Virus record (IMG/VR): IMGVR_UViG_3300010885_076238
Location: 124,001-188,000 of that record
Direction: 5' to 3' (one strand)
Origin: a virus
DNA length: 64,000 nt
Shown: piece after piece, positions 1 through 64,000 of the stretch
Layout: every line of letters begins with the position of its first letter
Numbering within the stretch: position 1 is the first letter of the stretch
Made by a program: the position numbers and the translations under genes
Notes under the pieces: model-generated
The model's input: only the letters and a program-made list of their open reading frames with translations
Told to the model about the DNA's origin: nothing
Database searches by the model: none

Positions 1-423
1 ATTCGGGAATACATTAAAGCTAATCCCACAGCGACTACGAATGAAGTGATGGAGGCGTTGGGTCAGAAGGGCATTGAGGTTAGTCAAGCTCTTGTGGCTG
101 GAGTACGTTCTAGGGAGATGCGTGGCCCTGGGAATAAGAGTCGCAAGCGTGGTGAGATCACGGTTAGCGAATTGAATAGTATTAATGCGATGGTGGAGAA
201 GTTTGATGATCGTTCTGTAATTATGAATATTATAGACGACATGACGACCTTGATTAAGGAAATTGGTGGTATTGATCGTTTTGAAGAAGCGATGAAGGAG
301 TTCCAGAATTGGAAGCCTGAGTCTGAATCTTTGAAGGCGGAAGCTGCTTCTGACATATCTGGTGATGACGATGATGAGGATTCGGATGATGATGAGGACG
401 AGGATGAAGACGAGGACGAATGA
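1..423 (+). CDS. Partial CDS, acidic-tailed protein, 5' end outside window
   Basis: The reading frame is open from base 1, so the gene begins before the window; an internal ATG lies at 46 but the upstream codons (IREYIKANPTATTNEV) read as ordinary protein. The first 45 residues look like a small helical or winged-helix unit (ANPTATTNEVMEALGQKG, then VSQALVAGVRS). They are followed by a basic patch (NKSRKRGE), a helical middle and a tail of more than 25 nearly continuous Asp and Glu residues. A DNA- or protein-binding role is a guess from this charge layout. I do not recognise the family. Confidence 0.75.
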   Translation: MREYIKANPTATTNEVMEALGQKGIEVSQALVAGVRSREMRGPGNKSRKRGEITVSELNSINAMVEKFDDRSVIMNIIDDMTTLIKEIGGIDRFEEAMKEFQNWKPESESLKAEAASDISGDDDDEDSDDDEDEDEDEDE

Positions 424-426
424 ATT

Positions 427-448
427 GGGAAGTTTTCGCTGACTTCCC
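427..448 (+). terminator. Hairpin after the first gene
   Basis: GGGAAGT and ACTTCCC form a 7-bp stem starting 4 bases after the stop codon. There is no strong U-tract, so it may be a weak terminator or a 3' end stabiliser. Confidence 0.45.
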
Positions 449-451
449 ATA

Positions 452-500
452 GTTAAGCCTTCGGGTTAGGATCGCGGGTAATCCTTTAATTAACTGCCGT
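452..500 (+). ncRNA. Compact three-way-junction RNA element
   Basis: AGTTAA (452-457) pairs with TTAACT (495-500). It encloses two hairpins: GCC-TTCG-GGT, with a stable tetraloop, and AGGAT/ATCCT. This gives a tidy three-way junction between two genes. No known family is recognised; it could be a 3' UTR structure. Confidence 0.35.
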
Positions 501-545
501 AGAGTTTTTAGAAGTTTCTGTAAGACTGAAATCTTCTATTGTTGG

Positions 546-651
546 TTGCACAAATTTTAATAAAGAATATACTAGGGCCATTTCTGTGATATACTTTACA
601 GAAGTGGCCTTAGTATTTCTTTAAACCAAGTAGGCATCTCCTGATGTTTAT
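546..651 (+). promoter_or_regulatory. Composite unit-boundary module (GCACAAATT, long hairpin, AACACCTGATGTTTAT-type motif)
   Basis: TTGCACAAATTTT lies at 546-558. A hairpin of about 24 bp follows (562-587 with 598-622), closing on a U-rich side. The motif ATCTCCTGATGTTTAT is at 636-651, directly upstream of the gene starting at 672, which has no TTCGTTAT motif. The same three-part arrangement recurs near 12.9, 22.65, 24.4 and 39.6 kb. The hairpin probably ends the upstream transcript, and the last motif probably starts the next one. Confidence 0.5.
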
Positions 652-671
652 TTACTCAAGGAAGGGTAGGT

Positions 672-857
672 ATGTTTAGGAATGAGAAGATAGTTGTTTT
701 GGATATAGTTGATAGGTGTCTTAAGTTGGAGGATGATCGTGGTCAGATAATAAGTTTGATTTTTATTAAGGGTGGAAAATTAATAATTAAGGGTGAGTTG
801 AAAGTTTCAGATAGTTCGATAGAGGCTCCAGAGATTAATTACTTGGATAAAAAATAA
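672..857 (+). CDS. Small protein of unknown function (61 aa)
   Basis: The start ATG is preceded by AAGGAAGGG. The protein is mostly beta-strand-like (KIVVLDIVDRCLKLED) and ends in LDKK, with the last codons running into the A-rich start of the next promoter motif. It is the clearest gene whose only upstream element is the CCTGATGTTTAT motif. Function unknown. Confidence 0.6.
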   Translation: MFRNEKIVVLDIVDRCLKLEDDRGQIISLIFIKGGKLIIKGELKVSDSSIEAPEINYLDKK

Positions 858-894
858 AAATAATTATGTATCGTTATGGGGTAGGAGACAAAAA

Positions 895-1608
895 ATGGAA
901 AATACCCCTAAGAAGCCTACTGAAATTCTTCCTTATAGGGAAGAGGATTGGGCAGGCGTTAGCGTTCCTAAGTTTAGGGATGCGAGTCGTGCGTGGAAGT
1001 TTTTGAAGAAGCATGGTTTTTATCGGCTTCCTGAGAAAACTGAATTAGTATTTTTGAAGGATTTATCATTAGCGATAGATTATGCTGTTCGGGTAGGCAC
1101 TAGGTTGCCGGTTGTTTTTGAAACTGAGTTGAAGAAGCATCCTCAGTTGAGTTATGATTATATTTCTAGGGTGATTCAGGCGCCTTTGGAGGAATTTGAA
1201 GAAACTATTAGCAAGGTTCCTTCGTTGCTTGTGAAGTATAGTCATGAAATTTTAGAGGCGCCTTTGCCGGAGCATTTGGAAAATTGTTTGGCGGGTGATC
1301 CGTATAATTGTTTTGAATATGCGTGGCAGGTTCTTGACGGACGTTTGCCGGAAACTTTGCACAACTATATGTTTTGTGCTAACATGGACAATAACTTTGG
1401 ACGTAGGTATCGTGGTGGGTATCATACTAAGTTGAAGGGAGCAGAGGAATACAGTCCTGACTATGTTAGTCCAGAGACTTATTTTGAATTTATCAAGTGG
1501 CAAAGGAAAAATTTGCACAGGCAGATTCAGCATTATCAAAAAATTTATGGTGTTGAATCGAAGCAGACTGTTGGCGAATTTTTACATGAATTAGAGCATG
1601 GTCGTTAA
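895..1608 (+). CDS. Repeat protein with LPExLHN-type segments (237 aa)
   Basis: AGGAGA lies 7 bases before the ATG, and a family A motif (851-877) lies just upstream. Residues about 60-155 hold four degenerate helical repeats of the form A-x-x-Y-A-x-x-V-x-x-x-R-L-P-E-x-L-x-N, the clearest being YAWQVLDGRLPETLHNYM. The same unit recurs singly or in arrays in proteins at 3408, 17974, 19037, 19302, 19508, 23355 and 30496. Such alpha-helical arrays usually mediate protein contacts. No catalytic motif is visible. Its end overlaps the next start by 11 bases. Confidence 0.75.
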   Translation: MENTPKKPTEILPYREEDWAGVSVPKFRDASRAWKFLKKHGFYRLPEKTELVFLKDLSLAIDYAVRVGTRLPVVFETELKKHPQLSYDYISRVIQAPLEEFEETISKVPSLLVKYSHEILEAPLPEHLENCLAGDPYNCFEYAWQVLDGRLPETLHNYMFCANMDNNFGRRYRGGYHTKLKGAEEYSPDYVSPETYFEFIKWQRKNLHRQIQHYQKIYGVESKQTVGEFLHELEHGR

Positions 1609-2029
1609 ATTATTTTTTACTGATGGGTCTAGTTCTATTCGATCTTTTTCGGATGAAGAATTAAGAGATTTAAAATTAAATAATAGTTTGAAAGATTATT
1701 TCTCAGAGCATTTGAGTCCAGATTTCCCTATTGACACCTTTGAAATATTTGATATAAAGAAGTGTCCGGTGGACAATGATTATAATTTACGGACATTCAA
1801 TTATCGGGATTATTTTAATTATTCTAAATCGTTTATAGGTTTAGAGATAGATGGTTGTGTAGTGGAGCGGGTGGAATTTTTTGACTATGATAGTTACGAG
1901 TATGGTTTGGATAGTTTGGATGGTGAGCCATACGAGCGTGGTGTAATTTTTAATTACACTATGGATCATTATTATTATTCAAAGGGAACAGTTGATCCAG
2001 AGAATTGGGAAAAAGATTCTAGAAAATAA
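1598..2029 (+). CDS. Hypothetical acidic, Tyr/Asp-rich protein (143 aa)
   Basis: The start lies inside the end of the previous gene, implying translational coupling. The sequence is rich in Asp, Tyr and Phe (EFFDYDSYEYGLDSLDGEPY), with no motif I recognise. The last codons (DSRK) run into the A-rich block of the next promoter motif. Confidence 0.65.
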   Translation: MVVKLFFTDGSSSIRSFSDEELRDLKLNNSLKDYFSEHLSPDFPIDTFEIFDIKKCPVDNDYNLRTFNYRDYFNYSKSFIGLEIDGCVVERVEFFDYDSYEYGLDSLDGEPYERGVIFNYTMDHYYYSKGTVDPENWEKDSRK

Positions 2030-2067
2030 AAATTAGTTCAAGTCGTTATGAGATTATGGAGGACAAA

Positions 2068-3375
2068 ATGACTACAGCCGTTTCTAAAATTACCGACGAT
2101 CAGTTTCGTCAGTTCAAAGATGATCTTGACACTATTATGTGCAAGTTTTCTATTGCTTTCCCGTTTTGGGGGGTGCTTGCGGAGCGTTGTAAGTTTAGTC
2201 TTACAAAGACTGCGGTTCCGACTGCTGGCATGACAGCGGATGGGCATTGTCTTTTCAACATTGATTTTGTTGAAGAATTGAAGAAGAAGTATCAGGACAA
2301 GTTCCATAAGAAGTTGTTATTCTTGACTGCCCATGAAATTAGTCATTTTGTTTTTGAACACATGAGTCGTCGTGAGGATCGTGACCCGTTGTTGTTCAAC
2401 GTGGCTGCGGACTTTGCTATCAACCTTCTCTTGCATTATCAGTTCGATAGGGACAAGGATTATTTTATCGAAGGTGGTTGTCTTGATGAAAAGTATAAGG
2501 ATTTGTGTGCGGAGCAAATCTACGAACTTCTCAAGAATGAAGATAAGGATGCTGGCGAAAAGGCTAAGAGTAAAATTATTGTAGATATTTTTGGTGACGG
2601 TGACAGCGAGGGTGAAGGTGACGGTGACGGCGAAGATGATAGCGAGGGTGATGGTGATGGCACTATGACCGTTCGTGAGCGTCGTGTTCCGTTGCCGTCT
2701 AAGGAGGGCAAGAGTAAGGAGATGAAGGCCAGTGAAATGGCCGATCATGTTCGTCGTGCCTTTACGGAAGCGTATGCTGTTGCGAAGTCTCAGGGTAAGT
2801 TGCCTGCCGACTTTGAGCGTGCTATTGTAAAGATTCTCAAGCCGAAGGTGGATTGGCTTCGTGCGTTGCGTAATAAGTTGCGATATGGTGTTTCACGTTT
2901 GGAAAAGCGTGATGTTACATGGAGTATTCCTAACAAGCGTTTTCTAGGTCGTGATTATATTCTTCCTAGTAACATTGGCCCTGAGTCGCCAAAGATTTGT
3001 TATGCCGTGGATACTTCGGGTAGCATGAGCCAGAAAGATTTGGAACAGGCTATGGGTGAGTTGGAAGATATTCGCCAAAGGTTCAATGCAAAGGTTTATG
3101 TTTTGGATTGTGATGCCGATGTTCATAGTAGTAAGTGGCTGAATCCGCATGAGCCTCTGCCGGTTCTCAATGGTGGTGGTGGAACGGATTTTCGTCCGGT
3201 GTTTGAGCATATTCAAGAAAATAGACTCAAGCCTGACTACGTTGTATTTTTTACTGACGGGTATGGTTCGTTCGGTGACGATCCCGGTCTGCCGGTGTTG
3301 TGGGTAATGACCAGCGACGTTGAGCCGCCTTTTGGCGAAACTGTTCGTGTCAATGTTCCGTTCGATGGCGATTGA
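2068..3375 (+). CDS. vWA protein with N-terminal metallopeptidase-like domain (DUF2201 type)
   Basis: GGAGG at 2058-2062 fits a start at ATG 2068 better than the in-frame ATG at 2056, giving 435 aa. The N-terminal half contains HEISHFVFEH (about residues 92-101), a zinc HExxH motif typical of the putative metallopeptidase domain of DUF2201 proteins. A Gly/Asp/Glu-rich linker follows (about 170-200). The C-terminal third is a von Willebrand A-like domain with the MIDAS signature DTSGSMS, a conserved Thr in GGGGTDF and the Asp of FFTDG. Family members act with a MoxR-type ATPase, and one is encoded two genes downstream (3837). The pair probably forms a metal-dependent remodelling machine; the substrate is unknown. 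Confidence 0.85.
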   Translation: MTTAVSKITDDQFRQFKDDLDTIMCKFSIAFPFWGVLAERCKFSLTKTAVPTAGMTADGHCLFNIDFVEELKKKYQDKFHKKLLFLTAHEISHFVFEHMSRREDRDPLLFNVAADFAINLLLHYQFDRDKDYFIEGGCLDEKYKDLCAEQIYELLKNEDKDAGEKAKSKIIVDIFGDGDSEGEGDGDGEDDSEGDGDGTMTVRERRVPLPSKEGKSKEMKASEMADHVRRAFTEAYAVAKSQGKLPADFERAIVKILKPKVDWLRALRNKLRYGVSRLEKRDVTWSIPNKRFLGRDYILPSNIGPESPKICYAVDTSGSMSQKDLEQAMGELEDIRQRFNAKVYVLDCDADVHSSKWLNPHEPLPVLNGGGGTDFRPVFEHIQENRLKPDYVVFFTDGYGSFGDDPGLPVLWVMTSDVEPPFGETVRVNVPFDGD

Positions 3376-3407
3376 AAATAAAATTAATTACCAATCGTTA
3401 TAAGAAC

Positions 3408-3773
3408 ATGACCGTTGCCAAAACAAAGCGAAAACGCAATCTTCGTAAGTTGTGGGAGGACGTTACCGTAAATGGAAAGCGTCCTCCCACAAATGAGAAG
3501 GTTTGGTTTGACGATCCTCTAATTGCTTTTCTTTTTGCAAAATATAAAAAGGGCAAACCTTTTTCTGCGGAATTAGAAAAACTTTTTTATGGCAATGTGC
3601 AGGCAATTTATAATTATGTTTATTGGGTAGTTCACGATCTTGGTCTTGAGCGTCCCGAGCATCTTAATAATTATATGATTGCTAATAGTTTGTCTGCTTC
3701 TGATAAGGAGCAGGAGTGGATTGATCTTTACTTTGAAAAAATTGAAAATAAAAAAAATAGAGCTGTAAAATAA
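3408..3773 (+). CDS. Basic protein with LPExLHN-type segment (121 aa)
   Basis: The ATG lies exactly 6 bases after CGTTAT (3396-3401), the spacing of a leaderless mRNA; no ribosome-binding site is present. The N-terminus is strongly basic (AKTKRKRNLRKLWEDV). The C-terminal part carries the recurrent segment ERPEHLNNYMIANSL. It lies between the vWA gene and its ATPase partner, so it may belong to the same assembly, but nothing in the sequence shows how. Confidence 0.65.
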   Translation: MTVAKTKRKRNLRKLWEDVTVNGKRPPTNEKVWFDDPLIAFLFAKYKKGKPFSAELEKLFYGNVQAIYNYVYWVVHDLGLERPEHLNNYMIANSLSASDKEQEWIDLYFEKIENKKNRAVK

Positions 3774-3836
3774 TTTTAGATCTGGTTCGTTATCCCATTA
3801 GAACGACGGTAACAAAAAAACAAGGAGTTGATAAAG

Positions 3837-4913
3837 ATGGCTGATAAATTGGTTTCTACTGCTAACGTGATTACGGGTTCATTGGTTGAGAAGATTCGTC
3901 GGTGTCGGCAGGTTCCTACTGCGAAGGGGCAGGGGTTGCCGATGTTCATTTTCGGTTCGCCGGGTGTGGGCAAGAGTGAGCAGGTGTTTCAGGCGTTGGA
4001 AGAAGGTGAGATGATGATTGACCTTCGCCTCAATAGTCTTGATAGCATTGACCTTCGTGGTCTGCCGGTTATCAAGAAGGATAAGGACAAGAATCCCACG
4101 CAGGTTGAGTGGGTGCGTCCAGAGTTTATCCCTGCTGACGGTAAGGGTATTCTGTTTCTTGACGAAATGAATACTGCGGCCCCCAGCGTTCAGAATCCGG
4201 CGTTGCAGTTGGTTCTTGACCGTAAGATTGGTTCGCATAAGTTGGGTGATGGTTGGTATATTGTCGCGGCTGGTAACAAGTCCGATGATAAGGCGCATGT
4301 TTACCCTCTGTCTGCGGCGTTGCGTCAAAGGTTTGCGATTTACCATTATCAGCCCGACCATAACACTTGGACGAATTGGGCCGTGAAGAATGGTGTTCAT
4401 CCTCACGTTATCGGATTCATCTCGTTCAAGCCCGACCTGTTGATTCAGCCGAGCGTTGACGAAGAATCTTCTAATCCTTCGCCACGTTCGTGGTACTATG
4501 TCTCTCAGAGACTCAATGCCGGTCAGAACGAGTTGGATGATATTCGTTCGGTTGTCGGTGCTGCTGCAAATGAGTTTATGGCATATCAGACGGTCTGTGA
4601 GAACATTCCGAAGATTGACGATATTCTTTCCGGCAAGATTGAATGGAAAGAGGACGAGCGTAATATCACGGTTAGTTATGCCGTGAGTAATGCACTCGCC
4701 ACGCACATGCTTCGCAGCAAGAGCGTCAAGGTTCAGATTGAAAACTGCTTCGGTGCGTTGAATAACATGAGTGGTGAACCGTCGATCCTGTTCATGCGTC
4801 GAGTCATGCACTCCGACAACACTGAACTCAAGACGGCACTGTTCTCTAGTGACAATGGTAAGAAGTGGTTCAAGAAGAACGGGGATCGTATGACTAAGGC
4901 GATCCAGATGTAA
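3837..4913 (+). CDS. MoxR-type AAA+ ATPase
   Basis: AAGGAG at 3822-3827 supports ATG 3837 over the in-frame TTG at 3828. The 358-aa protein has a Walker A motif GSPGVGKS (about residues 42-49), a Walker B motif GILFLDEMN, a sensor 1 region (IVAAGNKSDD) and an arginine-rich stretch after it (LRQRFAIYHY). This is the MoxR/RavA branch of AAA+ proteins, which remodel or load metal into targets presented by vWA partners. The vWA gene at 2068 is the obvious partner. Length is normal for the family. A G+C-rich terminator follows. Confidence 0.9.
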   Translation: MADKLVSTANVITGSLVEKIRRCRQVPTAKGQGLPMFIFGSPGVGKSEQVFQALEEGEMMIDLRLNSLDSIDLRGLPVIKKDKDKNPTQVEWVRPEFIPADGKGILFLDEMNTAAPSVQNPALQLVLDRKIGSHKLGDGWYIVAAGNKSDDKAHVYPLSAALRQRFAIYHYQPDHNTWTNWAVKNGVHPHVIGFISFKPDLLIQPSVDEESSNPSPRSWYYVSQRLNAGQNELDDIRSVVGAAANEFMAYQTVCENIPKIDDILSGKIEWKEDERNITVSYAVSNALATHMLRSKSVKVQIENCFGALNNMSGEPSILFMRRVMHSDNTELKTALFSSDNGKKWFKKNGDRMTKAIQM

Positions 4914-4927
4914 TAATGCCCGTCGTT

Positions 4928-4973
4928 CCCCCTCGCCTTGTGATGAAAGTCATGGGGCGAGGGGTTGGGCTTT
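4928..4973 (+). terminator. Rho-independent-like terminator after the MoxR ATPase gene
   Basis: CCCCTCGCC (929-937 of this kilobase) pairs with GGCGAGGGG (956-964) in a 9-bp stem, followed by TTGGGCTTT. Confidence 0.75.
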
Positions 4974-5020
4974 AAAAATAAAAATTTATTAGAATCGTTA
5001 TAGAATTAAGGAGACAACAA

Positions 5021-5287
5021 ATGGCTTTGAATTTTGATGGTGATTATTCTGAAATTCCTGAGAATCTTCTTGGTGGCATCCTGCGATATGTCGAGTTTGC
5101 GGTTCAGCCTGGGGGTTTCTTGACCGCCGTGCTGAACAATGATCTCAGGCAAGCGGTTGGCAAGGCCGATCCTGCTTCGCTCAAGGCTCTACCGCTGGTG
5201 GTTCGATGGTTTGTCAATGAGCGTCCCGACCTTTACGGCCCTGAGAATTTCAAGAAGCACCTTGACCCTTTCCGAAAGGTTGTCTAA
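5021..5287 (+). CDS. Hypothetical protein (88 aa)
   Basis: AGGAGA precedes the ATG, and a family A motif ends at 5001. The protein is compact and mixed in charge (EIPENLLGGILRYVEF, then LPLVVRWFVNERPDLYGPENF), with no signal peptide or known motif. It overlaps the next small gene as TAATG. Confidence 0.65.
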   Translation: MALNFDGDYSEIPENLLGGILRYVEFAVQPGGFLTAVLNNDLRQAVGKADPASLKALPLVVRWFVNERPDLYGPENFKKHLDPFRKVV

Positions 5288-5403
5288 TGCAAATTATTAC
5301 TTATCTTGTTCTTGGTGGAATCGGCACATATTTATTTATTGAAGCTGCTTGGTTTTGCTTTTGTATTACTTTCAAGGCCATTGATAATTTTATTAATGGC
5401 TGA
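5287..5403 (+). CDS. Small membrane protein (38 aa)
   Basis: The ATG overlaps the previous stop codon (TAATG), so translation is probably coupled. The product is one hydrophobic segment (IITYLVLGGIGTYLFIEAAW, continuing FCFCITF) with a short polar end, consistent with a single-span membrane peptide. Confidence 0.5.
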   Translation: MQIITYLVLGGIGTYLFIEAAWFCFCITFKAIDNFING

Positions 5404-5466
5404 CAGTGAACACCTGATGTTTATTGTCTTAATTAAATAATAAATTATAATTCGCGTTATAACTTT

Positions 5467-5967
5467 ATGCAAAGTCAAACAATCAGCGGCATTGAAGATT
5501 ATCTCAAGTTCAGTTCGGACTTCCGCAAGAAGTGTAGGAAGCCAGAGGATTGGCGATACTGTTGCTTTGAAGAACTGGTGCTGAGTCACGGCAGGAAGTT
5601 CGATGAGATAGTTCGCAGGCCGAAGTGGGTAAAGCGAGGAGTAATCAAGGGATGTTTCTCTAATTGCTTTAGTGAAGTCGTCAAGCATCCAGACCGTCTG
5701 ATATATTGCGAAGGGTATGCTACGAGCTTAATCCCTGTGCATCACGCATGGCTCTTGTATGATGGCAAGGTTATTGATCCTACTTGGGATGGACGAGACA
5801 TCATCAAGGATAACACTGAATACTTTGGCATACCCTTTAATTATAATTATGTTCTAAAGGTTGCGACTGAATCTGGTTACTATGGAGTAATTGATAATTT
5901 TGCTCAAAGTTTTCCGTTGCTTAGTGGTGAGCATCAGAGTGATGAATTTCTAAGTAAAATAATTTAA
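5467..5967 (+). CDS. Transglutaminase/papain-like fold protein (putative Cys-His-Asp)
   Basis: The ATG lies 6 bases after CGTTAT (5455-5460) with no ribosome-binding site, so the mRNA is probably leaderless. In the 166-aa product, CFSNCFSEVV (about residues 62-71), then YCEGYATSL, VHHAWLLYDG and VIDPTWDG line up as the Cys, His and Asp blocks of the transglutaminase/papain-like fold seen in several phage proteins. Predicted activity would be amide hydrolysis or transfer. This is a motif call without alignment, and it could be inactive. Confidence 0.55.
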   Translation: MQSQTISGIEDYLKFSSDFRKKCRKPEDWRYCCFEELVLSHGRKFDEIVRRPKWVKRGVIKGCFSNCFSEVVKHPDRLIYCEGYATSLIPVHHAWLLYDGKVIDPTWDGRDIIKDNTEYFGIPFNYNYVLKVATESGYYGVIDNFAQSFPLLSGEHQSDEFLSKII

Positions 5968-5988
5968 ATTCAAGAGCGTTATAGAATT

Positions 5989-6171
5989 ATGGAAAGCATT
6001 GCAGATAAAATTCTGGAAGATATTGCTAAGAAGAAACTTCTTCTTGAGACATTGCAGACTAGAGGTTCTGACGAGTTGGACTTCTCAGAGCAGTCTGTGT
6101 GGGCCATCAAGGATGCTTTGGAAGAGGCGTTTGATGCTGGCTTCAAGATGTGTAGGCAAGCCCGTGGTTAA
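5989..6171 (+). CDS. Small helical protein (60 aa)
   Basis: The ATG lies 6 bases after CGTTAT at 5977. The product is a charged helix pair (ADKILEDIAKKKLLLETLQ and ALEEAFDAGFKMCRQ). It overlaps the start of the next gene by 8 bases. Function unknown. Confidence 0.55.
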   Translation: MESIADKILEDIAKKKLLLETLQTRGSDELDFSEQSVWAIKDALEEAFDAGFKMCRQARG

Positions 6172-6721
6172 ATTAATTACTTATTTATTTGTTTTCTTTT
6201 TTGCCACAGAGGCTTTTGGCAATGATTTGTTTCGTTATTTAGCTGAGATGGTAAATGACGAGAGGCAGAAGGTGGGATTGTCTCGTCTTGTATATAACAA
6301 GCAATTAGAGCAAGCTGCGTTGTCTCATAGTCATTGGATGGCCCGTATTGGTAAGATGGAGCATTTGCAAGGTCAAAGTCCAAATAATTTTTTAGAATAT
6401 TTGAAGAGCGATCATAATCATGCTACTAGGATTATGAAGACTGGTTATTTAGATTGGCAAGATTTATTTGATAGGAACGGAGACAATGTTCGTTCAAAGC
6501 CTGATGCGGATGAGCATGTGAGTGAAATTATTGCTTACGCTGGGCCGGGGACGGGATTTATTCAGCATCAGCTTCCTGTTATTGTTCCGGGTTGGATGAG
6601 AAGTCCGGGGCATAAAGAGGCGATATTAAAAAATTATTGGAAAGATATTGGTGGTGCGTTTGCTGTTAGTAGAAACGGAAGTGTTTACTACTGCATTACT
6701 TTCGGGCAACCGGTGAATTAA
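6164..6721 (+). CDS. Exported CAP (SCP/PR-1-like) domain protein
   Basis: The most plausible start is GTG at 6164, overlapping the previous gene's stop. It gives a clean signal peptide (VKLITYLFVFFFATEAFG, cleavage after Gly). The mature part is a CAP domain: MVNDERQKVGLSRLVYNKQL, HSHWMA and the C-terminal signature GWMRSPGHKEAILKNYWKDIG, ending in YYCITFGQ. CAP proteins are secreted and bind lipids or peptides, or cleave bonds; the His and Glu positions look preserved. An exported CAP protein in a phage may act on the envelope or outside the host cell. Confidence 0.8.
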   Translation: MVKLITYLFVFFFATEAFGNDLFRYLAEMVNDERQKVGLSRLVYNKQLEQAALSHSHWMARIGKMEHLQGQSPNNFLEYLKSDHNHATRIMKTGYLDWQDLFDRNGDNVRSKPDADEHVSEIIAYAGPGTGFIQHQLPVIVPGWMRSPGHKEAILKNYWKDIGGAFAVSRNGSVYYCITFGQPVN

Positions 6722-6723
6722 TT

Positions 6724-6942
6724 ATGGATAAAGAAGTTGTTGAGATAATGAGTACGGTTTGTCAAAAACTTTCTCATGCTAGAGTAAATTTATCTAAAAT
6801 ACTTGGGCCAGAGGATTACTCTAAATTTAGAGAAATTATTTTTGATTGTGAACAACTTATGGCGGCTTATTGTGATTGTGCGCCAATAAGGTTGATTGAT
6901 GGACAAGTAGAAGATATAATGTTAAATTACGAGACAAAATAA
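6724..6942 (+). CDS. Hypothetical helical protein (72 aa)
   Basis: It starts 2 bases after the CAP gene stop, with no clear ribosome-binding site, suggesting coupled translation. The product is helical and contains three Cys residues (TVCQ, DCEQ, CDCAP). No family recognised. Confidence 0.5.
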   Translation: MDKEVVEIMSTVCQKLSHARVNLSKILGPEDYSKFREIIFDCEQLMAAYCDCAPIRLIDGQVEDIMLNYETK

Positions 6943-6982
6943 AAATAAATTAGGATCGTTATAGAATAGAACGAGACAACTT

Positions 6983-7055
6983 GCGGCTCTAGCTCAATTG
7001 GCAGAGCAAGGGGCTTTTAACCTCTAGGTTCAGGGTTCGATTCCCTGGGGCCGCA
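6983..7055 (+). tRNA. tRNA-Lys(TTT)
   Basis: Full cloverleaf: acceptor GCGGCTC/GGGCCGC, D arm GCTC/GAGC, anticodon stem AGGGG/CCTCT with loop CTTTTAA, T arm CAGGG-TTCGATT-CCCTG and discriminator A. CCA is not encoded. It is transcribed from the family A motif ending at 6962. Confidence 0.95.
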
Positions 7056-7089
7056 CTTAATAAAAATTTATCAGACTCGTTATCATATT

Positions 7090-7157
7090 GCCGCAATGCT
7101 TGAAGGCGAACTTAGTTGGTTGAGCATTGAGCCTTCTTATAGTAACCAACCTGCGGC
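7090..7157 (+). ncRNA. Pseudoknotted 5' leader RNA
   Basis: The leader begins 6 bases after a family A motif. GCCGCA (7090-7095) pairs with TGCGGC (7152-7157). Inside, GAAGGC (7102-7107) can pair with GCCTTC (7131-7136) and GTTGGTT (7115-7121) with AACCAAC (7144-7150). These two helices cross, and a third option, ATGCT/AGCAT, competes with both. A knotted or switching leader upstream of the gene at 7179 fits; no known riboswitch class is recognised. Confidence 0.5.
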
Positions 7158-7178
7158 TTCTAATACAAAGGAATTTTT

Positions 7179-7331
7179 ATGAATGATTGGGAGAAGTATT
7201 ACAAGAAGAGTGGTGCGCCGGACAATCCTCCCCTGCCGGACATTCGTGTTCGTGGGATTCCAGCACGAAATGAACTTGAGAAGTTGCTCAAGAGTCGAGT
7301 GAGGATTGATCCTAAGAAGTTTATAAAATAA
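7179..7331 (+). CDS. Small basic protein (50 aa)
   Basis: It follows the structured leader, with AAAGGAA before the ATG. The product starts NDWEKYYKKSGAPDNPPLPD and ends in a basic helix (KLLKSRVRIDPKKFIK). It overlaps the next start as TAATG. Function unknown. Confidence 0.55.
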   Translation: MNDWEKYYKKSGAPDNPPLPDIRVRGIPARNELEKLLKSRVRIDPKKFIK

Positions 7332-7582
7332 TGTATTATGGATTTTACTCAAAATCTTCTGATGATCGTAATGGTCATGTGGTTTATCTAAATCCAGACG
7401 GCCAGAAAATAAAAGTTTCTTATGCCACCAAAGACCCACTTCTAGATTATTTTAAATTTAAGTGGGAAGATAAGGTTTTTGTTGGGCCTTTGATTAAGTT
7501 GGTTGAAATTAATTGGGCTTATGGTGGGGATTATAATAGTTTGAATATTGGCAAACCACCCAATAAAATAATAATTAAATAA
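7331..7582 (+). CDS. Hypothetical protein (83 aa)
   Basis: Coupled to the previous gene (TAATG). The sequence begins YYGFYSKSSDDRNGHVVYLN and reads as a small beta-rich domain. The last residues (NKIIIK) are encoded by the AT-rich block of the next promoter motif, so gene and promoter overlap. Confidence 0.6.
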   Translation: MYYGFYSKSSDDRNGHVVYLNPDGQKIKVSYATKDPLLDYFKFKWEDKVFVGPLIKLVEINWAYGGDYNSLNIGKPPNKIIIK

Positions 7583-7607
7583 GATCGTTATGCTAATGGA
7601 GGCAAAT

Positions 7608-8045
7608 ATGATAATCAAAGAATGGCGTTTGCATTATTGTTCTGGTAGTAGCGACAAGGTTTATGTTGCTAGGATAGAGAAGCGTTCTGATAAATTCTAT
7701 GGTGTTCCTTGTGAATATGGTCGTAGGGGCGCCGTTCTTAGGCCAGCGGACAAAGGTGTCTATAGAACTCTAGCAGAGGCAGAGAGAGCTTTTTACGATG
7801 TTGTGACTGAAAAGACAGCCAAGGGCTATGCTATAACTGATAGGATTGAAAGCGATGGGGTAAAAGTAGAATCATCAATTAAAGATGAGATAGTTAGGCA
7901 ACTGGAGGCGGTAGGATCAGCTACAGCAGATGATTTGGCTAAGGCATTGGCTTCAGAAGTTGTTTCTTCTACTGAATCTAAGGAATGTGGAGAAGGTGAT
8001 AGAGAAAAGGCTTTGGCTAGGCTCAGGGCAGCGAGTGCGTGGTAA
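7608..8045 (+). CDS. WGR-domain protein
   Basis: GGAGG at 7597 fits ATG 7608. The first about 85 residues match a WGR domain: the WRLHY strand start, then YGVPCEYGRRGAVLR in place of the WGRIG core, and RTLAEAERAFYDVVTEKTAKGY, the usual closing helix. WGR domains bind nucleic acid, notably in PARP and bacterial DNA-metabolism proteins. The C-terminal 60 residues are helical and charged, without a catalytic domain. A DNA- or RNA-binding role is likely; the partner is unknown. Confidence 0.75.
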   Translation: MIIKEWRLHYCSGSSDKVYVARIEKRSDKFYGVPCEYGRRGAVLRPADKGVYRTLAEAERAFYDVVTEKTAKGYAITDRIESDGVKVESSIKDEIVRQLEAVGSATADDLAKALASEVVSSTESKECGEGDREKALARLRAASAW

Positions 8046-8063
8046 AAAATTAAAAGGTGTTTT

Positions 8064-8222
8064 ATGAGTGTAATGGGCGATTTTTTATTTGTTTCTAGTA
8101 TCGGCTTGACAATTTGTTGGGCTTTAGGAAAATTAGCCGGAGTTGATATTGTGCCGAGTATAGGTCTTTTGCTAGTATATGGCTTGCTAGTATTTGCCAT
8201 ATCACTAAGATCAGAGGGCTAA
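8064..8222 (+). CDS. Small membrane protein, two spans (52 aa)
   Basis: AAAAGGTG precedes the ATG. Two hydrophobic segments (FLFVSSIGLTICWALG and IGLLLVYGLLVFAISL) are separated by a short loop. It sits in a compact operon 7608-8596. Confidence 0.55.
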   Translation: MSVMGDFLFVSSIGLTICWALGKLAGVDIVPSIGLLLVYGLLVFAISLRSEG

Positions 8223-8223
8223 G

Positions 8224-8385
8224 ATGAAGCAGCAAGTTGTAATACTAAAAATTAAATATGACGATCAGGAAAATTTCGCTCCCCAAAATTGGAATTGGAG
8301 CGAGTTGTTGGGTTGTAAAAATGATTGTGTCCAAGTGATGAATTATGGAACTATAGAAACTATAGAGGAGTTGCCGGATGAATGA
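8224..8385 (+). CDS. Small acidic protein (53 aa)
   Basis: It starts one base after the previous stop codon. It contains QNWNWSELLG and ends IETIEELPDE, overlapping the next gene start by 8 bases. No family recognised. Confidence 0.5.
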   Translation: MKQQVVILKIKYDDQENFAPQNWNWSELLGCKNDCVQVMNYGTIETIEELPDE

Positions 8386-8596
8386 AGAATTCCACGAATA
8401 CTTGAAAAAGGTGATGTGGTATGCAGAGCAGGAGTATGATGTTCCTGCTGTTTCGGTAGAGGATTTTGAAAAATCGCCTTTGTCGAATGTTCTTTTGAGT
8501 CATTGCTTTACATACTTTTCTAGTAATTATCCTTTTCAAAATTGTGCTTGTTCGCTCGTCGAATACATGAAGCAGTTGATGAGTTGCCAAGAATAA
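8378..8596 (+). CDS. Hypothetical protein (72 aa)
   Basis: Its start overlaps the previous gene. A helical N-terminus (EEFHEYLKKVMWYAEQEY) is followed by a Cys/Phe-rich segment (LLSHCFTYFSSNYPFQNCAC). Function unknown. Confidence 0.55.
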   Translation: MNEEFHEYLKKVMWYAEQEYDVPAVSVEDFEKSPLSNVLLSHCFTYFSSNYPFQNCACSLVEYMKQLMSCQE

Positions 8597-8649
8597 AAAA
8601 CTTTGATATAATACCTACTGTTTATTTCTCAGTTTTTTTGGAGATCATC

Positions 8650-8805
8650 ATGAGCAAAACATACACTCCATCAATTAAAATCTGGCAGAATGAGGAAGTG
8701 GTTTTAATTAGTGATGAGCTTAAGATTGAATTAAAAAATATCATTCTTAATATTAAGGGTGATGTAATTCAAATTGAAAATAAAAATAAAATTGAATCGT
8801 TATAG
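8650..8805 (+). CDS. Small beta-rich protein (51 aa)
   Basis: TTTTTGGAG precedes ATG 8650. The short sequence (IKIWQNEEVVLISDELKIEL) looks like a beta meander. Upstream lie TATAAT (8606-8611) and a degenerate family B motif. The C-terminus (ENKNKIESL) is encoded by the next family A promoter, which serves the tRNA at 8816. Confidence 0.5.
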   Translation: MSKTYTPSIKIWQNEEVVLISDELKIELKNIILNIKGDVIQIENKNKIESL

Positions 8806-8815
8806 AATTGAACAC

Positions 8816-9086
8816 GGGAGTGTAGACCAACGGCAGAGTCAAAGGACTTATGAAATTGAGTGCCTAAAAGGAAACTTTTAGAGTAGAACTGCTTAAATTC
8901 GGTGAAACCTGTAAAATGGCAATACCGAGCGAAGCCCGAAAGGGAACGTGTAGAGACTTGACAGGCAGCACCTAAAACCGAAAGGTTATGGTGAAGATAA
9001 AGTCCAGACTACAAACCAAAAAGGGTGACGAAAGTCATAGTAGTAAGAAAATCCTTCCAGTGTGGGTTCGAGTCCCACCACTCCTA
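8816..9086 (+). tRNA. tRNA with UAA anticodon, split by a group I intron
   Basis: Exons are 8816-8849 and 9048-9086. Spliced, they give a 73-nt cloverleaf: acceptor GGGAGTG/CACTCCT, anticodon stem AAGGA/TCCTT, loop CTTAAAA and T arm GTGGG/CCCAC. The intron sits after U34 (CTT|AAAA) and ends in G, as group I splicing requires. The UAA anticodon reads UUA (Leu), but the variable region is only 5 nt, whereas bacterial tRNA-Leu has a long variable arm. The CTTAAAA loop and the insertion point match the well-known cyanobacterial tRNA-Leu(UAA) intron site. Which amino acid it carries is uncertain. Confidence 0.8.
8850..9047 (+). ncRNA. Group I intron (IC3-like) in the tRNA anticodon loop
   Basis: The 198-nt intron begins after an exon U that can pair with G in GAGT (P1) and ends with G. 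Core segments resemble the cyanobacterial tRNA-Leu intron: AAATTGAG near the start, TTCGGTGAAACCTG and GGCAATACCGAGCGAAGCC (P4 to P6 region), GTGTAGAGACTTGAC (P3/P7 side) and AAAGTCCAGACTA (P7). No ORF lies inside; an HNH gene lies just downstream on the other strand. Confidence 0.85.
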
Positions 9087-9539
9087 TTTTTTATTTTTTC
9101 CTCTATAATTATCCGTGAGTGCATGACAATTAGGACAAAGAAGTTCAAGATTAGACAAGTTATTATTTGAATTATTTCCATCCTTGTGATGAAGCTCAAG
9201 TGGAATTTTAATTTTCTGCCACTCTGTTCCATCACAGTTCATGCACTTATGTTCAAAAATATTTTCTCTTATTAGTCTGTTCTTTAGCTTAAAGCTTTGA
9301 ATAAATTTTTCATTGTTTAAATATGTTTGAATTGATCTCTTCGGGCCAATTTTATCTCCTTTGCTCCACCCTTGGCCCTTGAAATGAGAAGTATTAATTT
9401 TATACTTTTTAATGTATTTCTTAATAGTTTGATAATTACCACCAGCGGGTTTTATTTTTAATTTATCCAACACCTGCCTTATAGAGGTCGAATCTTGAAT
9501 AATCTTTGATAGCTTGGTAAAATTATACTTCGTACTCAT
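9084..9539 (-). CDS. HNH homing endonuclease
   Basis: The 151-aa protein has a C-terminal HNH domain: HKCMNCDGTEW (first CxxC), ELHHKDGNNSNNNLSNLELLC (catalytic His and Asn) and PNCHALTDNYRGK (second CxxC). The N-terminal half looks like a helical DNA-reading part (SIRQVLDKLKIKPAGGNYQT). It points against its neighbours, and its TAG stop lies inside the last 3 bases of the split tRNA. This fits a homing endonuclease linked to the adjacent intron, acting at or near the tRNA. Confidence 0.9.
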   Translation of the reverse strand: MSTKYNFTKLSKIIQDSTSIRQVLDKLKIKPAGGNYQTIKKYIKKYKINTSHFKGQGWSKGDKIGPKRSIQTYLNNEKFIQSFKLKNRLIRENIFEHKCMNCDGTEWQKIKIPLELHHKDGNNSNNNLSNLELLCPNCHALTDNYRGKNKK

Positions 9540-9616
9540 TACAATATATGTAGTAATGAGTTTTCCAAAATAATAAAAAATCTTTTGAGTTATGGTTTAA
9601 AGAGAAAACGCATCGT

Positions 9617-10036
9617 ATGAAACTTGAAAAAGAATTAAAAAGTAGGCTGAACTATCTGTTTGATATTTTTGAAAGAAATAATATCTTAGAGGTGCAAATT
9701 AATTTTTATGGCAGTGGTGATGATGGCAACATGGAGGTAGGTCATGCTTTACTGAATCCTCCTCCTGGGCCTCCTTCTGAGTTTAAGTTCGCAGATGATG
9801 TTATTTGGGATGAGCCTACAATTTTTAATGATCCACGTTATCCACCCTCAGAAAATGTATTAATTAATTTGGGTGATCTTGTTCGTGAAGTAAGCAATGA
9901 TCTTCTTGATAAAAAAGGAATTGACTACGTCAACGGAAATGGGAATGAAGGCAGCATTACTTACACGGTGAAAGGCAAAGATGTGAGTATGGCTTATTTG
10001 GTGACAGAAGATGCCGAGTATAATTTCAGCGTATAA
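9617..10036 (+). CDS. DUF6878-like protein (139 aa)
   Basis: The N-terminal helix is followed by EVQINFYGSGDDGNMEVGHA, and later GIDYVNGNGNEGSITYTVKG. This GSGDxG pattern followed by an NxGSxG strand is typical of a small family of phage and bacterial proteins of unknown role (DUF6878-like, from memory). The gene at 23355 has the same layout (YSGGGDSGG). The start has no strong ribosome-binding site. Confidence 0.55.
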   Translation: MKLEKELKSRLNYLFDIFERNNILEVQINFYGSGDDGNMEVGHALLNPPPGPPSEFKFADDVIWDEPTIFNDPRYPPSENVLINLGDLVREVSNDLLDKKGIDYVNGNGNEGSITYTVKGKDVSMAYLVTEDAEYNFSV

Positions 10037-10078
10037 AATAAAAAATTAATAGCCTCGTTATGTGGTTAGGAGACAAAA

Positions 10079-10501
10079 ATGGCTAACCCTTATCATCATT
10101 CTGTTAGTAGTGCCAAGAAGTGGGGCGGGGTTCCAGAGGACTACCAAGCGGTTCATGATTGGTTTGACGAGAGCAAGATGATGATGGCGGATTTCCGGCA
10201 TAGGGCTTTGAGGCATCATGCTGAAGGCATTTTCATGTGCGAAAGGATTTTTGGTCATACGATTACGATTTCGACAGGGCGCGTGGTTCCTGTTCGTTGG
10301 ATTGGTGAGCAGCATGTGAAGGAAGATTGTGGATTTATTCCTTCGATGCAGGATTGGTTTCAGCACATCAAGCCTCAGAAGTGGATGGGAGAGCCGCCTG
10401 TCAAGTTGGAGAAGTTGCTTGACAAGATGGACTTGGACTCAGAAGGTACAGAGGAAGAGAAGTGGGAGCGTCATGTTGGAGAGAAGTTGGTGAAGCATTG
10501 A
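10079..10501 (+). CDS. DUF6915-like conserved phage protein (140 aa)
   Basis: A family A motif ends at 10061 and TAGGAGA precedes the ATG. The core HHSVSSAKKWGGVPEDYQ, then HDWFDESK and DFRHRALRHHAEGIFMCERI, matches a conserved family (DUF6915-like, from memory) with many invariant His residues, possibly metal binding. The function is not established. Its stop overlaps a TTG start of the next gene. Confidence 0.65.
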   Translation: MANPYHHSVSSAKKWGGVPEDYQAVHDWFDESKMMMADFRHRALRHHAEGIFMCERIFGHTITISTGRVVPVRWIGEQHVKEDCGFIPSMQDWFQHIKPQKWMGEPPVKLEKLLDKMDLDSEGTEEEKWERHVGEKLVKH

Positions 10502-10776
10502 AACGCTCTGATTACGAAATTGTGCGGATTGAAGATGACCGAGTTTTCATTGTTGACCTTGATCTGGGCAATGCAAGTGTAACCAATGATGCAGAAGAAG
10601 TTTTTAAGGAAATTAAACTTCATTTTCCCGGCAGGCGATTAATTTATCGAGATACTTTGTTTAATTGGGATGAAATTATTGAAGATACTCATTGGATAAA
10701 TTATATCCGTTATTTTGAGCACGTTCCGTCTGTTGATGAAATTAAAAAAATTCCAAGTTCTAGCTGGATACGGTAG
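10498..10776 (+). CDS. Hypothetical protein (92 aa, TTG start)
   Basis: No ATG lies at the front of the frame. TTG at 10498 overlaps the previous TGA (TTGA), and GGTGAAG is upstream, so a coupled TTG start is proposed. The product is acidic and beta-rich (YEIVRIEDDRVFIVDLDLGN). Function unknown. Confidence 0.55.
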   Translation: MKRSDYEIVRIEDDRVFIVDLDLGNASVTNDAEEVFKEIKLHFPGRRLIYRDTLFNWDEIIEDTHWINYIRYFEHVPSVDEIKKIPSSSWIR

Positions 10777-10777
10777 G

Positions 10778-10805
10778 TTTACAGAAGATTTTTTTCGACT
10801 ATAAT
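10778..10805 (+). promoter_or_regulatory. Sigma70-like promoter
   Basis: TTTACA, 16 bases, TATAAT, upstream of the gene at 10832. This unit lacks a family A motif. Confidence 0.6.
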
Positions 10806-10831
10806 CACAATAACCCAAGGAGGATTTAATT

Positions 10832-10984
10832 ATGGCAGGTACGCAAGTCGGTTGTATTTCGGTCGGTGGTAACATCAATGTGCAGGCTTTTATTGACAAG
10901 GCAAAGGCTGACAAGTACGTTGTTGAGAGCGAGCAAGTGGGCAGTGATGGTCGCAAGTATATCGCAATTTGCAAGGCAGGGTAA
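10832..10984 (+). CDS. Small protein (50 aa)
   Basis: AAGGAGG precedes the ATG. It begins AGTQVGCISVGGNINVQAFI and ends KYIAICKAG, with a central charged helix. It is driven by a host-type promoter and lies just before the regulator gene. Confidence 0.55.
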   Translation: MAGTQVGCISVGGNINVQAFIDKAKADKYVVESEQVGSDGRKYIAICKAG

Positions 10985-10993
10985 AAATGGGGA

Positions 10994-11021
10994 TTGACAT
11001 CCGAAAGCAAGACGGTATAAT
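10994..11021 (+). promoter_or_regulatory. Strong sigma70-like promoter for the HTH regulator
   Basis: TTGACA, 16 bases, TATAAT: two perfect hexamers. The transcript would start about 35 bases before ATG 11062. Confidence 0.75.
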
Positions 11022-11061
11022 TTGATGGTCAAGCAGTTCATCCGCGCCAACGAGGGATAAA

Positions 11062-12063
11062 ATGAATGTATCAGAAGAAGATATGAGCAATTTGGTGGAG
11101 ATTATCGGAAAAGACCCTGATTTTGTGGATCAGTATCTTGGAGATAATAACAATAATGCTTTTTTTACAGTTACTCAGTGTGCCAAAGCATTGGGAATCA
11201 CGAGCGGCACTGTTTTGTACCGAATCAAAGTGGGTGGCTTGAAGGCCGAACGTGACAATCATGGTTATTGGATGGTCAGTGCCAAAGACCTCCGTGACCA
11301 CATCAAGAATGGTGGGACGCAGAAGCGTTTTGCCAGCACGAAAAGATCGAAACCCGAAACAAAAGGAGAGATTCAGATCATGAGAAAGGGTTCCTACAGG
11401 TACGACAGAAGCACCAGCCAGAATGTTCTCGATTTCCTGCATCATTGGGAGAAATCGAACACTGTTGGGTTTTCCACGACAACTTTGACGAACGATTTCA
11501 ACAAAGTGTGTGCCACGGAAACAACCCACGGGCAGATGAGCGGAATTCTTTCCACCTTGAGCAAGAAGAAAATTCTTGTACGCAAGGGCAGGGGAATTTA
11601 TTGCTTGCATGAAGGTTTTATTTCCAAGCCTTCCAACATTACCGAAGCTCCCCAGAATACCCAGATTCACATTCCGCTTGTTGAAGTCGAAGAAGAAGAC
11701 ACGACTTTCGACAAGGAAGAATTGAAGACAGAGGAAAGACACTTGATCGACAAGTATCTGGCACGATACGCCGATCCTACGGAAGACTTCGTTTTCAGCA
11801 TTTCTGACTTGGCAGAGGCTTACCCTACCATTGATCGGAAGAAGATCGGCAAGGCTGTCAACAACATGTACCAGAATGACAAGTTGCAGAAGGGCAAGGA
11901 GCTTGGTGAGTATGTGAAGAAGGCGACCATGAAGGCAAAGCCTGTGGAGACTTCAAGAACAGACGCTCCAAAACCCACCCTTGGAAGTAACCTTGAAGAT
12001 GTTCTTCGCCTGAACATTTCGGACGAACTCAAGGCGAAGATCATCAAGGAGATGATGGCGTAA
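11062..12063 (+). CDS. Helix-turn-helix DNA-binding regulator (333 aa)
   Basis: Residues about 33-75 form a MerR/excisionase-type HTH (FFTVTQCAKALGITSGTVLY, then KVGGLKAERDNHGYWMVSAKDLRDHI). A central region (about 110-190) reads as a winged helix (VLDFLHHWEKSNTVGFSTTTL, GILSTLSKKKILVRKGRGIY). A third helical unit sits near 225-275 (FSISDLAEAYPTIDRKKIGKAV). It is therefore a multi-domain DNA-binding protein. Because it is transcribed from a near-perfect sigma70 promoter rather than the family A motif, it may be made first and control the other units. It overlaps the next gene as TAATG. Confidence 0.75.
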   Translation: MNVSEEDMSNLVEIIGKDPDFVDQYLGDNNNNAFFTVTQCAKALGITSGTVLYRIKVGGLKAERDNHGYWMVSAKDLRDHIKNGGTQKRFASTKRSKPETKGEIQIMRKGSYRYDRSTSQNVLDFLHHWEKSNTVGFSTTTLTNDFNKVCATETTHGQMSGILSTLSKKKILVRKGRGIYCLHEGFISKPSNITEAPQNTQIHIPLVEVEEEDTTFDKEELKTEERHLIDKYLARYADPTEDFVFSISDLAEAYPTIDRKKIGKAVNNMYQNDKLQKGKELGEYVKKATMKAKPVETSRTDAPKPTLGSNLEDVLRLNISDELKAKIIKEMMA

Positions 12064-12254
12064 TGGGATTCGTTTGGTCGGAAATCAAAAAGTGGGCCAA
12101 GGCTAACAGCATGGAGCCAACCAAGTCCAAGGATGGACTGTACCACTTTGATGGCAATTCCTACAAGGACATTGAATCGTTGACCACTTCTCTTTTCAAT
12201 AAATTAACTAATAATAAATGGAAAGAGTATCAGGATAATTTCGTGAAAGATTAA
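12063..12254 (+). CDS. Small protein (63 aa)
   Basis: Coupled to the regulator (TAATG). The sequence FVWSEIKKWAKANSMEPTKS, then YHFDGNSYKDIESLTTSLFN, suggests a small alpha/beta domain. No family recognised. Confidence 0.55.
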   Translation: MGFVWSEIKKWAKANSMEPTKSKDGLYHFDGNSYKDIESLTTSLFNKLTNNKWKEYQDNFVKD

Positions 12255-12275
12255 ATTTTTACCCATGAGGAATTT

Positions 12276-12503
12276 ATGACCACAGTCAAGTTGACACCCA
12301 AGCAAGTTAGTTTTCTGGTTCGTTTGTATAACGAACAGCCGTTGGGAAACGATAAGCTGGCGTATAGCCCAGAGTTCAATAAGATGGTAAGATCATTCCA
12401 AAAGACCTTTGGAAGTTCTTATAAGCATCGTATCCTGTATAACACCCTTGTGAATTTGCGAAAAGCTAAGAAGTTGTTGCGCAAAACCAAGAGTAAAATT
12501 TAA
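12276..12503 (+). CDS. Small basic protein (75 aa)
   Basis: GAGGAA lies before the ATG. The first part (KLTPKQVSFLVRLYNEQPLG) resembles a helical DNA-binding unit. The end is strongly basic (LRKAKKLLRKTKSKI). A nucleic-acid-binding role is likely from charge alone. Confidence 0.55.
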   Translation: MTTVKLTPKQVSFLVRLYNEQPLGNDKLAYSPEFNKMVRSFQKTFGSSYKHRILYNTLVNLRKAKKLLRKTKSKI

Positions 12504-12505
12504 TT

Positions 12506-12757
12506 ATGAAGAAAATTGCTGAGAAAGTTATTGAGGTTGTTGATGATGTGACCTGTGACGTTTGCGGCAAAAGCTGCAAAGACCACATGGACAACATGGA
12601 GCAGGCAACCCTGTCAGCTTACTGGGGATATTCTTCAAAAAAAGACGGGCAAAATTATGAAGTAGATATTTGTGAAAATTGTTTTGATAAAACTTTAGAA
12701 TTTTTATCTAAATTAAAAGGTTCAACTATCAAACCGATTGTTGAAAATAATATTTAA
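12506..12757 (+). CDS. Zinc-ribbon protein (83 aa)
   Basis: Two CxxC pairs (CDVCGKSC and DICENCFDKTLEF) flank a central ATLSAYWGYSSKKDGQNYEV. This arrangement is a conserved small zinc-ribbon fold seen in phage and bacterial proteins of unknown role. It lies 2 bases after the previous gene. Confidence 0.65.
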   Translation: MKKIAEKVIEVVDDVTCDVCGKSCKDHMDNMEQATLSAYWGYSSKKDGQNYEVDICENCFDKTLEFLSKLKGSTIKPIVENNI

Positions 12758-12766
12758 ATTAAATCG

Positions 12767-12795
12767 TTGTGTTTATAGAACGCTTCTGATATAAT
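12767..12795 (+). promoter_or_regulatory. Sigma70-like promoter for tRNA-Arg
   Basis: TTGTGT, 17 bases, TATAAT, 10 bases before the tRNA. The -35 overlaps a degenerate family A element (TCGTTGTG). Confidence 0.65.
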
Positions 12796-12804
12796 GATAA
12801 TGAC

Positions 12805-12876
12805 GGGGCCATAGTTAAATGGATATAACAGCTGCCTTCTAAGCAGCGGTTAGAGGTTCGATTCCTCTTGGCCCTA
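12805..12876 (+). tRNA. tRNA-Arg(TCT)
   Basis: Acceptor GGGGCCA/TGGCCCT, anticodon stem GCTGC/GCAGC with loop CTTCTAA, T loop TTCGATT and discriminator A. CCA is not encoded. It reads AGA, a codon common in AT-rich phage genes. Confidence 0.95.
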
Positions 12877-12877
12877 C

Positions 12878-12983
12878 TTGCACAAATTTCAAACCTAATT
12901 AAAAATAACTCAATTATTTTTAATTATCTAAAAATAATAGTTTGAATATTTAAAAATAAGTCTTTGCAACACCTGATGTTTAT
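12878..12983 (+). promoter_or_regulatory. Composite boundary module after tRNA-Arg
   Basis: TTGCACAAATTTC is followed by AT-rich inverted repeats (TTAAAAATAACT with ATTATTTTTAA, and CAAAC with GTTTG) and AACACCTGATGTTTAT at 12968-12983. It is the same order as at 546-651. Confidence 0.5.
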
Positions 12984-13034
12984 TCTACTTCTGGGCGCCT
13001 TAAAATAATTTTTATTCAGTCCCGTTATACACTT

Positions 13035-13919
13035 ATGAAAACATTTGACGTATACTCTGGGATGATTCGTATTTCTGATCCTTGCTTTGACGCTGGTGCG
13101 GCTAAGGTTCTAACTCTAAAGGCCAAGAAGGGTCGATGGGTTGCTGAAGTAGAAAAGGAAGAAAAAGTCGCCCAGGATATAATTAAAACTTTAGTTGCTT
13201 ATTTTGATGAAAAGCAAACTGAACTTGCTGGACTTACCGACATTGGCGGTGATTACAACAAGGCTCTATCTATGATGTTAGGCAGACAGCCAGAACAAAT
13301 TACTCAACAAGAACTTGTTGCGACTATTGAATCTGGGCAGATTGGCATTTTTGATAATAAATCTTTTGGTGATAATAAGATTGCCGTCAATGTCGCCAGA
13401 CTTTCTGAAAAAATTATTTGCGAAGATCAACCTTGGTATAGCATTTGCTGTGACAGAGTTTTGAGTGAAGACCAGTGGGGTTCCTTGCCTAATGGCTGCG
13501 TTACTTCATCTACTGTCGATGGAGATGTTGCGGTTTCAACTCATACCAACGCCTGTGGCGAAGTAGTAAAAGTTGAAATTAATTTTGAAAAAAAAGTTGA
13601 ATCTTCTATTCCTTCTCCTTATGACGAGGACGAGGAAGAGGAATGGGAAGAGGATGAAGAGTGTGACTGCGAAATGTGCAGGGGAGAGGTAGACGACGAG
13701 GATGATGATGACGATGATGATGACGAAGAAGAGGAAGAGGAAGAGGAAGACGATGAAGAATGGGAAGAAATAGAGGAAGAAGAGGAAGAGGAAGAAGAAG
13801 TAGACGAGGACGATGATGATGAGTGGGAAGATGAAGAAGACGAGGACGATGATGATGAGTGGGAAGATTGCGAAGACGAGGATGAAGAAGAGGATGAACT
13901 TGCAAATCCAGAACGATGA
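13035..13919 (+). CDS. Protein with DUF4241-like start and very acidic tail (294 aa)
   Basis: The ATG lies 6 bases after CGTTAT (13023-13028), so it is probably leaderless. The N-terminus, VYSGMIRISDPCFDAG, resembles proteins annotated DUF4241 (a Ser-Asp-Pro-Cys turn after an opening strand). Residues about 200-294 are almost entirely Asp and Glu with a few Trp, plus a CDCEMCRG knuckle. Such polyacidic tails often mimic nucleic acid or hold basic proteins. The tail DNA is a purine-only tract, so its exact length may vary between isolates. Confidence 0.6.
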   Translation: MKTFDVYSGMIRISDPCFDAGAAKVLTLKAKKGRWVAEVEKEEKVAQDIIKTLVAYFDEKQTELAGLTDIGGDYNKALSMMLGRQPEQITQQELVATIESGQIGIFDNKSFGDNKIAVNVARLSEKIICEDQPWYSICCDRVLSEDQWGSLPNGCVTSSTVDGDVAVSTHTNACGEVVKVEINFEKKVESSIPSPYDEDEEEEWEEDEECDCEMCRGEVDDEDDDDDDDDEEEEEEEEDDEEWEEIEEEEEEEEEVDEDDDDEWEDEEDEDDDDEWEDCEDEDEEEDELANPER

Positions 13920-14019
13920 AAATAATAAAATCTAGTCTATAAAATAAAAATTTCAACTGACCGTTATCCCTATACGAACGATACAACGAACAACGAACTA
14001 AGAAAGAAAGGTTTTTACT

Positions 14020-14937
14020 ATGATTGCTGACATGGAGCGTGGCGTTTTTGTTCCCGAGATCAATGACACCTACTACATCACCCCCGACATTTCCTCGCTG
14101 TTTCGGCGTGTTTCCAAGCTGAGTGCGGGCAAGACGCAGAAGATTCTTCTTCGCGGCCCTCACGGTGCTGGGAAGACTGAGATGGCGATGCAGTTTGCCG
14201 CCAGATTCAAAAAGCCCATGCTCATCATGGACTGTGCGAATCTCAAGGAGCCGCGTGATTGGTTCGGCTACAAGACGATTGAGGGTGGCGAAGTTGTTTG
14301 GCATGAGTCGCAGTTTGATAAGGTTGTCAGTGCTGGCAATCACGTTATTCTGCTTGACGAGGCCAATCGTGTTCATCCTTCTATTATGAACACTCTTCTT
14401 CCCATTCTCGACGGTCGAGGATTCACCTATCTGGAAGAGAAGGGTGGTTGCATCCAAGTTGGGCCGGGAACGGTTTTCTTTGCGACTATGAATGAGGGAG
14501 CGGCCTACACCGGCACTACTTCTACAGACGTTGCGTTGCGAGATCGACTTGGACAACGCATCGTTGAAGTTACTTATCTCCCGAAGGAGAAGGAAGTCGA
14601 TGTTCTGATCGCTAGAACGGGCATTGCGGAAAAGGCTGCGAAGGCTCTGGTGGACATTGCCAACCAGATTCGTAAGAAGAGTACGGGCCTTGGCAGTTCG
14701 TTCTCTGAGGGGTTCTCGACTCGACAGTTGATTGCCTGTGCCGAGGATTTCGTGGTCGATGGCGTGGAGAGTCTGACGTTCACCATGACCAATCTGTTTA
14801 GTGCTGAAGGTGGAACCAATAGCGAACGTGCTGCGGTTCTCCAACTTATTCAAGGTAAGTTTGGGGTTGTGGAGAGTGCTGAATCCAAGATCGACAAGAT
14901 GAGTGCGGCGGCTAAGAGAATCAAGGGCGCGGCCTGA
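14020..14937 (+). CDS. AAA+ ATPase, MoxR/CobS type
   Basis: GAAAGG lies 11 bases before the ATG, in a 50-nt leader. The Walker A motif is GPHGAGKT (about residues 47-54), Walker B is HVILLDEANR, sensor 1 is FFATMNEGAAYTG and an arginine finger region is LRDRLGQRIVEV. The 305-aa length and the pairing with a downstream vWA protein with an acidic linker resemble CobS/CobT cobaltochelatase subunits and other MoxR-vWA pairs. This is the second such pair in the window (the other is at 2068 and 3837). The likely role is ATP-driven remodelling or metal handling of an unknown target. Confidence 0.88.
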   Translation: MIADMERGVFVPEINDTYYITPDISSLFRRVSKLSAGKTQKILLRGPHGAGKTEMAMQFAARFKKPMLIMDCANLKEPRDWFGYKTIEGGEVVWHESQFDKVVSAGNHVILLDEANRVHPSIMNTLLPILDGRGFTYLEEKGGCIQVGPGTVFFATMNEGAAYTGTTSTDVALRDRLGQRIVEVTYLPKEKEVDVLIARTGIAEKAAKALVDIANQIRKKSTGLGSSFSEGFSTRQLIACAEDFVVDGVESLTFTMTNLFSAEGGTNSERAAVLQLIQGKFGVVESAESKIDKMSAAAKRIKGAA

Positions 14938-14982
14938 AAATAATAGTTAGCCTCAACCGTTATAGAAATAAGGAGACAAACC

Positions 14983-16986
14983 ATGTCAGATTACAAGCCT
15001 AGCGAATCGAAGAAGTGGTGGTGGGAAGATTACGATTATGACCATCGTGATTATTCCTACTCTAAGGGCAGCGGTTCACGCGGTTGGATGAGCAAGATCG
15101 GCGGCGACTCCGATGATTACTGGAAGCCTAAGAAGAACGTCAACGAGGTTTATCAAGACCTGTTGAACCAGTTGCAGAATAGCTCCAATATCATCGGCAG
15201 CGACGAGCTTGGTCAGATCGTTGTTCACTGGTCGGATGGGCAGAATGTAAATGATGTCAAGGCCGACAAGGCCGGTTGCCATAACATTTACCTTTCTCCT
15301 GACAATCTTCTTTCGACCAGTGGCAAGGGCAACGAAGTGTCGGAAGAGATTTTGGATGCGATGACCGGCAAGGTTTACTTGGCATCCACTCTTCGTGAGA
15401 CAGTCGATCCCAAGGCTTACGATCAGGCTAAGGCTGCTCGCGCGATAGTTGCTGACGCTAAGGCGAAGGGCAAGGGCAAGATCGATTCCAAGTCCAATGT
15501 TATCAGCAATGCTGTTACATTGTGGGAGTCTATCGAAACTTCAATCGCTCGTTCCAAGATCGTTGAAGATTGGGCTGGTTTCGGGCCTTACGTTGCCGGT
15601 GATGCCCAGCGTTCGTCTGCTAGTAAGCAGTCTGTTCAAGATTTTATCGATGCCAGTGTTGCAAAGCCTAGTGTCGATGCTGCGACTCTTGCTATCGCTT
15701 GGAATCTTCTCAACTCTAGTGATCCTGTTACTATTCCCGATTGTTACAATGGCTGCATCGACGCAGCGTCGGAAATGATGGAGGAAGAAATTCCTGCCGA
15801 GGATCGTTTTGAATCTTGCCGTGAACTTACTGATCGTATCCGTAAGATTCTCAAGACTAAGGAAATGGAAGGTTCCAGCGAAGGTGAACCCGATTCTGAG
15901 TCTGAGGGCGACGATCAAGACGGCGACGGTGGATCGCAGGGCGATAAGGATGGCGACGGCGACGGCTCGTCAGACAGTGATGATGATGACGGTACTGAAT
16001 GCGATGCTTCTGCAAAGCCGTCTGTGTGCGATGGTTCGCTTCTTGGCGAGACTGTTGACAATCGTACCGATGTCAACTTGAGTGAGCAGGAAGCGTCTGA
16101 AGAGGCTTCTAATTCTGATGAGGATAAGGCCGGAATTACTGCCGATGTACCAGATTCATTGTGCAATCTTGGCGAGAAGTATGACCTTATCAAGGTTGAT
16201 ATTCGCTCATCATTCAATGATGATTACAAGAAGATTGTTGCAGATCATCGCTCTGAAATTAGGTCGATCCGTTCCAGTCTGATGTTCCGTAATAATGTTA
16301 CTAAGATGGTTTCCTACGGGCATCGATCCGGCGACATTGATGAGAATAGTTTGTTCAAGATCAAGATGAATGATGATCGTGTTATGACTAAGGCCGATAG
16401 TGTTAGTAACAAGAAGATTGCCATCTGTCTTCTTGTTGATGAAAGTGGTTCTATGGGCTGCGATAATCGAGTCGAAGAGGCTTGTAACACGGCCATTGTC
16501 ATGGCAGAGAGTCTTCGTGGTATGGAAGGTATTTCGGTATCCATCTACGGCCACTCTGCGGAAGAGTCTCATAAGTATCGCAATGTTACATTGCGTGAGT
16601 ATTACTCTCCCCGACAGAATAATCTCGCTGCCTGTATGGAAATTAGTGCCCGCGCTCAGAACCATGATTCATATGCTATCCTGCATACTGCTAACATTTT
16701 CAATCGTGACTATCTCGACTATGATCGAAAGATTCTGTTCGTTATTAGTGACGGTGAACCGGCTGGCAGCGGCTATGGCGGCGCTCCTGCTAGGAAGCAT
16801 ATGCTGAACGTCAGTCAGGCTTGTGCTAAGAAGGGTGTTGAAGTGTATGGTGTTGGTGTAGCCAATGCTTTCACGCAGGCTGCTGGCGTGTCGATGTATG
16901 GCGATAATAAGTTCGTAGTTCTCAGCGACGTTCGTAGTTCGCTTGGAATTATGAGTCGGTTCATCCGCCAGATTGCGATGAAATAA
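14983..16986 (+). CDS. vWA protein with acidic linker (CobT-like architecture)
   Basis: AAGGAGA precedes the ATG. The order in 667 aa is: Tyr/Lys/Asp-rich start, a helical domain (about 40-270), an Asp/Glu/Ser/Gly linker (about 290-345), a second helical part, then a vWA domain from about 480 with the MIDAS motif DESGSMG, a Thr region and ILFVISDGEPAG. The acidic linker before the vWA is characteristic of CobT-like partners of AAA+ chelatases. It follows its ATPase by 45 bases and has its own family A motif at 14958. Confidence 0.85.
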   Translation: MSDYKPSESKKWWWEDYDYDHRDYSYSKGSGSRGWMSKIGGDSDDYWKPKKNVNEVYQDLLNQLQNSSNIIGSDELGQIVVHWSDGQNVNDVKADKAGCHNIYLSPDNLLSTSGKGNEVSEEILDAMTGKVYLASTLRETVDPKAYDQAKAARAIVADAKAKGKGKIDSKSNVISNAVTLWESIETSIARSKIVEDWAGFGPYVAGDAQRSSASKQSVQDFIDASVAKPSVDAATLAIAWNLLNSSDPVTIPDCYNGCIDAASEMMEEEIPAEDRFESCRELTDRIRKILKTKEMEGSSEGEPDSESEGDDQDGDGGSQGDKDGDGDGSSDSDDDDGTECDASAKPSVCDGSLLGETVDNRTDVNLSEQEASEEASNSDEDKAGITADVPDSLCNLGEKYDLIKVDIRSSFNDDYKKIVADHRSEIRSIRSSLMFRNNVTKMVSYGHRSGDIDENSLFKIKMNDDRVMTKADSVSNKKIAICLLVDESGSMGCDNRVEEACNTAIVMAESLRGMEGISVSIYGHSAEESHKYRNVTLREYYSPRQNNLAACMEISARAQNHDSYAILHTANIFNRDYLDYDRKILFVISDGEPAGSGYGGAPARKHMLNVSQACAKKGVEVYGVGVANAFTQAAGVSMYGDNKFVVLSDVRSSLGIMSRFIRQIAMK

Positions 16987-17051
16987 AAGTTACCCCCAGG
17001 CGTTATCCAAATAGATCACTAACCCCTAGAATAGAAAGGAGAATAAAAAAA

Positions 17052-17321
17052 ATGACACGACTTGATACCAAGCAGTTTGCAGAAGTTCTGGATGTTTCAT
17101 ACGTGGTTGCTGCTGGTCTGGTGAAGCATCTTGTTTCCACCGGACAGGCTACCCTCGTTGAGAAGCGTAAGAGCGAGAAGACCGAAAAGAATCCTGCGGG
17201 TCTCGGAAAGCCCACTCGTATTTACGAGGTTGCTGACTCTGTGACTCTCAGTCTTCTGCCGCGTGAAGTTGCTACTGTTACCGTTGATGAGACCGTCGAT
17301 GCTGTTGCTGAAGCGGCCTAA
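17052..17321 (+). CDS. Winged-helix protein, paralog 1 of 3 (89 aa)
   Basis: AAAGGAGA precedes the ATG. Residues 1-40 (LDTKQFAEVLDVSYVVAAGL, VKHLVSTGQATLVEKR) form an HTH and recognition helix; GKPTRIYEV is the wing. The same blocks occur in the genes at 25271 and 29296, so the phage carries three versions. Likely DNA-binding regulators or chromatin-like proteins; targets are unknown. Confidence 0.7.
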   Translation: MTRLDTKQFAEVLDVSYVVAAGLVKHLVSTGQATLVEKRKSEKTEKNPAGLGKPTRIYEVADSVTLSLLPREVATVTVDETVDAVAEAA

Positions 17322-17327
17322 CGTCAC

Positions 17328-17385
17328 ACCACCAAGAGAGGGGCGAGAAGTTCCAATACGATTCTCGCCCCTCTTCGATGGTGGT
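17328..17385 (+). terminator. Long hairpin terminator
   Basis: ACCACC pairs with GGTGGT and AGAGGGGCGAGAA with TTCTCGCCCCTCT, giving about 19 bp in two blocks. It overlaps the -35 box of the next promoter, so the two may interfere. Confidence 0.75.
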
Positions 17386-17412
17386 TGACAAATAAAGTTT
17401 CTGGACTATAAT
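17385..17412 (+). promoter_or_regulatory. Consensus sigma70 promoter
   Basis: TTGACA, 16 bases, TATAAT. It drives a transcript with no ORF that ends at the terminator at 17525-17565. Confidence 0.8.
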
Positions 17413-17418
17413 ATGAAA

Positions 17419-17566
17419 GTGTAGGTGCAATCTTTGTGTAGCTACGACAGTCAAGTAGAACTTAATATTAGTGGACATGAAAGCGGGTAAAACCGCCTAG
17501 TTAAGAAAAATATGGTGGGCATTCGGGGGAGGATAAATTAGTTTTTATCCTCCCCCTGCGTTTTTA
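17419..17566 (+). ncRNA. Small noncoding RNA with own promoter and terminator (about 148 nt)
   Basis: The stretch between a perfect sigma70 promoter and an intrinsic terminator has no credible ORF. Internal pairing includes CTTAA (17460s) with TTAAG (17500s) around the hairpin GCGG-GTAAAA-CCGC. The 13-bp terminator stem is at 525-537 and 544-556 of this kilobase, followed by TTTTT. A similar GAAAG..GGGTAAAA.CC block occurs in the RNA at 26836. No known family recognised. Confidence 0.7.
17525..17565 (+). terminator. Rho-independent terminator of the small RNA
   Basis: GGGGGAGGATAAA pairs perfectly with TTTATCCTCCCCC across a 6-base loop, followed by TGCG and a T5 run. Confidence 0.85.
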
Positions 17567-17597
17567 AATAAAAATAATTTCCATCCGTTATACTTCT

Positions 17598-17900
17598 ATG
17601 AACACAAGCACCATAAAAGAATACGAGCAGGCATTGATTGAGTGGATCGACACCCTCACGCTCAATGGCAAGTCTGGCCGAAGGGCCGTGTTCGTTGAGA
17701 GAAGCCTCAAGCGAAGGTACAAATTGACGGTGCAGAAGGCCGTTAGAATGTCCCCCAGTCAAATTCCAACCAACTGGTTCAAGGGCTTAGATGAGTTCAA
17801 GCTGCTCACACTGTGGCATCTGACAAACAATATCAGTCGAAAATTTAAGACTGAAATTCCAGAGCAGTTCAAATTCCGAAAACTTTTGGCGGAGCTGTAA
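17598..17900 (+). CDS. Hypothetical basic protein (100 aa)
   Basis: The ATG lies 6 bases after CGTTAT (17586-17591) without a ribosome-binding site. The product is helical and basic (GRRAVFVERSLKRRYKLTVQ). It ends EIPEQFKFRKLLAEL, a degenerate form of the shared C-terminal segment. A perfect 14-bp inverted repeat overlaps its stop codon. Confidence 0.6.
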   Translation: MNTSTIKEYEQALIEWIDTLTLNGKSGRRAVFVERSLKRRYKLTVQKAVRMSPSQIPTNWFKGLDEFKLLTLWHLTNNISRKFKTEIPEQFKFRKLLAEL

Positions 17901-17912
17901 AAGTTTTCGGAA
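17874..17912 (+). terminator. Perfect 14-bp hairpin across the stop codon
   Basis: TTCCGAAAACTTTT (874-887) pairs without mismatch with AAAAGTTTTCGGAA (899-912). The left arm is coding and the stop codon lies in the loop. Confidence 0.7.
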
Positions 17913-17973
17913 CAAACACCTGATGTTTATAGGCTACCAATAAATAAAAATTATTCTATTTCGTTATATGATT

Positions 17974-18450
17974 ATGAGCGGCGTAGCAGATATTGAGTAT
18001 GTGGAATTTGTCGGAGTTTTAGCCAAGGGAATAGGCAAGAAGCATAAGCGTGATATAGTTTTGTCTTGCGATCTTACGGGTCTGTTGAATCGCCAAGGAA
18101 TAAGCGGCGGAAGCTGTTATCAAATTGTCACCAATGACAAAAAATTAATTCAAAAATCACGGGAAACTCTATCGGATTGTTGGATCGACAAAGACTTCAA
18201 GAAAAATTTACGATCCAACATCAAGAACCACCTCCCAGAGAAACTTTATAATTATCTGGTAATGAGGAGCTTGGATGAAGAAGCCAATCTAAAAGATTTG
18301 CTAAATTATAGTGGTTGGGAAGTTTTAGAGTTGTTGCTGGAGACTGTTAGTCACGAAAGCGATTTCCGCAAATTCTTCGTCAAGATAAGCAAGGATAATT
18401 TAGAAATAATTCCTGCCGATGGTCAAGACAAAGTTAGCATTTCTTGGTAA
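17974..18450 (+). CDS. Hypothetical protein with LPExLHN-type segment (158 aa)
   Basis: ATG 17974 is 6 bases after CGTTAT; an in-frame ATG at 17968 touches the motif itself. The central segment HLPEKLYNYLVMRSL matches the shared module, followed by a helical C-terminus (LLNYSGWEVLELLLETV). No other motif recognised. Confidence 0.6.
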   Translation: MSGVADIEYVEFVGVLAKGIGKKHKRDIVLSCDLTGLLNRQGISGGSCYQIVTNDKKLIQKSRETLSDCWIDKDFKKNLRSNIKNHLPEKLYNYLVMRSLDEEANLKDLLNYSGWEVLELLLETVSHESDFRKFFVKISKDNLEIIPADGQDKVSISW

Positions 18451-18452
18451 TT

Positions 18453-18740
18453 ATGCGATTATTAATTAGAAATCCCTACCGTATTAAAAATAATTTCAAG
18501 AACCTGTTTTGCAGGTATTGCCATATTTTTGGTCATAAATATTTTGAGTTCGAAATACTAAGGGATAATTATTATTTATTTGAAGCCGAAGCTAAGTGGA
18601 CAACCAAACGAGATCATGCAGGAATTAAAATAATAATTGGAATTTTTGGTTATGCCATTGGAGCAACCATTTACGATAATCGACATTGGGACACTAAAAA
18701 AAATTGTTGGATTGAATCGCCGCTGGTAAAACCAAAGTAG
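18453..18740 (+). CDS. Hypothetical protein (95 aa)
   Basis: ATG 18453 lies just after the previous stop. An aromatic- and basic-rich start (NPYRIKNNFKNLFCRYCHIF) includes a Cys pair, and one hydrophobic segment follows (IIIGIFGYAIGATIY), so membrane association is possible. The last codons form one arm of the structured RNA below. Confidence 0.55.
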   Translation: MRLLIRNPYRIKNNFKNLFCRYCHIFGHKYFEFEILRDNYYLFEAEAKWTTKRDHAGIKIIIGIFGYAIGATIYDNRHWDTKKNCWIESPLVKPK

Positions 18741-18909
18741 ACTCGGCGGGCCATAAACCCCCTAATGCGTACCTGAGCAGATCGCCTTCGTGGTGGATGG
18801 TGATACAGGTGCATTACAAAAGCCGAAATGTACCTAGTTGTCTGGTAATCAGTAGGGCTAAACCCCGAATGCCAGTCCCAAAAGGACAAGGGACAACCGG
18901 CGATTTTTT
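18715..18909 (+). ncRNA. Structured RNA closed by a terminal helix and U-tract
   Basis: AATCGCCG (18715-18722) pairs with CGGCGATT (18898-18905), then T6. Inside, AATGC and ACCTG (18764-18775) pair with CAGGT and GCATT (18806-18815), GTTGTC (18837-18842) pairs with GACAAC (18892-18897), and GTCC-CAAAA-GGAC forms a hairpin. The 5' arm is the end of the upstream gene, so this could be a 3' UTR that also acts as terminator, or a processed RNA. It shares AGTAGGGC..CCCGAA with the RNA at 26691. Confidence 0.6.
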
Positions 18910-18912
18910 CTC

Positions 18913-18940
18913 TTGAAAATTAAAAATTTAACGCTATAAT
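18913..18940 (+). promoter_or_regulatory. Sigma70-like promoter for tRNA-Glu
   Basis: TTGAAA, 16 bases, TATAAT, ending 11 bases before the tRNA. Confidence 0.7.
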
Positions 18941-18951
18941 AATCATGTGAC

Positions 18952-19024
18952 GGCCCCATCTTCTAGAGGCCTAGGAAAGCGGACTTTCACTCCGCTAACA
19001 TGGGTTCGAATCCCATTGGGGTCA
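18952..19024 (+). tRNA. tRNA-Glu(TTC)
   Basis: Acceptor GGCCCCA/TGGGGTC, anticodon stem GCGGA/TCCGC with loop CTTTCAC, T arm ATGGG-TTCGAAT-CCCAT and discriminator A. CCA is not encoded. Confidence 0.95.
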
Positions 19025-19036
19025 CTATAATTCATC

Positions 19037-19297
19037 ATGCTCAATCACGAAGGCAAAGTTTTCAATCCTTACTCTTTCAAAGAGCTTACTGGTTGGGAAT
19101 TAGAGATTGTTGCTTTTTTAGATGATCAATATGATGCCAAAGCCAAGGATTATTTACTTGGAGACTTGAGTTGGGCAGATTACGTTCAGTCTAAAGAGCA
19201 AATCATATCGGACTTTTTTACAAAAAGGTACGGTAAAATTTATCTCGACCGTCTGCCTGATAATTTGAAAAATAAAATATTGGCTTATTCGTTATGA
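19037..19297 (+). CDS. Protein ending LPDNLKNKILAYSL (86 aa)
   Basis: It starts 12 bases after the tRNA. The body (FKELTGWELEIVAFLDDQYD) is helical and acidic. The C-terminal 14 residues match the next two genes. The bases encoding NKILAYSL are also the family A promoter of the next gene, so one stretch of DNA serves as both tail and promoter. Confidence 0.6.
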   Translation: MLNHEGKVFNPYSFKELTGWELEIVAFLDDQYDAKAKDYLLGDLSWADYVQSKEQIISDFFTKRYGKIYLDRLPDNLKNKILAYSL

Positions 19298-19301
19298 AAC
19301 T

Positions 19302-19511
19302 ATGAAATCCGATATTGATCTTTTTTTGAAGCCAGTTTGTGAAGAATATAACAAAAACCAAAGTGAAATGTCATTAAAATTAATTTTGGATCTGGTCACT
19401 TGTTTGCCAAACAAAAAAGAACCGATATTTGATCCAAAGTTTGTTTTTCAACTTATTCATAAAGAATTGCACGAAGAACTAAAAAATAAAATATTGGCTT
19501 ATTCGTTATGA
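19302..19511 (+). CDS. Protein ending ELKNKILAYSL (69 aa)
   Basis: The ATG lies 6 bases after CGTTAT (leaderless spacing). The body is unlike its neighbours, but the last 11 residues are nearly identical to those of the gene before, again encoded by a promoter motif (CGTTAT at 19504). It overlaps the next start by 4 bases. Confidence 0.6.
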   Translation: MKSDIDLFLKPVCEEYNKNQSEMSLKLILDLVTCLPNKKEPIFDPKFVFQLIHKELHEELKNKILAYSL

Positions 19512-19843
19512 AATATGAAACAAGTACGAACATTAGAGACTGGCTGCCTACTTGGCTTAAGTATGACAAAGTAGAAAATATAAAATTCTATAACGGAATT
19601 CCAGCAGTAGAATTTGTGAATGAACTTCTTGATTGGGTAGATAATTCCAAGCTGGGCGATCTTAGAAAGAAAAAATACACACACTTCATCATATATCATG
19701 CAGTTCAAGCCCTAACCAGAGAAGTGAAAAATCTCCAGATAGCTTATAAAGAATTAGTTGATTACATTAATTGGCTAAGTAAGAAGCTTAAGAAACCTCT
19801 TCCCGAAAATGCTCGTAATCAAGTAATCGCATATAGCCTGTAG
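19508..19843 (+). CDS. Protein ending LPENARNQVIAYSL (111 aa)
   Basis: The start ATG is inside the CGTTATG motif, unlike other copies, so the transcript start must differ or the start is wrong; no other in-frame ATG is close. The product begins KYETSTNIRDWLPTWLKYDK. Its tail repeats IAYSL using different codons and without a promoter there, which argues that the peptide itself is conserved. Confidence 0.55.
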   Translation: MKYETSTNIRDWLPTWLKYDKVENIKFYNGIPAVEFVNELLDWVDNSKLGDLRKKKYTHFIIYHAVQALTREVKNLQIAYKELVDYINWLSKKLKKPLPENARNQVIAYSL

Positions 19844-19862
19844 TCATGTTATACTGTGTAAC

Positions 19863-19952
19863 ATGATTGAATTCATATTTTCTTGTTTTTGTATTATTAT
19901 TTGCGGAATTTCTGGCTATTTAATTGGCGAATTTATTAAATTAAACACCTGA
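19863..19952 (+). CDS. Tiny membrane peptide (29 aa)
   Basis: A TATACT box lies 13 bases upstream. The product IEFIFSCFCIIICGISGYLI is one hydrophobic span. Its TGA stop is the TGA inside the family B motif AACACCTGATGTTTAT. Marginal call. Confidence 0.4.
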   Translation: MIEFIFSCFCIIICGISGYLIGEFIKLNT

Positions 19953-20019
19953 TGTTTATCTGAGTCTGACCTGTCCGCTAATATACAAAAATAATAAAAA
20001 AGCCAATTCGTTATGAATT

Positions 20020-20280
20020 ATGGCAAATACTTCCGTTCTTGAAGAGTTGAAGAAGTTCATTCCCTACGCTGTGCAAAACAGTGTTAGAAGGAAAGAGCGC
20101 CAAGGATCTGAGCAGTGGATGAAAGAGTTTGACGAGCAATTAATTAATATGTATTTGACCGGAGTGAAGAAGCGTAAGAGCGATAAGGCTCTATGCGAAT
20201 ATGCCAAGTTGATTGCTACTGCAAATGGCGTTGAACTTCCTGACAACATTAAATATTTTCTAATTTTATTGAACATATAA
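20020..20280 (+). CDS. Hypothetical protein with ELPDNIK tail (86 aa)
   Basis: The ATG lies 5 bases after CGTTAT. The product is helical and basic (AVQNSVRRKERQGSEQWMKE). It carries one shared unit (ALCEYAKLIATANGVELPDN) and a hydrophobic end (IKYFLILLNI). Confidence 0.6.
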   Translation: MANTSVLEELKKFIPYAVQNSVRRKERQGSEQWMKEFDEQLINMYLTGVKKRKSDKALCEYAKLIATANGVELPDNIKYFLILLNI

Positions 20281-20313
20281 AATAAAAATTAGTGTCGTTC
20301 GTTATGACATTAT

Positions 20314-20386
20314 GGGGCGTTCGTCTAACGGTCAAAGACGCCAGTCTTATTAACTGGACATGGGTGTTCGATTCACTCACGCCCTA
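20314..20386 (+). tRNA. tRNA-Ile(TAT)
   Basis: Acceptor GGGGCGT/ACGCCCT, D stem GTCT/AGAC, anticodon stem CCAGT/ACTGG with loop CTTATTA, T stem GGGTG/CACTC and discriminator A. Anticodon UAU reads AUA, a rare codon in many bacteria. Position 37 is T instead of the usual A, so a different function cannot be excluded. Confidence 0.85.
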
Positions 20387-20400
20387 CTAGGAGATTTACT

Positions 20401-20697
20401 ATGTGTGAAGATTGCGAAAAGAAGTGGGCTGAAAGCATCTTTGAAGACGATGAGTTTCGTGGCAAGATTCTTGATGACTTTGAAATCCAACACTTTTGTG
20501 ATGGGACATTCAGATTCAACAGCGTTATTGCAACTGACTTTGCAAAATTTCTAAAGGAACAAGGAGACGAACACGGTCAGTGGGAAGAAGATTCTTCTGA
20601 AGAAGAAAAGATCGAATCGGCTACTGGCGTTGTTCATCGTTTGTTGGACATAGTCGGAGAAAGCCAGCAGCATCTTGCTAAATTTTCTTTGAATTAA
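20401..20697 (+). CDS. Hypothetical acidic protein (98 aa)
   Basis: AGGAGA precedes the ATG 14 bases after the tRNA, so it may be co-transcribed with it. A CxxC start (MCEDCEKKW) is followed by an acidic helical body. The downstream spacer repeats TTGCAAAAGGC twice. Function unknown. Confidence 0.55.
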   Translation: MCEDCEKKWAESIFEDDEFRGKILDDFEIQHFCDGTFRFNSVIATDFAKFLKEQGDEHGQWEEDSSEEEKIESATGVVHRLLDIVGESQQHLAKFSLN

Positions 20698-20781
20698 ATT
20701 GCAAAAGGCTGGCTGGTTTTGTTGCAAAAGGCCGTATAAAATAAAAAGAAAATAATTTCGTTATGGTCTTAGAGGTGAAAT

Positions 20782-22500
20782 ATGGCGGATAGTGCGATTC
20801 TAAACAGATACGATGGGCCTTGTTGTTCTTGTGGCAATTTTGTGCCATCTTCTGGAACTGAGCAAGGCTATGCCGTAAAGGAAAGCGGTCGTTGGAATCG
20901 TTACTGCAAACTGTGCAGTCCGATCAAGCTAAAGACTGACCGCAAGCTTACAAAAGATGGTCGAATCTATATGCCATTCGACCGATCCGCTCTTGATATA
21001 CTCAGGAGTGTTCCTGGTGCTTGGTTTGACCGTCAAGAAGTTTGTTGGCATGTGAGTTTGAAAGAGGGGGATCGTGCTCGTCTTTTGGAAATCGCTGCTG
21101 CTCTTGAATTGGAAGTAGACCCAGAACTCCAGAATATTGAGTTGTCTCAGCAATCTATCGATGCCGCTGACAGTGGTCTTTATCCATTTCAGGTTCATGG
21201 CGTCGATTGGCTGAGTAAGGGTTCCCATCGTCTTCTAGGAGACGATATGGGTTTGGGCAAGACTGTTCAAACCATCATGGCTCTTCCCAAAGATGCAGCA
21301 GCCATTGTTGTTGCACCTGCCAGCGTAAAATACAATTGGAAGAAAGAAGTAGAAAAGTGGAGGCCTGATCTGGAGGTTGCAATCATCCCTAATGAGAAGG
21401 GATTTAGGTTGCCTAGATTTGGCGAGGTTGTAATTTGCAATTATGAGACGCTCCCAGAATATCTGGAGCCTAAGAAGATTACTCCTACTTCTAAGAGTTG
21501 GGAAGTCGCCGTGACTTGGCCATCGTCAGAGATGGCTAAACATTCTAAGAATATCACCCTGATCGTTGACGAGGCGCAAAAAGTAAAAAACTATAAGACT
21601 AAACGATCCAAGCGTATCAAAGGCTTGAGCATGAGTGCCAAAAATATTTGGGCATTGACCGGCACTCCGTTGGAAAATCGCCCAGAAGATTTGTTCGGAA
21701 TTCTTGAATCTCTTCAAATGCAGATGAAAGTATTCGGTGGATGGGGCAAGTTTGTCAAGTATATGAACGGCAACAAAAACAGATGGGGCGGATATGAATG
21801 GGGCAAGCCTAGTCCTATCGTTCCTGAGTTGCTCCGTCGTGTTATGCTTCGACGCAAACGCGAAGATGTCCTCCCAGACCTTCCGTCCAAAACTTACTCA
21901 TATGTAAAGGTTGATCTTCCTAAGCATTTGAAGAAGTATATGGATGATCTCTGGGCCAGATATGAAGGCACTATCAGAGAAAAGAATCTTCCGCCGTTCG
22001 AAGAGTTCTCTAAAATTCGTGCCGATCTCGCAGCATCCAGAATTGACGCTGTCATTGAGCTAGTAGAGGAGCATGAGGAGGACGAAATTCCTCTTGTTGT
22101 ATTTTGTTCGCATCTTGAACCGTTGAATAAATTGGCGGAACGTGATGGGTGGAAGAAGATTACTGGAGATATTTCGCCTATCGAACGTCAAAAGATTGTC
22201 GATGAATTTCAGTCTGGGAAACTCAAGGGAGTTGCCGTCAGCATCAAAGCCGGTGGTGTCGGTATTACTTTGACTAAAGCATGGAAAGCAATCTTCGTTG
22301 ACCTTGATTGGGTTCCGGGCGCAAACCAGCAAGCCGAAGACAGAATCTGCCGTATCGGTCAAGAATCAAATAAAATTGAAATCGTTCGAATGGTGAGCGA
22401 TCACGCTCTCGATATCCACGTTCTTGATCTAATCGATTGGAAGATGCGTATCATCGAACAGTCGGTTGACGCTAGTGTGACAAGTGTAAAAAAAAAGTAG
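20782..22500 (+). CDS. SNF2-family DNA-dependent ATPase (SMARCAL1-like)
   Basis: AGAGGTG precedes the ATG. A zinc knuckle (CCSCGNF..CKLC) starts the 572-aa protein, followed by a HARP-like segment (about residues 50-110: GRIYMPFDRSALDILRSVPG). The SNF2 motifs are DDMGLGKT (I), VVAPASVKYNW (Ia), IVDEAQKVKN (II), ALTGTPLENR (III), VAVSIKAGGVGITLT (V) and QAEDRICRIGQ (VI). Such proteins anneal or remodel DNA at forks or during recombination. The stop follows nine A residues that include an in-frame A AAA AAG slippery site. Confidence 0.93.
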   Translation: MADSAILNRYDGPCCSCGNFVPSSGTEQGYAVKESGRWNRYCKLCSPIKLKTDRKLTKDGRIYMPFDRSALDILRSVPGAWFDRQEVCWHVSLKEGDRARLLEIAAALELEVDPELQNIELSQQSIDAADSGLYPFQVHGVDWLSKGSHRLLGDDMGLGKTVQTIMALPKDAAAIVVAPASVKYNWKKEVEKWRPDLEVAIIPNEKGFRLPRFGEVVICNYETLPEYLEPKKITPTSKSWEVAVTWPSSEMAKHSKNITLIVDEAQKVKNYKTKRSKRIKGLSMSAKNIWALTGTPLENRPEDLFGILESLQMQMKVFGGWGKFVKYMNGNKNRWGGYEWGKPSPIVPELLRRVMLRRKREDVLPDLPSKTYSYVKVDLPKHLKKYMDDLWARYEGTIREKNLPPFEEFSKIRADLAASRIDAVIELVEEHEEDEIPLVVFCSHLEPLNKLAERDGWKKITGDISPIERQKIVDEFQSGKLKGVAVSIKAGGVGITLTKAWKAIFVDLDWVPGANQQAEDRICRIGQESNKIEIVRMVSDHALDIHVLDLIDWKMRIIEQSVDASVTSVKKK

Positions 22501-22643
22501 TAGTAGATAAAAAAGAACCAGAGCTAGATGCTAAGACGTTACGAGAATTAGACGAACAATATTCAAAAGAAAAATCAGATAGAAAGAATCTCCAAGAAAC
22601 AATAAATTTCATGAAGTCTCTTCTAGATGACGATGACGAATGA
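22501..22643 (+). CDS. Possible -1 frameshift extension of the SNF2 protein
   Basis: In the -1 frame after the A9 run, the reading frame stays open for about 48 codons (KVVVDKKEPELDAKTLRELD and on to LLDDDDE). It has no early start codon of its own. A AAA AAG (22491-22497) is the same heptamer as in dnaX. Either the phage makes a short and a long form, or the homopolymer length is wrong in this assembly. No strong downstream hairpin is obvious. Confidence 0.4.
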
Positions 22644-22648
22644 ATGCC

Positions 22649-22753
22649 TTGCACAAATTTTAATTACTAAAGTCCAACTTAAGAATAATTTTTAATTTAC
22701 TTAATTTGGGCGTTAGTAATTAATAATTTATATGACGAATACCTGATGTTTAT
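22649..22753 (+). promoter_or_regulatory. Composite boundary module
   Basis: TTGCACAAATTTT 6 bases after the extension stop, an AT-rich imperfect hairpin (ATTACTAA with TTAGTAAT) and AATACCTGATGTTTAT at 22738-22753. Confidence 0.5.
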
Positions 22754-22801
22754 TAACTGATTTTTCTTTTCGAAAATAAGTCAAGTTTACGCAAACCTTT
22801 G

Positions 22802-22858
22802 TGGCATAAGGACTTACGACAAAAAACTTTAACTTATTCATCCTAAGTCCTTATGTGA
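22802..22858 (+). repeat. Inverted repeat CATAAGGACTTA
   Basis: CATAAGGACTTA and TAAGTCCTTATG form a perfect 12-bp stem around about 27 bases, flanked on both sides by TTTACG. It may be a terminator or an operator; there is no U-tract. Confidence 0.5.
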
Positions 22859-22936
22859 CAGTAGTTTACGTCAAATCAAAGATTGCAAAAATAAAAATAT
22901 ATATTGATCGTTATCTGGGAACAAGGAGAAAATTTT

Positions 22937-23323
22937 ATGGGCTTGGACATGTACGCTTACGCTGTTGACCCCAAGGAATGTGAGAATTTTGATGAATTCT
23001 CGTGCAAATTCAAAGGCGAATACAAGCCAGATGAAATTTATTACTGGCGCAAACATCATGATTTGCATGGATGGATGGAAAATCTGTACCGTAGCAAGGG
23101 CGGTCTTGAGGAGTTCAACTGCCAGAAGGTGATGCTGACTGTGGATGATTTGAATGAGCTTGAGAAGGCACTTATCTCTAAAGGATTGCCTAGCACCACA
23201 GGATTTTTCTTCGGAAATAATCCTCCTGATGAAGAAACTTTGAACGAAGACCTTCTTTTTGTTGCTAAGGCCAGAAAAGTAATAGAAGAAGGAAATGTTG
23301 TATACTACGACAGTTGGTGGTAA
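22937..23323 (+). CDS. Conserved phage protein beginning MGLDMYAY (128 aa)
   Basis: AAGGAG lies 8 bases before ATG 22937; the upstream in-frame codons are promoter sequence. The start GLDMYAYAVD, the IYYWRKHHDLHGWMENLY block and the end VVYYDSWW are hallmarks of a widespread phage protein family without an established function. A Trp/His/Tyr-rich core suggests a ligand pocket. Confidence 0.7.
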   Translation: MGLDMYAYAVDPKECENFDEFSCKFKGEYKPDEIYYWRKHHDLHGWMENLYRSKGGLEEFNCQKVMLTVDDLNELEKALISKGLPSTTGFFFGNNPPDEETLNEDLLFVAKARKVIEEGNVVYYDSWW

Positions 23324-23354
23324 AATAATAAAAAATAAGGAGCGTTATAAGATT

Positions 23355-23936
23355 ATGGACACTAAACTTTTTGATAGTCTGACCCGAGGTTGTTTTGAAG
23401 AACGATTTTTCGCCTATATGAAGGCTGTTGGTCTTGATCTAGTAACTGTCGCCTACAGTGGTGGTGGCGATAGTGGAGGAATGGACTATATGGAGTTCGA
23501 TCCAGCCGTAAACGACAAGATCAAGGACGGGATCAAGAATGATTTAGAAGAGCAACTTTGCAACCCAATTTATAGTAAGCATGGAGGCTTTGCCGATGGC
23601 GGCGGGTATCATGTAAATGGTCAAGTGGTTTATGACGCTAATACTCAAACTGTCAACATTAGCGGAACAGACCATATAACCACCTACACTTATGAAGAAG
23701 GGCTAGAAGACGAAGAGGCGGATGAAGAGACCAGACAAGAAGACTGGGAAGAGTGCGTTTATAGTAGGAGCGCAAAGCATCCCAAAAGTAAGGAATCCGA
23801 CTACCTGTTTGCCTATCTATACGCCAGAGATTTTCTTGATAAGAAGTTGCCGGAAGACCTTCATAATAAAATGATGACCGAAGCGTCCATCAACGAAGAT
23901 GAACACGCTATAAAATATATGATAGAAATAAAATGA
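23355..23936 (+). CDS. DUF6878-like protein with LPEDLHN segment (193 aa)
   Basis: ATG 23355 lies 6 bases after CGTTAT. Residues about 25-115 (VAYSGGGDSGGMDYMEF, GGFADGGGYHVNGQVVYD) match the GSGDxG family also present at 9617. The C-terminal third carries the shared unit YLFAYLYARDFLDKKLPEDL followed by HNKMMTEASI. The gene therefore joins two local families in one protein. Confidence 0.6.
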   Translation: MDTKLFDSLTRGCFEERFFAYMKAVGLDLVTVAYSGGGDSGGMDYMEFDPAVNDKIKDGIKNDLEEQLCNPIYSKHGGFADGGGYHVNGQVVYDANTQTVNISGTDHITTYTYEEGLEDEEADEETRQEDWEECVYSRSAKHPKSKESDYLFAYLYARDFLDKKLPEDLHNKMMTEASINEDEHAIKYMIEIK

Positions 23937-24145
23937 TGCGATATAACATTGACACTACGAATGGCGACCTTGTTCAAATCGACCTTGCTGGTGATTCTTG
24001 GATTGCCTCTGACGACACTTCAATCCTTGTCACTTTGATAAAGTTCAACACTGACCCTTCTCAAAGTCTTTCTCTTTCCGTTACTAAGAAGGACTTGGAA
24101 AAAATAGTTTCTAATTTAAATATCATCCTGCCTAATAATAATTAA
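23933..24145 (+). CDS. Small beta-rich protein (70 aa)
   Basis: It overlaps the previous stop by 4 bases (ATGA). The sequence RYNIDTTNGDLVQIDLAGDS, then SLSLSVTKKDLEKIVSN, suggests a beta sandwich with one helix. Function unknown. Confidence 0.6.
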   Translation: MMRYNIDTTNGDLVQIDLAGDSWIASDDTSILVTLIKFNTDPSQSLSLSVTKKDLEKIVSNLNIILPNNN

Positions 24146-24164
24146 TCTAAAGAGTTATGTAAAT

Positions 24165-24395
24165 ATGAGATATCGAGATCAAATTAAAGAAGCCCGTAAG
24201 TGGTCGTATGTTGAAGCCGGATTCAGCGAGGAACTTCCTCCTGATGAGCGACAGGTCGCTCTTGAACGAGCGAATGCTTTGTACGAAGAAGCTGTCAAAG
24301 AGTTAGAAGAACTTGAGGCAGAAGAAGACGAGAGCTATAGTAAGTACGAACGCAAGTATATCAAGACTAAGAAACGTTGGGATAATGCAGCATGA
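24165..24395 (+). CDS. Coiled-coil protein (76 aa)
   Basis: The ATG lies 6 bases after a variant AGTTAT box. It is highly charged and helical throughout (ALYEEAVKELEELEAEEDES). Function unknown. Confidence 0.55.
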   Translation: MRYRDQIKEARKWSYVEAGFSEELPPDERQVALERANALYEEAVKELEELEAEEDESYSKYERKYIKTKKRWDNAA

Positions 24396-24396
24396 T

Positions 24397-24504
24397 CTGC
24401 ACAAATTCCAAGGAAACAAAATAAAATAAAAAATAATTTGTTTCCTCTACGGAATTAGGCTCCTATAATTAATATTTTATAGGGTCGAAACACCTGATGT
24501 TTAT
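24397..24504 (+). promoter_or_regulatory. Composite boundary module
   Basis: CTGCACAAATTCC directly after the stop, hairpin GGAAACAAA/TTTGTTTCC, a second stem around CCTATAA/TTATAGG, then AACACCTGATGTTTAT at 24489-24504. Confidence 0.55.
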
Positions 24505-24619
24505 TTTTGGTGCAGCACTTTCTACTACTTATAGAGAGGCGGTCAAAAATAATTTTCCTCTTCGACCGTTATGCAGTATGGCAGCGATTGAGACTGCCAA
24601 GCTCAACTGGGAACATGAA

Positions 24620-24862
24620 ATGTATCTGGTTCTGATGATTAGCAACAACCGCGTCACCTACGCAAAGGCGTTTGACCAGTGGGATTCGGCTGTGCTGTGT
24701 GCTGACAACGTGGTTATGGATATTGCCGGGGTTTCAAACGATATGCTCGATTGGGAGAACGGCGATTACCGCACGGTCTACGAGCATACAAACGGCACTA
24801 CAGTGACGATTGAGACGCTGGACGGGCCGGGAGCTAAGAGTTCGGAAATTCTTGGTTCGTAA
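24620..24862 (+). CDS. Hypothetical protein (80 aa)
   Basis: The frame is open upstream through promoter and 5' hairpin, but ATG 24620 follows the hairpin and a GGGA, by comparison with the related leader at 32681. The product (YLVLMISNNRVTYAKAFDQW, then TNGTTVTIETLDGPG) looks like a small alpha/beta domain. Function unknown. Confidence 0.5.
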   Translation: MYLVLMISNNRVTYAKAFDQWDSAVLCADNVVMDIAGVSNDMLDWENGDYRTVYEHTNGTTVTIETLDGPGAKSSEILGS

Positions 24863-24937
24863 GAAATAATTTTCGATCTAGTTCGTTATCCCAATGTGGC
24901 AGCGATTGAGACTGCCGCAGCAACCGGAGCAAAAAAG

Positions 24938-25183
24938 ATGAAGAAAAATGTTTGGTTGAGTTCTGACCCCGCAAACACCGAGGGCGGAGACATGGGCTTC
25001 TGGTGGAATCGTGGTTGCAACAGCATTGCCGCTGTCTCTGTTGATGAAACCGGGCTGCGTTTCGATGGCAGCGACTTCACGGTCGTCATCGACAACCCAG
25101 GCCAGACCAACGAGAGCGTGAAAGTGCTGGTCAACGACGTGGTCGTCTTCGGTTCTGTCAAGACCAAGGCCAAGGCGAGTTGA
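24938..25183 (+). CDS. Hypothetical beta-rich protein (81 aa)
   Basis: CGGAG precedes ATG 24938 after a 5' hairpin. The sequence KKNVWLSSDPANTEGGDMGF, then VVIDNPGQTNESVKVLVNDV, suggests a beta sandwich. A strong terminator follows. Confidence 0.55.
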   Translation: MKKNVWLSSDPANTEGGDMGFWWNRGCNSIAAVSVDETGLRFDGSDFTVVIDNPGQTNESVKVLVNDVVVFGSVKTKAKAS

Positions 25184-25189
25184 GTCCTA

Positions 25190-25220
25190 CCCTCCCCTGC
25201 CCATCAAGGGCAGGGGAGGG
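25190..25220 (+). terminator. GC-rich terminator hairpin
   Basis: CCCTCCCCTGCCC pairs with GGGCAGGGGAGGG across ATCAA; no U-tract follows. Confidence 0.7.
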
Positions 25221-25270
25221 AGCTAGAAAATAATTTTCAATCCAGTTCGTTATACAAGTAGGAGAAAAAA

Positions 25271-25633
25271 ATGAGAATTACTGCTAAAGAAGCTGCTGAT
25301 CGTTTGCGTGTGAGTTATGTAGTTGCTGCGGGCATCATGGCCCACCTAGAAGAGACAGGCGCAGCGAAGGTTGTGGAAAAGAAGTTCCATGCCAGCGGGA
25401 AGGGAAAGCCGACTCGCGTGTATGAAGTTGAACAGCATACTGTGCTGAACTTCGGAGACGTTGCTGCTGCTGCCGCCGCACCCGTAGTCGAGCCAGTTGT
25501 AGTCGAGCCAGTTGTGTTCACGACTCCGGTTGTCGAGGCTCCGGCTGTTGTCGAGGTTGTCGAGGAGAAGATCGAAACGCTCGACCATGTAGCGGCTGCG
25601 TTGGCTCGACTCAAGGCCGACAACGCCGCGTGA
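25271..25633 (+). CDS. Winged-helix protein, paralog 2 of 3 (120 aa)
   Basis: AGGAGA precedes the ATG. The HTH part (ITAKEAADRLRVSYVVAAGI, MAHLEETGAAKVVEKK) and the wing (HASGKGKPTRVYEV) are nearly identical to the paralog at 29296. A Val/Pro/Glu-rich linker with the repeat VVEPVV leads to a C-terminal helix (ETLDHVAAALARLKADNAA) also shared with that paralog. The tail may mediate dimerisation. Confidence 0.7.
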   Translation: MRITAKEAADRLRVSYVVAAGIMAHLEETGAAKVVEKKFHASGKGKPTRVYEVEQHTVLNFGDVAAAAAAPVVEPVVVEPVVFTTPVVEAPAVVEVVEEKIETLDHVAAALARLKADNAA

Positions 25634-25674
25634 AATAAAAATTGATTTATTTCGTTATCTGATTAGGAGAAACA

Positions 25675-26061
25675 ATGACCACTACAAATCGTTCCCCCTA
25701 CACTGCCGCTGTACTTGAAGCCGACAGTCACACCACCCTAATGGGATGGGTTCGTGACAATCACGAAATCCCCGGCGATTTTCTGCTCAAGGGACACCAT
25801 TGCACTGCCGACACTAAGCCCGCCGCAAAAAGCTTGGCAGGCCATATGGTCGGCCAGCGTGTCGAACTGCGTGTTGTTCGATTCGGTCGGCTTGAAGGAA
25901 TTATGGCAGTAGAAGTAGAAACTGTGATGCCATCGAAGAATACTCGAAAGCACGTTACGATTTGCCATGCACCCGATGTCAAGCCCATGATGTCAAACAG
26001 CATAGTCGAATGGGTTGATGTGCAGCCGTTCATCCTGTACGGGGTAGTGCAGGAGGTGTAA
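25675..26061 (+). CDS. Candidate 2H phosphoesterase (128 aa)
   Basis: AGGAGA precedes the ATG. Two H-x-T motifs, HCT at residues 42-44 and HVT at 93-95, are each followed by a strand-like segment, the hallmark of 2H phosphoesterases that cut cyclic phosphates or cyclic nucleotides. The spacing of about 50 residues and the short length suit a minimal member. Phage 2H enzymes include anti-CBASS Acb1 and RNA-repair phosphodiesterases; which one applies here is unknown. Its promoter block is repeated almost exactly before the next gene. Confidence 0.5.
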   Translation: MTTTNRSPYTAAVLEADSHTTLMGWVRDNHEIPGDFLLKGHHCTADTKPAAKSLAGHMVGQRVELRVVRFGRLEGIMAVEVETVMPSKNTRKHVTICHAPDVKPMMSNSIVEWVDVQPFILYGVVQEV

Positions 26062-26148
26062 AGGCGAACACCTAATGTCTATAAAGCGGTTGGCTAGATA
26101 GCATAAAATAAAAATTGATTTATTTCGTTATCTGATTAGGAGAAATTC

Positions 26149-26325
26149 ATGGAAAATTTCGTAGGAAAAACTGTTGCGTCGGTAGAGTACCCATCCAAGT
26201 ACGCCCGAGTAGTTTTGACCTTTACTGATGGCACGAAGTTGCTTATAAAGGAAGTTGGGTACGAAGGTGAACTTGAGGTTCGAGTCGATGGAACTGTTGT
26301 GGAAGGCGAAGAGGATGGAGAGTAA
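26149..26325 (+). CDS. Small beta-rich protein (58 aa)
   Basis: The promoter and AGGAGA leader match the previous gene's almost base for base. Product: ENFVGKTVASVEYPSKYARV, an acidic beta meander ending EGEEDGE. Function unknown. Confidence 0.55.
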   Translation: MENFVGKTVASVEYPSKYARVVLTFTDGTKLLIKEVGYEGELEVRVDGTVVEGEEDGE

Positions 26326-26348
26326 GTAAACACCTAATGTCTATAAAA

Positions 26349-26654
26349 ATGCAGTGGATTAGTTTTTTCGGCCCGCGCCGTCCAATCAACGGACAAAAGA
26401 TTTTCTACTACGGCGAGCATATCGGCGTTTGGAGTGGAACGTACAGCCTAGACTGGAATGATCCGGTTAGCCCCCATAGGATAATTTGTGGGGAAAAGCC
26501 AAGCAAGGAAACCTCCGATGTATTGGCTGAGTACGGCTTGAACAATATCACCATGATTGTAGATCGAATGGATGCTCCTTGGTGGATGCCAGACGAGGGT
26601 CAGCCCAAGCCAGAAAAGCCAGATCAAAATTACCCGCCAGAATATCCAAAATAA
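26349..26654 (+). CDS. Hypothetical protein (101 aa)
   Basis: ATG 26349 lies 4 bases after the family B motif, the only promoter-like element here; an in-frame ATG inside the motif is less likely. The product contains FFGPRRPINGQKIFYYGEHI and a Pro/Glu-rich end (DEGQPKPEKPDQNYPPEYPK). Function unknown. Confidence 0.55.
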   Translation: MQWISFFGPRRPINGQKIFYYGEHIGVWSGTYSLDWNDPVSPHRIICGEKPSKETSDVLAEYGLNNITMIVDRMDAPWWMPDEGQPKPEKPDQNYPPEYPK

Positions 26655-26690
26655 TTTTTAGTTCGGTTCGTTATACAAATAACAATACAA

Positions 26691-26821
26691 TACGCGGCCT
26701 GCTGAAGTAGGTGGAACGTAACCACCTATACCAGTTCTGTGCGAGGAACTGGCAGGGGTAGTAGGGCAATCGCAAGCCCGAAATGAGAAAAGCCACAGCA
26801 ATTACCACCGTGGCCCGCGTA
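26691..26821 (+). ncRNA. Structured RNA 1 of the 26.7-27.3 kb cluster
   Basis: TACGCGG (691-697) pairs with CCGCGTA (815-821). It encloses hairpins TAGGTGG/CCACCTA (708-728), CCAGTTC/GAACTGG (731-752), GGGC/GCCC (764-779) and GGTA/TACC. It starts 17 bases after a family A motif at 26669. No credible ORF. The compact four-arm form is tRNA-sized but lacks tRNA signatures. Confidence 0.7.
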
Positions 26822-26835
26822 AAAATAATTTATTA

Positions 26836-26939
26836 CAATGCGTAGGTTAAGCGTTGAGCAGCCAGCGGTTGGCGGGAGTACTACCACAACCGTCCGTTAG
26901 ACCAGCATAGGAAAGTGTGGGTAAAATCCCGCCGCATTG
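26836..26939 (+). ncRNA. Structured RNA 2, pseudoknot
   Basis: CAATGCG (836-842) pairs with CGCATTG (933-939). Inside, CGGTTG (866-871) pairs with CAACCG (887-892), and the adjoining GCGGGA (872-877) pairs with TCCCGC (927-932), forming an H-type pseudoknot. It contains GAAAGTGTGGGTAAAATCCC, similar to the RNA at 17419. Confidence 0.65.
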
Positions 26940-26961
26940 ATAATTTTAGTTATGTGATTAG

Positions 26962-27098
26962 AGAGAACAAGACAGGGGACGCAAGGTTGTTCGCGGCTGT
27001 CGAAGGCCAAGACGGTTCGCTAAATAGACCTACGTTGAAGCAACATAGATCGCGTTCTGTGGCCGGTGCGACTCCGGGCGTCTCCTGTCCTGTTCTCT
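26962..27098 (+). ncRNA. Structured RNA 3, long terminal helix
   Basis: AGAGAACA, GACAGG and GACGC (26962-26982) pair with GCGTC, CCTGTC and TGTTCTCT (27078-27098), a helix of about 19 bp with small bulges around a 95-nt interior containing smaller hairpins such as GTTG-AAG-CAAC. The next family A motif begins 3 bases after it. Confidence 0.7.
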
Positions 27099-27132
27099 TG
27101 AAAAATAATTTTCCTTTCTGTTCGTTATGTGA

Positions 27133-27258
27133 TTGTGGTGGGTTGCAAGGCCGGATGAACGGCTCCCCAATGGCTGTCATGAAAGCCGGGAAGTTGAATA
27201 GGTGGTCAAGTCGATGGTTTCAAACCAAAGGCGAATCCACTCACCCACATTTTTTCTT
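27133..27258 (+). ncRNA. Structured RNA 4 with terminator U-tract
   Basis: It starts about 6 bases after CGTTAT (27123-27128). GTGGGT (27138-27143) pairs with ACCCAC (27243-27248), followed by ATTTTTTCTT. Inside are GCCG-GATGAA-CGGC, GGCT/AGCC and GGTTT/AAACC hairpins. Promoter and U-tract frame a discrete noncoding transcript. Confidence 0.65.
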
Positions 27259-27272
27259 CTAATTTCTATATA

Positions 27273-27340
27273 CAGCAGAGAGAACTCGCCAAGAGGCCCA
27301 ACGGCCACACTGGGAGAATTGGAGTAAGGAGCCTCTGCTG
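27273..27340 (+). ncRNA. Structured RNA 5, leader of the gene at 27359
   Basis: CAGCAGAG (273-280) pairs with CTCTGCTG (333-340) around CCCA/TGGG and GGCC helices. The gene's ribosome-binding site follows 8 bases later, so it may regulate translation. Confidence 0.55.
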
Positions 27341-27358
27341 GGTTTCAAAGGAGTAAAT

Positions 27359-27514
27359 ATGTCAAAGCAAGAAATGATCGAAATTGTGGATTCTCAGGTC
27401 AAGTACGGACTGCCCAGAGAGGAAGCAATCCGCCTACTAGCTTTCTTTATGGACGAAGATGATCCAGAGAACAACGCAGAGATTTGGTTTCAGCAAAAAA
27501 TCGGCGGCGGTTGA
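27359..27514 (+). CDS. Small acidic protein (51 aa)
   Basis: AAAGGAG precedes the ATG, downstream of the structured leader. Product: SKQEMIEIVDSQVKYGLPRE, then FFMDEDDPENNAEIWF. Function unknown. Confidence 0.6.
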   Translation: MSKQEMIEIVDSQVKYGLPREEAIRLLAFFMDEDDPENNAEIWFQQKIGGG

Positions 27515-27559
27515 AAATAATTTCTGCCCTAATTCGTTATAAAATCAAGGAGATCATCA

Positions 27560-27784
27560 ATGACACTTGCAGAAGCCCGCAAGATGGCCCAAGAAGATGC
27601 TGACGATTATCAAGTCGTCGTCAATCTGATCTATGACAAACTCGCTGAGTACCCTGTGACTGACGATGGCGAGGACAACCGATACGGATTCTGTGCAGTA
27701 GGTGCTATGGACATTATGTTTCCAGAATACCTCAAGGATTACTGGAACGTAGTGGGCGTGGTAAGCCCCAAGGGAGGAATATGA
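27560..27784 (+). CDS. Hypothetical protein (74 aa)
   Basis: AAGGAGA precedes the ATG. Helical start (TLAEARKMAQEDADDYQVVV), then RYGFCAVGAMDIMFPEYLKD. Its last bases overlap the next start (ATGA). Function unknown. Confidence 0.6.
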   Translation: MTLAEARKMAQEDADDYQVVVNLIYDKLAEYPVTDDGEDNRYGFCAVGAMDIMFPEYLKDYWNVVGVVSPKGGI

Positions 27785-27969
27785 AAATGTTAGGAAGTTG
27801 CCATTGCGGATCAGGCCAGCCTAGTTGGTGGGAAAACGATGCCAGAGGAATCCCTCTTGCAAGAATTTGCGAAAAGTGCAAAGAGGAAAAGCTGTCTAAG
27901 TACCGACCAGAAGTTCTGTCTAACTCAAACTACGAGGCAGACGAACCTATAGAGCCAGAAGATTACTAA
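27781..27969 (+). CDS. Conserved phage zinc-finger protein (62 aa)
   Basis: CHCGSG and CEKCKEEKL form two Cys pairs around WWENDARGIPLARI, followed by YRPEVLSNSNYEADEPIEPE. This signature is shared by many small phage and bacterial proteins of unknown role. It probably binds one zinc ion. Coupled to the previous gene. Confidence 0.7.
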   Translation: MKMLGSCHCGSGQPSWWENDARGIPLARICEKCKEEKLSKYRPEVLSNSNYEADEPIEPEDY

Positions 27970-27984
27970 ACGGAGAGAATAATT

Positions 27985-28212
27985 ATGCAGGCGGACATAG
28001 CCACCTTGACCGTCAAGGCGAGGCAAAAGGCTCGCAAATGGGTCAAGGAAAGGCTGAAAATGCACCCCGGCAAGTTCGTGGTCAAACAAGGTGAGCAGTC
28101 TTGTCCTTGCTGGAACGGGGAAAACGCTATTCAGTTAGAGAACACGACCGACAGATGGAGCGGTTGGTTCCCCGTAACAGACATAGAAATCTCTAGCGAC
28201 AATGAAAAATAA
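27985..28212 (+). CDS. Hypothetical basic protein (75 aa)
   Basis: GGAGAG precedes the ATG. A basic helix (VKARQKARKWVKERLKMHPG) is followed by a Cys/Trp-containing region (EQSCPCWNGENAIQLEN). Function unknown. Confidence 0.55.
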   Translation: MQADIATLTVKARQKARKWVKERLKMHPGKFVVKQGEQSCPCWNGENAIQLENTTDRWSGWFPVTDIEISSDNEK

Positions 28213-28238
28213 TTTTCACTTTTACTCGTTATCTATAT

Positions 28239-28469
28239 ATGGAACATTTAGGACATCAAAAATGGTGGTGCGACGTTTGCGACTCCAGGCAAGTGGATAG
28301 CAAAGATTCCACAACTGGTTCGTACTATCAAGTAGCTGGCATGGAACATCCAGCCAGATCAAAAGAAGAAAAATGGACATCCATTATTTTCGCTGTCTGC
28401 TGCGAGTGTGAACCAATCAAGGCTTTGCACAAAATCAAAGTCGAAAACCAAGTCGTTCGTAAAAATTAG
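28239..28469 (+). CDS. Zinc-ribbon-like protein (76 aa)
   Basis: The ATG lies 6 bases after CGTTAT (28227-28232). WWCDVCDSRQ and FAVCCECEPI form two CxxC pairs. Likely zinc binding; role unknown. A family B motif follows at 28511. Confidence 0.6.
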   Translation: MEHLGHQKWWCDVCDSRQVDSKDSTTGSYYQVAGMEHPARSKEEKWTSIIFAVCCECEPIKALHKIKVENQVVRKN

Positions 28470-28595
28470 CTAATATACAAAATATTAATTAGCCAATAAT
28501 TATTATTTTCAACACCTGATGTTTATATGGAAACTAGACGGGGGCAATAAAATAATTTTCATTTCAAATCGTTATGTTCTTAGGAGGACAATGAA

Positions 28596-28778
28596 ATGAA
28601 AATTTGCACCACCGATTCTATCTTGGAAAGCATCACTCAAAACAAGTTTGATGATGAATCCAATTCTCGTTCTGGCCGCATGAGTGGCGAAATGATGCGA
28701 ATTGCCGACGAAGTCGAGCAAGAGCTAGAGGACGAGTTCATGGACGAGTGTGACGAGAGCAACAGGGAAGCGGCGTAA
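28596..28778 (+). CDS. Small acidic helical protein (60 aa)
   Basis: The leader reads AGGAGGACAATGAAATG. The first ATG opens a two-codon mini-ORF whose TGA overlaps the true ATG at 28596, so initiation may be tuned. Product: acidic helix (EVEQELEDEFMDECDESNRE). Confidence 0.55.
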   Translation: MKICTTDSILESITQNKFDDESNSRSGRMSGEMMRIADEVEQELEDEFMDECDESNREAA

Positions 28779-28866
28779 AGCCAGCATTTCCAAGGGTTTG
28801 CTGCTTGTCTCTTTTTTTTGGAAGCGCCGACCGACATTGGTCGTAGTTATCTCACAGGAGGAACCT

Positions 28867-29217
28867 ATGTATCGAAATTATGAAGAATACGAATCTGCTT
28901 TCGACAAGTTGCTAGATAACGCTCCTGCAAACGTCAAAATCAAAAAAAAGACGAGACAGGAGTTCGATTACGAAAATTATCGTGACAAGATCGAATGGTA
29001 TTTGATGGAGGAATGGGGCACTGAGCCTTTCCACGAAATTTTCTTCGGCCATATCAGTGAGATCGAATCGGACGAGCCTACTCCCGAAGATTTTCGTGCA
29101 GAGGAATTGCATGGCTGCGTCTATGACATCATCGACAGTTGCTACGAGAAGAAATTCAGCGTGAATCAGGCAGCGTCGAAAATTTATTTGTATTTGAAAA
29201 AAGAGAAGGCCATCTAA
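28867..29217 (+). CDS. Hypothetical protein (116 aa)
   Basis: AGGAGGA precedes ATG 28867. The product is acidic and helical (YENYRDKIEWYLMEEWGTEP), with a terminal helix (VNQAASKIYLYLKKEKAI). The 88 bases before it hold a C/T-rich run and no motif A. Function unknown. Confidence 0.6.
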   Translation: MYRNYEEYESAFDKLLDNAPANVKIKKKTRQEFDYENYRDKIEWYLMEEWGTEPFHEIFFGHISEIESDEPTPEDFRAEELHGCVYDIIDSCYEKKFSVNQAASKIYLYLKKEKAI

Positions 29218-29295
29218 TCAGGGCAAAATTTTTTTCGGTTCGGATCGTTATACCAATACAGGCCATGTGGCCTACTAACAAGGAGAAAAAGAAAA

Positions 29296-29652
29296 ATGCG
29301 TTTGACTGCGAAAGAAGCCGCCGAAAGGCTGAGTGTGAGTTATGTGATTGCCGCCGGTATTATGTCTTATCTTGAGGACACTGGTAAGGCCAAGGTTGTA
29401 GAGAAGAAGTTTCATGCAAGTGGGAAGGGTAAGCCAACCCGTGTCTATGAAGTAGATCAACTTACAGTGATTGACTTTGGTGATGCCGTTGCAAAGCCAG
29501 AAGTCGTGACGGTGACGGAGACAGTTGCAGTGACGGAGACGGTTGCGGTGACGGAGACGCTTCCAGCCGTGGCAGAGATTGCAGAGGATCGCGTCGAAAC
29601 GCTGGATCATGTCGCTGCGGCTCTGGCTAGGCTGAAGTCTGAGGCTGCGTAA
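29296..29652 (+). CDS. Winged-helix protein, paralog 3 of 3 (118 aa)
   Basis: AAGGAGA precedes the ATG. It is nearly identical to the paralog at 25271 in the HTH (LTAKEAAERLSVSYVIAAGI), wing (HASGKGKPTRVYEV) and final helix (ETLDHVAAALARLKSE). The linker is a threefold VTETVA repeat encoded by near-identical 18-base units, a sign of slippage growth. Confidence 0.7.
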   Translation: MRLTAKEAAERLSVSYVIAAGIMSYLEDTGKAKVVEKKFHASGKGKPTRVYEVDQLTVIDFGDAVAKPEVVTVTETVAVTETVAVTETLPAVAEIAEDRVETLDHVAAALARLKSEAA

Positions 29653-29670
29653 TACGCGCCCATAGGAATC

Positions 29671-29705
29671 CATCCCCCTCTGCTTCTCAATCGCGGAGGG
29701 GGGTG
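29671..29705 (+). terminator. GC-rich terminator hairpin
   Basis: CATCCCCCTC pairs with GAGGGGGGTG (one T-G pair) just after the winged-helix gene. Confidence 0.65.
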
Positions 29706-29741
29706 GATAAACCTAAATTTGTGCTACTATAATAATACAAC

Positions 29742-29824
29742 AATCGGCCGTCCGGCCGTGCCGCCACAAGCGCCACGGGTTGATTCCCCACGGGAGCCAG
29801 CCATCAAAGACCGGCCCGCCGATT
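29742..29824 (+). ncRNA. Structured RNA before tRNA-Leu
   Basis: AATCGGC (742-748) pairs with GCCGATT (818-824), enclosing GC-rich helices and a GGGTTGATTCCCC segment that looks like a T arm. TATAAT at 29728-29733 lies just upstream, so it probably heads the transcript that also holds the tRNA. It may be a decayed tRNA or a processing signal. Confidence 0.5.
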
Positions 29825-29833
29825 ATTGCACAA

Positions 29834-29917
29834 GCCGAAGTGGCGGAATTGGCAGACGCGCCAGACTCAAAATCTGGTGTCCAAAAAGACGTGTGGGTTC
29901 AATTCCCACCTTCGGCA
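29834..29917 (+). tRNA. tRNA-Leu(CAA)
   Basis: Acceptor GCCGAAG/CTTCGGC, anticodon stem CCAGA/TCTGG with loop CTCAAAA, a long variable arm (class II, 84 nt) and discriminator A. Unlike the tRNA at 8816, it has the long arm expected for leucine. Confidence 0.95.
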
Positions 29918-30002
29918 GTAACACCTACCGTTTATTATTAATTAATAATAAACCTATAAAATAATTAGTTCGCTCAATCGTTATTTGGTATGGAGGAAGG
30001 AT

Positions 30003-30179
30003 ATGTTTAGCAGGGAAGATTTACTTACAATTTTAGCGTGTTTGGAATGTAAAGAATACAACACGCAAGGCAAGATAGATTCAAGAGTTCCAGTAGAGGA
30101 CGGCAAGAACGTCATCGACATCGTTGATATGTTGAACAGGATCGAAAAAATCAAAACTGTTATCAGGGATCAATTGTAA
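30003..30179 (+). CDS. Small helical protein (58 aa)
   Basis: GGAGGAAGG precedes ATG 30003. The product starts FSREDLLTILACLECKEYNT. Its 40-base promoter block is repeated almost identically at 30184-30222, before the next gene. Confidence 0.55.
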   Translation: MFSREDLLTILACLECKEYNTQGKIDSRVPVEDGKNVIDIVDMLNRIEKIKTVIRDQL

Positions 30180-30248
30180 ATTCCTAAAATAATTAGTTCG
30201 CTCAATCGTTATTTGGTATAGGGAAGATTTACTAAAAGAGAGAGTCTT

Positions 30249-30488
30249 ATGATTTTCAAACTGTTCAATGGAGCAAAAACTACAGAGGCTTGGAATCCTA
30301 ATAGCCCTGAGTTTATTGACGATTGGAAACCGGAAGAACACATCATCAAGTGTCAGGCGGTTCAAGTTACTTACTGCAATCATATCAAAGTTCATGTTGA
30401 CGATGATATGATCGAGTTTCACTGGGACGAAGATGGCTTTATTGAACACGATGGCGTGTTTTATGGCGATTTCATCGTAGAAGGATAA
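30249..30488 (+). CDS. Hypothetical acidic protein (79 aa)
   Basis: AGAGAG lies before the ATG. The beta-rich product (QVTYCNHIKVHVDDDMIEFH) ends GVFYGDFIVEG. Function unknown. It lies 7 bases before the repeat protein. Confidence 0.55.
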   Translation: MIFKLFNGAKTTEAWNPNSPEFIDDWKPEEHIIKCQAVQVTYCNHIKVHVDDDMIEFHWDEDGFIEHDGVFYGDFIVEG

Positions 30489-30495
30489 ATTACAA

Positions 30496-31167
30496 ATGTC
30501 TAACAACTATGTCACAATGAACATAAGAATGTATGCCTCCAAGCCAGATAAGGTTATGGAGCAAGTCATTCTAAATCTTGGATGGGAATGGTACTCAGCA
30601 AGCAAGGCTTGTGAATACGCCAGAAAAGTTATAAAGGGCAGATGGATCAAAGGCGAAAGAAAGATCAAGAAAAATCCATACTCCGCCTACTTTTATGCTC
30701 GCCATGTTATCGGAGGAAGATGGCCCGAAGCAGAAAATTTTATCTTGAAGGATGAACACGCCTCTTACTTGTACGCTAAGTATGTTCTCAAAGGCAGGTT
30801 TGAGAAAGCAGAGAAAAAGAGAGGGCTTTTCAAGTCGCCTAGAGAAATATACTTCTACTCCAAATACGTTATGAAGTCTAGGTGGAAAGAAAAAGAAAAG
30901 TCTATGGTAGACTTTGTTGTAAAAAATACCTGGGGCTTTGAGAAGGTTTTCGACTACTGTATTCAGATCAGAAAAGAAAGATGGCCCCAAATTGAAGGCG
31001 AAATTGTAAAGTCCAGCAAAGAATACATCGGTCGTTATTTCAAATTATTGAAAGAAAAGGACAAGGAAGAATTTTATAATAAAGTTCTCGCCCAGTCTCT
31101 CGTAGAACCAAGAAGTTCTTGGCAACGAAACGAAGCCAGAGAATTTATCAAAACTATGAAAAACTAG
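30496..31167 (+). CDS. Helical repeat protein of the YARxVIxGRWPEAE type (223 aa)
   Basis: It consists of at least five tandem repeats of about 22 residues: ASKACEYARKVIKGRWIKGE, SAYFYARHVIGGRWPEAENF, ASYLYAKYVLKGRFEKAEKK, EIYFYSKYVMKSRWKEKEKS and FDYCIQIRKERWPQIEGEIV. The unit is the array form of the LPExLHN segment found singly in other local proteins; its end FYNKVLAQSL echoes their IAYSL tails. An alpha-solenoid scaffold is likely. Confidence 0.75.
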   Translation: MSNNYVTMNIRMYASKPDKVMEQVILNLGWEWYSASKACEYARKVIKGRWIKGERKIKKNPYSAYFYARHVIGGRWPEAENFILKDEHASYLYAKYVLKGRFEKAEKKRGLFKSPREIYFYSKYVMKSRWKEKEKSMVDFVVKNTWGFEKVFDYCIQIRKERWPQIEGEIVKSSKEYIGRYFKLLKEKDKEEFYNKVLAQSLVEPRSSWQRNEAREFIKTMKN

Positions 31168-31189
31168 TTTGAACATACTATTATAAAGT

Positions 31190-31450
31190 ATGTATTCTGA
31201 AAAACATTGCATCATTACAATAAATGGCGACGAGTGTACCGTAGAGGGAAAATGCCTACTGACCGATAAACGTCAATTTGTAAAAGTAGCAAAGGAAGAT
31301 TATGAAAAATGGGTCAGGGGAGAAGGAGCTATAAAAACTCTTATGCCCTATCTAACCGAAAGCGAAATGAACTTTCTTGAACACGGCGTTACAGATGAAG
31401 GTTGGGGAAAAGTAGTAAGTCCAAAAATTTCAATCCCAAAAGCAGAGTAG
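31190..31450 (+). CDS. Hypothetical protein (86 aa)
   Basis: TATTAT lies 5 bases before the ATG with no ribosome-binding site, so it may be leaderless. The product (CIITINGDECTVEGKCLLTD) is a beta-rich start with a helical end. A GCACAAATT motif follows 2 bases after the stop. Confidence 0.55.
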   Translation: MYSEKHCIITINGDECTVEGKCLLTDKRQFVKVAKEDYEKWVRGEGAIKTLMPYLTESEMNFLEHGVTDEGWGKVVSPKISIPKAE

Positions 31451-31639
31451 CCCGCACAAATTTAGACGGCAATATCTTATAAATATTCTGCCTCGCATTC
31501 GTTACGACTAAAAACATATAAAATAATAATTGTCATAAAAATAAAAATCACCTGATGTTTATATGGTCAGCAGAAGGATAAAAATAATTTTCGATCCAGT
31601 GCGTTATGGAAATATAAGTTCCACAACCGGAGAAAAGGT

Positions 31640-31885
31640 ATGACAAAGAGAGAGCAGCAGACGGTAAAAAGGATGCTGGAAACGGGCCGCGTGATTGATT
31701 TCCGTGACGAACGCCGACCGGGGGAAGTCGCGGAGGATGGCAACGGCTTGTGGGCATACCTCAAACCTGGCCTGAGATGCAGTCTGTCCGACACCCACAT
31801 TTGCCACGAATATACGGTGGCTGACCTAGCTCGTGCCGTCAAGTGGGCTGAACCGTGCAATTGCAACGAGTGCAATATAAAATAA
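31640..31885 (+). CDS. Hypothetical protein with Cys-rich tail (81 aa)
   Basis: CGGAG lies 11 bases before the ATG, in a leader beginning at the family A motif of 31602. A basic helix (REQQTVKRMLETGRVIDFRD) starts the product and CNCNECNIK ends it; the final codons run into the next promoter. Confidence 0.55.
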   Translation: MTKREQQTVKRMLETGRVIDFRDERRPGEVAEDGNGLWAYLKPGLRCSLSDTHICHEYTVADLARAVKWAEPCNCNECNIK

Positions 31886-31924
31886 TTTTCGATCCAGTGC
31901 GTTATCCCAGCAGAGGAGACAATT

Positions 31925-32080
31925 ATGCCAAACTGGTTTGAAGATCCCGCCGTTTTGGATAAGTGGACGATCATTGAAGTTCAGTTGGATGAAGCCGACT
32001 GTCAAGAATACAACGAGTACCTTGACTGGCTTGAGGCAACAACCGGCGAACAAGAGATGCCAGAAGATTTTTCTTACTAG
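31925..32080 (+). CDS. Small acidic protein (51 aa)
   Basis: GGAGAC precedes ATG 31925. Product: PNWFEDPAVLDKWTIIEVQL, then an acidic helix. Function unknown. Confidence 0.55.
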   Translation: MPNWFEDPAVLDKWTIIEVQLDEADCQEYNEYLDWLEATTGEQEMPEDFSY

Positions 32081-32130
32081 TAAAAAATAATTTTCGATCC
32101 ATTTCGTTATAGAAAACAGGAGAAAAAATA

Positions 32131-32451
32131 ATGATTACTGCAAAAAATGCGTTAGAAGCACTTTGTCGTGATGGACTCGCTACAAGTTGGACGAGGAAAA
32201 CTGAGGGTAGCGGAAGGCTTCGCTACACAGATTACACTGTGAAAAGCGATGCCTTTTCCCTCTCAAACGAAACCTATGGACAAAGAAGTTTTTTATACTT
32301 TCGATGCAAAAGCCCAGAACTTACTTATCAAATAATCAAAGTTCTTCGTGAAAATGGAGGCAACCCAGGAACTAGTTGGAATGGTGGGCCTGAACAGGGA
32401 CACATCGAAATGCAAGTCAGTAGGTTCAAAGGTTGGCATTGGTGGGAGTAA
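32131..32451 (+). CDS. Hypothetical protein (106 aa)
   Basis: AGGAGA precedes the ATG. An HTH-like start (ITAKNALEALCRDGLATSWT) is followed by TYQIIKVLRENGGNPGTSWN and a Trp-rich end (KGWHWWE). It may bind nucleic acid; not recognised. Confidence 0.55.
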   Translation: MITAKNALEALCRDGLATSWTRKTEGSGRLRYTDYTVKSDAFSLSNETYGQRSFLYFRCKSPELTYQIIKVLRENGGNPGTSWNGGPEQGHIEMQVSRFKGWHWWE

Positions 32452-32477
32452 GAAGCACAAAAATAAAAATAAAGTCT

Positions 32478-32524
32478 AGCCCAACCTGCCCAATACATAT
32501 TCATACAGAATGGCAGGTTGGGCT
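32478..32524 (+). terminator. Long terminator hairpin
   Basis: AGCCCAACCTGCC pairs perfectly with GGCAGGTTGGGCT (13 bp). Confidence 0.75.
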
Positions 32525-32576
32525 TAGGTGCTTAAACACCTAGTGTTTATTATAAGAATAAATAAAAAATTGGGGT

Positions 32577-32680
32577 TGGGCGCATTTCTATCGCTCTTAT
32601 CGCTGTGACAATTTGATAACGATTCTTTTCAAAAATAATTTTCCCAAAAATTATTTTCCCTTTCGACCGTTGTGCAGTAT
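32577..32680 (+). repeat. Duplicated upstream control block, copy 1
   Basis: GGGCGCATTTCTATCGCTCTT, then TGACA.TTTGATAACGA and two AAAATTATTTT inverted repeats, ahead of CGACCGTTGTGCAGTATGG. Copy 2 is at 33712-33815. Only these two units carry this extended block, so it may bind a specific regulator. Confidence 0.55.
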
Positions 32681-32716
32681 GGCCGCGATTGAGACGGCCA
32701 AGCCAAATCGGGAAAC

Positions 32717-33298
32717 ATGAAAATGGATACGATGACTTCGGATCAGTTGGTTGACCGTCTGCTTGATCTGCGTGGTGCGAAGTGCGGCTTTCGCATGGTC
32801 GCTGAAACCCCGACCCGTCTGAATAAGACGATTCGTGATGCGGCGGGCAATCGCGTTCCGAACCCCGCCTACGGCACTACAAAGTTGTCGGAAGTGGAAG
32901 TGACGCTGAACCCGATCCATCAGAACAACGTAAACGCTCAGAAAAAGCGTGAGGGACACGATCCCGATTACGTTGCTGGGCCTTGCCAGTGGGGCAAGCG
33001 TCTGTTTCGGGAGGATGGTACGGTCGTGCCGATTCGGATTCACGACGGCAAGCCGCATAGCATGGTCGTGAAGTTTGAGAGAACGATCCAACGCGAGTTC
33101 CTCCGCGACGGCAAGCCGGTTGATGCGGCATCGGCCGCAGAGATTGCAAAGCAGTTGGCAGAGAAGAATGAAAAGGCCAACGACGCTGCGGAAGAAAAGC
33201 AGGGCGTGGAAAAGCCGGTGATCCACTTGACCTACAGTTTCGAGAACATTCGTCAAGTCACGCTCGACGGCGTGGTTTACGAAATCACTAAGGGTTGA
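32717..33298 (+). CDS. Hypothetical protein (193 aa)
   Basis: CGGGAA lies 8 bases before the ATG, after a 5' hairpin. The product has a basic, Asn/Pro-containing core (NRVPNPAYGTTKLSEVEVTL), REDGTVVPIRIHDGKPHSMV and a charged helix (EIAKQLAEKNEKANDAAEEK). Its GC is higher than in earlier genes. No family recognised; it shares its control block with the DUF932 gene. Confidence 0.65.
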   Translation: MKMDTMTSDQLVDRLLDLRGAKCGFRMVAETPTRLNKTIRDAAGNRVPNPAYGTTKLSEVEVTLNPIHQNNVNAQKKREGHDPDYVAGPCQWGKRLFREDGTVVPIRIHDGKPHSMVVKFERTIQREFLRDGKPVDAASAAEIAKQLAEKNEKANDAAEEKQGVEKPVIHLTYSFENIRQVTLDGVVYEITKG

Positions 33299-33307
33299 CC
33301 GATCCGG

Positions 33308-33331
33308 CCCCTCCCCCTACTGGGGGAGGGG
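33308..33331 (+). terminator. GC-rich terminator hairpin
   Basis: CCCCTCCCCC pairs with GGGGGAGGGG across a 4-base loop. Confidence 0.75.
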
Positions 33332-33412
33332 TTAGGGGATAAAGAATAATTTCCGATCCGGTTCGTTATCTAGTATGGCCGCGATTGAGACGGCCAAAAA
33401 AGGAGAGCGATC

Positions 33413-33649
33413 ATGACCTACCTTCACGACATTCACCCCGCCGCGACGATCATCGAAAGCCCGTTCACCGGCCACAACGGCAGCGGAGTCGATGGATACG
33501 GCGGGAAAATCAAAACCGGATTCAAGGTCAGAATCAACAATCGACTCCATAGGCTCTACTGTATGTGCTGGTCGAACTCTGGCACACTTTGGGTCAACGT
33601 GGGCGGGAAGCAGATCATCGTTCACGAGCATCGGCATCCAAGGGAATAA
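33413..33649 (+). CDS. Hypothetical protein (78 aa)
   Basis: GGAGAG precedes the ATG, after a 5' hairpin. The product is rich in His and Gly (HDIHPAATIIESPFTGHNGS) with KVRINNRLHRLYCMCW in the middle and HEHRHPRE at the end, possibly metal binding. Confidence 0.55.
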   Translation: MTYLHDIHPAATIIESPFTGHNGSGVDGYGGKIKTGFKVRINNRLHRLYCMCWSNSGTLWVNVGGKQIIVHEHRHPRE

Positions 33650-33711
33650 AATCCCATTCATCAAACACCTGATGTTTATATAGCGGCGGACGAGCCGCGC
33701 CGAGCCTGGGC

Positions 33712-33815
33712 TGGGCGCATTTCTATCGCTCTTGTCCCTCTGACATTTTGATAACGAATTAGATGGAAAAAAATTTTGGCCAAAATTATTTTGGCTTTCG
33801 ACCGTTATGCAGTAT
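33712..33815 (+). repeat. Duplicated upstream control block, copy 2
   Basis: GGGCGCATTTCTATCGCTCTT, TGACATTTTGATAACGAATT, then TTTGGCCAAAATTATTTTGG, in the same order as at 32577-32680. Confidence 0.55.
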
Positions 33816-33856
33816 GGCCGCGATTGAGACGGCCAGCCTTAGTGGGAGATTGAATC

Positions 33857-34798
33857 ATGGCTCATAAAGTCGAAAACATGTTCTACGTTGGCGAGACGCC
33901 TTGGCATGGTCTGGGCGTTGCTTTGGAAGAGGCTCCGATCATTTCCGACGCCATTACGGCGGCGGGTCTGGATTGGACTGTCGGACTCCGCGACCTTTTC
34001 ACGGCAGACGGCGTAAAGGTGCCGAATCGTGCGACGGTTCGCGAGACGGACGGAAGTGTGCTGGGCGTTGTCGGCCCGCGTTACACTCCGCTCCAAAATG
34101 CGGCGGCTCTCGACTGGTTTCAGCCGTTCATCGACAGCGGAGAGGCTTCGCTTCACACTGCCGGTAGCCTTGACGAGGGTCGCAAGGTCTGGGTGCTTGC
34201 CCAGTTGAACCGCGACCCCAGTGTGATCGTTCCGGGCGACGACGTTCGCAAGTTCATTCTCTTGTCGAATTCGCACGACGGCACGACGGCGGTTCGTCCG
34301 GGTTTCACGCCGATTCGCGTTGTCTGTGCGAATACGCTCGCGGCGGCTCATTGCTCGACCGCCAGCAAGTTGATTCGCGTTCGTCACACTCGCAAGATTG
34401 CGACGAATTTGGAAAAGGTTCGCGAGTTGATGAACGCCGCGAACGCGGAATTCGAGGCGACTGCCGACCAGTATCGGCATCTTGCCAGCAAGGCGTTCAA
34501 CCAGACCGACGTTCGCAAGTACGTCAAGGTGCTGCTCGACGTTGAGACGGTTTCGGATGCCGACCTGCCCACTCGCACCAAGAATACCATCGAGGAAATT
34601 CTTGGACTGATCGAGGGGCCGAAGCAATCGATGCCGGGCGTTCAAGGCACTTGGTGGGCCGCGTACAACGGGTTCAACGAATACTTGAACTACAATCGCG
34701 GTCGCACGACCGACAACCGTATGAACAGCCTATGGTTCGGCATGGGTGCGACCGACAACCGCAAGGCTCTCGACCTTGCCCTTAGCTTGTCGGCCTAG
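33857..34798 (+). CDS. DUF932 phage/plasmid-like protein (313 aa)
   Basis: GGGAG lies 11 bases before the ATG. The start (AHKVENMFYVGETPWHGLGV, TAAGLDWTVGLRDL) and the middle (GRKVWVLAQLNRDPSVIVPG, KFILLSNSHDGTTAVRPGFT, RVVCANTLAAA) are the signatures of the DUF932/TIGR03299 family common in phages and plasmids. Full length. The molecular function is not firmly established. GC content is higher than in surrounding genes. Confidence 0.9.
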   Translation: MAHKVENMFYVGETPWHGLGVALEEAPIISDAITAAGLDWTVGLRDLFTADGVKVPNRATVRETDGSVLGVVGPRYTPLQNAAALDWFQPFIDSGEASLHTAGSLDEGRKVWVLAQLNRDPSVIVPGDDVRKFILLSNSHDGTTAVRPGFTPIRVVCANTLAAAHCSTASKLIRVRHTRKIATNLEKVRELMNAANAEFEATADQYRHLASKAFNQTDVRKYVKVLLDVETVSDADLPTRTKNTIEEILGLIEGPKQSMPGVQGTWWAAYNGFNEYLNYNRGRTTDNRMNSLWFGMGATDNRKALDLALSLSA

Positions 34799-34809
34799 TG
34801 CGAACGATG

Positions 34810-34833
34810 CCCCCTACCCGAAAGGGTAGGGGG
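34810..34833 (+). terminator. GC-rich terminator hairpin
   Basis: CCCCCTACCC-GAAA-GGGTAGGGGG directly after the DUF932 gene. Confidence 0.8.
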
Positions 34834-34918
34834 GATTCATCGTAAAATTATTTTCGGTTTGATTCGTTATCTAGTATGGCCGCGATTGAGACGGCCAAGC
34901 CAATCGGGAGACCTAATC

Positions 34919-35107
34919 ATGATCATCGCCGCCATCCTCGCCGCCGCGTACGTCGCTTTCGGCATCGCCGGGACATCGTACGTCAACCGTTGGATTCGCA
35001 ACGCTGACGACGGGGATGCAGGCTGCGGCCTGTCGAGCCTGCACATTCTCAACCCCATCATGGTGGTGGTTGGAGCGAGAATGATGCTCGACAAGCTGTC
35101 CTCCTAG
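34919..35107 (+). CDS. Small membrane protein, duplicated (62 aa)
   Basis: GGGAGA precedes ATG 34919, after a 5' hairpin. One hydrophobic segment (IIAAILAAAYVAFGIAGTSY) is followed by VNRWIRNADDGDAGCGLSSL and HILNPIMVVVGARMMLDKLS. A paralog lies at 41326 with the same promoter, hairpin and downstream sequence, so the whole unit was duplicated. Confidence 0.65.
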   Translation: MIIAAILAAAYVAFGIAGTSYVNRWIRNADDGDAGCGLSSLHILNPIMVVVGARMMLDKLSS

Positions 35108-35237
35108 CGGGGGGCAGCCGCCCAACTCAACACCTAATGTTTATTGGCAAAGGTGAGCAATAAAAAATAAATTCCCAGCTAATTCGTTATCTAGTATGGC
35201 CGCGACAGTGACGGCCAAGCCAATCTAGGAAATAACG

Positions 35238-35579
35238 ATGGCTCGCAAGCGTAGGTCAGACCGTAATCACGCGGTCTATCAGATTGTTTGCAAACCAACT
35301 GGAGAGCGTTACATCGGACTGACGGTAGTGCGTGGAAGAGCCGTTCAGAAGAGCGTGAAGATTCGTTGGGACGGCCATGTTCATCACGCCGTAGTAGAGA
35401 GAGACAACCCGCTTCAACGTAGAATTCGTGAGTTTGGCCCCGAAGCATTTTCTCACGAACTGCTTCAAGTTGTGAGAGGCAAGCAGCCCGCTCATGACAT
35501 TGAAAGGGGCTTGATCGTCAATATGAAGCCCGAACTGAATGTGGAGTGTACCGGCAAGAAACAAGCAAATCGTTCCTAA
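35238..35579 (+). CDS. GIY-YIG nuclease-like protein (113 aa)
   Basis: TAGGAAATAACG precedes the ATG, after a 5' hairpin. The GIY-YIG motifs appear as VYQIVCKPTGERYIGLT (about residues 13-29), a conserved Arg/His region (IRWDGHVHHAV), LQRRIREFGPEAFSHELLQV and the catalytic Glu in DIERGLIVNMKPELN. It is a minimal single-domain member without an obvious DNA-reading domain, so homing or DNA-processing roles are both possible. Confidence 0.75.
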   Translation: MARKRRSDRNHAVYQIVCKPTGERYIGLTVVRGRAVQKSVKIRWDGHVHHAVVERDNPLQRRIREFGPEAFSHELLQVVRGKQPAHDIERGLIVNMKPELNVECTGKKQANRS

Positions 35580-35635
35580 TTTTTTCGACTCTCATTCGTT
35601 ATACAAATGTAGCCACCACCCCAAGCAGGAAAAAA

Positions 35636-35839
35636 ATGACTATCACAGAAGTCATCACGCCCGGCCCAGGCGGATTCAAATTTCTCAACATGACGAACGA
35701 GAAGTTCGACTCGTTCACCGCAGACGAAATCATTGCCGCTGCGGAAGCGGCCGGTCTGTGGACATACTACGAACTGGACGACGACGGGAAGCTGACCGGC
35801 TTGGCGATCACCACGAAAGAAAGAGAGCCAAACGGATAG
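35636..35839 (+). CDS. Hypothetical protein (67 aa)
   Basis: GCAGGA precedes ATG 35636. Product: TITEVITPGPGGFKFLNMTN, then ADEIIAAAEAAGLWTYYELD. A small alpha/beta protein of unknown role. Confidence 0.55.
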   Translation: MTITEVITPGPGGFKFLNMTNEKFDSFTADEIIAAAEAAGLWTYYELDDDGKLTGLAITTKEREPNG

Positions 35840-35917
35840 CGGGCTTTGGCCCAATGCTCTAACACCTAATGTTTATAATCAACAGTGAGTTGCTTGCCAA
35901 AACCAAAGGAGCCGGAC

Positions 35918-36010
35918 ATGGAAACTTTTGAGCAGTGGTGCAAGAGGATGCAAGAAGAACACGATCAATGGATTTCAAGTCCCGAAGGACAAATCTGGAT
36001 CAAGGGCTAA
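35918..36010 (+). CDS. Tiny protein (30 aa)
   Basis: AAAGGAG lies 8 bases before the ATG. Product: ETFEQWCKRMQEEHDQWISS. The F-x-x-W start resembles the leader shared by proteins of the right half. Short, so moderate confidence. Confidence 0.45.
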   Translation: METFEQWCKRMQEEHDQWISSPEGQIWIKG

Positions 36011-36074
36011 AAATTATTTTCGGTTTGATTCGTTATCAAGTATGGCCGATCATTCAACACCTAAGGAACAAGTC

Positions 36075-36389
36075 ATGAAAGCCAAAGAAGTGCAGATTGG
36101 ACAGGAGTTCTACACCAACTACGCGAGCATGGAACACTGCAAGCCGCTGTCTAACGTTCATCGTTGGAAAATGATCGCTCCAGAGCATCGGTTGGCGCAG
36201 CTTGTGCTTGTCACCGGGGACGTTTGCGATCACACTCGCATCATCGATGAAAAGGAAGAAGTGTTCGCCACAGCCGGTGAAGCTTGGCAAGATTGTGCGA
36301 CTCAACTCAACGCGATCATCGAAAAGATTCGTGAAGCCGTCAAGGATTGCGAGTCCAAAGTTCCCCGCCAGTGCAAGGAATCCGCGTGA
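36075..36389 (+). CDS. Hypothetical protein (104 aa)
   Basis: AAGGAAC precedes ATG 36075, although the frame is open from an ATG at the promoter. Product: KAKEVQIGQEFYTNYASMEH, then a charged helix (NAIIEKIREAVKDCESKV). Function unknown. Confidence 0.55.
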   Translation: MKAKEVQIGQEFYTNYASMEHCKPLSNVHRWKMIAPEHRLAQLVLVTGDVCDHTRIIDEKEEVFATAGEAWQDCATQLNAIIEKIREAVKDCESKVPRQCKESA

Positions 36390-36393
36390 AAAA

Positions 36394-36417
36394 GGGGGCT
36401 TGGGAAACCAAGTCCCC
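36394..36417 (+). terminator. Terminator hairpin
   Basis: GGGGGCTTGG-GAAA-CCAAGTCCCC; a near-identical hairpin is at 39969. Confidence 0.7.
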
Positions 36418-36448
36418 AATAATTAACACCAAATGTCTATTATAGAGT

Positions 36449-36733
36449 ATGAGACTATTTATTGATGACATCAGAACTCCATCCGAAGACTACATCGTTC
36501 TCCGGTCTTCTGAGGATGCCATTCAATTCATAAAGCAAAATGGCTGGCCTGAGTTCATCAGTTTTGACCACGATCTTGGCGGCGACGATACCACTATGGT
36601 CTTTCTCAAAAGGCTTGTAAACGAAGTATGGGACGGCAAAACCATGCCGCCAGACTATATCGTTCATAGTGCCAACCCAATTGGATCGAAGAACATCGTG
36701 AGTTTCATGGAAAGCTGGAAGAAGTCAATCTAA
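36449..36733 (+). CDS. Cyclic-phosphate-processing receiver-like domain (cpPRD) protein (94 aa)
   Basis: The only upstream element is a family B motif, 8 bases before the ATG. The product RLFIDDIRTPSEDYIVLRSS, ISFDHDLGGDDTTM, then VHSANPIGSKNIVSFMESW is the response-regulator-like fold that keeps acidic residues (DD, D of DHDLG) but has the HSANPxG block of cpPRD proteins. These are linked in the literature to RNA/DNA ligation and end-processing systems. Full length for a stand-alone domain. Confidence 0.75.
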   Translation: MRLFIDDIRTPSEDYIVLRSSEDAIQFIKQNGWPEFISFDHDLGGDDTTMVFLKRLVNEVWDGKTMPPDYIVHSANPIGSKNIVSFMESWKKSI

Positions 36734-36807
36734 AAAATTTTTTTTACTTTCATTCGTTATACCAATATGGCAGCAATTGAGACTGCCGGATTACTAGGAT
36801 TGCTCTA

Positions 36808-36885
36808 ATGTTTGGACTCGTTTCTATGATTTTGTTTAGCGTCGGAACTATTGGATTTTTCTACGTCACTAAGGAGGGCAACTAA
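36808..36885 (+). CDS. Tiny membrane peptide (25 aa)
   Basis: One hydrophobic span (FGLVSMILFSVGTIGFFYV) ending TKEGN. Its stop overlaps the next start (TAATG), and its last codons carry that gene's GGAGGG ribosome-binding site. Confidence 0.45.
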   Translation: MFGLVSMILFSVGTIGFFYVTKEGN

Positions 36886-37037
36886 TGTTTATCGTAATTG
36901 AGCAGAAGGAAGACGGCACGACTCAGATTCTTTCGCCCGTAATCAACGACCAGAAAGAAGCAGAAGTAGAGGCTGCTTGGATTTCCCACCTGAACGGTTG
37001 GAGTTGCACAGTAAAGCAAGTGGATCAAGCCGCTTGA
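36885..37037 (+). CDS. Small protein (50 aa)
   Basis: AAGGAGGG precedes the ATG. Product: FIVIEQKEDGTTQILSPVIN, then WISHLNGWSCTVKQVDQ. A small alpha/beta protein of unknown role. Confidence 0.5.
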   Translation: MFIVIEQKEDGTTQILSPVINDQKEAEVEAAWISHLNGWSCTVKQVDQAA

Positions 37038-37060
37038 AACAATCGGCAGTAAACCTGCCA

Positions 37061-37079
37061 CCCAACCCAAAAGGTTGGG
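37061..37079 (+). terminator. Small terminator hairpin
   Basis: CCCAACC-CAAAA-GGTTGGG. Confidence 0.6.
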
Positions 37080-37169
37080 CCATTAGCAAATACCTAATGT
37101 TTATTGTTGAATCGAACCTGATAAAAATAATTTTCGATCTAGTTCGTTATAGATTTAGGAGGACGTTTT

Positions 37170-37382
37170 ATGACTAAGCCCGTTGAAATCTCAACCAAGG
37201 AAATGTGGGAACTCTCAGCAGTGGGAGCCTGCATTCTTCTAGCTGTTCAAGAGATGGAAGAAGATGCTGTCGGCAGGCAAAAGGTGATCGAAGCGGGAAA
37301 CCGTTTGTTCGATCTCATGGGCAAAATTGGAGAACGAGATGATTGGTCATCCAGAAGCCCAAAAGGAGAGGAAAAAGTATGA
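37170..37382 (+). CDS. Hypothetical helical protein (70 aa)
   Basis: AGGAGGA precedes the ATG. Product: TKPVEISTKEMWELSAVGAC, then AGNRLFDLMGKIGERDDW. It overlaps the next start by 4 bases. Confidence 0.55.
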   Translation: MTKPVEISTKEMWELSAVGACILLAVQEMEEDAVGRQKVIEAGNRLFDLMGKIGERDDWSSRSPKGEEKV

Positions 37383-37543
37383 AAAAAACTGTCGGAGCAA
37401 CCAAGGCTCACGCATCATGCGGATATTGCAAACACTTGCGCAAGTTCGGAAAGCGACTTGCCAATAAGGCTTCTCGCAAACACGGAAATAATTTTCGATT
37501 CAATGCGTTATCAAATATAGAGAATCCCAACCCCGGAGAATAA
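37379..37543 (+). CDS. Basic protein whose 3' end contains a promoter (54 aa)
   Basis: GAGAGGAAAA precedes the ATG (ATGA overlap). Product: KKTVGATKAHASCGYCKHLR, a CxxC and basic helix. The last 20 residues (NNFRFNALSNIENPNPGE) are encoded by a full family A motif (CGTTAT at 37506) and the next gene's ribosome-binding site, so the tail may be an accident of overlap. Confidence 0.5.
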   Translation: MKKTVGATKAHASCGYCKHLRKFGKRLANKASRKHGNNFRFNALSNIENPNPGE

Positions 37544-37545
37544 TC

Positions 37546-37776
37546 ATGTTCAAGAAGAAAACCGATGGTCGATTCCGTGTCGAGCTGAAGTATAAGAACG
37601 GCAGCGAAGCATTCATGGTCAGCAACGACTACCAGCAAATCTGCCGCCTGTACGAGCTTGCCAGAACTCCCATTTGCGAAAATTTCACACAGTCGATCTA
37701 CGAAGTGATCTTGTTCGACGGCGATAAGCCCCTTGCAAACTGGACTAACTCAGCCGCATTAGTCAAAGTGGCTTGA
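37546..37776 (+). CDS. Hypothetical protein (76 aa)
   Basis: CGGAGA precedes the ATG. Product: FKKKTDGRFRVELKYKNGSE, then IYEVILFDGDKPLANWTN, a beta-rich small domain. Function unknown. Confidence 0.6.
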   Translation: MFKKKTDGRFRVELKYKNGSEAFMVSNDYQQICRLYELARTPICENFTQSIYEVILFDGDKPLANWTNSAALVKVA

Positions 37777-37784
37777 CAATCCTA

Positions 37785-37861
37785 GGCGATTCTGGGTAGG
37801 GCCGGTCTCATGAGCCGGATTGGGTAGCACCCCCCGCGTGGTTCGATTCCACGACTCGCCA
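37785..37861 (+). tRNA. tRNA-like gene with CAT anticodon and atypical D region
   Basis: Acceptor GGCGATT pairs with ACTCGCC (one mismatch), anticodon stem CCGGT/GCCGG holds loop CTCATGA, and the T arm is CGTGG-TTCGATT-CCACG with discriminator A. Only 10 bases (CTGGGTAGGG) separate acceptor and anticodon stem, so no D arm forms, while the variable region is 18 nt with GGGT-AGC-ACCC. Total length is a normal 77. It may be a degenerate tRNA-Met/Ile2 or a true D-armless tRNA. Confidence 0.6.
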
Positions 37862-37896
37862 TTTAGAATGCGGTAAAATGCAACAAGGAGCAAACC

Positions 37897-38136
37897 ATGA
37901 ATACTGAATTTTATGTGGGCGAACACCGTGGTATCTGGGTAGGCCCAGTCATCCGAAATAAACAGACGAATCATCCTGTGGCATTCGTCGCAGCCGGATC
38001 AGAACACTTTTCCGAAATATTATCCCTAGCACCAGAAATGCTTGAAGCACTACGGAAAATCAGGAATAACTCAGACAACGCGGAAGTCAACAAAATCGCA
38101 TCAGAAATCCTACTCAAGGCAACCAAACACGCCTAA
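37897..38136 (+). CDS. Hypothetical protein (79 aa)
   Basis: AAGGAG lies 8 bases before the ATG. Product: NTEFYVGEHRGIWVGPVIRN, then LAPEMLEALRKIRNNSDN. The second half resembles a conserved phage segment (LAPEMLEALR) of unknown role. Confidence 0.6.
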   Translation: MNTEFYVGEHRGIWVGPVIRNKQTNHPVAFVAAGSEHFSEILSLAPEMLEALRKIRNNSDNAEVNKIASEILLKATKHA

Positions 38137-38322
38137 TCGTCAACACCTAATGTTTATTTCCCGAACGGGACAATTCAGACAAAAATCAGGCAATTTATAA
38201 TAATTATTCCCGCTCGGGAAAGTTAGGTAATCTGTGCAAGCCCATAAAAGAAAATAAAAAATCCAAGGCCCGATTGACGATAGATAAGGTACGGGACAGA
38301 AAACCATTCAAAGGAGTGAATC

Positions 38323-38589
38323 ATGTTGGCTTGGATCGGAATCGCAATAACCGCCGTTGGAATGATTTTTAGTAGCTATGAGTTCGTGAAAAAAAATCCA
38401 GAACTCTTGCCCAAAGTTCAAAACGTACAACTGCTGGCCCATCGTCAACGTCAATCAGCGTTCATGTACAGTCAAGTAAATTTGGCCTATGATGTTGTGA
38501 ACGGAAAACATTGGTTTCAACACCCAGACGGTCAGTGGAGAGAATTCCCACCAAAACCCTCTCAAGTCGATATGCAAAACAGCCGATAA
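38323..38589 (+). CDS. Membrane-anchored small protein (88 aa)
   Basis: AAAGGAG precedes the ATG. A hydrophobic N-terminus (LAWIGIAITAVGMIFSSYEF) is followed by a basic and aromatic polar part (HRQRQSAFMYSQVNLAYDVV). The 180 bases before it hold a family B motif (38142) and an imperfect repeat pair (TTCCCGAACGGGA and TTCCCGCTCGGGAA). Confidence 0.55.
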   Translation: MLAWIGIAITAVGMIFSSYEFVKKNPELLPKVQNVQLLAHRQRQSAFMYSQVNLAYDVVNGKHWFQHPDGQWREFPPKPSQVDMQNSR

Positions 38590-38613
38590 ATAAAATAAGG
38601 AAAGGAATCCAAA

Positions 38614-38763
38614 ATGAAAAAAATCAACTGGAACCAAATCGTCAACGCTCTTATTCTTGTCAAAATAGGACAAGACTTAGGAACCAACTCGCAACTTACC
38701 CAATCCATCCATCATATCATCGACGTTATTGCTACGTTCGCTAATGCCTTTGTAAGAATATAA
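38614..38763 (+). CDS. Small protein (49 aa)
   Basis: AAAGGAA precedes the ATG. Product: KKINWNQIVNALILVKIGQD, then IHHIIDVIATFANAFVRI; amphipathic helices, possibly membrane-associated. Confidence 0.5.
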   Translation: MKKINWNQIVNALILVKIGQDLGTNSQLTQSIHHIIDVIATFANAFVRI

Positions 38764-38823
38764 AATAATTTCTCGATCAGTTCGTTATACAATAGTGGCC
38801 GTCCCATTCTCAGGAGAGCAAAC

Positions 38824-38964
38824 ATGAACACTGACACCAACTGGACTTACGAGCGCGAGGGAGCCAAAGAGATGATCGCAAGGCTCGAAGAAGAAATTCA
38901 GAATTCGACCTCCAAGCAGGATCGAATCAACAAACAGGAAGAAATACAAAGACTCCAATCGTAA
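38824..38964 (+). CDS. Small coiled-coil protein (46 aa)
   Basis: AGGAGAG precedes the ATG. Product: highly charged helix (AKEMIARLEEEIQNSTSKQD). Function unknown. Confidence 0.5.
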   Translation: MNTDTNWTYEREGAKEMIARLEEEIQNSTSKQDRINKQEEIQRLQS

Positions 38965-39018
38965 AGAGTCAAAAAATAATTTTCAATCCCGTTCGTTATA
39001 CAATAGTGGTCAACTAAA

Positions 39019-39076
39019 GGTGCTGACTGAAAGTGACACACGGCGGACAAGGTGGCCGACCGCAGGATCAGCACCA
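39019..39076 (+). ncRNA. 5' leader hairpin domain
   Basis: GGTGCTGA pairs with TCAGCACC, 8 bp, around a 40-base interior with a GCGG/CCGC helix. It starts about 20 bases after CGTTAT (38994) and ends before AAAGGATC and the gene at 39093. Confidence 0.5.
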
Positions 39077-39092
39077 CTCTAAAGGATCAAAA

Positions 39093-39224
39093 ATGTATCT
39101 GACTCTCAATGATTGGATGATGCTCGTTGGACTGATTTCTTTCGCAGGATTCTGTTCCTACACTGCCCACGAAATTCAAGGTGCAATCCACAACTACTTA
39201 CATGGAGAATATAATGATTTTTGA
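39093..39224 (+). CDS. Small membrane protein (43 aa)
   Basis: AAAGGATC precedes the ATG. One span (WMMLVGLISFAGFCSYTAHE), then a polar tail. It overlaps the next gene by 11 bases. Confidence 0.5.
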   Translation: MYLTLNDWMMLVGLISFAGFCSYTAHEIQGAIHNYLHGEYNDF

Positions 39225-39558
39225 AGTTGAAATGCTCGCGTTCGGAAAACCAGGAGAAGTTCGCAAGGTCAATGTTCCCGATGAGGCTCTAACTCGCGCA
39301 AAAGAAGATACAGACAATATTCTTGAAGCCGCGTTTTATTACGGCCAAAACGATTTCCAGCCGCAAAACCACCCGTCAGTAAGTGCTGGCGATGTGATCC
39401 GCTGGAAAGAAGAAAACTATCTGGTTGCTGGTATGGGTTTCAAAAAGCTGACCGATGAACAACTAAATGATTATCGATCTCTCGACCAAAACGATAAGTT
39501 CATCGGAAGATGCCAAATTGAAATAGGCGAACCAGTAGTAGGACGCAGAAACAAGTAA
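39214..39558 (+). CDS. Conserved phage protein (114 aa)
   Basis: GGAGA lies 5 bases before ATG 39214, inside the previous gene. The product has KVNVPDEALTRAKEDTDNIL and AAFYYGQNDFQPQNHPSVSA followed by GDVIRW, a pattern seen in several small phage and plasmid proteins of unknown role. A GCACAA motif follows 2 bases after the stop. Confidence 0.6.
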   Translation: MIFEVEMLAFGKPGEVRKVNVPDEALTRAKEDTDNILEAAFYYGQNDFQPQNHPSVSAGDVIRWKEENYLVAGMGFKKLTDEQLNDYRSLDQNDKFIGRCQIEIGEPVVGRRNK

Positions 39559-39559
39559 C

Positions 39560-39656
39560 CTGCACAATTCCATCAAACCATCAAAGCCCTAATAAATAAT
39601 AAATATCGCTTACGAAAGTGATATTTATAGGGCTTTATCTAACACCTAATGTTTAT
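39560..39656 (+). promoter_or_regulatory. Composite boundary module
   Basis: CTGCACAATTC, hairpin AAAGCCCT..AGGGCTTT around ATAAATATC/GATATTTAT (about 17 bp in two blocks), then AACACCTAATGTTTAT. Confidence 0.55.
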
Positions 39657-39753
39657 AAAACATCGCTAGTCGAAAAAAATAATTTTCGATCCAGTGCGTT
39701 ATGCCAATGTGGGCAGCAATTGAGACTGCCCCCGTTTTCAGGAGGTTTGAATC

Positions 39754-39963
39754 ATGGGTGACGAAGATTCCTTTCTCGATTCGCGTTGGGAAGAAATTTG
39801 CGAGTATGAAGACTCGTACGAGCAAGAGGATTGCTTCGATGACTTCGACGATGAAGATGATGAATACGATTGCTTCAGCGAAGACGACAACGACGACTTT
39901 GAAGACGACTTCGCTGACGACAACTACGACGACTACGACGACTTCTACGAGGAAGCCGCGTGA
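39754..39963 (+). CDS. Extremely acidic protein (69 aa)
   Basis: AGGAGG precedes the ATG, after a 5' hairpin. About half of all residues are Asp or Glu (ECFDDFDDEDDEYDCFSEDD type), with Phe and Tyr at intervals. The pattern fits a DNA mimic or a sink for basic proteins; no family recognised. Confidence 0.6.
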   Translation: MGDEDSFLDSRWEEICEYEDSYEQEDCFDDFDDEDDEYDCFSEDDNDDFEDDFADDNYDDYDDFYEEAA

Positions 39964-39968
39964 AAATA

Positions 39969-39995
39969 GGGGGCTTGGGAAACCAAGCTTCCCCC
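39969..39995 (+). terminator. Terminator hairpin
   Basis: GGGGGCTTGG-GAAA-CCAAGCTTCCCCC, related to 36394. Confidence 0.7.
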
Positions 39996-40108
39996 AACTA
40001 TCAACACCTAATGTTTATAATGCCAACCCGCCGGAAACTTCTCGAAGAAAAATAATTTTCCATTCAAATCGTTATAAATCATCGGCCCAAAACCCTGAGG
40101 ATCAAATC

Positions 40109-40654
40109 ATGAGCTACGAAAACGCCCCCGCCACCATCATGCTCGCGACCCACTGCTGCTGCTGCGGTCGCCCACTGGTCGATGCTATCTCTGTTGAGAT
40201 GGGTATCGGCCCCGATTGCCGTCAAGGTCGCACCGATGGCATTTCCAAAGAACAGCAAGAAATCTGCAACAAACTCACCCATGCCGCCGCTCTTGCCGCG
40301 CAGGAAGGTCAAGTCGAGAAGGTTCGCGCGATTGCCGCCGAAATTGCCGCTCTAGGTCTGACTGAATTGGCCGATAAGGTTCAGCACCGTTTCGTCAACG
40401 CTGAAAGATTGGCAAAGATCAATATCATTCAGACCGGCGACCGTCTGACCGTTACAACCCCGTGGAAACGTAGCAGCGACTTTGTTGCCGCATGGAGAAC
40501 CATTCCCGGCAGACGATATGGCGGGGCCGGTAAGAACATCATCCCCCTTAGCAGCAAGGGTGAGTTGTGGAATCTGCTACAGAAGTTCTTCCCCGGCCAA
40601 TTCGGCAAGGGGCCAAAGGGACTGTTCAGAGTCCCTAAGAACGAGGCGGCTTGA
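40109..40654 (+). CDS. DUF6011-like zinc protein with HARP-like C-terminus (181 aa)
   Basis: GAGGATC precedes ATG 40109. The N-terminus CCCCGRPLVDAISVEMGIGP followed by DC is the treble-clef-like signature of DUF6011-type proteins. A helical middle follows. The last 75 residues (DRLTVTTPWKRSSDFVAAWR, IPGRRY, FFPGQFGKGPKGLFRV) resemble the HARP segment of SMARCAL1-type proteins, also seen in the SNF2 protein at 20782. DNA binding at junctions or ends is a reasonable guess. Confidence 0.65.
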   Translation: MSYENAPATIMLATHCCCCGRPLVDAISVEMGIGPDCRQGRTDGISKEQQEICNKLTHAAALAAQEGQVEKVRAIAAEIAALGLTELADKVQHRFVNAERLAKINIIQTGDRLTVTTPWKRSSDFVAAWRTIPGRRYGGAGKNIIPLSSKGELWNLLQKFFPGQFGKGPKGLFRVPKNEAA

Positions 40655-40658
40655 CTGC

Positions 40659-40715
40659 CTGCACAAATTATATGCCCCCGAAATCCAAATGGAGAGTAGG
40701 GGTCGCGTTATACAG
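40659..40715 (+). repeat. Duplicated intergenic block, copy 1
   Basis: GCACAAATT, then GCCCCCGAAATCC, AGTAGGGGTCGCGTTATACA. Copy 2 at 41133-41190 is almost identical over about 55 bases and lies across the 3' end of the gene at 40879. Confidence 0.6.
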
Positions 40716-40878
40716 AAAAAACTTTAGAAATAAATATTAATACCTAATGTTTATTTTTATTCGCGCCGGTAGCCGGTAGCCGGTCGAGTTCGCCGGTAGT
40801 AAAAAAATAATTTCCGATCCGGTTCGTTATACCAATATGGCCGCGATTGAGACGGCCAGCCAATCGGGAGGATGGGAC

Positions 40879-41169
40879 ATGGCGACTTGGATCAACGGCG
40901 ACCCGGTGAATGTTGTTGCAGGCATGATCAGGAGCCGCTGGTTGCTTCTGCCCGCAACTTGGTTTGAATCAGGCATGGGCGTCAAAGTGGACGACGAACG
41001 CAAATTCGTCCATGTGATCGACCGACGCGGAAAGCCCGTGGGCAATCCCATAAAGTTTTGGGATGATGCTCCGGCCGGTGGCGGATCAAAAGAAGATGCC
41101 ATCAACGAGTGCAAAGCATTCGGAGAGACATACGCACAAATTTTCCGCCCCCGAAATCCACAAGGATAG
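40879..41169 (+). CDS. Hypothetical protein (96 aa)
   Basis: GGGAGGA precedes ATG 40879, after a 5' hairpin. Product: ATWINGDPVNVVAGMIRSRW, then KFVHVIDRRGKPVGNPIKFW. Its last 12 codons coincide with the duplicated GCACAAATT block, so the natural 3' end may have been changed. Confidence 0.55.
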   Translation: MATWINGDPVNVVAGMIRSRWLLLPATWFESGMGVKVDDERKFVHVIDRRGKPVGNPIKFWDDAPAGGGSKEDAINECKAFGETYAQIFRPRNPQG

Positions 41170-41325
41170 TAGGGGTCGCGTTATACAGAAACGGCAGAAA
41201 ATATTTGGCCTGCCACTTAACACCTAACGTTTATTTTTGATGGTGGGCAGCAAAAAATAATTTTCGGTTTGGTGCGTTATCTAGTATGGCCGCAATTGAG
41301 ACGGCCAGCCAATCGGGAGCTTGTC

Positions 41326-41520
41326 ATGATCGCCATCGTCATCGTCACCGCCGCGTACGTCGCTTTCGGCATCGCGGGGTACTCGTACGTCAACCGTTGG
41401 ATTTGCCACGGCCTTGACGACGGCAATGAGTCTGGAACTGGCCTGTCGTGCTTGCACATTCTCAACCCCATCATGGTGGCGGTTGGAGCGAGAATAATGC
41501 TCGACAAGCTGTCCTCCTAG
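41326..41520 (+). CDS. Small membrane protein, duplicated (64 aa)
   Basis: Paralog of the gene at 34919. The hydrophobic start (IAIVIVTAAYVAFGIAGYSY), VNRWI and the HILNPIMVAVGARIMLDKLS block are conserved, and the linker varies. Promoter, 5' hairpin, GGGAG site and the 40 bases after the stop also match. Confidence 0.65.
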   Translation: MIAIVIVTAAYVAFGIAGYSYVNRWICHGLDDGNESGTGLSCLHILNPIMVAVGARIMLDKLSS

Positions 41521-41654
41521 CGGAGGGCAGCCGCCCAACCAAACACCTAATGTTTATAAGTGAGCGAACGCGCGGCTCCCGAATAATTTTCAATTTCATT
41601 CGTTATCCAGTATCGCCGCACTTGTGACGGCAGGCCGACCATAGGAACCAACCC

Positions 41655-41960
41655 ATGACCACCACTCGCGAAACGCTTCTGGCCGAGTTTGCCTCCGTCT
41701 ACAGCCGCACAGGCTGGAGGGTCGCCGCTTCTCTCGACGGCATGACCGTGGATCAGTTGCAGACCACGCTCGACGGTCTGTACGAAGCCATCAGTGAGGA
41801 AAGGGAAAAGATGGACGCTTGGTTCGCAAGACAGAACGAGGATGCTGAAATGTCTGCCCGTGAGTGGGAGCAGTTGCAGGCAAAAGCCGATGCTGAGGCT
41901 GCTGCCGAAGCTGAGTGGTCGAAGTGGCAACACCACTACGACAGGCTGGTAGGGGTGTGA
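41655..41960 (+). CDS. Hypothetical helical protein (101 aa)
   Basis: AGGAACC precedes the ATG. Product: TTTRETLLAEFASVYSRTGW, then a long Ala/Glu-rich helix (QLQAKADAEAAAEAEWSKWQ). Function unknown. Confidence 0.6.
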   Translation: MTTTRETLLAEFASVYSRTGWRVAASLDGMTVDQLQTTLDGLYEAISEEREKMDAWFARQNEDAEMSAREWEQLQAKADAEAAAEAEWSKWQHHYDRLVGV

Positions 41961-42089
41961 CCCGCCTCATATCGAAACACCTAATGTTTATAATGGGCCT
42001 GAGTTAGCCGAAAATAATCCGCCCACCCAACCGTTATCAGTGTAGCGACCGCATATGTGACGGTCTCGCCTACCCTTGGAGTTCCTGCC

Positions 42090-42518
42090 ATGTACACCAC
42101 TCCCTCCTTCGTGAAGAACGTTCTCCCCGCTGGCAAGATCCCCGGCATGGAAGCCCACTACAGCGATCTGTCCGACTTGAGCATCACCATCCCCTTCGCA
42201 CTCATGGGATGGGACGATGGCCTCGACTGTGGCTACCAAGACTCCCCGCCCACTGATTACGTTGTAGGGGCTTTCGAGAATCGTGATGAGGCTGAGGATC
42301 AGCTTGCTTCCTGTGTGCAAAACAACCCAGCCGGTATCTATTGGATCGTGGAGAGCTATCAGGAGCCGCTGTACAGCTTCAATAGCGTCAGCTGGGACGG
42401 AATCAATAGGGATGCCTATCTGTCCATGTCGCTCACCCGCGAGGATGTCATACGCCTTGAGAGCAGGCTGGTAAGGGAGAAGACCCAGAGCGACCATACA
42501 GTTGTGCGACTGGCCTAA
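42090..42518 (+). CDS. Hypothetical protein (142 aa)
   Basis: TTGGAG lies 8 bases before ATG 42090, after a covarying 5' hairpin (GACCG/CGGTC). Product: PPTDYVVGAFENRDEAEDQL, then AGIYWIVESYQEPLYSFNSV. It is the last gene of the promoter-rich half. Confidence 0.6.
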   Translation: MYTTPSFVKNVLPAGKIPGMEAHYSDLSDLSITIPFALMGWDDGLDCGYQDSPPTDYVVGAFENRDEAEDQLASCVQNNPAGIYWIVESYQEPLYSFNSVSWDGINRDAYLSMSLTREDVIRLESRLVREKTQSDHTVVRLA

Positions 42519-42583
42519 TGCACAGCACGACTGCACAGAACCAAGGCATCCTGCTGCCAGAACGGCAAGCAGGGCCGCAATCA

Positions 42584-42872
42584 AACACCTACGGTCTATT
42601 ATATAATCGAACACCCAATGTTTATTAAAAAACCAAGATCAAACCTTAAAAATATTTTACAAAAATTTTAATTAAGAAATTATATTTAAAAAACCTACAG
42701 GTTGGGTCCCTACCCAGGGGGGTTCCACAGCTAACGCACCCCTTTTTATAAAAAAGATTTTACAAAATTAATAATTCATAAACTTTCCATCAAAACTATT
42801 AGACTTGGTTCCCCCAAAACATGTTGCAAAAATTTTAATTAATTAAATATTTTGTAAACCTTATAGAGTTGG
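42584..42872 (+). repeat. AT-rich junction with three degenerate tandem units
   Basis: Two family B motifs (42584, 42610) lead into about 250 bases with no gene. Three imperfect units are visible, each an A/T stretch like TTTTACAAAA or TTGCAAAAATTTTAATTAA, followed by a GC cap (ACCTACAGGTTGGGTCCC, ACTATTAGACTTGGTTCCCC, ACCTTATAGAGTTGGTTCC). GC content, gene density and strand usage all change here. It could be an origin, a regulatory array or a module junction. Confidence 0.5.
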
Positions 42873-42911
42873 TTCCATGAATCATTGTGAAGAAAATGTA
42901 TATATAATATT

Positions 42912-43337
42912 ATGGATTTCAAATCATTTGATAAGAAAATAGTTGCAGCAGCTTCTGTAATTTATAATTCTGACAACAAGCTTCTTTTATTAAGAAGAGG
43001 ACCAACAGCTCCTTGGATGCCGGGCAAATGGAATCTTCCTGGTGGCAATATTGATGAAAATGAAAGTGGTTTGCAAGCGGCGAAAAGAGAAGCAAAAGAA
43101 GAAATCAATATTATTATAAATAATGCTCGTAGTTTAGGAATTGTTACTGAACAAGATTGGGGCGTTGCTTTCTTTTGTTGTTTAGATAATGAATGGTCGG
43201 GAAATCCCACATTATCTGTTACTAATGGAATATTAGAAAATGATGATTTAGTATGGGAACTTCCAGAAAGTGCTCTTAAATATTCACTAGTTCCTACGGT
43301 AGATACAGCTATAATCCGATCAATGAGATATTTATGA
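42912..43337 (+). CDS. NUDIX hydrolase (141 aa)
   Basis: The Nudix box GGNIDENESGLQAAKREAKE followed by EINI matches the G-x5-E-x7-R-E-x2-E-E pattern, at about residues 44-66, within a normal-length fold. NUDIX enzymes hydrolyse nucleoside diphosphates linked to another group; the substrate (oxidised nucleotide, NAD, capped RNA or sugar nucleotide) cannot be read from sequence. TATAT-rich DNA lies upstream, without motif A. It overlaps the next gene. Confidence 0.9.
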   Translation: MDFKSFDKKIVAAASVIYNSDNKLLLLRRGPTAPWMPGKWNLPGGNIDENESGLQAAKREAKEEINIIINNARSLGIVTEQDWGVAFFCCLDNEWSGNPTLSVTNGILENDDLVWELPESALKYSLVPTVDTAIIRSMRYL

Positions 43338-44056
43338 TTAACGAAAGCCCAGATGCTATAAAACATAGAGAAGATATCGATAGTCCTTCTTATGGAGATC
43401 AAGACAGCGTAACTTTTTCTTTATTTGATAACTTTACTGTCTACAGCCTAAGATACAACACAAGTCATGGAGACTTATACAAATTTGTAAGAATATACAG
43501 TAAGCCTTCAGACATAGAATTATTTAAGTGGAGTGAGAACAGAGGCAAATATAGTTGGTATCTTGATCCAGAACAATTCAAGAAAAATTATGAAATATAT
43601 CATAAAGGTGAACTAACAGATAACGAAAAGAACAAAATTATAAATTTTGATATTTTTGAATTAGATAGAAGTCCAATACTAAAAGAATTTCCTAGTGTTA
43701 TTCAGGGAAGAGCATGGACCGAGAGTAAAATGATTAGCTTCTGGAATGATTTGGTTTATATAGCTTCTAGAAAAGATGATATAATAAAATTTATTAATTT
43801 AATAGGAGGTAATCCACATGCCTACCAATATGAAATCAAGGATAATTTATATAATTATGATGATTTTGTGTCGGGCAAATATAATGATAATTTAAAATTT
43901 GACCGCACAGTACTTCATACTTTACCCCCAGATAAAAAGGGAGAAGCTTTAAAGAAAATGGGAGCTGCTCCTAAACAGCCAGTTCCTTTGCAGTTCAAAC
44001 AAATGTTGCAAGGTGAGAGTTTTAGAAGTTGGCTGTATAAGCATGAGCAAAAATGA
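43334..44056 (+). CDS. Paralogous phage protein 1 (240 aa)
   Basis: Starts in ATGA overlap with the NUDIX gene. The shared core IQGRAWTESKMISFWNDLVYIA, then GEALKKMGAAPKQPVPLQFK, is also in the next gene (222 aa). A 70-base stretch (43728-43797) is nearly identical to 44388-44457, so duplication or gene conversion was recent. The C-terminus ESFRSWLYKHEQK resembles the N-terminal cargo-like leaders nearby. Function unknown. Confidence 0.65.
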   Translation: MINESPDAIKHREDIDSPSYGDQDSVTFSLFDNFTVYSLRYNTSHGDLYKFVRIYSKPSDIELFKWSENRGKYSWYLDPEQFKKNYEIYHKGELTDNEKNKIINFDIFELDRSPILKEFPSVIQGRAWTESKMISFWNDLVYIASRKDDIIKFINLIGGNPHAYQYEIKDNLYNYDDFVSGKYNDNLKFDRTVLHTLPPDKKGEALKKMGAAPKQPVPLQFKQMLQGESFRSWLYKHEQK

Positions 44057-44721
44057 TTATAAATGAAAATCCAAATAATATAAAAACAGTTGCGAATACT
44101 CATTATGGAGCCTCTGGTGCTACTGCTTTTGTTTTATTTAATAAATTTTATGTGCATAGTGATTGGGCTTGGGCATCTCATGATACTTTATTAAGATATA
44201 TTGCTTTATACATTCAACATGAAAAAAAAGAACTAGCTAATCAATTTAGAGAAAAAAATAAAATTAAGCATATTGGCGATCTAACAGGTGAAGAAGTAGA
44301 TAAACTAAATAGTGAAAGGGATATTGATCGACATATTATTTTAGAAATTTCACCATATGTTATTCAAGGAAGATTGTGGAGAACCACTAAAATGATTAGC
44401 TTCTGGAATGATTTGGTTTATATAGCTTCTAGAAAAAATGATATAATAAAATTTATTGAATCATTAAATAATGATCCTAAAAAATATCAATATGAAATAA
44501 AAGACAAGTTATATGACTATAATCAATTTTTATCTGGAAAGTACACGGATGATTTAGATTTTGACCCAGAGGTTGTTCACATGCTTCCTCCAGATAAAAA
44601 GGGAGAAGCTTTGAAGAAAATGGGAGTACGTCCTAAAGCTCCAGTTCCTTTACAGTTCAAACAAATGGTTCAGGGTGAGAGTTTTAGAAGTTGGCTACAA
44701 AAAGGAGAAAAAAATGGTTAA
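44053..44721 (+). CDS. Paralogous phage protein 2 (222 aa)
   Basis: ATGA overlap with paralog 1. Begins IINENPNNIKTVANTHYGAS and keeps the core IQGRLWRTTKMISFWNDLVY. Ends ESFRSWLQKGEKNG. The two genes differ in the first half and match in the second. Confidence 0.65.
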   Translation: MIINENPNNIKTVANTHYGASGATAFVLFNKFYVHSDWAWASHDTLLRYIALYIQHEKKELANQFREKNKIKHIGDLTGEEVDKLNSERDIDRHIILEISPYVIQGRLWRTTKMISFWNDLVYIASRKNDIIKFIESLNNDPKKYQYEIKDKLYDYNQFLSGKYTDDLDFDPEVVHMLPPDKKGEALKKMGVRPKAPVPLQFKQMVQGESFRSWLQKGEKNG

Positions 44722-44893
44722 TTTTTATGATTTTGAAATGATTATGGAAGGCAAGGGAGATGATGTTGTTAAATGTTCTTGTAAATGCAAAGCATGTAAA
44801 TATAATTTTTGTAAAAATTGCAGTTGCAAAGATTGTAAATGTGAAGGTTGCAGATGTGAGAGTAATATTGGAAAAAATAAGAAAAATAACTAA
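44714..44893 (+). CDS. Metallothionein-like Cys-rich protein (59 aa)
   Basis: AAGGAGA precedes ATG 44714. The start VNFYDFEMIMEGKG is a weak form of the local leader. Residues 20-48 contain 11 Cys in CxC and CxxC spacing (CSCKCKACKYNFCKNCSCKD, CKCEGCRC), with Lys but almost no aromatics. This is typical of metal-binding metallothioneins. It probably sequesters Zn, Cu or Cd, perhaps inside the virion. Confidence 0.6.
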   Translation: MVNFYDFEMIMEGKGDDVVKCSCKCKACKYNFCKNCSCKDCKCEGCRCESNIGKNKKNN

Positions 44894-44901
44894 TTTATAG
44901 C

Positions 44902-45513
44902 ATGACTTATATATTTCAGCATATTCCTAGAACAGGCGGCATAACGTTATTATCTATTGTCAGGGAGGTTTATGATAATAATGATATAATTATAGATATT
45001 GACGGGAATAACTTGTGTTACAAAATGCATGATCTTTTTTATTTACAAAAGTCTCCTAAGGCTATTTTTGGACATTTACCGTTTGGTATTCATAAATTAT
45101 TAGACGGTGAATTTTCTTATATAACGGTAATGAGAGATCCGGTAGAAAGAATTAAGAGTGTTATAAATCATTTGAACGAATCAAATATTTTAAATGTTGA
45201 AGAATATTTAAAAAATTATAGTCAGAATGATATGACAAAAGCATTTGTTTATAAGCCACACACCAAGAATGAAGAAGATCACTTAGAAGAAGCTAAAGAT
45301 AACATTAAAAAATATTATACTATTGGATTTACTTCTAATTTTAAAACATTTGTAAAGTCTTTAGGTAAAAAACTAGGTTGGACTCCTTTTTATTATATTA
45401 ATAAAAATGAAAGTAGACCCTTGGTTGATTTTACAAAAAATGATATTAAAGAAATAAAAGAAAAAAATCAATTAGATATAAAGTTATATGAATGGGCCAA
45501 AAAAGAATTTTAA
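44902..45513 (+). CDS. Sulfotransferase-family protein (203 aa)
   Basis: The start IFQHIPRTGGITLLSIV carries the 5'-phosphosulfate loop, and MRDPVERIKSVINHL is the 3'-phosphate loop of PAPS-dependent sulfotransferases (Sulfotransfer_2-like). Short but complete in motifs. With the second sulfotransferase at 49817 and several glycosyltransferases, it may sulfate glycans on the virion or host surface. Confidence 0.75.
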   Translation: MTYIFQHIPRTGGITLLSIVREVYDNNDIIIDIDGNNLCYKMHDLFYLQKSPKAIFGHLPFGIHKLLDGEFSYITVMRDPVERIKSVINHLNESNILNVEEYLKNYSQNDMTKAFVYKPHTKNEEDHLEEAKDNIKKYYTIGFTSNFKTFVKSLGKKLGWTPFYYINKNESRPLVDFTKNDIKEIKEKNQLDIKLYEWAKKEF

Positions 45514-45577
45514 TTTGATATATAATTTTGGAAAAAAAAGGTAAAGATTTTGGTCGCATCACGCCAGAGGTAATTTT

Positions 45578-45706
45578 ATGTCGTCTCAAATATTAGAAGT
45601 TTGCGTTCTTGTGATAAGTATTAGTTTCACATCTGTTGTGGCTATGGGAAGCTTATGCATGGTTTATGGTTTACTTATGGTGTTATTTGGGAAAGATGTT
45701 GATTAA
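45578..45706 (+). CDS. Small membrane protein (42 aa)
   Basis: CAGAGG lies before the ATG. One long hydrophobic stretch (ILEVCVLVISISFTSVVAMG, SLCMVYGLLMVLFG), one or two spans. Confidence 0.55.
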   Translation: MSSQILEVCVLVISISFTSVVAMGSLCMVYGLLMVLFGKDVD

Positions 45707-45774
45707 ATTGTGGTTTCCGCCTACTAAAAATATTTATTTGAAAAAGACTAGATAAAGAACACTGAGGAGAAAAA

Positions 45775-46323
45775 ATGAAAAATTTTCACGAATGGTTAGA
45801 AGAAAAACACCCTGAATCCCTAGAAGAGGGAATGTTTGGGGACTATATGAAAAAGGTTGCACTCCCAGTAACAGCTGCGATGGGGATGACAGCAGCACTC
45901 AGCGGAAACGTACCGCAAACAAACAACAATAAGCCCGCCGTCGTCAGGGGTGTTGGACACGCTCAAGGAGCTTCAATGAAGCCACAGTCACAGCTACAAG
46001 ATCTATACGGCCCCGAGCGAGATGATAATGGAAGACGATGGACGGATAATGAAGAATTCATGGACTATGCCGTACAGCAAGTTGAAAGACAGCTTGGGGG
46101 ATCGCAGAGCAGCAGAATACCCAAACCAGAAGGATGGGACGATTTGAGCGACGACGCACAGTATCAAATATATAACCATGCCATCTACGCACTCGTTCAG
46201 CAACATGGCGTAAAAGACAAGGACGAACTTCAGAGTATGTTTGACAGGGAGACAGCTCAAGGAAGATATGACGGATCAAATCCTTATAGAATCAATTTCA
46301 ATCCTGCTCAATTCAATCGTTGA
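45775..46323 (+). CDS. Putative packaged protein with KNFHEWLEE leader (182 aa)
   Basis: AGGAGA precedes the ATG. The N-terminus (MKNFHEWLEEKHPESLEEG) is the clearest copy of the local leader. Next comes a hydrophobic helix (VALPVTAAMGMTAALSG), a low-complexity linker and a helical end (WDDLSDDAQYQIYNHAIYAL). The leader would be removed by a prohead protease if this is a T4-type capsid-targeting sequence. Its codon usage is more GC-rich than its neighbours'. Confidence 0.6.
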   Translation: MKNFHEWLEEKHPESLEEGMFGDYMKKVALPVTAAMGMTAALSGNVPQTNNNKPAVVRGVGHAQGASMKPQSQLQDLYGPERDDNGRRWTDNEEFMDYAVQQVERQLGGSQSSRIPKPEGWDDLSDDAQYQIYNHAIYALVQQHGVKDKDELQSMFDRETAQGRYDGSNPYRINFNPAQFNR

Positions 46324-46698
46324 ATGAAAACCTTCTATCAATATATTTCAGAAAATCATTTTGATCAATCATTATACACAATTAATGGTAAAAATTATAA
46401 AGTTTCTGAGCTTGCCGATTGGGCAAAGAAAAATCTACGTCCAGTTGCTTTGAATATCTCAGACATTCAAAGTAAGTATATTGATGCAAAAGGTTTGTTT
46501 ATAGACGTAGAAAAAGGCGAAGATTGGTACGAAAGATCTATGAATGCAAATCTATCGTTTCCGATTTTAGTGTTGGAAAATCCAGATAACAAGTGGGAAA
46601 TTATAGATGGAAACCATAGAGTCTGGAAAGCTTGGAAAACAGGAATGCAAACTATTAATGCATATCTAATTAATCCAAATTCTTTACAGCAAATTTAA
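46324..46698 (+). CDS. ParB/sulfiredoxin-like domain protein with KTFYQYISE leader (124 aa)
   Basis: It begins immediately after the previous stop. The first 10 residues (MKTFYQYISE) closely resemble the T4 internal-protein leader. The rest has the ParB/Srx signature FPILVLENPDNKWEIIDGNH followed by RVWKAWKTG, the loop that binds nucleotide or acts in DNA cleavage. Active residues look intact (DGNHR). A packaged enzyme injected with the DNA is plausible. Confidence 0.65.
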   Translation: MKTFYQYISENHFDQSLYTINGKNYKVSELADWAKKNLRPVALNISDIQSKYIDAKGLFIDVEKGEDWYERSMNANLSFPILVLENPDNKWEIIDGNHRVWKAWKTGMQTINAYLINPNSLQQI

Positions 46699-46791
46699 AT
46701 AAATTCCCATTTGGATAAAAAAATAATAGTTGTCAGTCGATTACGCCAATTAATAATTATTTATAAGTATGCTTAGCTGCAAGGAGGTTAA

Positions 46792-47403
46792 ATGGCATAC
46801 AGTCAACTAGGTCAAGACGAATGGGTGGTTGGATTATACGGTAAAAACCCAGGATTTTTTGTTGACGTTGGTTTTAATGATGGAATAGTATTTTCTAATA
46901 CTTATCTTCTTGAAAAAAAGGGTTGGATTGGCATAGGAATAGATCCATTTCCTTTTAATTATAAAAACAGACCCAGAACAATGATCTATGAAGATCTGGT
47001 TTATGACAAGTCGAACATTACTGTTGATGTTTGTGTTTGTGATGTTTATACTGGCGTTTTTGATGACATTCGCCGCCACAAAGAAAAAACTGTTGGCAAA
47101 CCCATGGTGAGTTTAGTAACAAAGACTTTAGAGTCTGTGCTAGATGTTGCAAATTGTCCTAAGTTTATAGAATATTTATCATTAGACACTGAGGGTTCGG
47201 AGCATAAGATATTATCTTCTTTTGATTTTAATAAATATTGTTTTGGTTGTATAACGGTTGAGCATAATCACGAGAAAGAAAAACGAAAAAATATTAGAAA
47301 TAAACTAGAAGAAAATGGATATGAAATTTACAAGCAAGTAAAATTTGATGACTGGTACATCAAGTCTAGTATGAAAGAATATTTCAGTAAAAACCTACTA
47401 TGA
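46792..47403 (+). CDS. FkbM-family methyltransferase (203 aa)
   Basis: AAGGAGG precedes the ATG. SQLGQDEWVV, the SAM-binding strand FFVDVGFNDG, then YLLEKKGWIGIGIDPF and EYLSLDTEGSEHKIL are FkbM hallmarks. These enzymes O-methylate sugars or polyketides. Adjacent glycosyltransferase-like and sulfotransferase genes suggest a glycan substrate. Confidence 0.85.
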   Translation: MAYSQLGQDEWVVGLYGKNPGFFVDVGFNDGIVFSNTYLLEKKGWIGIGIDPFPFNYKNRPRTMIYEDLVYDKSNITVDVCVCDVYTGVFDDIRRHKEKTVGKPMVSLVTKTLESVLDVANCPKFIEYLSLDTEGSEHKILSSFDFNKYCFGCITVEHNHEKEKRKNIRNKLEENGYEIYKQVKFDDWYIKSSMKEYFSKNLL

Positions 47404-47410
47404 TATTTTC

Positions 47411-48139
47411 ATGAACAAAGTTTATTATCATACGTTTGCTCCTTCTGAGAATTCCGTTAATATTATTATTGATTATTTTAAGAAATGTTTAGTTGACAAT
47501 TTTTTTAATAAAATAGATCAATTTAATGTTATACTCACAGGTGATTTTCAACAAATAGCTTATAATGAGATGAAGAAGTTGTCAGATGATAAAAAAATTA
47601 ATTTTATTATAAAGGAAAAGGCTTCTGAGGGTGAAACTTTGCTGCTTCTTTATGACGAAGCTTCTAATGAGGATAAAATTTTATATTTTCATTCGAAAGG
47701 AGTAACGCAGATGAATAGTTTTTGTTTTAATAATGTAAAAGCTTGGTCGAATAAATTGCTATATTTTTTAGTAGACAAGGCAGAAGACTGTTTAAATTTC
47801 TTAGATAATTATGATTTAGTTGGAGCTAATTATTGGGGAGAACACACAACAGATGATTGTCACAAGAGTTGCAATCAGGATAAAAAGCCTCCTCCTCATT
47901 TTTCTGGTAATTTTTGGTGGACGAGGGGCGATTATATAAAAAAGCTTTCTAGGCCGGAGAACTTACAACGTGATTCTCACATAAATGGAAAAACGGATCA
48001 GGACCCTGAGTTCTGGATTTTTTCTACTAGACCGATTAGAATAGCAGCTATGAGCAATATTAAAATAAATCCTTATATTGATCCTAGTCTTTTTGAATCT
48101 TACAAGGATGAAACTCCCACATTTTCATTAATTAATTAA
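47411..48139 (+). CDS. Glycosyltransferase-like protein (242 aa)
   Basis: Motifs ILYFHSKGVTQMNSFC, YDLVGANYWGE and PPPHFSGNFWWTRGDYIKKL resemble bacterial and viral proteins annotated as glycosyltransferase or rhamnan-synthesis-like. No clear DxD is seen. It follows the FkbM gene by 7 bases and may act on the same glycan. Confidence 0.6.
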   Translation: MNKVYYHTFAPSENSVNIIIDYFKKCLVDNFFNKIDQFNVILTGDFQQIAYNEMKKLSDDKKINFIIKEKASEGETLLLLYDEASNEDKILYFHSKGVTQMNSFCFNNVKAWSNKLLYFLVDKAEDCLNFLDNYDLVGANYWGEHTTDDCHKSCNQDKKPPPHFSGNFWWTRGDYIKKLSRPENLQRDSHINGKTDQDPEFWIFSTRPIRIAAMSNIKINPYIDPSLFESYKDETPTFSLIN

Positions 48140-48140
48140 T

Positions 48141-48380
48141 ATGAAACAAATAGAAACAGAGATGAGTCTTGCCAAGAAGTATTTGAATGGGGATTACACA
48201 GACGTGCAATTGAATTACTGGGTAGTTCAGAATAAATTTGACAAACAAAAAATTGAAAATCTTATAGATTGTTTGAGAATGGCAGAGCCTTTTTTGGTCG
48301 CTACTAAATTAATTATAGCTTTTATTTTGATAAATTATTTATTGGGATTTGCTTTATCTGTTATTTATTTTGTCCAATAA
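48141..48380 (+). CDS. Small membrane protein (79 aa)
   Basis: It starts 1 base after the previous stop. A helical soluble start (MSLAKKYLNGDYTDVQLNYW) is followed by one span (LIIAFILINYLLGFALSVIY) at the C-terminus, so probably tail-anchored. Confidence 0.6.
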   Translation: MKQIETEMSLAKKYLNGDYTDVQLNYWVVQNKFDKQKIENLIDCLRMAEPFLVATKLIIAFILINYLLGFALSVIYFVQ

Positions 48381-48455
48381 TGGAAAAAATTTAATTTTAT
48401 CTTGGTGGCAATTTCATAAATATCTATTAGTACCAACAAGGTACAAGGAGGTATT

Positions 48456-48857
48456 ATGAAAAGGTTACTTGTGGGCTTATTTTTAGTCCTAGGATCAATT
48501 TCAGTTGTTTCTTCTGCTCAGGAGAGAATCATAAAGGTTGTTGATTTGGAAATCACATCTTATGAAGATTCATTAGTTTTGGCTAAGAATCAAGATAAAA
48601 AAGTTCTAGTTTTCTTTTCGGCAGATTATTGTGGATGGTGCAAAAAGCAAAAGGATGTTTTTTTAGAATCTGCTGTTGTGGATAAGATTAATGACTATGT
48701 TATTTGCTACGTTGACATGAGTAAAAAAGATTTGGTGTCAAAGTATAATGTTAGAACTATTCCAGCATATTTTGTTATTGATAAAAATGAAAAAATAATT
48801 AAGAAAAATATTGGCTATAAAGAAAAGAATGATTTTATTAGATGGCTAGACAACTAA
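48456..48857 (+). CDS. Exported thioredoxin-like protein, CGWC (133 aa)
   Basis: AAGGAGG precedes the ATG. A signal peptide (KRLLVGLFLVLGSISVVSSA) precedes a thioredoxin fold with FFSADYCGWCKKQ and a cis-Pro region (VRTIPAYFVID). The active-site pair C-x-x-C is intact. It probably works outside the cytoplasm on disulfides, perhaps for the exported caspase-like protein encoded next. Confidence 0.85.
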   Translation: MKRLLVGLFLVLGSISVVSSAQERIIKVVDLEITSYEDSLVLAKNQDKKVLVFFSADYCGWCKKQKDVFLESAVVDKINDYVICYVDMSKKDLVSKYNVRTIPAYFVIDKNEKIIKKNIGYKEKNDFIRWLDN

Positions 48858-48875
48858 TATTTTTTATACTATAAT
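48847..48875 (+). promoter_or_regulatory. Sigma70-like promoter
   Basis: TAGACA, 17 bases, TATAAT, just upstream of the caspase-like gene. Confidence 0.5.
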
Positions 48876-48893
48876 CTATTGAAAGGATTATTC

Positions 48894-49820
48894 ATGAATA
48901 AGTTTTTATTTATATTTATTATTTTATTATCGAGGCCTGTTTTCTCTCAGGAGAAGACAGGCTTTGCTATTGATCCAAATGCAAATAATGTAGCTGCATT
49001 GTTTACAATGACAGATGAAGGCGGAAGAACTAAGAATTTAGACTTAATGGACAGCATATTTAAAGATGGATCTTTAGGATTTGAATGTCAACGTTACCAT
49101 AATGTTTCTTCTGTATTTATTTATAAAAAATTAACAGAGCTAGCTTTAAAATTAGAAGAGGACGCGACCTTACTGTTATATTTTAATAGTCATGGAGGAG
49201 GAAGCGGCGACAGGTTTGCTATGACCGCTCAGGGTGGGAGTTTTAAATTTAGTAAAGCTTTAGAATCATTGGGCAAATCTAATAAAAAAATAAAAAGGCT
49301 TATATTCCTTGTGGATACTTGTCATGCTGCTGGAAGTATACAGGATAGTTTAAAGCAGGATGGGGAATTATTAAAAAACATTCAATCAGCAAAGCCTACT
49401 GATTATCTTCCTGAACTTTCTGACGCGGCAGTTTATAATCAGCGTCCATTTAGATCTATATTTGATATTAAAAATAATAAATTAGATTTCGGTGAAAATA
49501 GTGGGATTTACAGTGAAATACTAATCATTAGTTCTTCTAGTGTTGAGGATCTTTCTATAAGGGGAGCATTTGCTTCTAGGTTGGCAACAACTTTTGGAAA
49601 AATTAAAGATAATAAGGAAGTAACAGTTGGTCAGTTTTTGAAAAAGTTTGCAGATAGTCATTTGGCAAGTGGTCAACAACCTTATTACAAGATCCTTCCT
49701 GATAATTCCATGTTTGATGAATTATTATTTGGAATACCTTATGCTAGATTGATTCCGATTGTTGATTGGGACAATGACAATAAAAATAAATCTGATTTCA
49801 TCCCTTTGCCGAGATTATGA
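48894..49820 (+). CDS. Exported caspase-like (C14-type) cysteine peptidase (308 aa)
   Basis: GAAAGG lies 8 bases before ATG 48894; an upstream TTG is less likely. A signal peptide (NKFLFIFIILLSRPVFSQ) is followed by a caspase/metacaspase-like fold. LLLYFNSHGGGSG holds the catalytic His and RLIFLVDTCHAAGS the catalytic Cys, in the usual order and spacing. SSSSVEDLSIRGAFASRL is the later core. Metacaspase-like enzymes cut after basic residues. A secreted version encoded by a phage is unusual; it could process envelope proteins, act in lysis or counter a host defence. Confidence 0.75.
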   Translation: MNKFLFIFIILLSRPVFSQEKTGFAIDPNANNVAALFTMTDEGGRTKNLDLMDSIFKDGSLGFECQRYHNVSSVFIYKKLTELALKLEEDATLLLYFNSHGGGSGDRFAMTAQGGSFKFSKALESLGKSNKKIKRLIFLVDTCHAAGSIQDSLKQDGELLKNIQSAKPTDYLPELSDAAVYNQRPFRSIFDIKNNKLDFGENSGIYSEILIISSSSVEDLSIRGAFASRLATTFGKIKDNKEVTVGQFLKKFADSHLASGQQPYYKILPDNSMFDELLFGIPYARLIPIVDWDNDNKNKSDFIPLPRL

Positions 49821-50428
49821 ACAAAGTTTTTCAAATTGGATTTAATAAATGTGCAACGACTTCTTTTTTCTTGTTATTTGGAAAAACAACAAGACCAAGT
49901 GTAAAGTCTATCCATTGGGATGTTGGAAGACTTGCTTATAAAATTCACAGAAACCATCTAGAAAACAAGCCTCTTCTTACTGGTTATGAGGAGTACACTT
50001 TTTTTAGTGACATAGAGGGGCCAATAGACGGAGACAAAAATTCTCCTTTGATATATGTTCATAAAGAATATTATAAAGATTTAGATAAACAATATCCAGA
50101 TAGTAAATTTATATTGAACACAAGAAATGTTTATGATTGGCTAGAAAGTAGAAAAAAACATTTAAATAGAAAAGACTATCAAATAAGATCGTATTTTGAA
50201 AGATGTAAATTTCATTATAAATTAAATGATCATCAGCTAGTTGAGAAATGGCTTTTGGAATGGGAAGATCATCATAACGATGTTTTAAATTATTTTAAAG
50301 ATAGGCCAGACGATTTATTGATTTATAATATTGATCATGATAATTTAGATAAAATTAAAAAATTCTTTCCCGAAATAAACTTTAGGTGCAAAGAATTTCC
50401 TTGGTCTAAAAAATTTAAGTGCTACTAG
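49817..50428 (+). CDS. Sulfotransferase-family protein (203 aa)
   Basis: ATGA overlap with the previous gene. FQIGFNKCATTSFFLLF is the PAPS 5'-phosphosulfate loop (usual GxxKxGTTS with Cys-Ala here), and FILNTRNVYDWLESRKKHL is the 3'-phosphate loop. A second sulfotransferase lies at 44902. Substrate unknown. Confidence 0.75.
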   Translation: MNKVFQIGFNKCATTSFFLLFGKTTRPSVKSIHWDVGRLAYKIHRNHLENKPLLTGYEEYTFFSDIEGPIDGDKNSPLIYVHKEYYKDLDKQYPDSKFILNTRNVYDWLESRKKHLNRKDYQIRSYFERCKFHYKLNDHQLVEKWLLEWEDHHNDVLNYFKDRPDDLLIYNIDHDNLDKIKKFFPEINFRCKEFPWSKKFKCY

Positions 50429-52428
50429 TAATAAGCATTTTGTGGTATGATGCCATTTCCAAATGAATCAAATGTAACACGATATATTCCATCAGGATGT
50501 CTAGTAGGGTAATCCCAATAATCTTCATTTCTACTATTTAGTGGATCTGGTCCTTTGTAATAGCCAGCTTTTAGCCATTCGTCTTCAGTAGGAACCCTAT
50601 ACAATGCATTTTGATTTGCTTGTATGTTTGGCTGATATCCATTCAATGTGTAAGCTCCATCTAAAGTATACTCAAGACCAATAGGAGTTTGTCCCAGAAC
50701 GGCCATATTATGTAACCAATTAGCAAATTTTACAGCACTAAACCAATCTATAAAAACAACAGGTTTATTTCCCATATTTGTTTTTACAGAATATTTACTT
50801 CCAATAGAAGCAGAATTATTAAATAATATTCCCCCAGTGATATCACTACTCATTTTGGAATTATAAAAGTCATATCTGTTTCCTTCATGATCGGCTGCGT
50901 TCAAAAATAATACGTATTCGGCATTTGTTACCGGGTATTTCATTATTTTGTACTCATAATCAACTTGTCCAATCAGCTTGTAGGCGTATCCGTATTGAGC
51001 TTGTCCTCCAACATTATTGGCAGTATAATTTAAATAAGGCGGATTTCCCAAATCTCCGACCGTTAAGAATTCATTTGATCCAGACGTGAAAGAATGATAA
51101 TCTAAAGGATCAGTTGAACTGGACAATCTGAATCCAATAACATCACTTTTAATTGGATAACTATTTACCGTTCCGTCCTCATTTAAATTAATTCCTGGGT
51201 TGTTGAAGAACCTGGCGTTGGTGTGTCCCATAGAAACGTTGCCTCCTGCCCAATGTCCGCTTCTAATTCCTCTTTGATATTGTCGGTTGAACATTTCTAG
51301 TGCATCATTCCATTCGTAAACAAGACCTCCTTGATCATACGTTCCGTAATATGAAGATCCTCCATTTGTTCCTACTGTGGTGATTTTATTAGATCTACCC
51401 AGAACACCTATATTTGAGCAGTGCGGTCCGCGATTACTACCACTAAAAGTAAACTGAACCGTATCGCTTACAACAGAATTAGCTCCTGATGCTATTACAA
51501 ATCTATATCTATCTCTCGTTACAGAATCAAAATAGTCTGCGTTATTTGTGCCAAAAGATTGGCTTCGAGTTGCTTCGAAAATGCTACCATTTTGAAGAAG
51601 ATTAGAGGCTATTGTTGTGTTTTGATCTACAAATTCTCCCAAGCCATTTGTTTGCTTTTGTGTGGTGACTGTTGTGGTGCTTGGAGATGTGGTTGTAAAT
51701 CTGACAGTAAAAACCCCACGGTATTCATCGATTGAAGAATTTTGTGGTTGATTTACTATTGTTATGCTAGCTCCCATCGGAGTTTGGGTTGGCGTGGGCG
51801 TTGGTGTGATTGTATCTAAGCATTCTAAGTAATGAAATCCATCGGTAATAGATTTAATTTTATATGTTCCATTATACACTCTAGGGTCCATAATGTCCCA
51901 GACAGGGTGTGTAGGATCCAAATCTTTTTCTGCATTTGAGATGACCACTGATTCTCCGACAATAAATCCTAAATTGCCAATGGTACTATCAATGCTATTA
52001 TACAATGCAAAATAGGGATCTATGAGCAGATCCTCTCGATTAACAATATCCAAGCTGCCATGACAACCCCAATCATTAGAGACTCCTTGAATTATAATTC
52101 CACTGGTTTGCCCTGTGATAGTAGCTCTGGAATACAAATTGTTGTTATTTGGCCATTGATCAAGATTACAATTATCTTCTGGCGTTAGATTTTTCGTTGG
52201 CGTCAATGTAGGGGTTGGTGTTGGTGTTGGCCTTAAGCTTTCAATTACGCAGTTTGAATCATATTCTTCAAAGTACAAATGAACAGTTCCGTACCAATCA
52301 TCAGTAGTCCATAGATAGGGTATAATTTGATATCCCAAGTCTATAGGCTCCCCAAGAGAGTCAGGAAAAAATAATATATGGGCCAACTTTCCATTATAAT
52401 TGTTTGATGATATTTTTATTGTTTGCAT
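50425..52428 (-). CDS. Large surface protein with rearranged FGE/SUMF1 domain (667 aa)
   Basis: Minus strand, converging on the sulfotransferase. Order: N-terminal beta domain, TPTPTPTLTPT linker, a second domain, another TPTPTPTQTP linker, an Ig-like part (about 225-330), then an FGE (sulfatase-modifying factor, C-type-lectin-like) domain. In that domain, the segment normally at the end (ITTVGTNGGSSYYGTYDQGG, RGIRSGHWAGGN, DVIGFRLSSS) comes before the segment normally at the start (YKIMKYPVTNAEYVLFLNAA, IDWFSAVKFANWLHN, YRVPTEDEWLKAGYYKG). It is probably a virion fibre or host-binding protein, not an active FGE. Confidence 0.75.
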   Translation of the reverse strand: MQTIKISSNNYNGKLAHILFFPDSLGEPIDLGYQIIPYLWTTDDWYGTVHLYFEEYDSNCVIESLRPTPTPTPTLTPTKNLTPEDNCNLDQWPNNNNLYSRATITGQTSGIIIQGVSNDWGCHGSLDIVNREDLLIDPYFALYNSIDSTIGNLGFIVGESVVISNAEKDLDPTHPVWDIMDPRVYNGTYKIKSITDGFHYLECLDTITPTPTPTQTPMGASITIVNQPQNSSIDEYRGVFTVRFTTTSPSTTTVTTQKQTNGLGEFVDQNTTIASNLLQNGSIFEATRSQSFGTNNADYFDSVTRDRYRFVIASGANSVVSDTVQFTFSGSNRGPHCSNIGVLGRSNKITTVGTNGGSSYYGTYDQGGLVYEWNDALEMFNRQYQRGIRSGHWAGGNVSMGHTNARFFNNPGINLNEDGTVNSYPIKSDVIGFRLSSSTDPLDYHSFTSGSNEFLTVGDLGNPPYLNYTANNVGGQAQYGYAYKLIGQVDYEYKIMKYPVTNAEYVLFLNAADHEGNRYDFYNSKMSSDITGGILFNNSASIGSKYSVKTNMGNKPVVFIDWFSAVKFANWLHNMAVLGQTPIGLEYTLDGAYTLNGYQPNIQANQNALYRVPTEDEWLKAGYYKGPDPLNSRNEDYWDYPTRHPDGIYRVTFDSFGNGIIPQNAYY

Positions 52429-52485
52429 AATGAATTAATTTATTGAATTTATCAATACAATATATATATAATTTGGAGGTAATTT

Positions 52486-52695
52486 ATGAAATTTTCACTA
52501 TGGCTCGAAAGAAGAAATCAAAAATCAGCTACAAAAGAACCAATTAAAAAGAGCGCTTTAGAACTAGCTAAAAGAGCAGCCAGTAAAAATATCCATGATA
52601 TGCAACATGGAAGAGCTGGTGCGATGGAGCCTAGAACAATAAATAAGAAATCAAGAGGCGAACAAAATAGACGAGCCATAAGAGACCAGTATTAA
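52486..52695 (+). CDS. Small basic protein with KFSLWLERR leader (69 aa)
   Basis: TGGAGG precedes the ATG. The leader MKFSLWLERRNQKS is followed by a basic, unstructured-looking body (ATKEPIKKSALELAKRAASK and KKSRGEQNRRAIRDQY). Basic packaged proteins of this kind may bind phage DNA. Confidence 0.6.
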   Translation: MKFSLWLERRNQKSATKEPIKKSALELAKRAASKNIHDMQHGRAGAMEPRTINKKSRGEQNRRAIRDQY

Positions 52696-52719
52696 AATGC
52701 TCGTGTTCGGAACAATTTC

Positions 52720-52968
52720 CTAGGAGATTTTCATTGATTTTCTAAGTATTTCAGCTGCCTTTAGTATAGTTTGAGCTTCTTCTTGTGATATGTTTAGCAT
52801 TCCTAAAGCCTGAACAACTCCTCCATCAATTTTATTAGGAGTGAAATCTATCAGATTAAGATCTAATTTTGAATATAAGTTGTCGTTTTTAACAACTCCA
52901 TTTATTATTCTTGGTTTTATATTTTCTACTGATCCTGGGCCTGTGCCTTCTGTTGTTGTTGCTGTCAT
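52720..52968 (-). CDS. Hypothetical protein (82 aa)
   Basis: AAAGGAAAAAAAATGAC is the start region on the minus strand. The product has a flexible start (TATTTEGTGPGSVENIKPRI) and a helical end (MLNISQEEAQTILKAAEILR). Function unknown. Confidence 0.55.
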   Translation of the reverse strand: MTATTTEGTGPGSVENIKPRIINGVVKNDNLYSKLDLNLIDFTPNKIDGGVVQALGMLNISQEEAQTILKAAEILRKSMKIS

Positions 52969-53088
52969 TTTTTTTCCTTTATAATTTTTCCTGTTGCATT
53001 TATTTATTGCGCTTTGGCCAAAAATTACAAACCAAATATTTTATTATGAATAAATATTTTAAACAATACGACATGAGGTTTGTATTCC

Positions 53089-53286
53089 ATGACAGAACTA
53101 AGCAGAATGCAATTAATACAAAAAGCAGATGAAATATGTGAATTTGCTAGAAAAATTTTTAATAATAAGCGAGCAGAGTTATTAAGAAAAGCAGCACAAT
53201 TTTATAAAGAAGCTACATTATCAGTTATGGCTGAAAAGGTTGAAAAAGAAGCCGCTGATTGGGAAATGTGGGAAAAAGGAGAGTGA
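53089..53286 (+). CDS. Small helical protein (65 aa)
   Basis: GAGG lies 9 bases before ATG 53089. Product: TELSRMQLIQKADEICEFAR, then an Ala/Lys/Glu-rich helix. Function unknown. Confidence 0.55.
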   Translation: MTELSRMQLIQKADEICEFARKIFNNKRAELLRKAAQFYKEATLSVMAEKVEKEAADWEMWEKGE

Positions 53287-53323
53287 TTTTAACTTTCGGA
53301 AAATTAAATACTAGAGTATTTGT

Positions 53324-53470
53324 ATGAACGAACAGCAAATCAAAGATAAAATATCAGAAATAAGAAGTTATATAATATCTGAATATTGCAGTGTAGATCA
53401 AGCTAAAGAACTGCATCAAGAAATCAAGAAATATGAAGATATGTTAAAAAAAGTTCTCGAAGATAAATAG
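53324..53470 (+). CDS. Small helical protein (48 aa)
   Basis: No clear ribosome-binding site. Product: NEQQIKDKISEIRSYIISEY, then KYEDMLKKVLEDK, a two-helix hairpin. Marginal. Confidence 0.45.
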   Translation: MNEQQIKDKISEIRSYIISEYCSVDQAKELHQEIKKYEDMLKKVLEDK

Positions 53471-53490
53471 AAATTTTTAATCTTTACTTA

Positions 53491-54054
53491 TTATACAAAA
53501 ATTTCACCTTCGGCGTCGAAGCCGATATTTTGAGCCATAAGTTGTTTGTGTGTTGCTAAAATATCACTGACTGGTTGTAATGAAAAGTTGTTTTGCAATA
53601 ATCGCCAAGTGTTTTTTATTTGCGATTGTTTGTGTGCTACTGGGGGTTTTTCTGTGAAGAACTCTCCTTGTCCTTCCCGTCCCAATTCTTCAAAATCAGT
53701 TTTTTTAAATGTTGATATCCAAGGTTTGTAGTCTTTAACAACTTGTACATCTTGTTGTCTAATATACAAAGTTTTCTTTGGTTTAGTAGGAACCAGTATC
53801 CAAGGCATATTCCTAGGTATTAGGTAAGATACAACATTGTGATATTTTCCAGCAAAAGCTCCTGATCTAAAACGTCCGGGTGTTGTTCCTTGTGGTGTTT
53901 GTGCCCAATTTGGAACTTCGTTTGGAACAGATGTTGGACCACTTTCACCATTGTTTGTAATATAAAATTGTCTAAGATTAGAGTGGTCCCCAAAATCTCT
54001 TTTTTCTGCGTCTATTCTGAATACACGATTTTCAAGCCATAATTTAAAGTTCAT
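53491..54054 (-). CDS. Putative packaged protein with NFKLWLENR leader (187 aa)
   Basis: ATG at 54054 gives the leader MNFKLWLENRVFRIDAEK; upstream in-frame TTG and ATG codons overlap the neighbouring gene. The body (DFGDHSNLRQFYITNNGESG, YLIPRNMPWILVPTKPKKTL) is not recognised. It lies in a minus-strand run of four genes (53491-54873), three with the leader. Confidence 0.65.
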   Translation of the reverse strand: MNFKLWLENRVFRIDAEKRDFGDHSNLRQFYITNNGESGPTSVPNEVPNWAQTPQGTTPGRFRSGAFAGKYHNVVSYLIPRNMPWILVPTKPKKTLYIRQQDVQVVKDYKPWISTFKKTDFEELGREGQGEFFTEKPPVAHKQSQIKNTWRLLQNNFSLQPVSDILATHKQLMAQNIGFDAEGEIFV

Positions 54055-54058
54055 AATT

Positions 54059-54274
54059 TTATAAAATATAAGCTTCACCATTTTCAATTAATTTCAATAT
54101 GAAATCGTAAGCTTTTCCTGAGTCTTTTCTTTCCATTTTTCTAATCTTATTATGATAAATTGAATCAACGATTATTGTTTTTCGTTCTCCATTTATATTA
54201 ATGAGTATTCTTCCGTCTTTTGAATAACCGGTAAAGAGTACATTTTCATTTATAAAATCACGAAAGCTTTTCAT
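54059..54274 (-). CDS. Putative packaged protein with KSFRDFINE leader (71 aa)
   Basis: Leader MKSFRDFINENVLF, then a beta-rich domain (GYSKDGRILININGERKTII). It overlaps the gene upstream of it by 17 bases. Function unknown. Confidence 0.6.
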   Translation of the reverse strand: MKSFRDFINENVLFTGYSKDGRILININGERKTIIVDSIYHNKIRKMERKDSGKAYDFILKLIENGEAYIL

Positions 54275-54464
54275 TATTTTTTAGTCTTTTTAGTAAACAA
54301 ATACAAGTTGGAAACTGTGCGTTCTCAGAATAATTTGATCCGCTAGATGGCATTCCTGTTTCACGAACTGGTTCCCATCCTTCTTCCAATAGTTTTTCAA
54401 GACTTTTTATAGAAGAGTTTTTTTCGTCTAAAACTAAAATTTGATATTTATATTCATATTCCAT
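54258..54464 (-). CDS. Hypothetical protein (68 aa)
   Basis: Start chosen at 54464 (EYEYKYQILVLDEKNSSIKS), overlapping the end of the gene upstream by 11 bases; the frame is open further up. A conserved-looking core is EKLLEEGWEPVRETG, resembling small DUF4177-like proteins (from memory). Confidence 0.55.
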   Translation of the reverse strand: MEYEYKYQILVLDEKNSSIKSLEKLLEEGWEPVRETGMPSSGSNYSENAQFPTCICLLKRLKNNEKLS

Positions 54465-54873
54465 ATTGATCGTAATCTTCCTCTCCTGGGTGTTTTGAAA
54501 TTCTACTATCAAGTTGTTTTTCTACATCTTGCTTCCATCCCATTTTATCTATATATTCATTTGTTTTTTTTATTAAATGATCTATATGATCCATGTAAGT
54601 GTTATAAGCTAATCTAGCACTCATCTTTTTTTTATGATCATGTGATCCTGCTGAGTTTGAGTGATCAATATCTTCTTGAGACATTTTAATCATTTCTAAT
54701 TCATCAGCATCTTCACCAAGACCTAACACTCTTAATTTTCTTACAAGATTATTATGATAGCTCTTATCTTGATAAACACCTTTATTTGGTCGGATATCAT
54801 CCGCTTCCAATAAATGAAAAAAAAGGTCAACCCATAAATCTTTTTTATCAAGCCATTCATAAAAGTTTTGCAT
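54454..54873 (-). CDS. Putative packaged protein with QNFYEWLDK leader (139 aa)
   Basis: Leader MQNFYEWLDKKDLWVDLF, then a charged helical body (LGLGEDADELEMIKMSQEDI, HDHKKKMSARLAYNTYMDHI). Several His/Asp pairs could bind metal. First gene of the minus-strand run. Confidence 0.65.
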   Translation of the reverse strand: MQNFYEWLDKKDLWVDLFFHLLEADDIRPNKGVYQDKSYHNNLVRKLRVLGLGEDADELEMIKMSQEDIDHSNSAGSHDHKKKMSARLAYNTYMDHIDHLIKKTNEYIDKMGWKQDVEKQLDSRISKHPGEEDYDQYGI

Positions 54874-54929
54874 ACATTATATATAATTTAATGATTAATT
54901 AATATGTTCGCATTTATTTCGGAGAGATG

Positions 54930-55178
54930 ATGAGTGCCAAAAATTTTAGTTTTAAATTATGGTTGGAAGAAAACGCAGCACCAGCACCAGCACCAGCACC
55001 AGCACCAACTTCATCAACACCATCATCAACACAAACTTCGGATTCTGGATCTACCCTTTCTAAGGACATAGCAAAGGTGCCGACCAAAGTGGGATGCAGC
55101 ACTGTTAGTTGTTGCAGTAAAGATTTTTTCAGAAATTGGCATTACAAAAAAAAGAGAAAAAAGAGGAAGAAAAAATGA
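54930..55178 (+). CDS. Putative packaged protein with NFSFKLWLEE leader and Ala-Pro repeat (82 aa)
   Basis: GGAGAG precedes two ATGs; 54930 is chosen. The leader SAKNFSFKLWLEENAA leads into an (Ala-Pro)n linker, a Ser/Thr stretch, a Cys cluster (GCSTVSCCS) and a very basic end (HYKKKRKKRKKK). The GCACCA repeat encoding Ala-Pro is a likely slippage tract. Confidence 0.55.
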   Translation: MSAKNFSFKLWLEENAAPAPAPAPAPTSSTPSSTQTSDSGSTLSKDIAKVPTKVGCSTVSCCSKDFFRNWHYKKKRKKRKKK

Positions 55179-55990
55179 AAACGGGTTTCTGTTTTACAGG
55201 AGAAGGAGCTAGAGGAGCAATACAAGCAGGAATAGCCTTGGGTTTGCATAATCAAGGCATAAATGCTGACTTTACAATTGGAATATCATCAGGATCTATT
55301 TGTGCTGCTTCATATGCGTATCTAGGACCTAAAGGATTAGCTGAAATGTGGTCTAATGTTAATAATATTTTTGATGTTTTTGGAATTAATTATAATTTAA
55401 TTGGCAAAACAGGACTATTGAATCAGAAGCCAATGCAAAAAATCTTGCAAAAAGCGATGGAAAACGAACCAATATGTGAAAGCGTTGTTATTAGAATGAA
55501 TATAGAAGATGGTTATTTAGACTATGTGTCAAATAAAGATGTATCTTCTAGCGAATTCGCAGAAGCAGTTTTAGGAAGCGTAGCCATTACTGCTTTAGTA
55601 GAAGATAGAAATGGCTGGGTAGATGCTGGGAGTCGTCAAATAGCCCCTCTAGATCAATGTATAAGGGCAGGTTGTGATAATATCTATGTGATTATGGGTA
55701 GGCCTCTTCATTTGCCTCCTTGGCAAAAACCTAAAGGTTTATTTAAATTATTTAATATGGCATTTAGGGCGTTCGATATAACCCTCTATGAAATAATGAT
55801 TAGAGATATAAATAGTTGCATAAGGGACAAGTCACACCCCGATTTCAAAAATGTAAATATTTTTTTAGTAGAGCCTAAAGAATTATTTTATGAAAGCGTT
55901 GAATTTGCCAAATGCAAAAAAGGCGTTGTTTATGGGACAACAGAATACAACAGACATGATAAAAAAGGATTGAGAAAATTTATAAAATGA
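55175..55990 (+). CDS. Patatin-like phospholipase (271 aa)
   Basis: GAGGAAG precedes ATG 55175, which overlaps the previous stop. The oxyanion loop is GEGARGAIQAGI, the nucleophile elbow GISSGS (G-x-S-x-G, about residue 43) and the catalytic Asp lies in WVDAGS. The Ser-Asp dyad is intact. Patatins hydrolyse membrane lipids; a phage copy may aid lysis, exit or entry. Confidence 0.85.
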   Translation: MKTGFCFTGEGARGAIQAGIALGLHNQGINADFTIGISSGSICAASYAYLGPKGLAEMWSNVNNIFDVFGINYNLIGKTGLLNQKPMQKILQKAMENEPICESVVIRMNIEDGYLDYVSNKDVSSSEFAEAVLGSVAITALVEDRNGWVDAGSRQIAPLDQCIRAGCDNIYVIMGRPLHLPPWQKPKGLFKLFNMAFRAFDITLYEIMIRDINSCIRDKSHPDFKNVNIFLVEPKELFYESVEFAKCKKGVVYGTTEYNRHDKKGLRKFIK

Positions 55991-56253
55991 ACTTCAAAGA
56001 ATGGCTTATGAAAGAAGGTTCTAATACCGGATCTAAAACTGGTCTGTACCCTTTGGGATACGGAGGCGTAGGTTTGTATCCTCCATCATGGTACATAACA
56101 AGAAGCGCAGATGCAATTTATTATTTCACAATTGATGAAAGAATATATAAATCTAAGGATGGAGGTCTTTTTGATATTAGTCATATTCCAGGCAATAATA
56201 TAAAACAAAACTCTGGCGAGGGTGGATCTTGGAACATTACGAAAATAAAATAA
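55987..56253 (+). CDS. Putative packaged protein with NFKEWLMKE leader (88 aa)
   Basis: ATGA overlap with the patatin gene. Leader MNFKEWLMKEGSNTG, then a Gly/Tyr-rich small domain (GLYPLGYGGVGLYPPSWYIT). It may be co-packaged with the lipase. Confidence 0.6.
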   Translation: MNFKEWLMKEGSNTGSKTGLYPLGYGGVGLYPPSWYITRSADAIYYFTIDERIYKSKDGGLFDISHIPGNNIKQNSGEGGSWNITKIK

Positions 56254-56254
56254 C

Positions 56255-56716
56255 ATGACATTATCAATAAGAAAAATTAATTCTAAAGATTATAATGAAA
56301 TAGAAAATATAGCAAATCAAAGCTACTCAGAAGATTATTATGAATCTGAAGAAAGTTTCATTAGCAAGATAGAGAAATTTCCAGATGGATGTTATGTCGC
56401 TGATCTAGACGGTGTTGTGGGATACGTAATATCATTTCCTTATTACGTAGGAAAATCTTTTCCCATCAATACGAATTACGAAATAGTAGAAAATCCAAAT
56501 TGTTGGTATATACACGACCTTTGTGTTGTTGAAAGATTCAGAAACAAAGGTGTTGCAAAAACACTTGCAAAAGAAATAATTAAAAAATCATGGAATGTCG
56601 TGGCTCTAACAGCAGTGCAAAATTCAACTTCTTTTTGGAACAAGTTTGGATTTTTATCTTTTAAAATAGTAAATTACTGTAACCAAAAAGCAGACTATAT
56701 GATATTAATTAAATAA
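56255..56716 (+). CDS. GNAT-family N-acetyltransferase (153 aa)
   Basis: A typical GNAT layout: ISIRKINSKDYNEIENIANQ-like start, YVADLDGVVGYVIS strand, and the acetyl-CoA loop CVVERFRNKGVAKTLAKEII (R-x-x-G-x-A), then FWNKFGFLSFKIV. Substrate unknown. Confidence 0.85.
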   Translation: MTLSIRKINSKDYNEIENIANQSYSEDYYESEESFISKIEKFPDGCYVADLDGVVGYVISFPYYVGKSFPINTNYEIVENPNCWYIHDLCVVERFRNKGVAKTLAKEIIKKSWNVVALTAVQNSTSFWNKFGFLSFKIVNYCNQKADYMILIK

Positions 56717-56724
56717 AGGAAAAA

Positions 56725-56931
56725 ATGATTGAAGAAATAGATTATTCAGAAGAAGCAAAATTTGATCTGTTCGAATCAGTTAAAAAAGAAAAGACCTCCT
56801 GGGCCAGTTGCATCATATCAAAAATGCCACCTTCTTATGAAGATGTTAAAATAAAATTAGAAAAGATGGATATGTCAATAACAAAAAAAGAATATGAAAA
56901 AATATGCAAAGAATTAGGATTTAATTTTTAG
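56725..56931 (+). CDS. Small acidic protein (68 aa)
   Basis: AAAGGAA precedes the ATG. Product: IEEIDYSEEAKFDLFESVKK, then DMSITKKEYEKICKELGF. Its end overlaps a convergent gene by 11 bases. Confidence 0.55.
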   Translation: MIEEIDYSEEAKFDLFESVKKEKTSWASCIISKMPPSYEDVKIKLEKMDMSITKKEYEKICKELGFNF

Positions 56932-57067
56932 TCATAAATCTTTTCATAAATTGACTGCCGCTGTATTCGTTTCTTAGTTTTCTAATTTCTAAAATCGCTT
57001 CTTTTATTATTTCTTCTTTTTCTTTATCTTCAAACGTAATTTTACTTAATTTTTCAATTATATCCAT
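56921..57067 (-). CDS. Small helical protein (48 aa)
   Basis: AGAGGTAG lies 7 bases before the ATG on the minus strand. Product: DIIEKLSKITFEDKEKEEII, then KEAILEIRKLRNEYSG. It is followed, across about 100 AT-rich bases without a gene, by the next minus-strand gene upstream. Confidence 0.5.
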   Translation of the reverse strand: MDIIEKLSKITFEDKEKEEIIKEAILEIRKLRNEYSGSQFMKRFMTKN

Positions 57068-57169
57068 AAGACTACCTCTTTAAAAATCTAAAGATACAAC
57101 ACTTTTCACCTCGAAATCTTCTGATTGAGTATTTCAATTTTTCAACTAATAATTTTAATTTAATAAACA

Positions 57170-57538
57170 TTATTTTATCCAAAATACAAAATCGTTTAGT
57201 TCTTCGTCAAAAGCAGATTCTAAGGCCCCAGAAGAAACCAAATTGACCAAAGAGTTACTAATCATTCTACTATTTAAATTTTCTATAATTTTATATAATG
57301 TCTTTTTAGAAAACTTATAGCCAGACTTGTATTTTTTGATCATAGTCATAGCTATGTTTTTAGTTTCTTCAATTGTTATAATAGAATCGATATTTTTTGG
57401 TTTTTCTAATTTCAATAAATAATCTTCTTTATCTTGAAAGGAATCATTGATTTCAATAAATTTTTCAAACGAGATTTCTCTTACTCGTTGTAAAAAATTA
57501 TCTATTTCTTGATCTTCTATGTAAAACCAATCATTCAT
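57170..57538 (-). CDS. Hypothetical protein (122 aa)
   Basis: Acidic, helical (DWFYIEDQEIDNFLQRVREI, TIEETKNIAMTMIKKYKSGY). The first residues vaguely echo the local leader but are acidic. It overlaps the gene upstream by 8 bases. Confidence 0.6.
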   Translation of the reverse strand: MNDWFYIEDQEIDNFLQRVREISFEKFIEINDSFQDKEDYLLKLEKPKNIDSIITIEETKNIAMTMIKKYKSGYKFSKKTLYKIIENLNSRMISNSLVNLVSSGALESAFDEELNDFVFWIK

Positions 57539-57767
57539 CTTTTTTCTTTTTCTTTTTCTTAGGTTTTTCTTCCAAGTCTTGATCTTGTTTCTTTACTTCA
57601 TTTTTCTTGTTCACAATAGAAAGAAGTCTGGCTCTTTCTTTTTTTGCTCCAACATCTTTTCCAAAAACAGAGTCTAAAGAAGATATTTGGTCCTGTGGAC
57701 TTCTTTTATCTCTTTTTTGCTGTCTATCTTCAGCCTCTTGTTTTTTTAGATCTTTACTCTTTCCCAT
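57531..57767 (-). CDS. Lys-rich charged protein (78 aa)
   Basis: Almost entirely charged: KDLKKQEAEDRQQKRDKRSP at the start and EKPKKKKKKKDE at the end. Probably disordered and nucleic-acid binding. Confidence 0.55.
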   Translation of the reverse strand: MGKSKDLKKQEAEDRQQKRDKRSPQDQISSLDSVFGKDVGAKKERARLLSIVNKKNEVKKQDQDLEEKPKKKKKKKDE

Positions 57768-57786
57768 ATTTATCCCTTTGTTAATG

Positions 57787-58008
57787 TTATTTCCAAAAAC
57801 TTTTAATCTTGGTTTCTTCGTTTTTTGAAACTATTGTTTTTGCCAAAGTAGACAAAATAAAAACAGAAATCCAAGTCTTCCAATTATAAGGAGTGTCTAA
57901 ATGAAATAAATTATTCAATGCCCATATTACTAATAGAGGCGTATAAAATATAAGAAAAAAAGACAATAAAACCAAGCAAAATGTAACTAAAATTTCTTTA
58001 TTATTCAT
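57787..58008 (-). CDS. Two-span membrane protein (73 aa)
   Basis: Two hydrophobic segments (FCLVLLSFFLIFYTPLLVIW and WISVFILSTLAKTIV) with a polar tail. It overlaps the glycosyltransferase stop by one base. Confidence 0.65.
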   Translation of the reverse strand: MNNKEILVTFCLVLLSFFLIFYTPLLVIWALNNLFHLDTPYNWKTWISVFILSTLAKTIVSKNEETKIKSFWK

Positions 58009-59405
58009 TATAAACTCCTTATAAAATCTTCCCAGTCCTGGGCAGATTTTTTTTCTTCAAACAAAACTCTAGACTTTTCTAGCAATTCTGTTCTTTTACT
58101 TTTATCTTTATTTGTGGCTATGCTGACTGCCTTTTCAATATACTCTTCCACAGTATTAACACAGTAATCTTTTTCTAAATTTATTTTTTTATAGAAGCCA
58201 TAAGTAAATCTGCCATTAATCTTATTAGTTGGCATAGAAACAACAGGAAGCCCACAGGCAAAACACTCAAGAGTAGAATTCATATTTCCAAAAGGATAGC
58301 TTTCTATAAATACATCACTTAGATACAACAAGTTCATATTGTCATTGGAATCTAATCTAGACAGAAATCTTATTCTATTAGCATATTCCAAACCAAGGTT
58401 TTTCTCAAGAGCAGTATAAAATATTAAATCAAAATTAGAAAATCCCAATTTGGTAAGAACAATTAAAGCCTTTTCGTCCTTTTCCAAGATGCCTTTAAAT
58501 ATATCAAACATTTCTTTGCCCATCTTAAAAAAAGAAGAATTGCAAAAGTAAATGTTATTATCCTTATGTATTTGGAAATATTCTCTTGGTTTAAAGTTAT
58601 TTATATAATTTTCTAGTTGTATTTTCTTATAAACAATCCCCAAAGAATCAAAAAGAATTGGCTTTTCTGTGTAGTTATTTTCCGGCTCTGTTTCATAGTA
58701 CTTGGAAGTGACAAAATAGTCCGCCGTTCCACTCGATTCACTATGTCCAAACGTGGTCACCTGAACAGGCGCAAGTCTAAAAAGCCCTATGCAAGAAGTC
58801 ATAGCATCCATGTTCATATCAGGATAAACTATAACGTCATACCGCCCAGCACCTATTTTTTCTATGTTTTTTTCTATGTTGTCTGTTTGTATTATGTTTT
58901 TACAATCTTTATAAGACTCCATAACATCATTGCTAACAGGATATTGAGTCATTAGATCAATATGAAAATCAGGAACTTTTGATAAATGCTCTAAAATTCC
59001 ATGAGTTGATTTATAAACAGAAGAATTACAATTCATTCTTGAGCTAAAAAACAATATTTTTTTATAAGGCTTATTGTATGGAGTTTCACATTTATATTTT
59101 TCATTTATTTTATTAATATAATTGCCAAATGAATTTTTATAAATATAAATAAAATCTTCTAAAATATCTTTTATACTCAAGCCATAATAAGCCAAATAAA
59201 AAACAGGCAAGCCATTATTTAATAAATTTATATCAGCCTTCTCTTTTTCATAACTTGGTACGCTATCAACATACTCTTTGAATTTAGCTAAATGCTCTCT
59301 TACTTTTAATAAATGTTGGCCTCTTTCTTTATGATCCATTTCCAAAATGTAATGAGGAATTTGACTAAGAGGCTCAATTGCTTTTGATATTAGATTTTCA
59401 TTCAT
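58008..59405 (-). CDS. Glycosyltransferase, GT41/OGT-like (465 aa)
   Basis: A helical N-terminus is followed by a GT-B fold: ILFFSSRMNCNSSVY, DVIVYPDMNMDA, APVQVTTFGHSESSGTADYF (equivalent to the APVQ..GxxxxxG region of O-GlcNAc-transferase-like enzymes), IYFCNSSFFKMGKEMFDIF and the UDP-sugar site DVFIESYPFGNMNSTLECFA followed by CGLPVV. Likely protein or capsid glycosylation. No TPR array is present, so the acceptor choice must differ from that of OGT. Confidence 0.8.
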   Translation of the reverse strand: MNENLISKAIEPLSQIPHYILEMDHKERGQHLLKVREHLAKFKEYVDSVPSYEKEKADINLLNNGLPVFYLAYYGLSIKDILEDFIYIYKNSFGNYINKINEKYKCETPYNKPYKKILFFSSRMNCNSSVYKSTHGILEHLSKVPDFHIDLMTQYPVSNDVMESYKDCKNIIQTDNIEKNIEKIGAGRYDVIVYPDMNMDAMTSCIGLFRLAPVQVTTFGHSESSGTADYFVTSKYYETEPENNYTEKPILFDSLGIVYKKIQLENYINNFKPREYFQIHKDNNIYFCNSSFFKMGKEMFDIFKGILEKDEKALIVLTKLGFSNFDLIFYTALEKNLGLEYANRIRFLSRLDSNDNMNLLYLSDVFIESYPFGNMNSTLECFACGLPVVSMPTNKINGRFTYGFYKKINLEKDYCVNTVEEYIEKAVSIATNKDKSKRTELLEKSRVLFEEKKSAQDWEDFIRSL

Positions 59406-59419
59406 TATAAAATTTCTAC

Positions 59420-59503
59420 AGTGGTGGATGCTGGATTTGAACCAGCGAAGGCAATGCCATCAAATTTACAGTCTGACCCCTTTGACCGCTCGGGAAATCC
59501 ACC
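59420..59503 (-). tRNA. tRNA-Tyr(GTA)
   Basis: Minus strand. Acceptor GGTGGAT/ATCCACC, anticodon loop CTGTAAA, long class II variable arm, discriminator A. Confidence 0.95.
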
Positions 59504-59509
59504 GGAAAA

Positions 59510-59580
59510 CACGGAAAGAAGGAATCGAACCCTCACCAGCCGCTTTGGAGACGGCAGTTCTACCATTAAACTATTTCCGC
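59510..59580 (-). tRNA. tRNA-Trp(CCA)
   Basis: Minus strand. Acceptor GCGGAAA/TTTCCGT, anticodon stem GCCGT/GCGGC with loop CTCCAAA, discriminator G as usual for Trp. Confidence 0.88.
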
Positions 59581-59638
59581 ACTCGCAACTCTGCGTCAGC
59601 CTCCGAGTAATATATTATAATAAAATGCTATAGAAAAA

Positions 59639-60118
59639 TCAACATAATTTTTTGTATCTATTTTTTCTTCCATTTCCCCTATTCCTGCCTTTGAAAGTTG
59701 GCAAAGTTGCATCGCAATTATTACATATAATTCTAAAATTAGATATTTCGTTATTTTTTGAATTTCCATCAATGTGGTCACTGACCAATGGAATTTTAAG
59801 CCCTGTCCATTCTGATAGGCCGCACATCATACATTTATGTCCGTATTTATGTATTAAATACGCTCTAACTAATCTACGAATGCTACAGTCTGTGTGTGTT
59901 TTGTAATTTCCACTTTCTACTGTTTCAGTTAGTCTTCTAATATTTTTTTCTTGAAAATTTTTATTTTTATTCCAAGGAATGGATCCTTTCTTTTTACCAG
60001 CTAATTTTGAATGAGTGTGTTTTATTTTTTGAAGATTGTTTTTACAACACATTTCGTGTGCAACTAGCGAGCCTTTGTTTTCTATTTTTTTATTACAAAA
60101 TTGACATTGATTTTTCAT
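59639..60118 (-). CDS. HNH endonuclease within the tRNA cluster (159 aa)
   Basis: An N-terminal zinc finger (CQFCNKKIENKGSLVAHEMC) precedes a central basic segment and an HNH domain (HKCMMCGLSEWTGLKIPLVS, DHIDGNSKNNEISNFRIICN, NCDATLPTFKG). It lies between tRNA-Trp and tRNA-Ser. Probably a free-standing homing endonuclease that targets the tRNA array; no intron is apparent next to it, but an interrupted tRNA-Asn is 100 bases away. Confidence 0.9.
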   Translation of the reverse strand: MKNQCQFCNKKIENKGSLVAHEMCCKNNLQKIKHTHSKLAGKKKGSIPWNKNKNFQEKNIRRLTETVESGNYKTHTDCSIRRLVRAYLIHKYGHKCMMCGLSEWTGLKIPLVSDHIDGNSKNNEISNFRIICNNCDATLPTFKGRNRGNGRKNRYKKLC

Positions 60119-60128
60119 AATGCTTGAG

Positions 60129-60215
60129 CAGAGGCCCAGGGAATCTAACCCTGACCGGTTTTATCCGGTCCGCTTTAGCAAAGCGGTGCAGCAAAACAGT
60201 ATCTGCCTGACCTCT
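60129..60215 (-). tRNA. tRNA-Ser(GCT)
   Basis: Minus strand. Acceptor AGAGGTC/GGCCTCT, anticodon stem CCGCT/AGCGG with loop TTGCTAA, long variable arm (ACCGG/CCGGT), discriminator G. Confidence 0.93.
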
Positions 60216-60219
60216 AAAA

Positions 60220-60355
60220 CTGGCGAAACAGGATTCGAACCTGTAACCTAGCGGTTAATCCACTGCTGGGGTTTGAACCCAGTAATCTCCAGCCTTTTGG
60301 GCTTTAATTCAGTGGCTTTATACAGCCGCTCGCTCTACCGTTGAGCTATTCGCCA
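60220..60355 (-). tRNA. tRNA-Asn(GTT), interrupted by a 64-nt insert
   Basis: Minus strand. Acceptor TGGCGAA/TTCGCCA with U1-A72 and G73, D stem GCTC/GAGC, anticodon stem AGCGG/CCGCT and T arm ACAGG-TTCGAAT-CCTGT are all intact. The anticodon loop is split by 64 nt (60258-60321). Removing them leaves CTGTTAA, the standard Asn loop with anticodon GUU. The identity also fits the acceptor end. Whether the RNA is spliced is unknown. Confidence 0.75.
60258..60321 (-). other. tRNA-like insert inside tRNA-Asn
   Basis: In RNA sense the insert folds as CCACTG/CAGTGG (acceptor-like), AGCC-CAAAA-GGCT (anticodon-arm-like) and CTGGG-TTCAAAC-CCCAG (a perfect T arm), with no D arm. It is too short for a group I or II intron. 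It may be a decayed tRNA that inserted, or an intron of a new kind. Confidence 0.6.
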
Positions 60356-60370
60356 ATAAATCTAATTATA

Positions 60371-60562
60371 TTATAGAGAACATTTTTTTTCAATAGCAGT
60401 TTCAGATATAGCAACTGTATTCAATACTTTATCATATCCACAAATTTCCCAATCTACTTTATAAAATAGTTTATCTTCTATTTTTTCTAATATTTTTGTT
60501 TCAACGGTTCTTTGTCCTATTTTAAGAATAACCAATTCATTAACGGAAAATTTATGATTCAT
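60371..60562 (-). CDS. Small beta-rich protein (63 aa)
   Basis: Product: NHKFSVNELVILKIGQRTVE, then VDWEICGYDKVLNTVAISET, like a small SH3-type barrel. Coupled (ATGA) to the gene upstream. Confidence 0.55.
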   Translation of the reverse strand: MNHKFSVNELVILKIGQRTVETKILEKIEDKLFYKVDWEICGYDKVLNTVAISETAIEKKCSL

Positions 60563-60777
60563 TTGTTTGCCTCAAGTACAAAATAATCAGGCTTTGAAGC
60601 AAAAACTCTACCAAATAAAGTTAGCTTTTCTGCTCGATCAAACGCTTCATTTTTGTCATTTGTTTCATATACTATTTGTGAAAAACTATCAACCACTACA
60701 TATTTTTTTTCAGATTTAGGCGTAGAGCAAGAGCAAAAATTTATAATTAATAGAGAAATAATTAAGCGAGAAAGCAT
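60559..60777 (-). CDS. Small exported or lipoprotein-like protein (72 aa)
   Basis: A hydrophobic start (LSRLIISLLIINFCSCSTPK) with a Cys pair at the end resembles a lipoprotein signal, though the lipobox is not canonical. The rest is a short alpha/beta domain. Confidence 0.55.
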   Translation of the reverse strand: MLSRLIISLLIINFCSCSTPKSEKKYVVVDSFSQIVYETNDKNEAFDRAEKLTLFGRVFASKPDYFVLEANK

Positions 60778-60828
60778 TTGTTTTCATCCTTGATGGGTTA
60801 ATGTGAGTATACCAGAATAACAATTAAA

Positions 60829-60862
60829 TAAAAAGGGAGGATTGTTTTCACAATCCTCCCTT
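60829..60862 (-). terminator. Terminator of the tmRNA gene
   Basis: On the minus strand, AAGGGAGGATTG pairs with CAATCCTCCCTT and is followed by TTTTT. It starts 3 bases after the tmRNA end. Confidence 0.85.
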
Positions 60863-60864
60863 AG

Positions 60865-61213
60865 TGGAGTCGAGGGGAGTCGAACCCCTGTCCGTAAGCG
60901 TACTCAATACGGCCTCTACACGTTTGTTTCATTGTTCATAAGACTTCATTAACCACAATGAACAAAGGTCTTTGAGTCTTTCAACCTATTTTCTCATATT
61001 GGGCTAAGTTGACCAGTCCAATACCAGCAGGATTTTACATCAAACTTTTGGACGCTTCCCGCGTGGCTTCCTAAGTTCGTGGTTGCCTTCTCAGGCAGCC
61101 ATTGCGTAACTATTTGTGCCGGTTAAGGCTTTAGTCGATTTTTACGAGGCCATCGACCAACCTCGACGTGCCACCAATATCTCCTATCACTACGTCGATA
61201 CCATTACGACCCC
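60865..61213 (-). ncRNA. ssrA: tmRNA (transfer-messenger RNA), 349 nt
   Basis: Minus strand. Ends pair as a tRNA-Ala-like acceptor (GGGGTCG/CGACTCC, including the G3-U70 alanine signal, discriminator A), with T arm AGGGG-TTCGACT-CCCCT. The tag reading frame at 61091-61120 reads GGC ACA AAT AGT TAC GCA ATG GCT GCC TGA, giving a tag of about GTNSYAMAA and ending in Ala-Ala as bacterial tags do. tmRNA rescues stalled ribosomes and marks the nascent peptide for proteolysis. A phage copy could keep translation running, or retag host proteins. Confidence 0.9.
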
Positions 61214-61224
61214 TTCACGGAATA

Positions 61225-61467
61225 TTATAGTTCATTATCGGCAAAAGTAAACTCTTCTTCTTTAATTAATCCTCTTGAAATTAAATATTCAAAAGTATCA
61301 AATAATTTTTTACATTTTAGTTCATGCAATTGAGCTATTCCTATAAGAGCGTTTGAAATTTCATCTGCTTCTAGATTGTAATCCAAAATAGATTCGGCCA
61401 AAAGACTAACGTCGTCTTTTGTGTTCCAACACTTCATTATTTGCTCTTCTAAATCAAAACGATTCAT
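61225..61467 (-). CDS. Conserved phage protein (80 aa)
   Basis: Product: NRFDLEEQIMKCWNTKDDVS, then EISNALIGIAQLHELKCKKL, all helical. The MKCWxTxDDI start is common to a small family in large phages, function unknown. It ends 11 bases from the tmRNA start. Confidence 0.6.
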   Translation of the reverse strand: MNRFDLEEQIMKCWNTKDDVSLLAESILDYNLEADEISNALIGIAQLHELKCKKLFDTFEYLISRGLIKEEEFTFADNEL

Positions 61468-61489
61468 GATTATTCCTTTTTAAAGTTAC

Positions 61490-62653
61490 TCAACAAAATC
61501 TTTGATCAAAATTGCCAAATAGAAAATCTTGACGCAAAGAAATCATATCCATAATATGAAATTTAGACAATATCAAATTATCATAGAAATATAGATTTTC
61601 TTGTTTCTTGCTAAATTTTATCTTTTGATCATTAGAATCCTCAAAAGCAATTCCATTTTCAAAAATCCATTTCTTGTCATTGAAGTTATAGTTTTCAAAA
61701 TTAAAATTTATATTAGAAACTATAGTATCAACCACTTCAACAAAACCGTTTTTATTTAATTTAAGAATGCATCTAGAATTTATTTTAGATGCATCTTTTG
61801 CATAAAAAACCCATAAACTATCTTCGAACTTTTGTTCAAATATTTCTATTATTTCTTTAGGATCCTCAAATTCTTTAGATTCTATGAGAAGCTCTTCTAA
61901 TTGATCGCAATTAGCAATATTGCCTATATGTGTGAATCTTGCATTTTCAATTAATCCTGTGTAGCTTTCAAAATTAGGATTAGGAGATAAAAAATAACAT
62001 TCAGTCACAGGAACTTTAGCTATTCTAGCTAATAAATATATAACTTCGTCATCAACAATAGAAGATTCTTCGGAACAATTGTTCAAATAATCATTTGCTC
62101 TTTCATAATTTCTAATTTTATCCAAAGCAAATTTCGATAAAACAACATGCTCGCAGCCAGATGCAAAATATGGAATTGTCTTAAATTTATTTAAATCATT
62201 TGTTCCAACAAATAAATCCATTTTCTTAATTACATTTTGAAGACCTTCGCTGATTTCATTTTTACTTAATAAAATTCTTAGAGAAGTCCTGTCGATATAT
62301 CTTGGCAAATTATAAAAAAAAGATGAAGAACCGGTGATTACAATAGGATCTTCATAATTATAAAAATAATCTAATCGTTTTATTGTTGAATCAATATCGG
62401 TGCAAGAATCATCGCCAACTTGAAAAGCCCATCTAGATTCAATTTCATTTTTTAAAATATATTCAATAAATCTTGTTGAAGAGCTTCCAGAAAAAATAAC
62501 CCAATCAAATGCTTCTGGCAAAAAGGAAGGTCTTGGCTCATTAGATAAAAATGCAACCTTAAATTTAAATTTATTAGATTTAAATCCTATTTTTAAAAAA
62601 TTAAAAATTTTATTTATATCAGAAACAAGAACAAAAAGAGTTAGATCTAACAT
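61490..62653 (-). CDS. Large hypothetical protein, possible glycosyltransferase (387 aa)
   Basis: The first 250 residues look like a GT-A-type fold: LTLFVLVSDINKIFNFLKIG, WAFQVGDDSCTDIDSTIKRL (a DDS in place of DxD), then IPYFASGCEHVVLSKFALDK and SSIVDDEVIYLLARIAKVPV. The last 130 residues form a beta-rich domain. The order resembles Fringe-like transferases, but this is a weak motif call. Confidence 0.5.
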   Translation of the reverse strand: MLDLTLFVLVSDINKIFNFLKIGFKSNKFKFKVAFLSNEPRPSFLPEAFDWVIFSGSSSTRFIEYILKNEIESRWAFQVGDDSCTDIDSTIKRLDYFYNYEDPIVITGSSSFFYNLPRYIDRTSLRILLSKNEISEGLQNVIKKMDLFVGTNDLNKFKTIPYFASGCEHVVLSKFALDKIRNYERANDYLNNCSEESSIVDDEVIYLLARIAKVPVTECYFLSPNPNFESYTGLIENARFTHIGNIANCDQLEELLIESKEFEDPKEIIEIFEQKFEDSLWVFYAKDASKINSRCILKLNKNGFVEVVDTIVSNINFNFENYNFNDKKWIFENGIAFEDSNDQKIKFSKKQENLYFYDNLILSKFHIMDMISLRQDFLFGNFDQRFC

Positions 62654-62671
62654 TGTGATAAGAATCCTAAA

Positions 62672-62745
62672 TCTAGGTGGAGGGAATTGAACTCTCGACC
62701 TCTTGCTCCCAAAGCAAGCGTTCTGCCAGACTGAACTACACCTAG
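62672..62745 (-). tRNA. tRNA-Pro(TGG)
   Basis: Minus strand. Acceptor CTAGGTG/CACCTAG, anticodon stem CTTGC/GCAAG with loop TTTGGGA, discriminator A. Confidence 0.95.
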
Positions 62746-62749
62746 TAAG

Positions 62750-62822
62750 TGGAGAAGATGGGACTCAAACCCACAACCTCCGCGTTGCAAACGCGATGCT
62801 CTATCAATTGAGCTACTTCCCC
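62750..62822 (-). tRNA. tRNA-Ala(TGC)
   Basis: Minus strand. Acceptor GGGGAAG/CTTCTCC with the G3-U70 alanine signal, anticodon stem TCGCG/CGCGG with loop TTTGCAA, discriminator A. Confidence 0.95.
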
Positions 62823-62826
62823 TTAG

Positions 62827-62897
62827 TTCCGGGACTACGATTCGAACGTAGAAAAAAAGAACCAAAATCTTTTGTGATACCGTTTCACCATCCCGGA
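62827..62897 (-). tRNA. tRNA-Gln(TTG)
   Basis: Minus strand. Acceptor TCCGGGA/TCCCGGA (U1-A72), anticodon stem AAAGA/TCTTT with loop TTTTGGT, T arm CTACG/CGTAG. Discriminator is A rather than the usual G. Confidence 0.9.
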
Positions 62898-62914
62898 GAA
62901 TTACATGAATCGAG

Positions 62915-62987
62915 AGCGGGTGATCGGGTTCGAACCGACGACAGTTTGATTGGAAATCAAAAACTCTACCAACTGAGTTACACCCGC
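62915..62987 (-). tRNA. tRNA-Gly(TCC)
   Basis: Minus strand. Acceptor GCGGGTG/CACCCGC, anticodon stem TTTGA/TCAAA with loop TTTCCAA, discriminator T. Confidence 0.95.
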
Positions 62988-62990
62988 AAA

Positions 62991-63063
62991 AGCTAGCGGT
63001 CGGAATTGAACCGACGACAGGCAGTTTACAAAACTGCTACTCTACCAACTGAGTTACGCTAGC
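62991..63063 (-). tRNA. tRNA-Thr(TGT)
   Basis: Minus strand. Acceptor GCTAGCG/CGCTAGC, anticodon stem GCAGT/ACTGC with loop TTTGTAA, discriminator T. Confidence 0.95.
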
Positions 63064-63085
63064 GTCAAATTATATTAGTATGTCA

Positions 63086-64000
63086 TCAACATTCTTTTCT
63101 TAAATTTGCAGCATAAAAATCGAATCTTTCATGTTCTGTTGGGGTTGCTAATAAAACTGCTGCTCTAATATTTTCTTTTAGTAGTTCTTGATAGCAGTGG
63201 CTCATTATTGTTTGTTCAAAAGGATGGGCATATTTTGTTTTCAGATAGCAATTATAATTTCCTTCTTTGGATAATACAATAGGCCAATTACAAATATAAA
63301 TTTCTCCGGTTGCATAAGGAACTCCGTCATGAGATTTTATATTTTCAAATTTAAGGCAAGGAGAATTTGGGTCAAATCCGTGTTCGGGAAGCTTGCAATA
63401 ATTTGGCCATCTTTCTTGTCTGACTGATTGGGGCACGTTGTACCAAGCCCATTGTTTTTCATTTGTTCCATAGAACTCAGAAAAATTTAGCTTTAAGAAA
63501 TCAAATTTTTCTTTTTTAATTATTTCTAAACACTTATTGAATAGATCATCTATGTATCTATTGAATCCTGTTTTGCAGACGTAGTCCTGTGTGTCAACAA
63601 AAAACATATCGTCTTCAAAAAAGAAATAGTGACTTAGGTCTTTTTGTTCATTGAAATGCTCAGCGACCCATTGTCTTCCACCTGTGATGCCTATATTATC
63701 TTTCTTGATATGTTCGAATCCATATTCTTCACATAACTCTAAATATCTTGGTGTTGTTGACAAGTCTGTTGAATTATCTAATAAAAATTTCTTGGTTTTC
63801 TTTAGAAAATTTTCATCATAACTTACCATTGATTTCAATAGAGTTTCAAATTGTTTTGGAGAATTAAATGTTATAACATATAGTCCTACGCCGTTAGTTT
63901 TAGGCTTAGGGACTACTTGCGTATACTTTTTGAGTTCTTCAAAAAAGGGCCAAACCAAACCGTTTCCTTCTACCTCGAATCTGTGAATGGTCTCAGGATT
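63086..64000 (-). CDS. Partial GT2-like glycosyltransferase, 5' end outside window
   Basis: The frame stays open to the window edge (NPETIHRFEVEGNG precedes an internal TTG at 63958), so the start is missing. VGLYVITFNSPKQFETLLKS and FLLDNSTDLSTTPRYLELCE are the nucleotide-sugar half, and HYFFFEDDMFFVD holds the DxD-like metal site. FEQTIMSHCYQELLKENIRA follows. It is probably one of several enzymes of the glycan modification set. Confidence 0.75.
   Translation of the reverse strand, partial: NPETIHRFEVEGNGLVWPFFEELKKYTQVVPKPKTNGVGLYVITFNSPKQFETLLKSMVSYDENFLKKTKKFLLDNSTDLSTTPRYLELCEEYGFEHIKKDNIGITGGRQWVAEHFNEQKDLSHYFFFEDDMFFVDTQDYVCKTGFNRYIDDLFNKCLEIIKKEKFDFLKLNFSEFYGTNEKQWAWYNVPQSVRQERWPNYCKLPEHGFDPNSPCLKFENIKSHDGVPYATGEIYICNWPIVLSKEGNYNCYLKTKYAHPFEQTIMSHCYQELLKENIRAAVLLATPTEHERFDFYAANLRKEC

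Follow-up and report, generated by a model that had tools for sequence, protein, structure and literature searches.

The window (the whole stretch of DNA analysed here, 64,000 nucleotides long) contains nine genes between 44714 and 56253 whose products begin with a short leader of similar form. Nine such starts had been proposed in the original prediction, and the open reading frame (ORF) listing confirms all of them, each at, or no more than one codon from, the coordinate given there. The gene at 44714..44893 (+) encodes a Cys-rich protein of 59 aa that begins MVNFYDFEMIMEGK (leader MVNFYDFEMIMEG, followed by an IME|G site; ribosome binding site aaaaaggagaaaaaaATG); its predicted "metallothionein-like" character is backed solely by the Cys-rich sequence. 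Its leader is the variant MxNFYxFxxI[LM]E, which is also present in G000 at 118521- (MINFYEFQQILE|A) and 121098- (MINFYKFYNILE|S). The gene at 45775..46323 (+) encodes a 182-aa protein without known domain that begins MKNFHEWLEEK (leader MKNFHEWLEEKHPESLEE|G; ribosome binding site gaggagaaaaaATG), and its leader has the best score, 18.7 bits, with the held-out profile described below. The 124-aa product of 46324..46698 (+) begins MKTFYQYISEN (leader MKTFYQYISE). The "ParB-like" label proposed for it is unconfirmed: a DGNHR motif is present, no Pfam family was matched, and the only matches are to PHROG families of unknown function (phrog_17560 over residues 15–122). A basic protein of 69 aa (52486..52695, +) begins MKFSLWLERRN (leader MKFSLWLERR).

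Three of the genes are on the opposite strand: 53491..54054 (-), a 187-aa protein with leader MNFKLWLENR, whose homolog in phage LR756511 (31% identity) begins MLNFKGWWEN; 54059..54274 (-), a 71-aa protein beginning MKSFRDFINEN, whose leader MKSFRDFINE is by eye the nearest to phage T4 MKTYQEFIAE; and 54454..54873 (-), a 139-aa protein beginning MQNFYEWLDKK (leader MQNFYEWLDK), with an LLE|A site further on. The 83-aa protein encoded at 54927..55178 (+) begins MMSAKNFSFKLWLEENAAPAPAP (M(M)SAKNFSFKLWLEEN in the ORF listing, from 54927/54930), and its syntenic counterpart in the related genome G002 begins MKFSEWIKIKEQAAAAVPAAPAP. The last gene, 55987..56253 (+), encodes an 88-aa protein that begins MNFKEWLMKEG; its start overlaps the stop of the gene before it by 4 bp, and the G002 ortholog retains the leader as MNFKEWLVKEG. 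Shine-Dalgarno-like sequences lie immediately 5' of 44714, 45775, 52486 and 54927. The gene caller used for the counts below was a quick one, which missed 54927 and assigned 55987 a downstream start.

All-versus-all BLASTP of the nine proteins found only residues 1–12 in common, apart from a known paralog pair. No homologs were found in an IMG/VR search for loci related to the 45775, 46324 and 44053 products, and an 18-kb query had no megablast match among annotated phages. Just upstream of the first leader gene are two + strand paralogs, of 240 aa (43334..44056) and 222 aa (44053..44721), which, as predicted, have ESFRSWLxK-type C-termini (GESFRSWLYKHEQK / ESFRSWLYKHEQK and GESFRSWLQKGEKNG / ESFRSWLQKGEKNG, respectively). 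The end of the first is a candidate C-terminal form of the motif; such ends are only two-fold enriched (21 vs 9.9), and a C-terminal second form of the signal is no more than a possible hypothesis.

Enrichment and detachability of the leader

The columns of the leader profile are F, then W/F/Y, then L/M/V/I; these anchors were also part of the seed pattern, and their offset varies in some members. When the profile was trained on other phages only, it identified 15 carriers among the 298 called genes of the 204-kb record, where 1.5 were expected (p = 8e-11), 40 among the 961 genes of the 595-kb phage LR756511 (4.3 expected) and 12 among the 169 of G002 (0.7 expected). With profiles trained elsewhere, the excess is ten-fold in this record and nine-fold in LR756511, whose gene set differs largely, and p ranges from 1e-9 to 1e-31. 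The simpler pattern F..W[LIV] within the first residues occurs 7 times in this record, with 0.2–0.4 expected, and 18 times in LR756511, with 0.6–1.5 expected. Additional carriers elsewhere in the genome had been predicted and many were found (G000 13992+, 95004+, 99067-, 117183+, 118521-, 121098-, 193322-, 194071- and 196177+). LR756501, 502, 504 and 508 were the intended negative controls; because gp23-like proteins were found in all four, phiKZ was chosen instead, and none of the 100 phiKZ genes tested carries the leader. The carrier count includes false positives, since some regex matches belong to conserved folds; one of these, MSIDFDRFLSWAE, is part of a conserved fold in seven genomes. 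The presence of the leader on otherwise unrelated proteins is nonetheless a real observation.

The leader can also be shown to be detachable. Profile matches to HicA, NADAR and AAA_33 begin at residues 21, 19 and 28, respectively, of the carrier proteins and at position 1–2 of the profile, so that the leader precedes a complete domain. In the nucleotidyltransferase family M1 and F4 are invariant in 7 members and the linker of 15–30 residues is hypervariable; orthologs keep the leader while their linkers diverge. The AlphaFold2 model of this record's nucleotidyltransferase has a lone helix at residues 4–13, low confidence over residues 10–31 and the fold from about residue 38; confidence for the leader is low. 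One leader-bearing hydrolase has a leaderless paralog 3 kb away (E 1.5e-19). The putative cargo in this record comprises small unknown proteins, HicA, an alpha/beta hydrolase and a poly(A)-polymerase/CCA-type nucleotidyltransferase, and in relatives it includes NADAR, a HAD RNA-repair phosphatase, an AAA_33 kinase, a tRNA-ligase-type cyclic phosphodiesterase, a C39 peptidase and DUF3293. An ADP-ribosyltransferase had been suspected at G002 5957- from a YHGT motif, and was dropped when Pfam, PHROGs and PDB searches gave no support.

Relationship to T4 internal proteins and head genes

IPI, IPII and IPIII are known T4 capsid-targeting-sequence (CTS) proteins. With T4 kept out of training, ranking of 227 T4 N-termini by the profile placed gp61.1, IPII, IPIII and IPI at ranks 1–4, and only the first three of these reached 7 bits; gp61.1, whose N-terminus reads MKTFKEFIKE, is an overlooked candidate in T4 itself. 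A first version of the profile that fixed F at the first anchor put IPII and IPIII at ranks 11–12, and the top four ranks were obtained when F/Y was allowed and genomes were held out. The T4 internal proteins in AF158101 begin MKTYQEFIAE|A and MKTFKEF... Mutagenesis of the T4 CTS has implicated residues 4 and 7 in targeting and 8 and 10 in processing (PMC9026906), and the conserved leader positions F4, W/F7 and L/I8 coincide with these. The leader is like a CTS in being at the extreme N-terminus, about 10 residues long and on proteins without other similarity, in having aromatics at the targeting positions 4 and 7 and an aliphatic residue at 8, and in that its profile finds the T4 internal proteins blind.

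T4-type cleavage sites, [LI]xE|[AGS], occur behind the leaders 18 times, vs 6.5 in shuffled sequences (none of 2000 shuffles reached this number), and D, K and reversed controls are at chance. This enrichment is a property of the set; within the 22 residues that follow, a canonical site occurs in only about 20% of carriers, and none is present after the leaders of window carriers 46324, 52486, 54054- and 54274-.

A T4 gp21-like protease had also been predicted, and this held in relatives and not in this record. Pfam S77 (gp21-type) and gp23 profiles have no match in the record because it is a genome fragment without head genes. In LR756511 the gp21 S77 gene adjoins gp23 (E 7e-28 and 5e-87), and a gp22-like scaffold is encoded at 525018–525950. 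In G006 and G009, whose marker protein is 65–69% identical to this record's, a gp21-type (Peptidase_S77) protease gene is beside a gp23-type capsid gene; the pairing of protease and shell expected with a CTS is present in these three relatives and not in the fragment itself. The protease is present too in G014–G018, which were found via the capsid gene, and this capsid protein is encoded by 370 IMG/VR stretches.

Interpretation of the leader and comparison with known systems

We think it likely that the leader is a T4-type CTS and that it serves a clade of huge phages whose heads are of the T4 type. The original capsid-targeting reading is supported by the top four ranks of the T4 proteins, the E-dependent site enrichment, the further carriers and the protease in relatives; virion location and trimming remain inferred. 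In the proposed mechanism, the N-terminus would form a short amphipathic helix, its aromatic anchors being F near position 4 and W/F/Y three residues further on, with L/I after them. This helix would bind a gp22-like scaffold core during prohead assembly, and any protein bearing it would be enclosed as the gp23-type shell forms. A gp21-type protease would then cut after the glutamate just past the leader ([LI]xE|[AGS]) on at least some carriers, and the freed cargo would be injected together with the DNA. The binding to the core, the packaging, the cleavage, the injection and what the cargo does are all inferences. Two points that count against the reading are that no virion proteome is available for these uncultured phages and that this record itself has neither gp21 nor gp23.

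The leader could instead be a docking helix for another phage structure (neck, tail, inner membrane or replication compartment), with recruitment to a place other than the capsid. By itself the motif is a generic amphipathic helix, and the 196177 MKFSSFIDIK family (9/9 orthologs), which are conserved short-linker proteins, could be structural. Against this, the leader fits the T4 CTS at the residues identified by mutagenesis and ranks the T4 internal proteins at the top, E-specific sites are enriched behind it, it is found in phages with gp21/gp23 genes, and it is absent from the tested genes of phiKZ, whose head-protein targeting scheme differs; we consider a docking role unlikely. Even less probable is an N-terminal regulatory tag (a degron or a chaperone/adaptor site) that restrains late or toxic proteins and is unrelated to the head. 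At least one cargo has a toxin-type domain (HicA) that would need control before release, but most carriers are not toxin-like, and such a tag leaves the T4 match, the E|[AGS] enrichment and the co-occurrence with gp21/gp23 head genes unexplained. Chance selection of N-terminal aromatic/acidic helices from a large genome surely accounts for certain single matches (about 1.5 are expected in this record); the size and significance of the excess in two differing gene sets and the retention of the leader by orthologs with diverged linkers all but exclude it for anything beyond individual weak members.

If the leader is a CTS, each huge phage probably has an expanded version of the system with tens of cargo proteins, some of them RNA-processing enzymes, and a large and varied collection of enzymes made beforehand probably enters the host along with the phage DNA, although both packaging and injection are inferred. 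A bolder reading, which we regard as less likely than not, is that huge phages fill their T4-type heads with tens of proteins as a modular first-strike proteome, in which an RNA/tRNA-repair kit (AAA_33 kinase, HAD_SAK_1 phosphatase, tRNA-ligase-type cyclic phosphodiesterase and poly(A)/CCA-type nucleotidyltransferase) and NAD/ADP-ribose enzymes (NADAR, NUDIX) would counter host RNA cleavage or NAD-based defences before phage gene expression, and in which some cargoes would carry a C-terminal signal (SFxxWL near the end). For most huge-phage genes, neither function nor timing is known. With a readable tag, those that are probably virion-carried and act at time zero could be marked across many genomes at once. 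The tag predicts that proteins for anti-defence and RNA repair are injected, each of which can be tested singly, and it may supply short packaging signals, probably portable ones, for the heads of very large phages (candidate leaders MKNFHEWLEEKHPESLEEG and MKTFNEWLKNRVLSEGN).

Among known systems, the phiKZ and SPN3US head-protein propeptides (PMC5694885) are similar in being from giant phages with an S77-type prohead protease that cuts after Glu and with injected head proteins. Many of those propeptides are longer than 100 residues, with an AxE motif in SPN3US, and phiKZ lacks the leader in the genes tested; a long propeptide of this type, without common leader, does not describe the present leaders, which are about 10–20 residues long and have a common consensus. 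The N-terminal signal of phage P1 DarB, an injected anti-restriction protein, is sufficient to package a reporter (PMC9024508), but it is >9 and <30 residues long and the Dar proteins have no common consensus. The T-even internal protein repertoires and injected anti-restriction proteins (PMC12373910; Repoila et al. 1994 cited there) are likewise variable sets of small proteins known by their leader alone, accessory and with fast turnover; those, of which at least 10 are reported, are mostly small unknowns, whereas here the leader is on whole enzyme domains, whose anti-defence activity is untested. Closest is the CTS of T4 IPI, IPII and IPIII (Mullaney and Black 1996, reviewed in PMC9026906), with which the leader has in common about 10 N-terminal residues, aromatics at 4 and 7, an aliphatic residue at 8 and often E10, carriers unrelated past the leader, and occurrence in a clade that has a gp21-type protease and a gp23-type capsid; LxE/IxE cleavage sites follow it in part of the carriers. 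It differs in its preferred anchors (Phe rather than Tyr at the first, Trp rather than Phe at the second), in an offset that shifts by up to 4 residues, and in a possible C-terminal form. There are 12–40 carriers per record, compared with three in T4, and they include recognisable enzymes; the internal-protein strategy, which in T4 serves three small proteins, would in these phages extend to a large enzyme set.

The leader in the window and the rest of the record

All nine unrelated proteins that the original prediction described as beginning with a short leader of the MxxFxxWLEE type are present in the window (starts at 44714, 45775, 46324, 52486, 54054(-), 54274(-), 54873(-), 54927/54930 and 55987); Shine-Dalgarno-like sequences are clear at four of these starts, and that at 55987 overlaps the stop of the preceding gene. 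The claim that they have nothing else in common also held, as residues 1–12 were the only shared part when the proteins were compared against each other. The window spans bases 124001–188000 of a 204,311 bp virus record, G000, which is classed as linear and is therefore probably a fragment. A scan of the record found further carriers at record positions 95004 (+, MKTFNEWLKNRVLSEG), 99067 (-, MEFKTWLQEK), 117183 (+, MTTFKEWLWNK), 193322 (-, MKSFKKFLES), 194071 (-, MKKFSEWIQIKEA), 13992 (+, MKFKDFINKK) and 196177 (+, MKFSSFIDIK). A variant leader, MxNFYxFxxI[LM]E/[AGS], is present at window 44714 (+) and at 118521 (-) and 121098 (-) of the record.

Other genes were seen in the same window. A leaderless Patatin-like phospholipase (55175–55990 (+), E 3.4e-10) is directly flanked by two carriers, and sulfotransferase-like proteins (44902–45513 and 49817–50428 (+)), an FkbM methyltransferase (46792–47403 (+)) and an FGE-sulfatase-type domain protein (50425–52428 (-)) are interspersed with carriers. 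The phage also encodes a caspase-like Peptidase_C14 protein with an apparent signal peptide (48894–49820 (+), E 3.9e-9) and, among 13 tRNAs in the window, a tmRNA with the tag GTNSYAMAA (60864–61213 (-)). Window positions 1–42800 (124.0–166.8 kb of the record) form an abrupt block of GC 0.40–0.52, with 0.25–0.36 on either side; coding density is low at 155–165 kb, and carriers are nearly absent (1/68 versus 14/230 elsewhere in G000). This block could be an imported island or an assembly chimera.

Enrichment and detachability of the leader

Simple patterns, measured against shuffled N-termini, column-shuffled N-termini and internal positions, gave a large excess of leaders in G000 and in LR756511, an unannotated 595-kb huge phage reached through a marker protein 45% identical. 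When the profile for each genome was trained without that genome, carriers numbered 15/298 in G000 (1.5 expected), 40/961 in LR756511 (4.3 expected) and, in the relatives G014, G015 and G002, 18/789, 18/612 and 12/169 (2.2, 1.9 and 0.7 expected), while none of 100 N-termini of the control phage phiKZ matched. Because genes were predicted by a quick script based on codon usage, their starts and numbers are approximate. Paralogs break the independence between genes that the Poisson p-values assume, and orthologs of tested carriers are present in some training genomes. The 735-kb phage LR756501.1 has FDEFINES/FTEFLKDK-type starts at 130798 (+) and 135730 (-), and the leader may thus reach other huge-phage groups.

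The domains behind the leader are diverse: HicA toxin, alpha/beta hydrolase and nucleotidyltransferase in G000; NADAR, HAD_SAK_1, tRNA_lig_CPD and a weak, below-cut-off CxxCxxCC match in LR756511; AAA_33 and GP88 in G006; a ParB C-terminal domain in G002; and C39 peptidase, NIF-type phosphatase and DUF3293 (with a near-threshold SAM-lyase match) in G014. An RNA-repair theme is suggestive, but these enzymes, whose activities are inferred, are scattered over different phages.

HicA, NADAR and AAA_33 each match from the start of the profile, with the domain beginning right after the leader. A paralog of the leader-bearing alpha/beta hydrolase lies 3 kb from it and has no leader. Seven diverged members of a poly(A)-polymerase/CCA-type family (Pfam PolyA_pol, E 6e-18) keep M1 and F4, and the linker behind the leader differs among them in length and sequence. 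An AlphaFold2 model of the G000 member predicts a helix at 4–13, low-confidence residues and a fold from about residue 38; with a mean pLDDT of 74.6 and just six sequences, its placement of the leader is unreliable. Across genomes, the leader is kept in 81 of 134 homolog pairs of carrier bodies (<80% identity), although these pairs are not mutually independent.

Putative processing sites and head genes

In the 22 residues behind 123 distinct leaders, [LI]xE[AGS] occurs in 18, versus 6.5 in composition-preserving shuffles (0/2000 shuffles reached 18); in the same segments, [LIV] patterns with D or K, or reversed, were at chance level. The motif is of the type cut by the T4 prohead protease gp21; cleavage at these sites is inferred from sequence alone. 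Most carriers show no canonical site, which leaves room for partial trimming or a wider specificity.

A gp21-like protease is found in relatives and is absent from G000. The LR756511 gene order is large-terminase-like, portal-like (both labelled by position and sequence only), gp21-type Peptidase_S77 (E 7e-28), a coiled-coil gp22-like (scaffold) ORF and gp23-type capsid (E 5e-87). Two [LI]xE/[AG] sites are present at the start of its capsid protein, MSANAKFLNE/ARKVEETWAQTGLLE/G. The gp21-type and gp23-type pair is also present in G006 and G009 (relatives of G000 by marker protein, 65–69% identical), and G014–G018 have the protease gene. Neither gene is in the 204,311 bp of G000, as expected of a probable fragment, and the link to the head machinery therefore rests on relatives. 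LR756511 also has a second, diverged Peptidase_S77 gene distant from the head module (242240–243133 (-) of LR756511.1, E 3.5e-9), which recalls the protease paralog reported for SPN3US.

Comparison with T4 and other known systems

T4 capsid-targeting sequences (CTSs) need only 10 residues, of which 4 and 7 act in targeting and 8 and 10 in processing, and the cargo is freed inside the head and then injected (PMC9026906). The sequence evidence for the huge-phage leader agrees with this scheme; packaging, cleavage and injection are inferred. With a profile trained without T4, the top four of 227 T4 N-termini were gp61.1, IPII, IPIII and IPI. Their scores are modest in absolute terms because T4 has Tyr and Phe where huge phages favour Phe and Trp, and the match thus stands on rank, not count. 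The best-scoring of them, gp61.1 (AF158101 18966–19130 (-)), starts MKTFKEFIKE and is possibly an unrecognised T4 internal protein.

A possible C-terminal form of the motif is seen in two paralogs, the products of window 43334 and 44053, which end in ESFRSWL. Like ends are found in G009, G014 and G015, a G006 protein (7377 (+)) has a similar end plus an N-terminal leader, and an LR756511 NUDIX protein ends in HSFKEWLSQRI. C-terminal trimming is known or expected for T4 Alt and gp21 (PMC9026906); the motif is enriched just two-fold overall, so its C-terminal form remains a hypothesis.

Long propeptides are known in phiKZ-like giants (PMC5694885). In the open-access literature searched (subscription papers lay outside the search), we saw neither a T4-type leader described for huge phages nor enzyme cargo as broad as that inferred here. 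CTSs and sets of internal proteins are already known from T-even phages, and the huge-phage leader is therefore a variation on a known system rather than a new kind.
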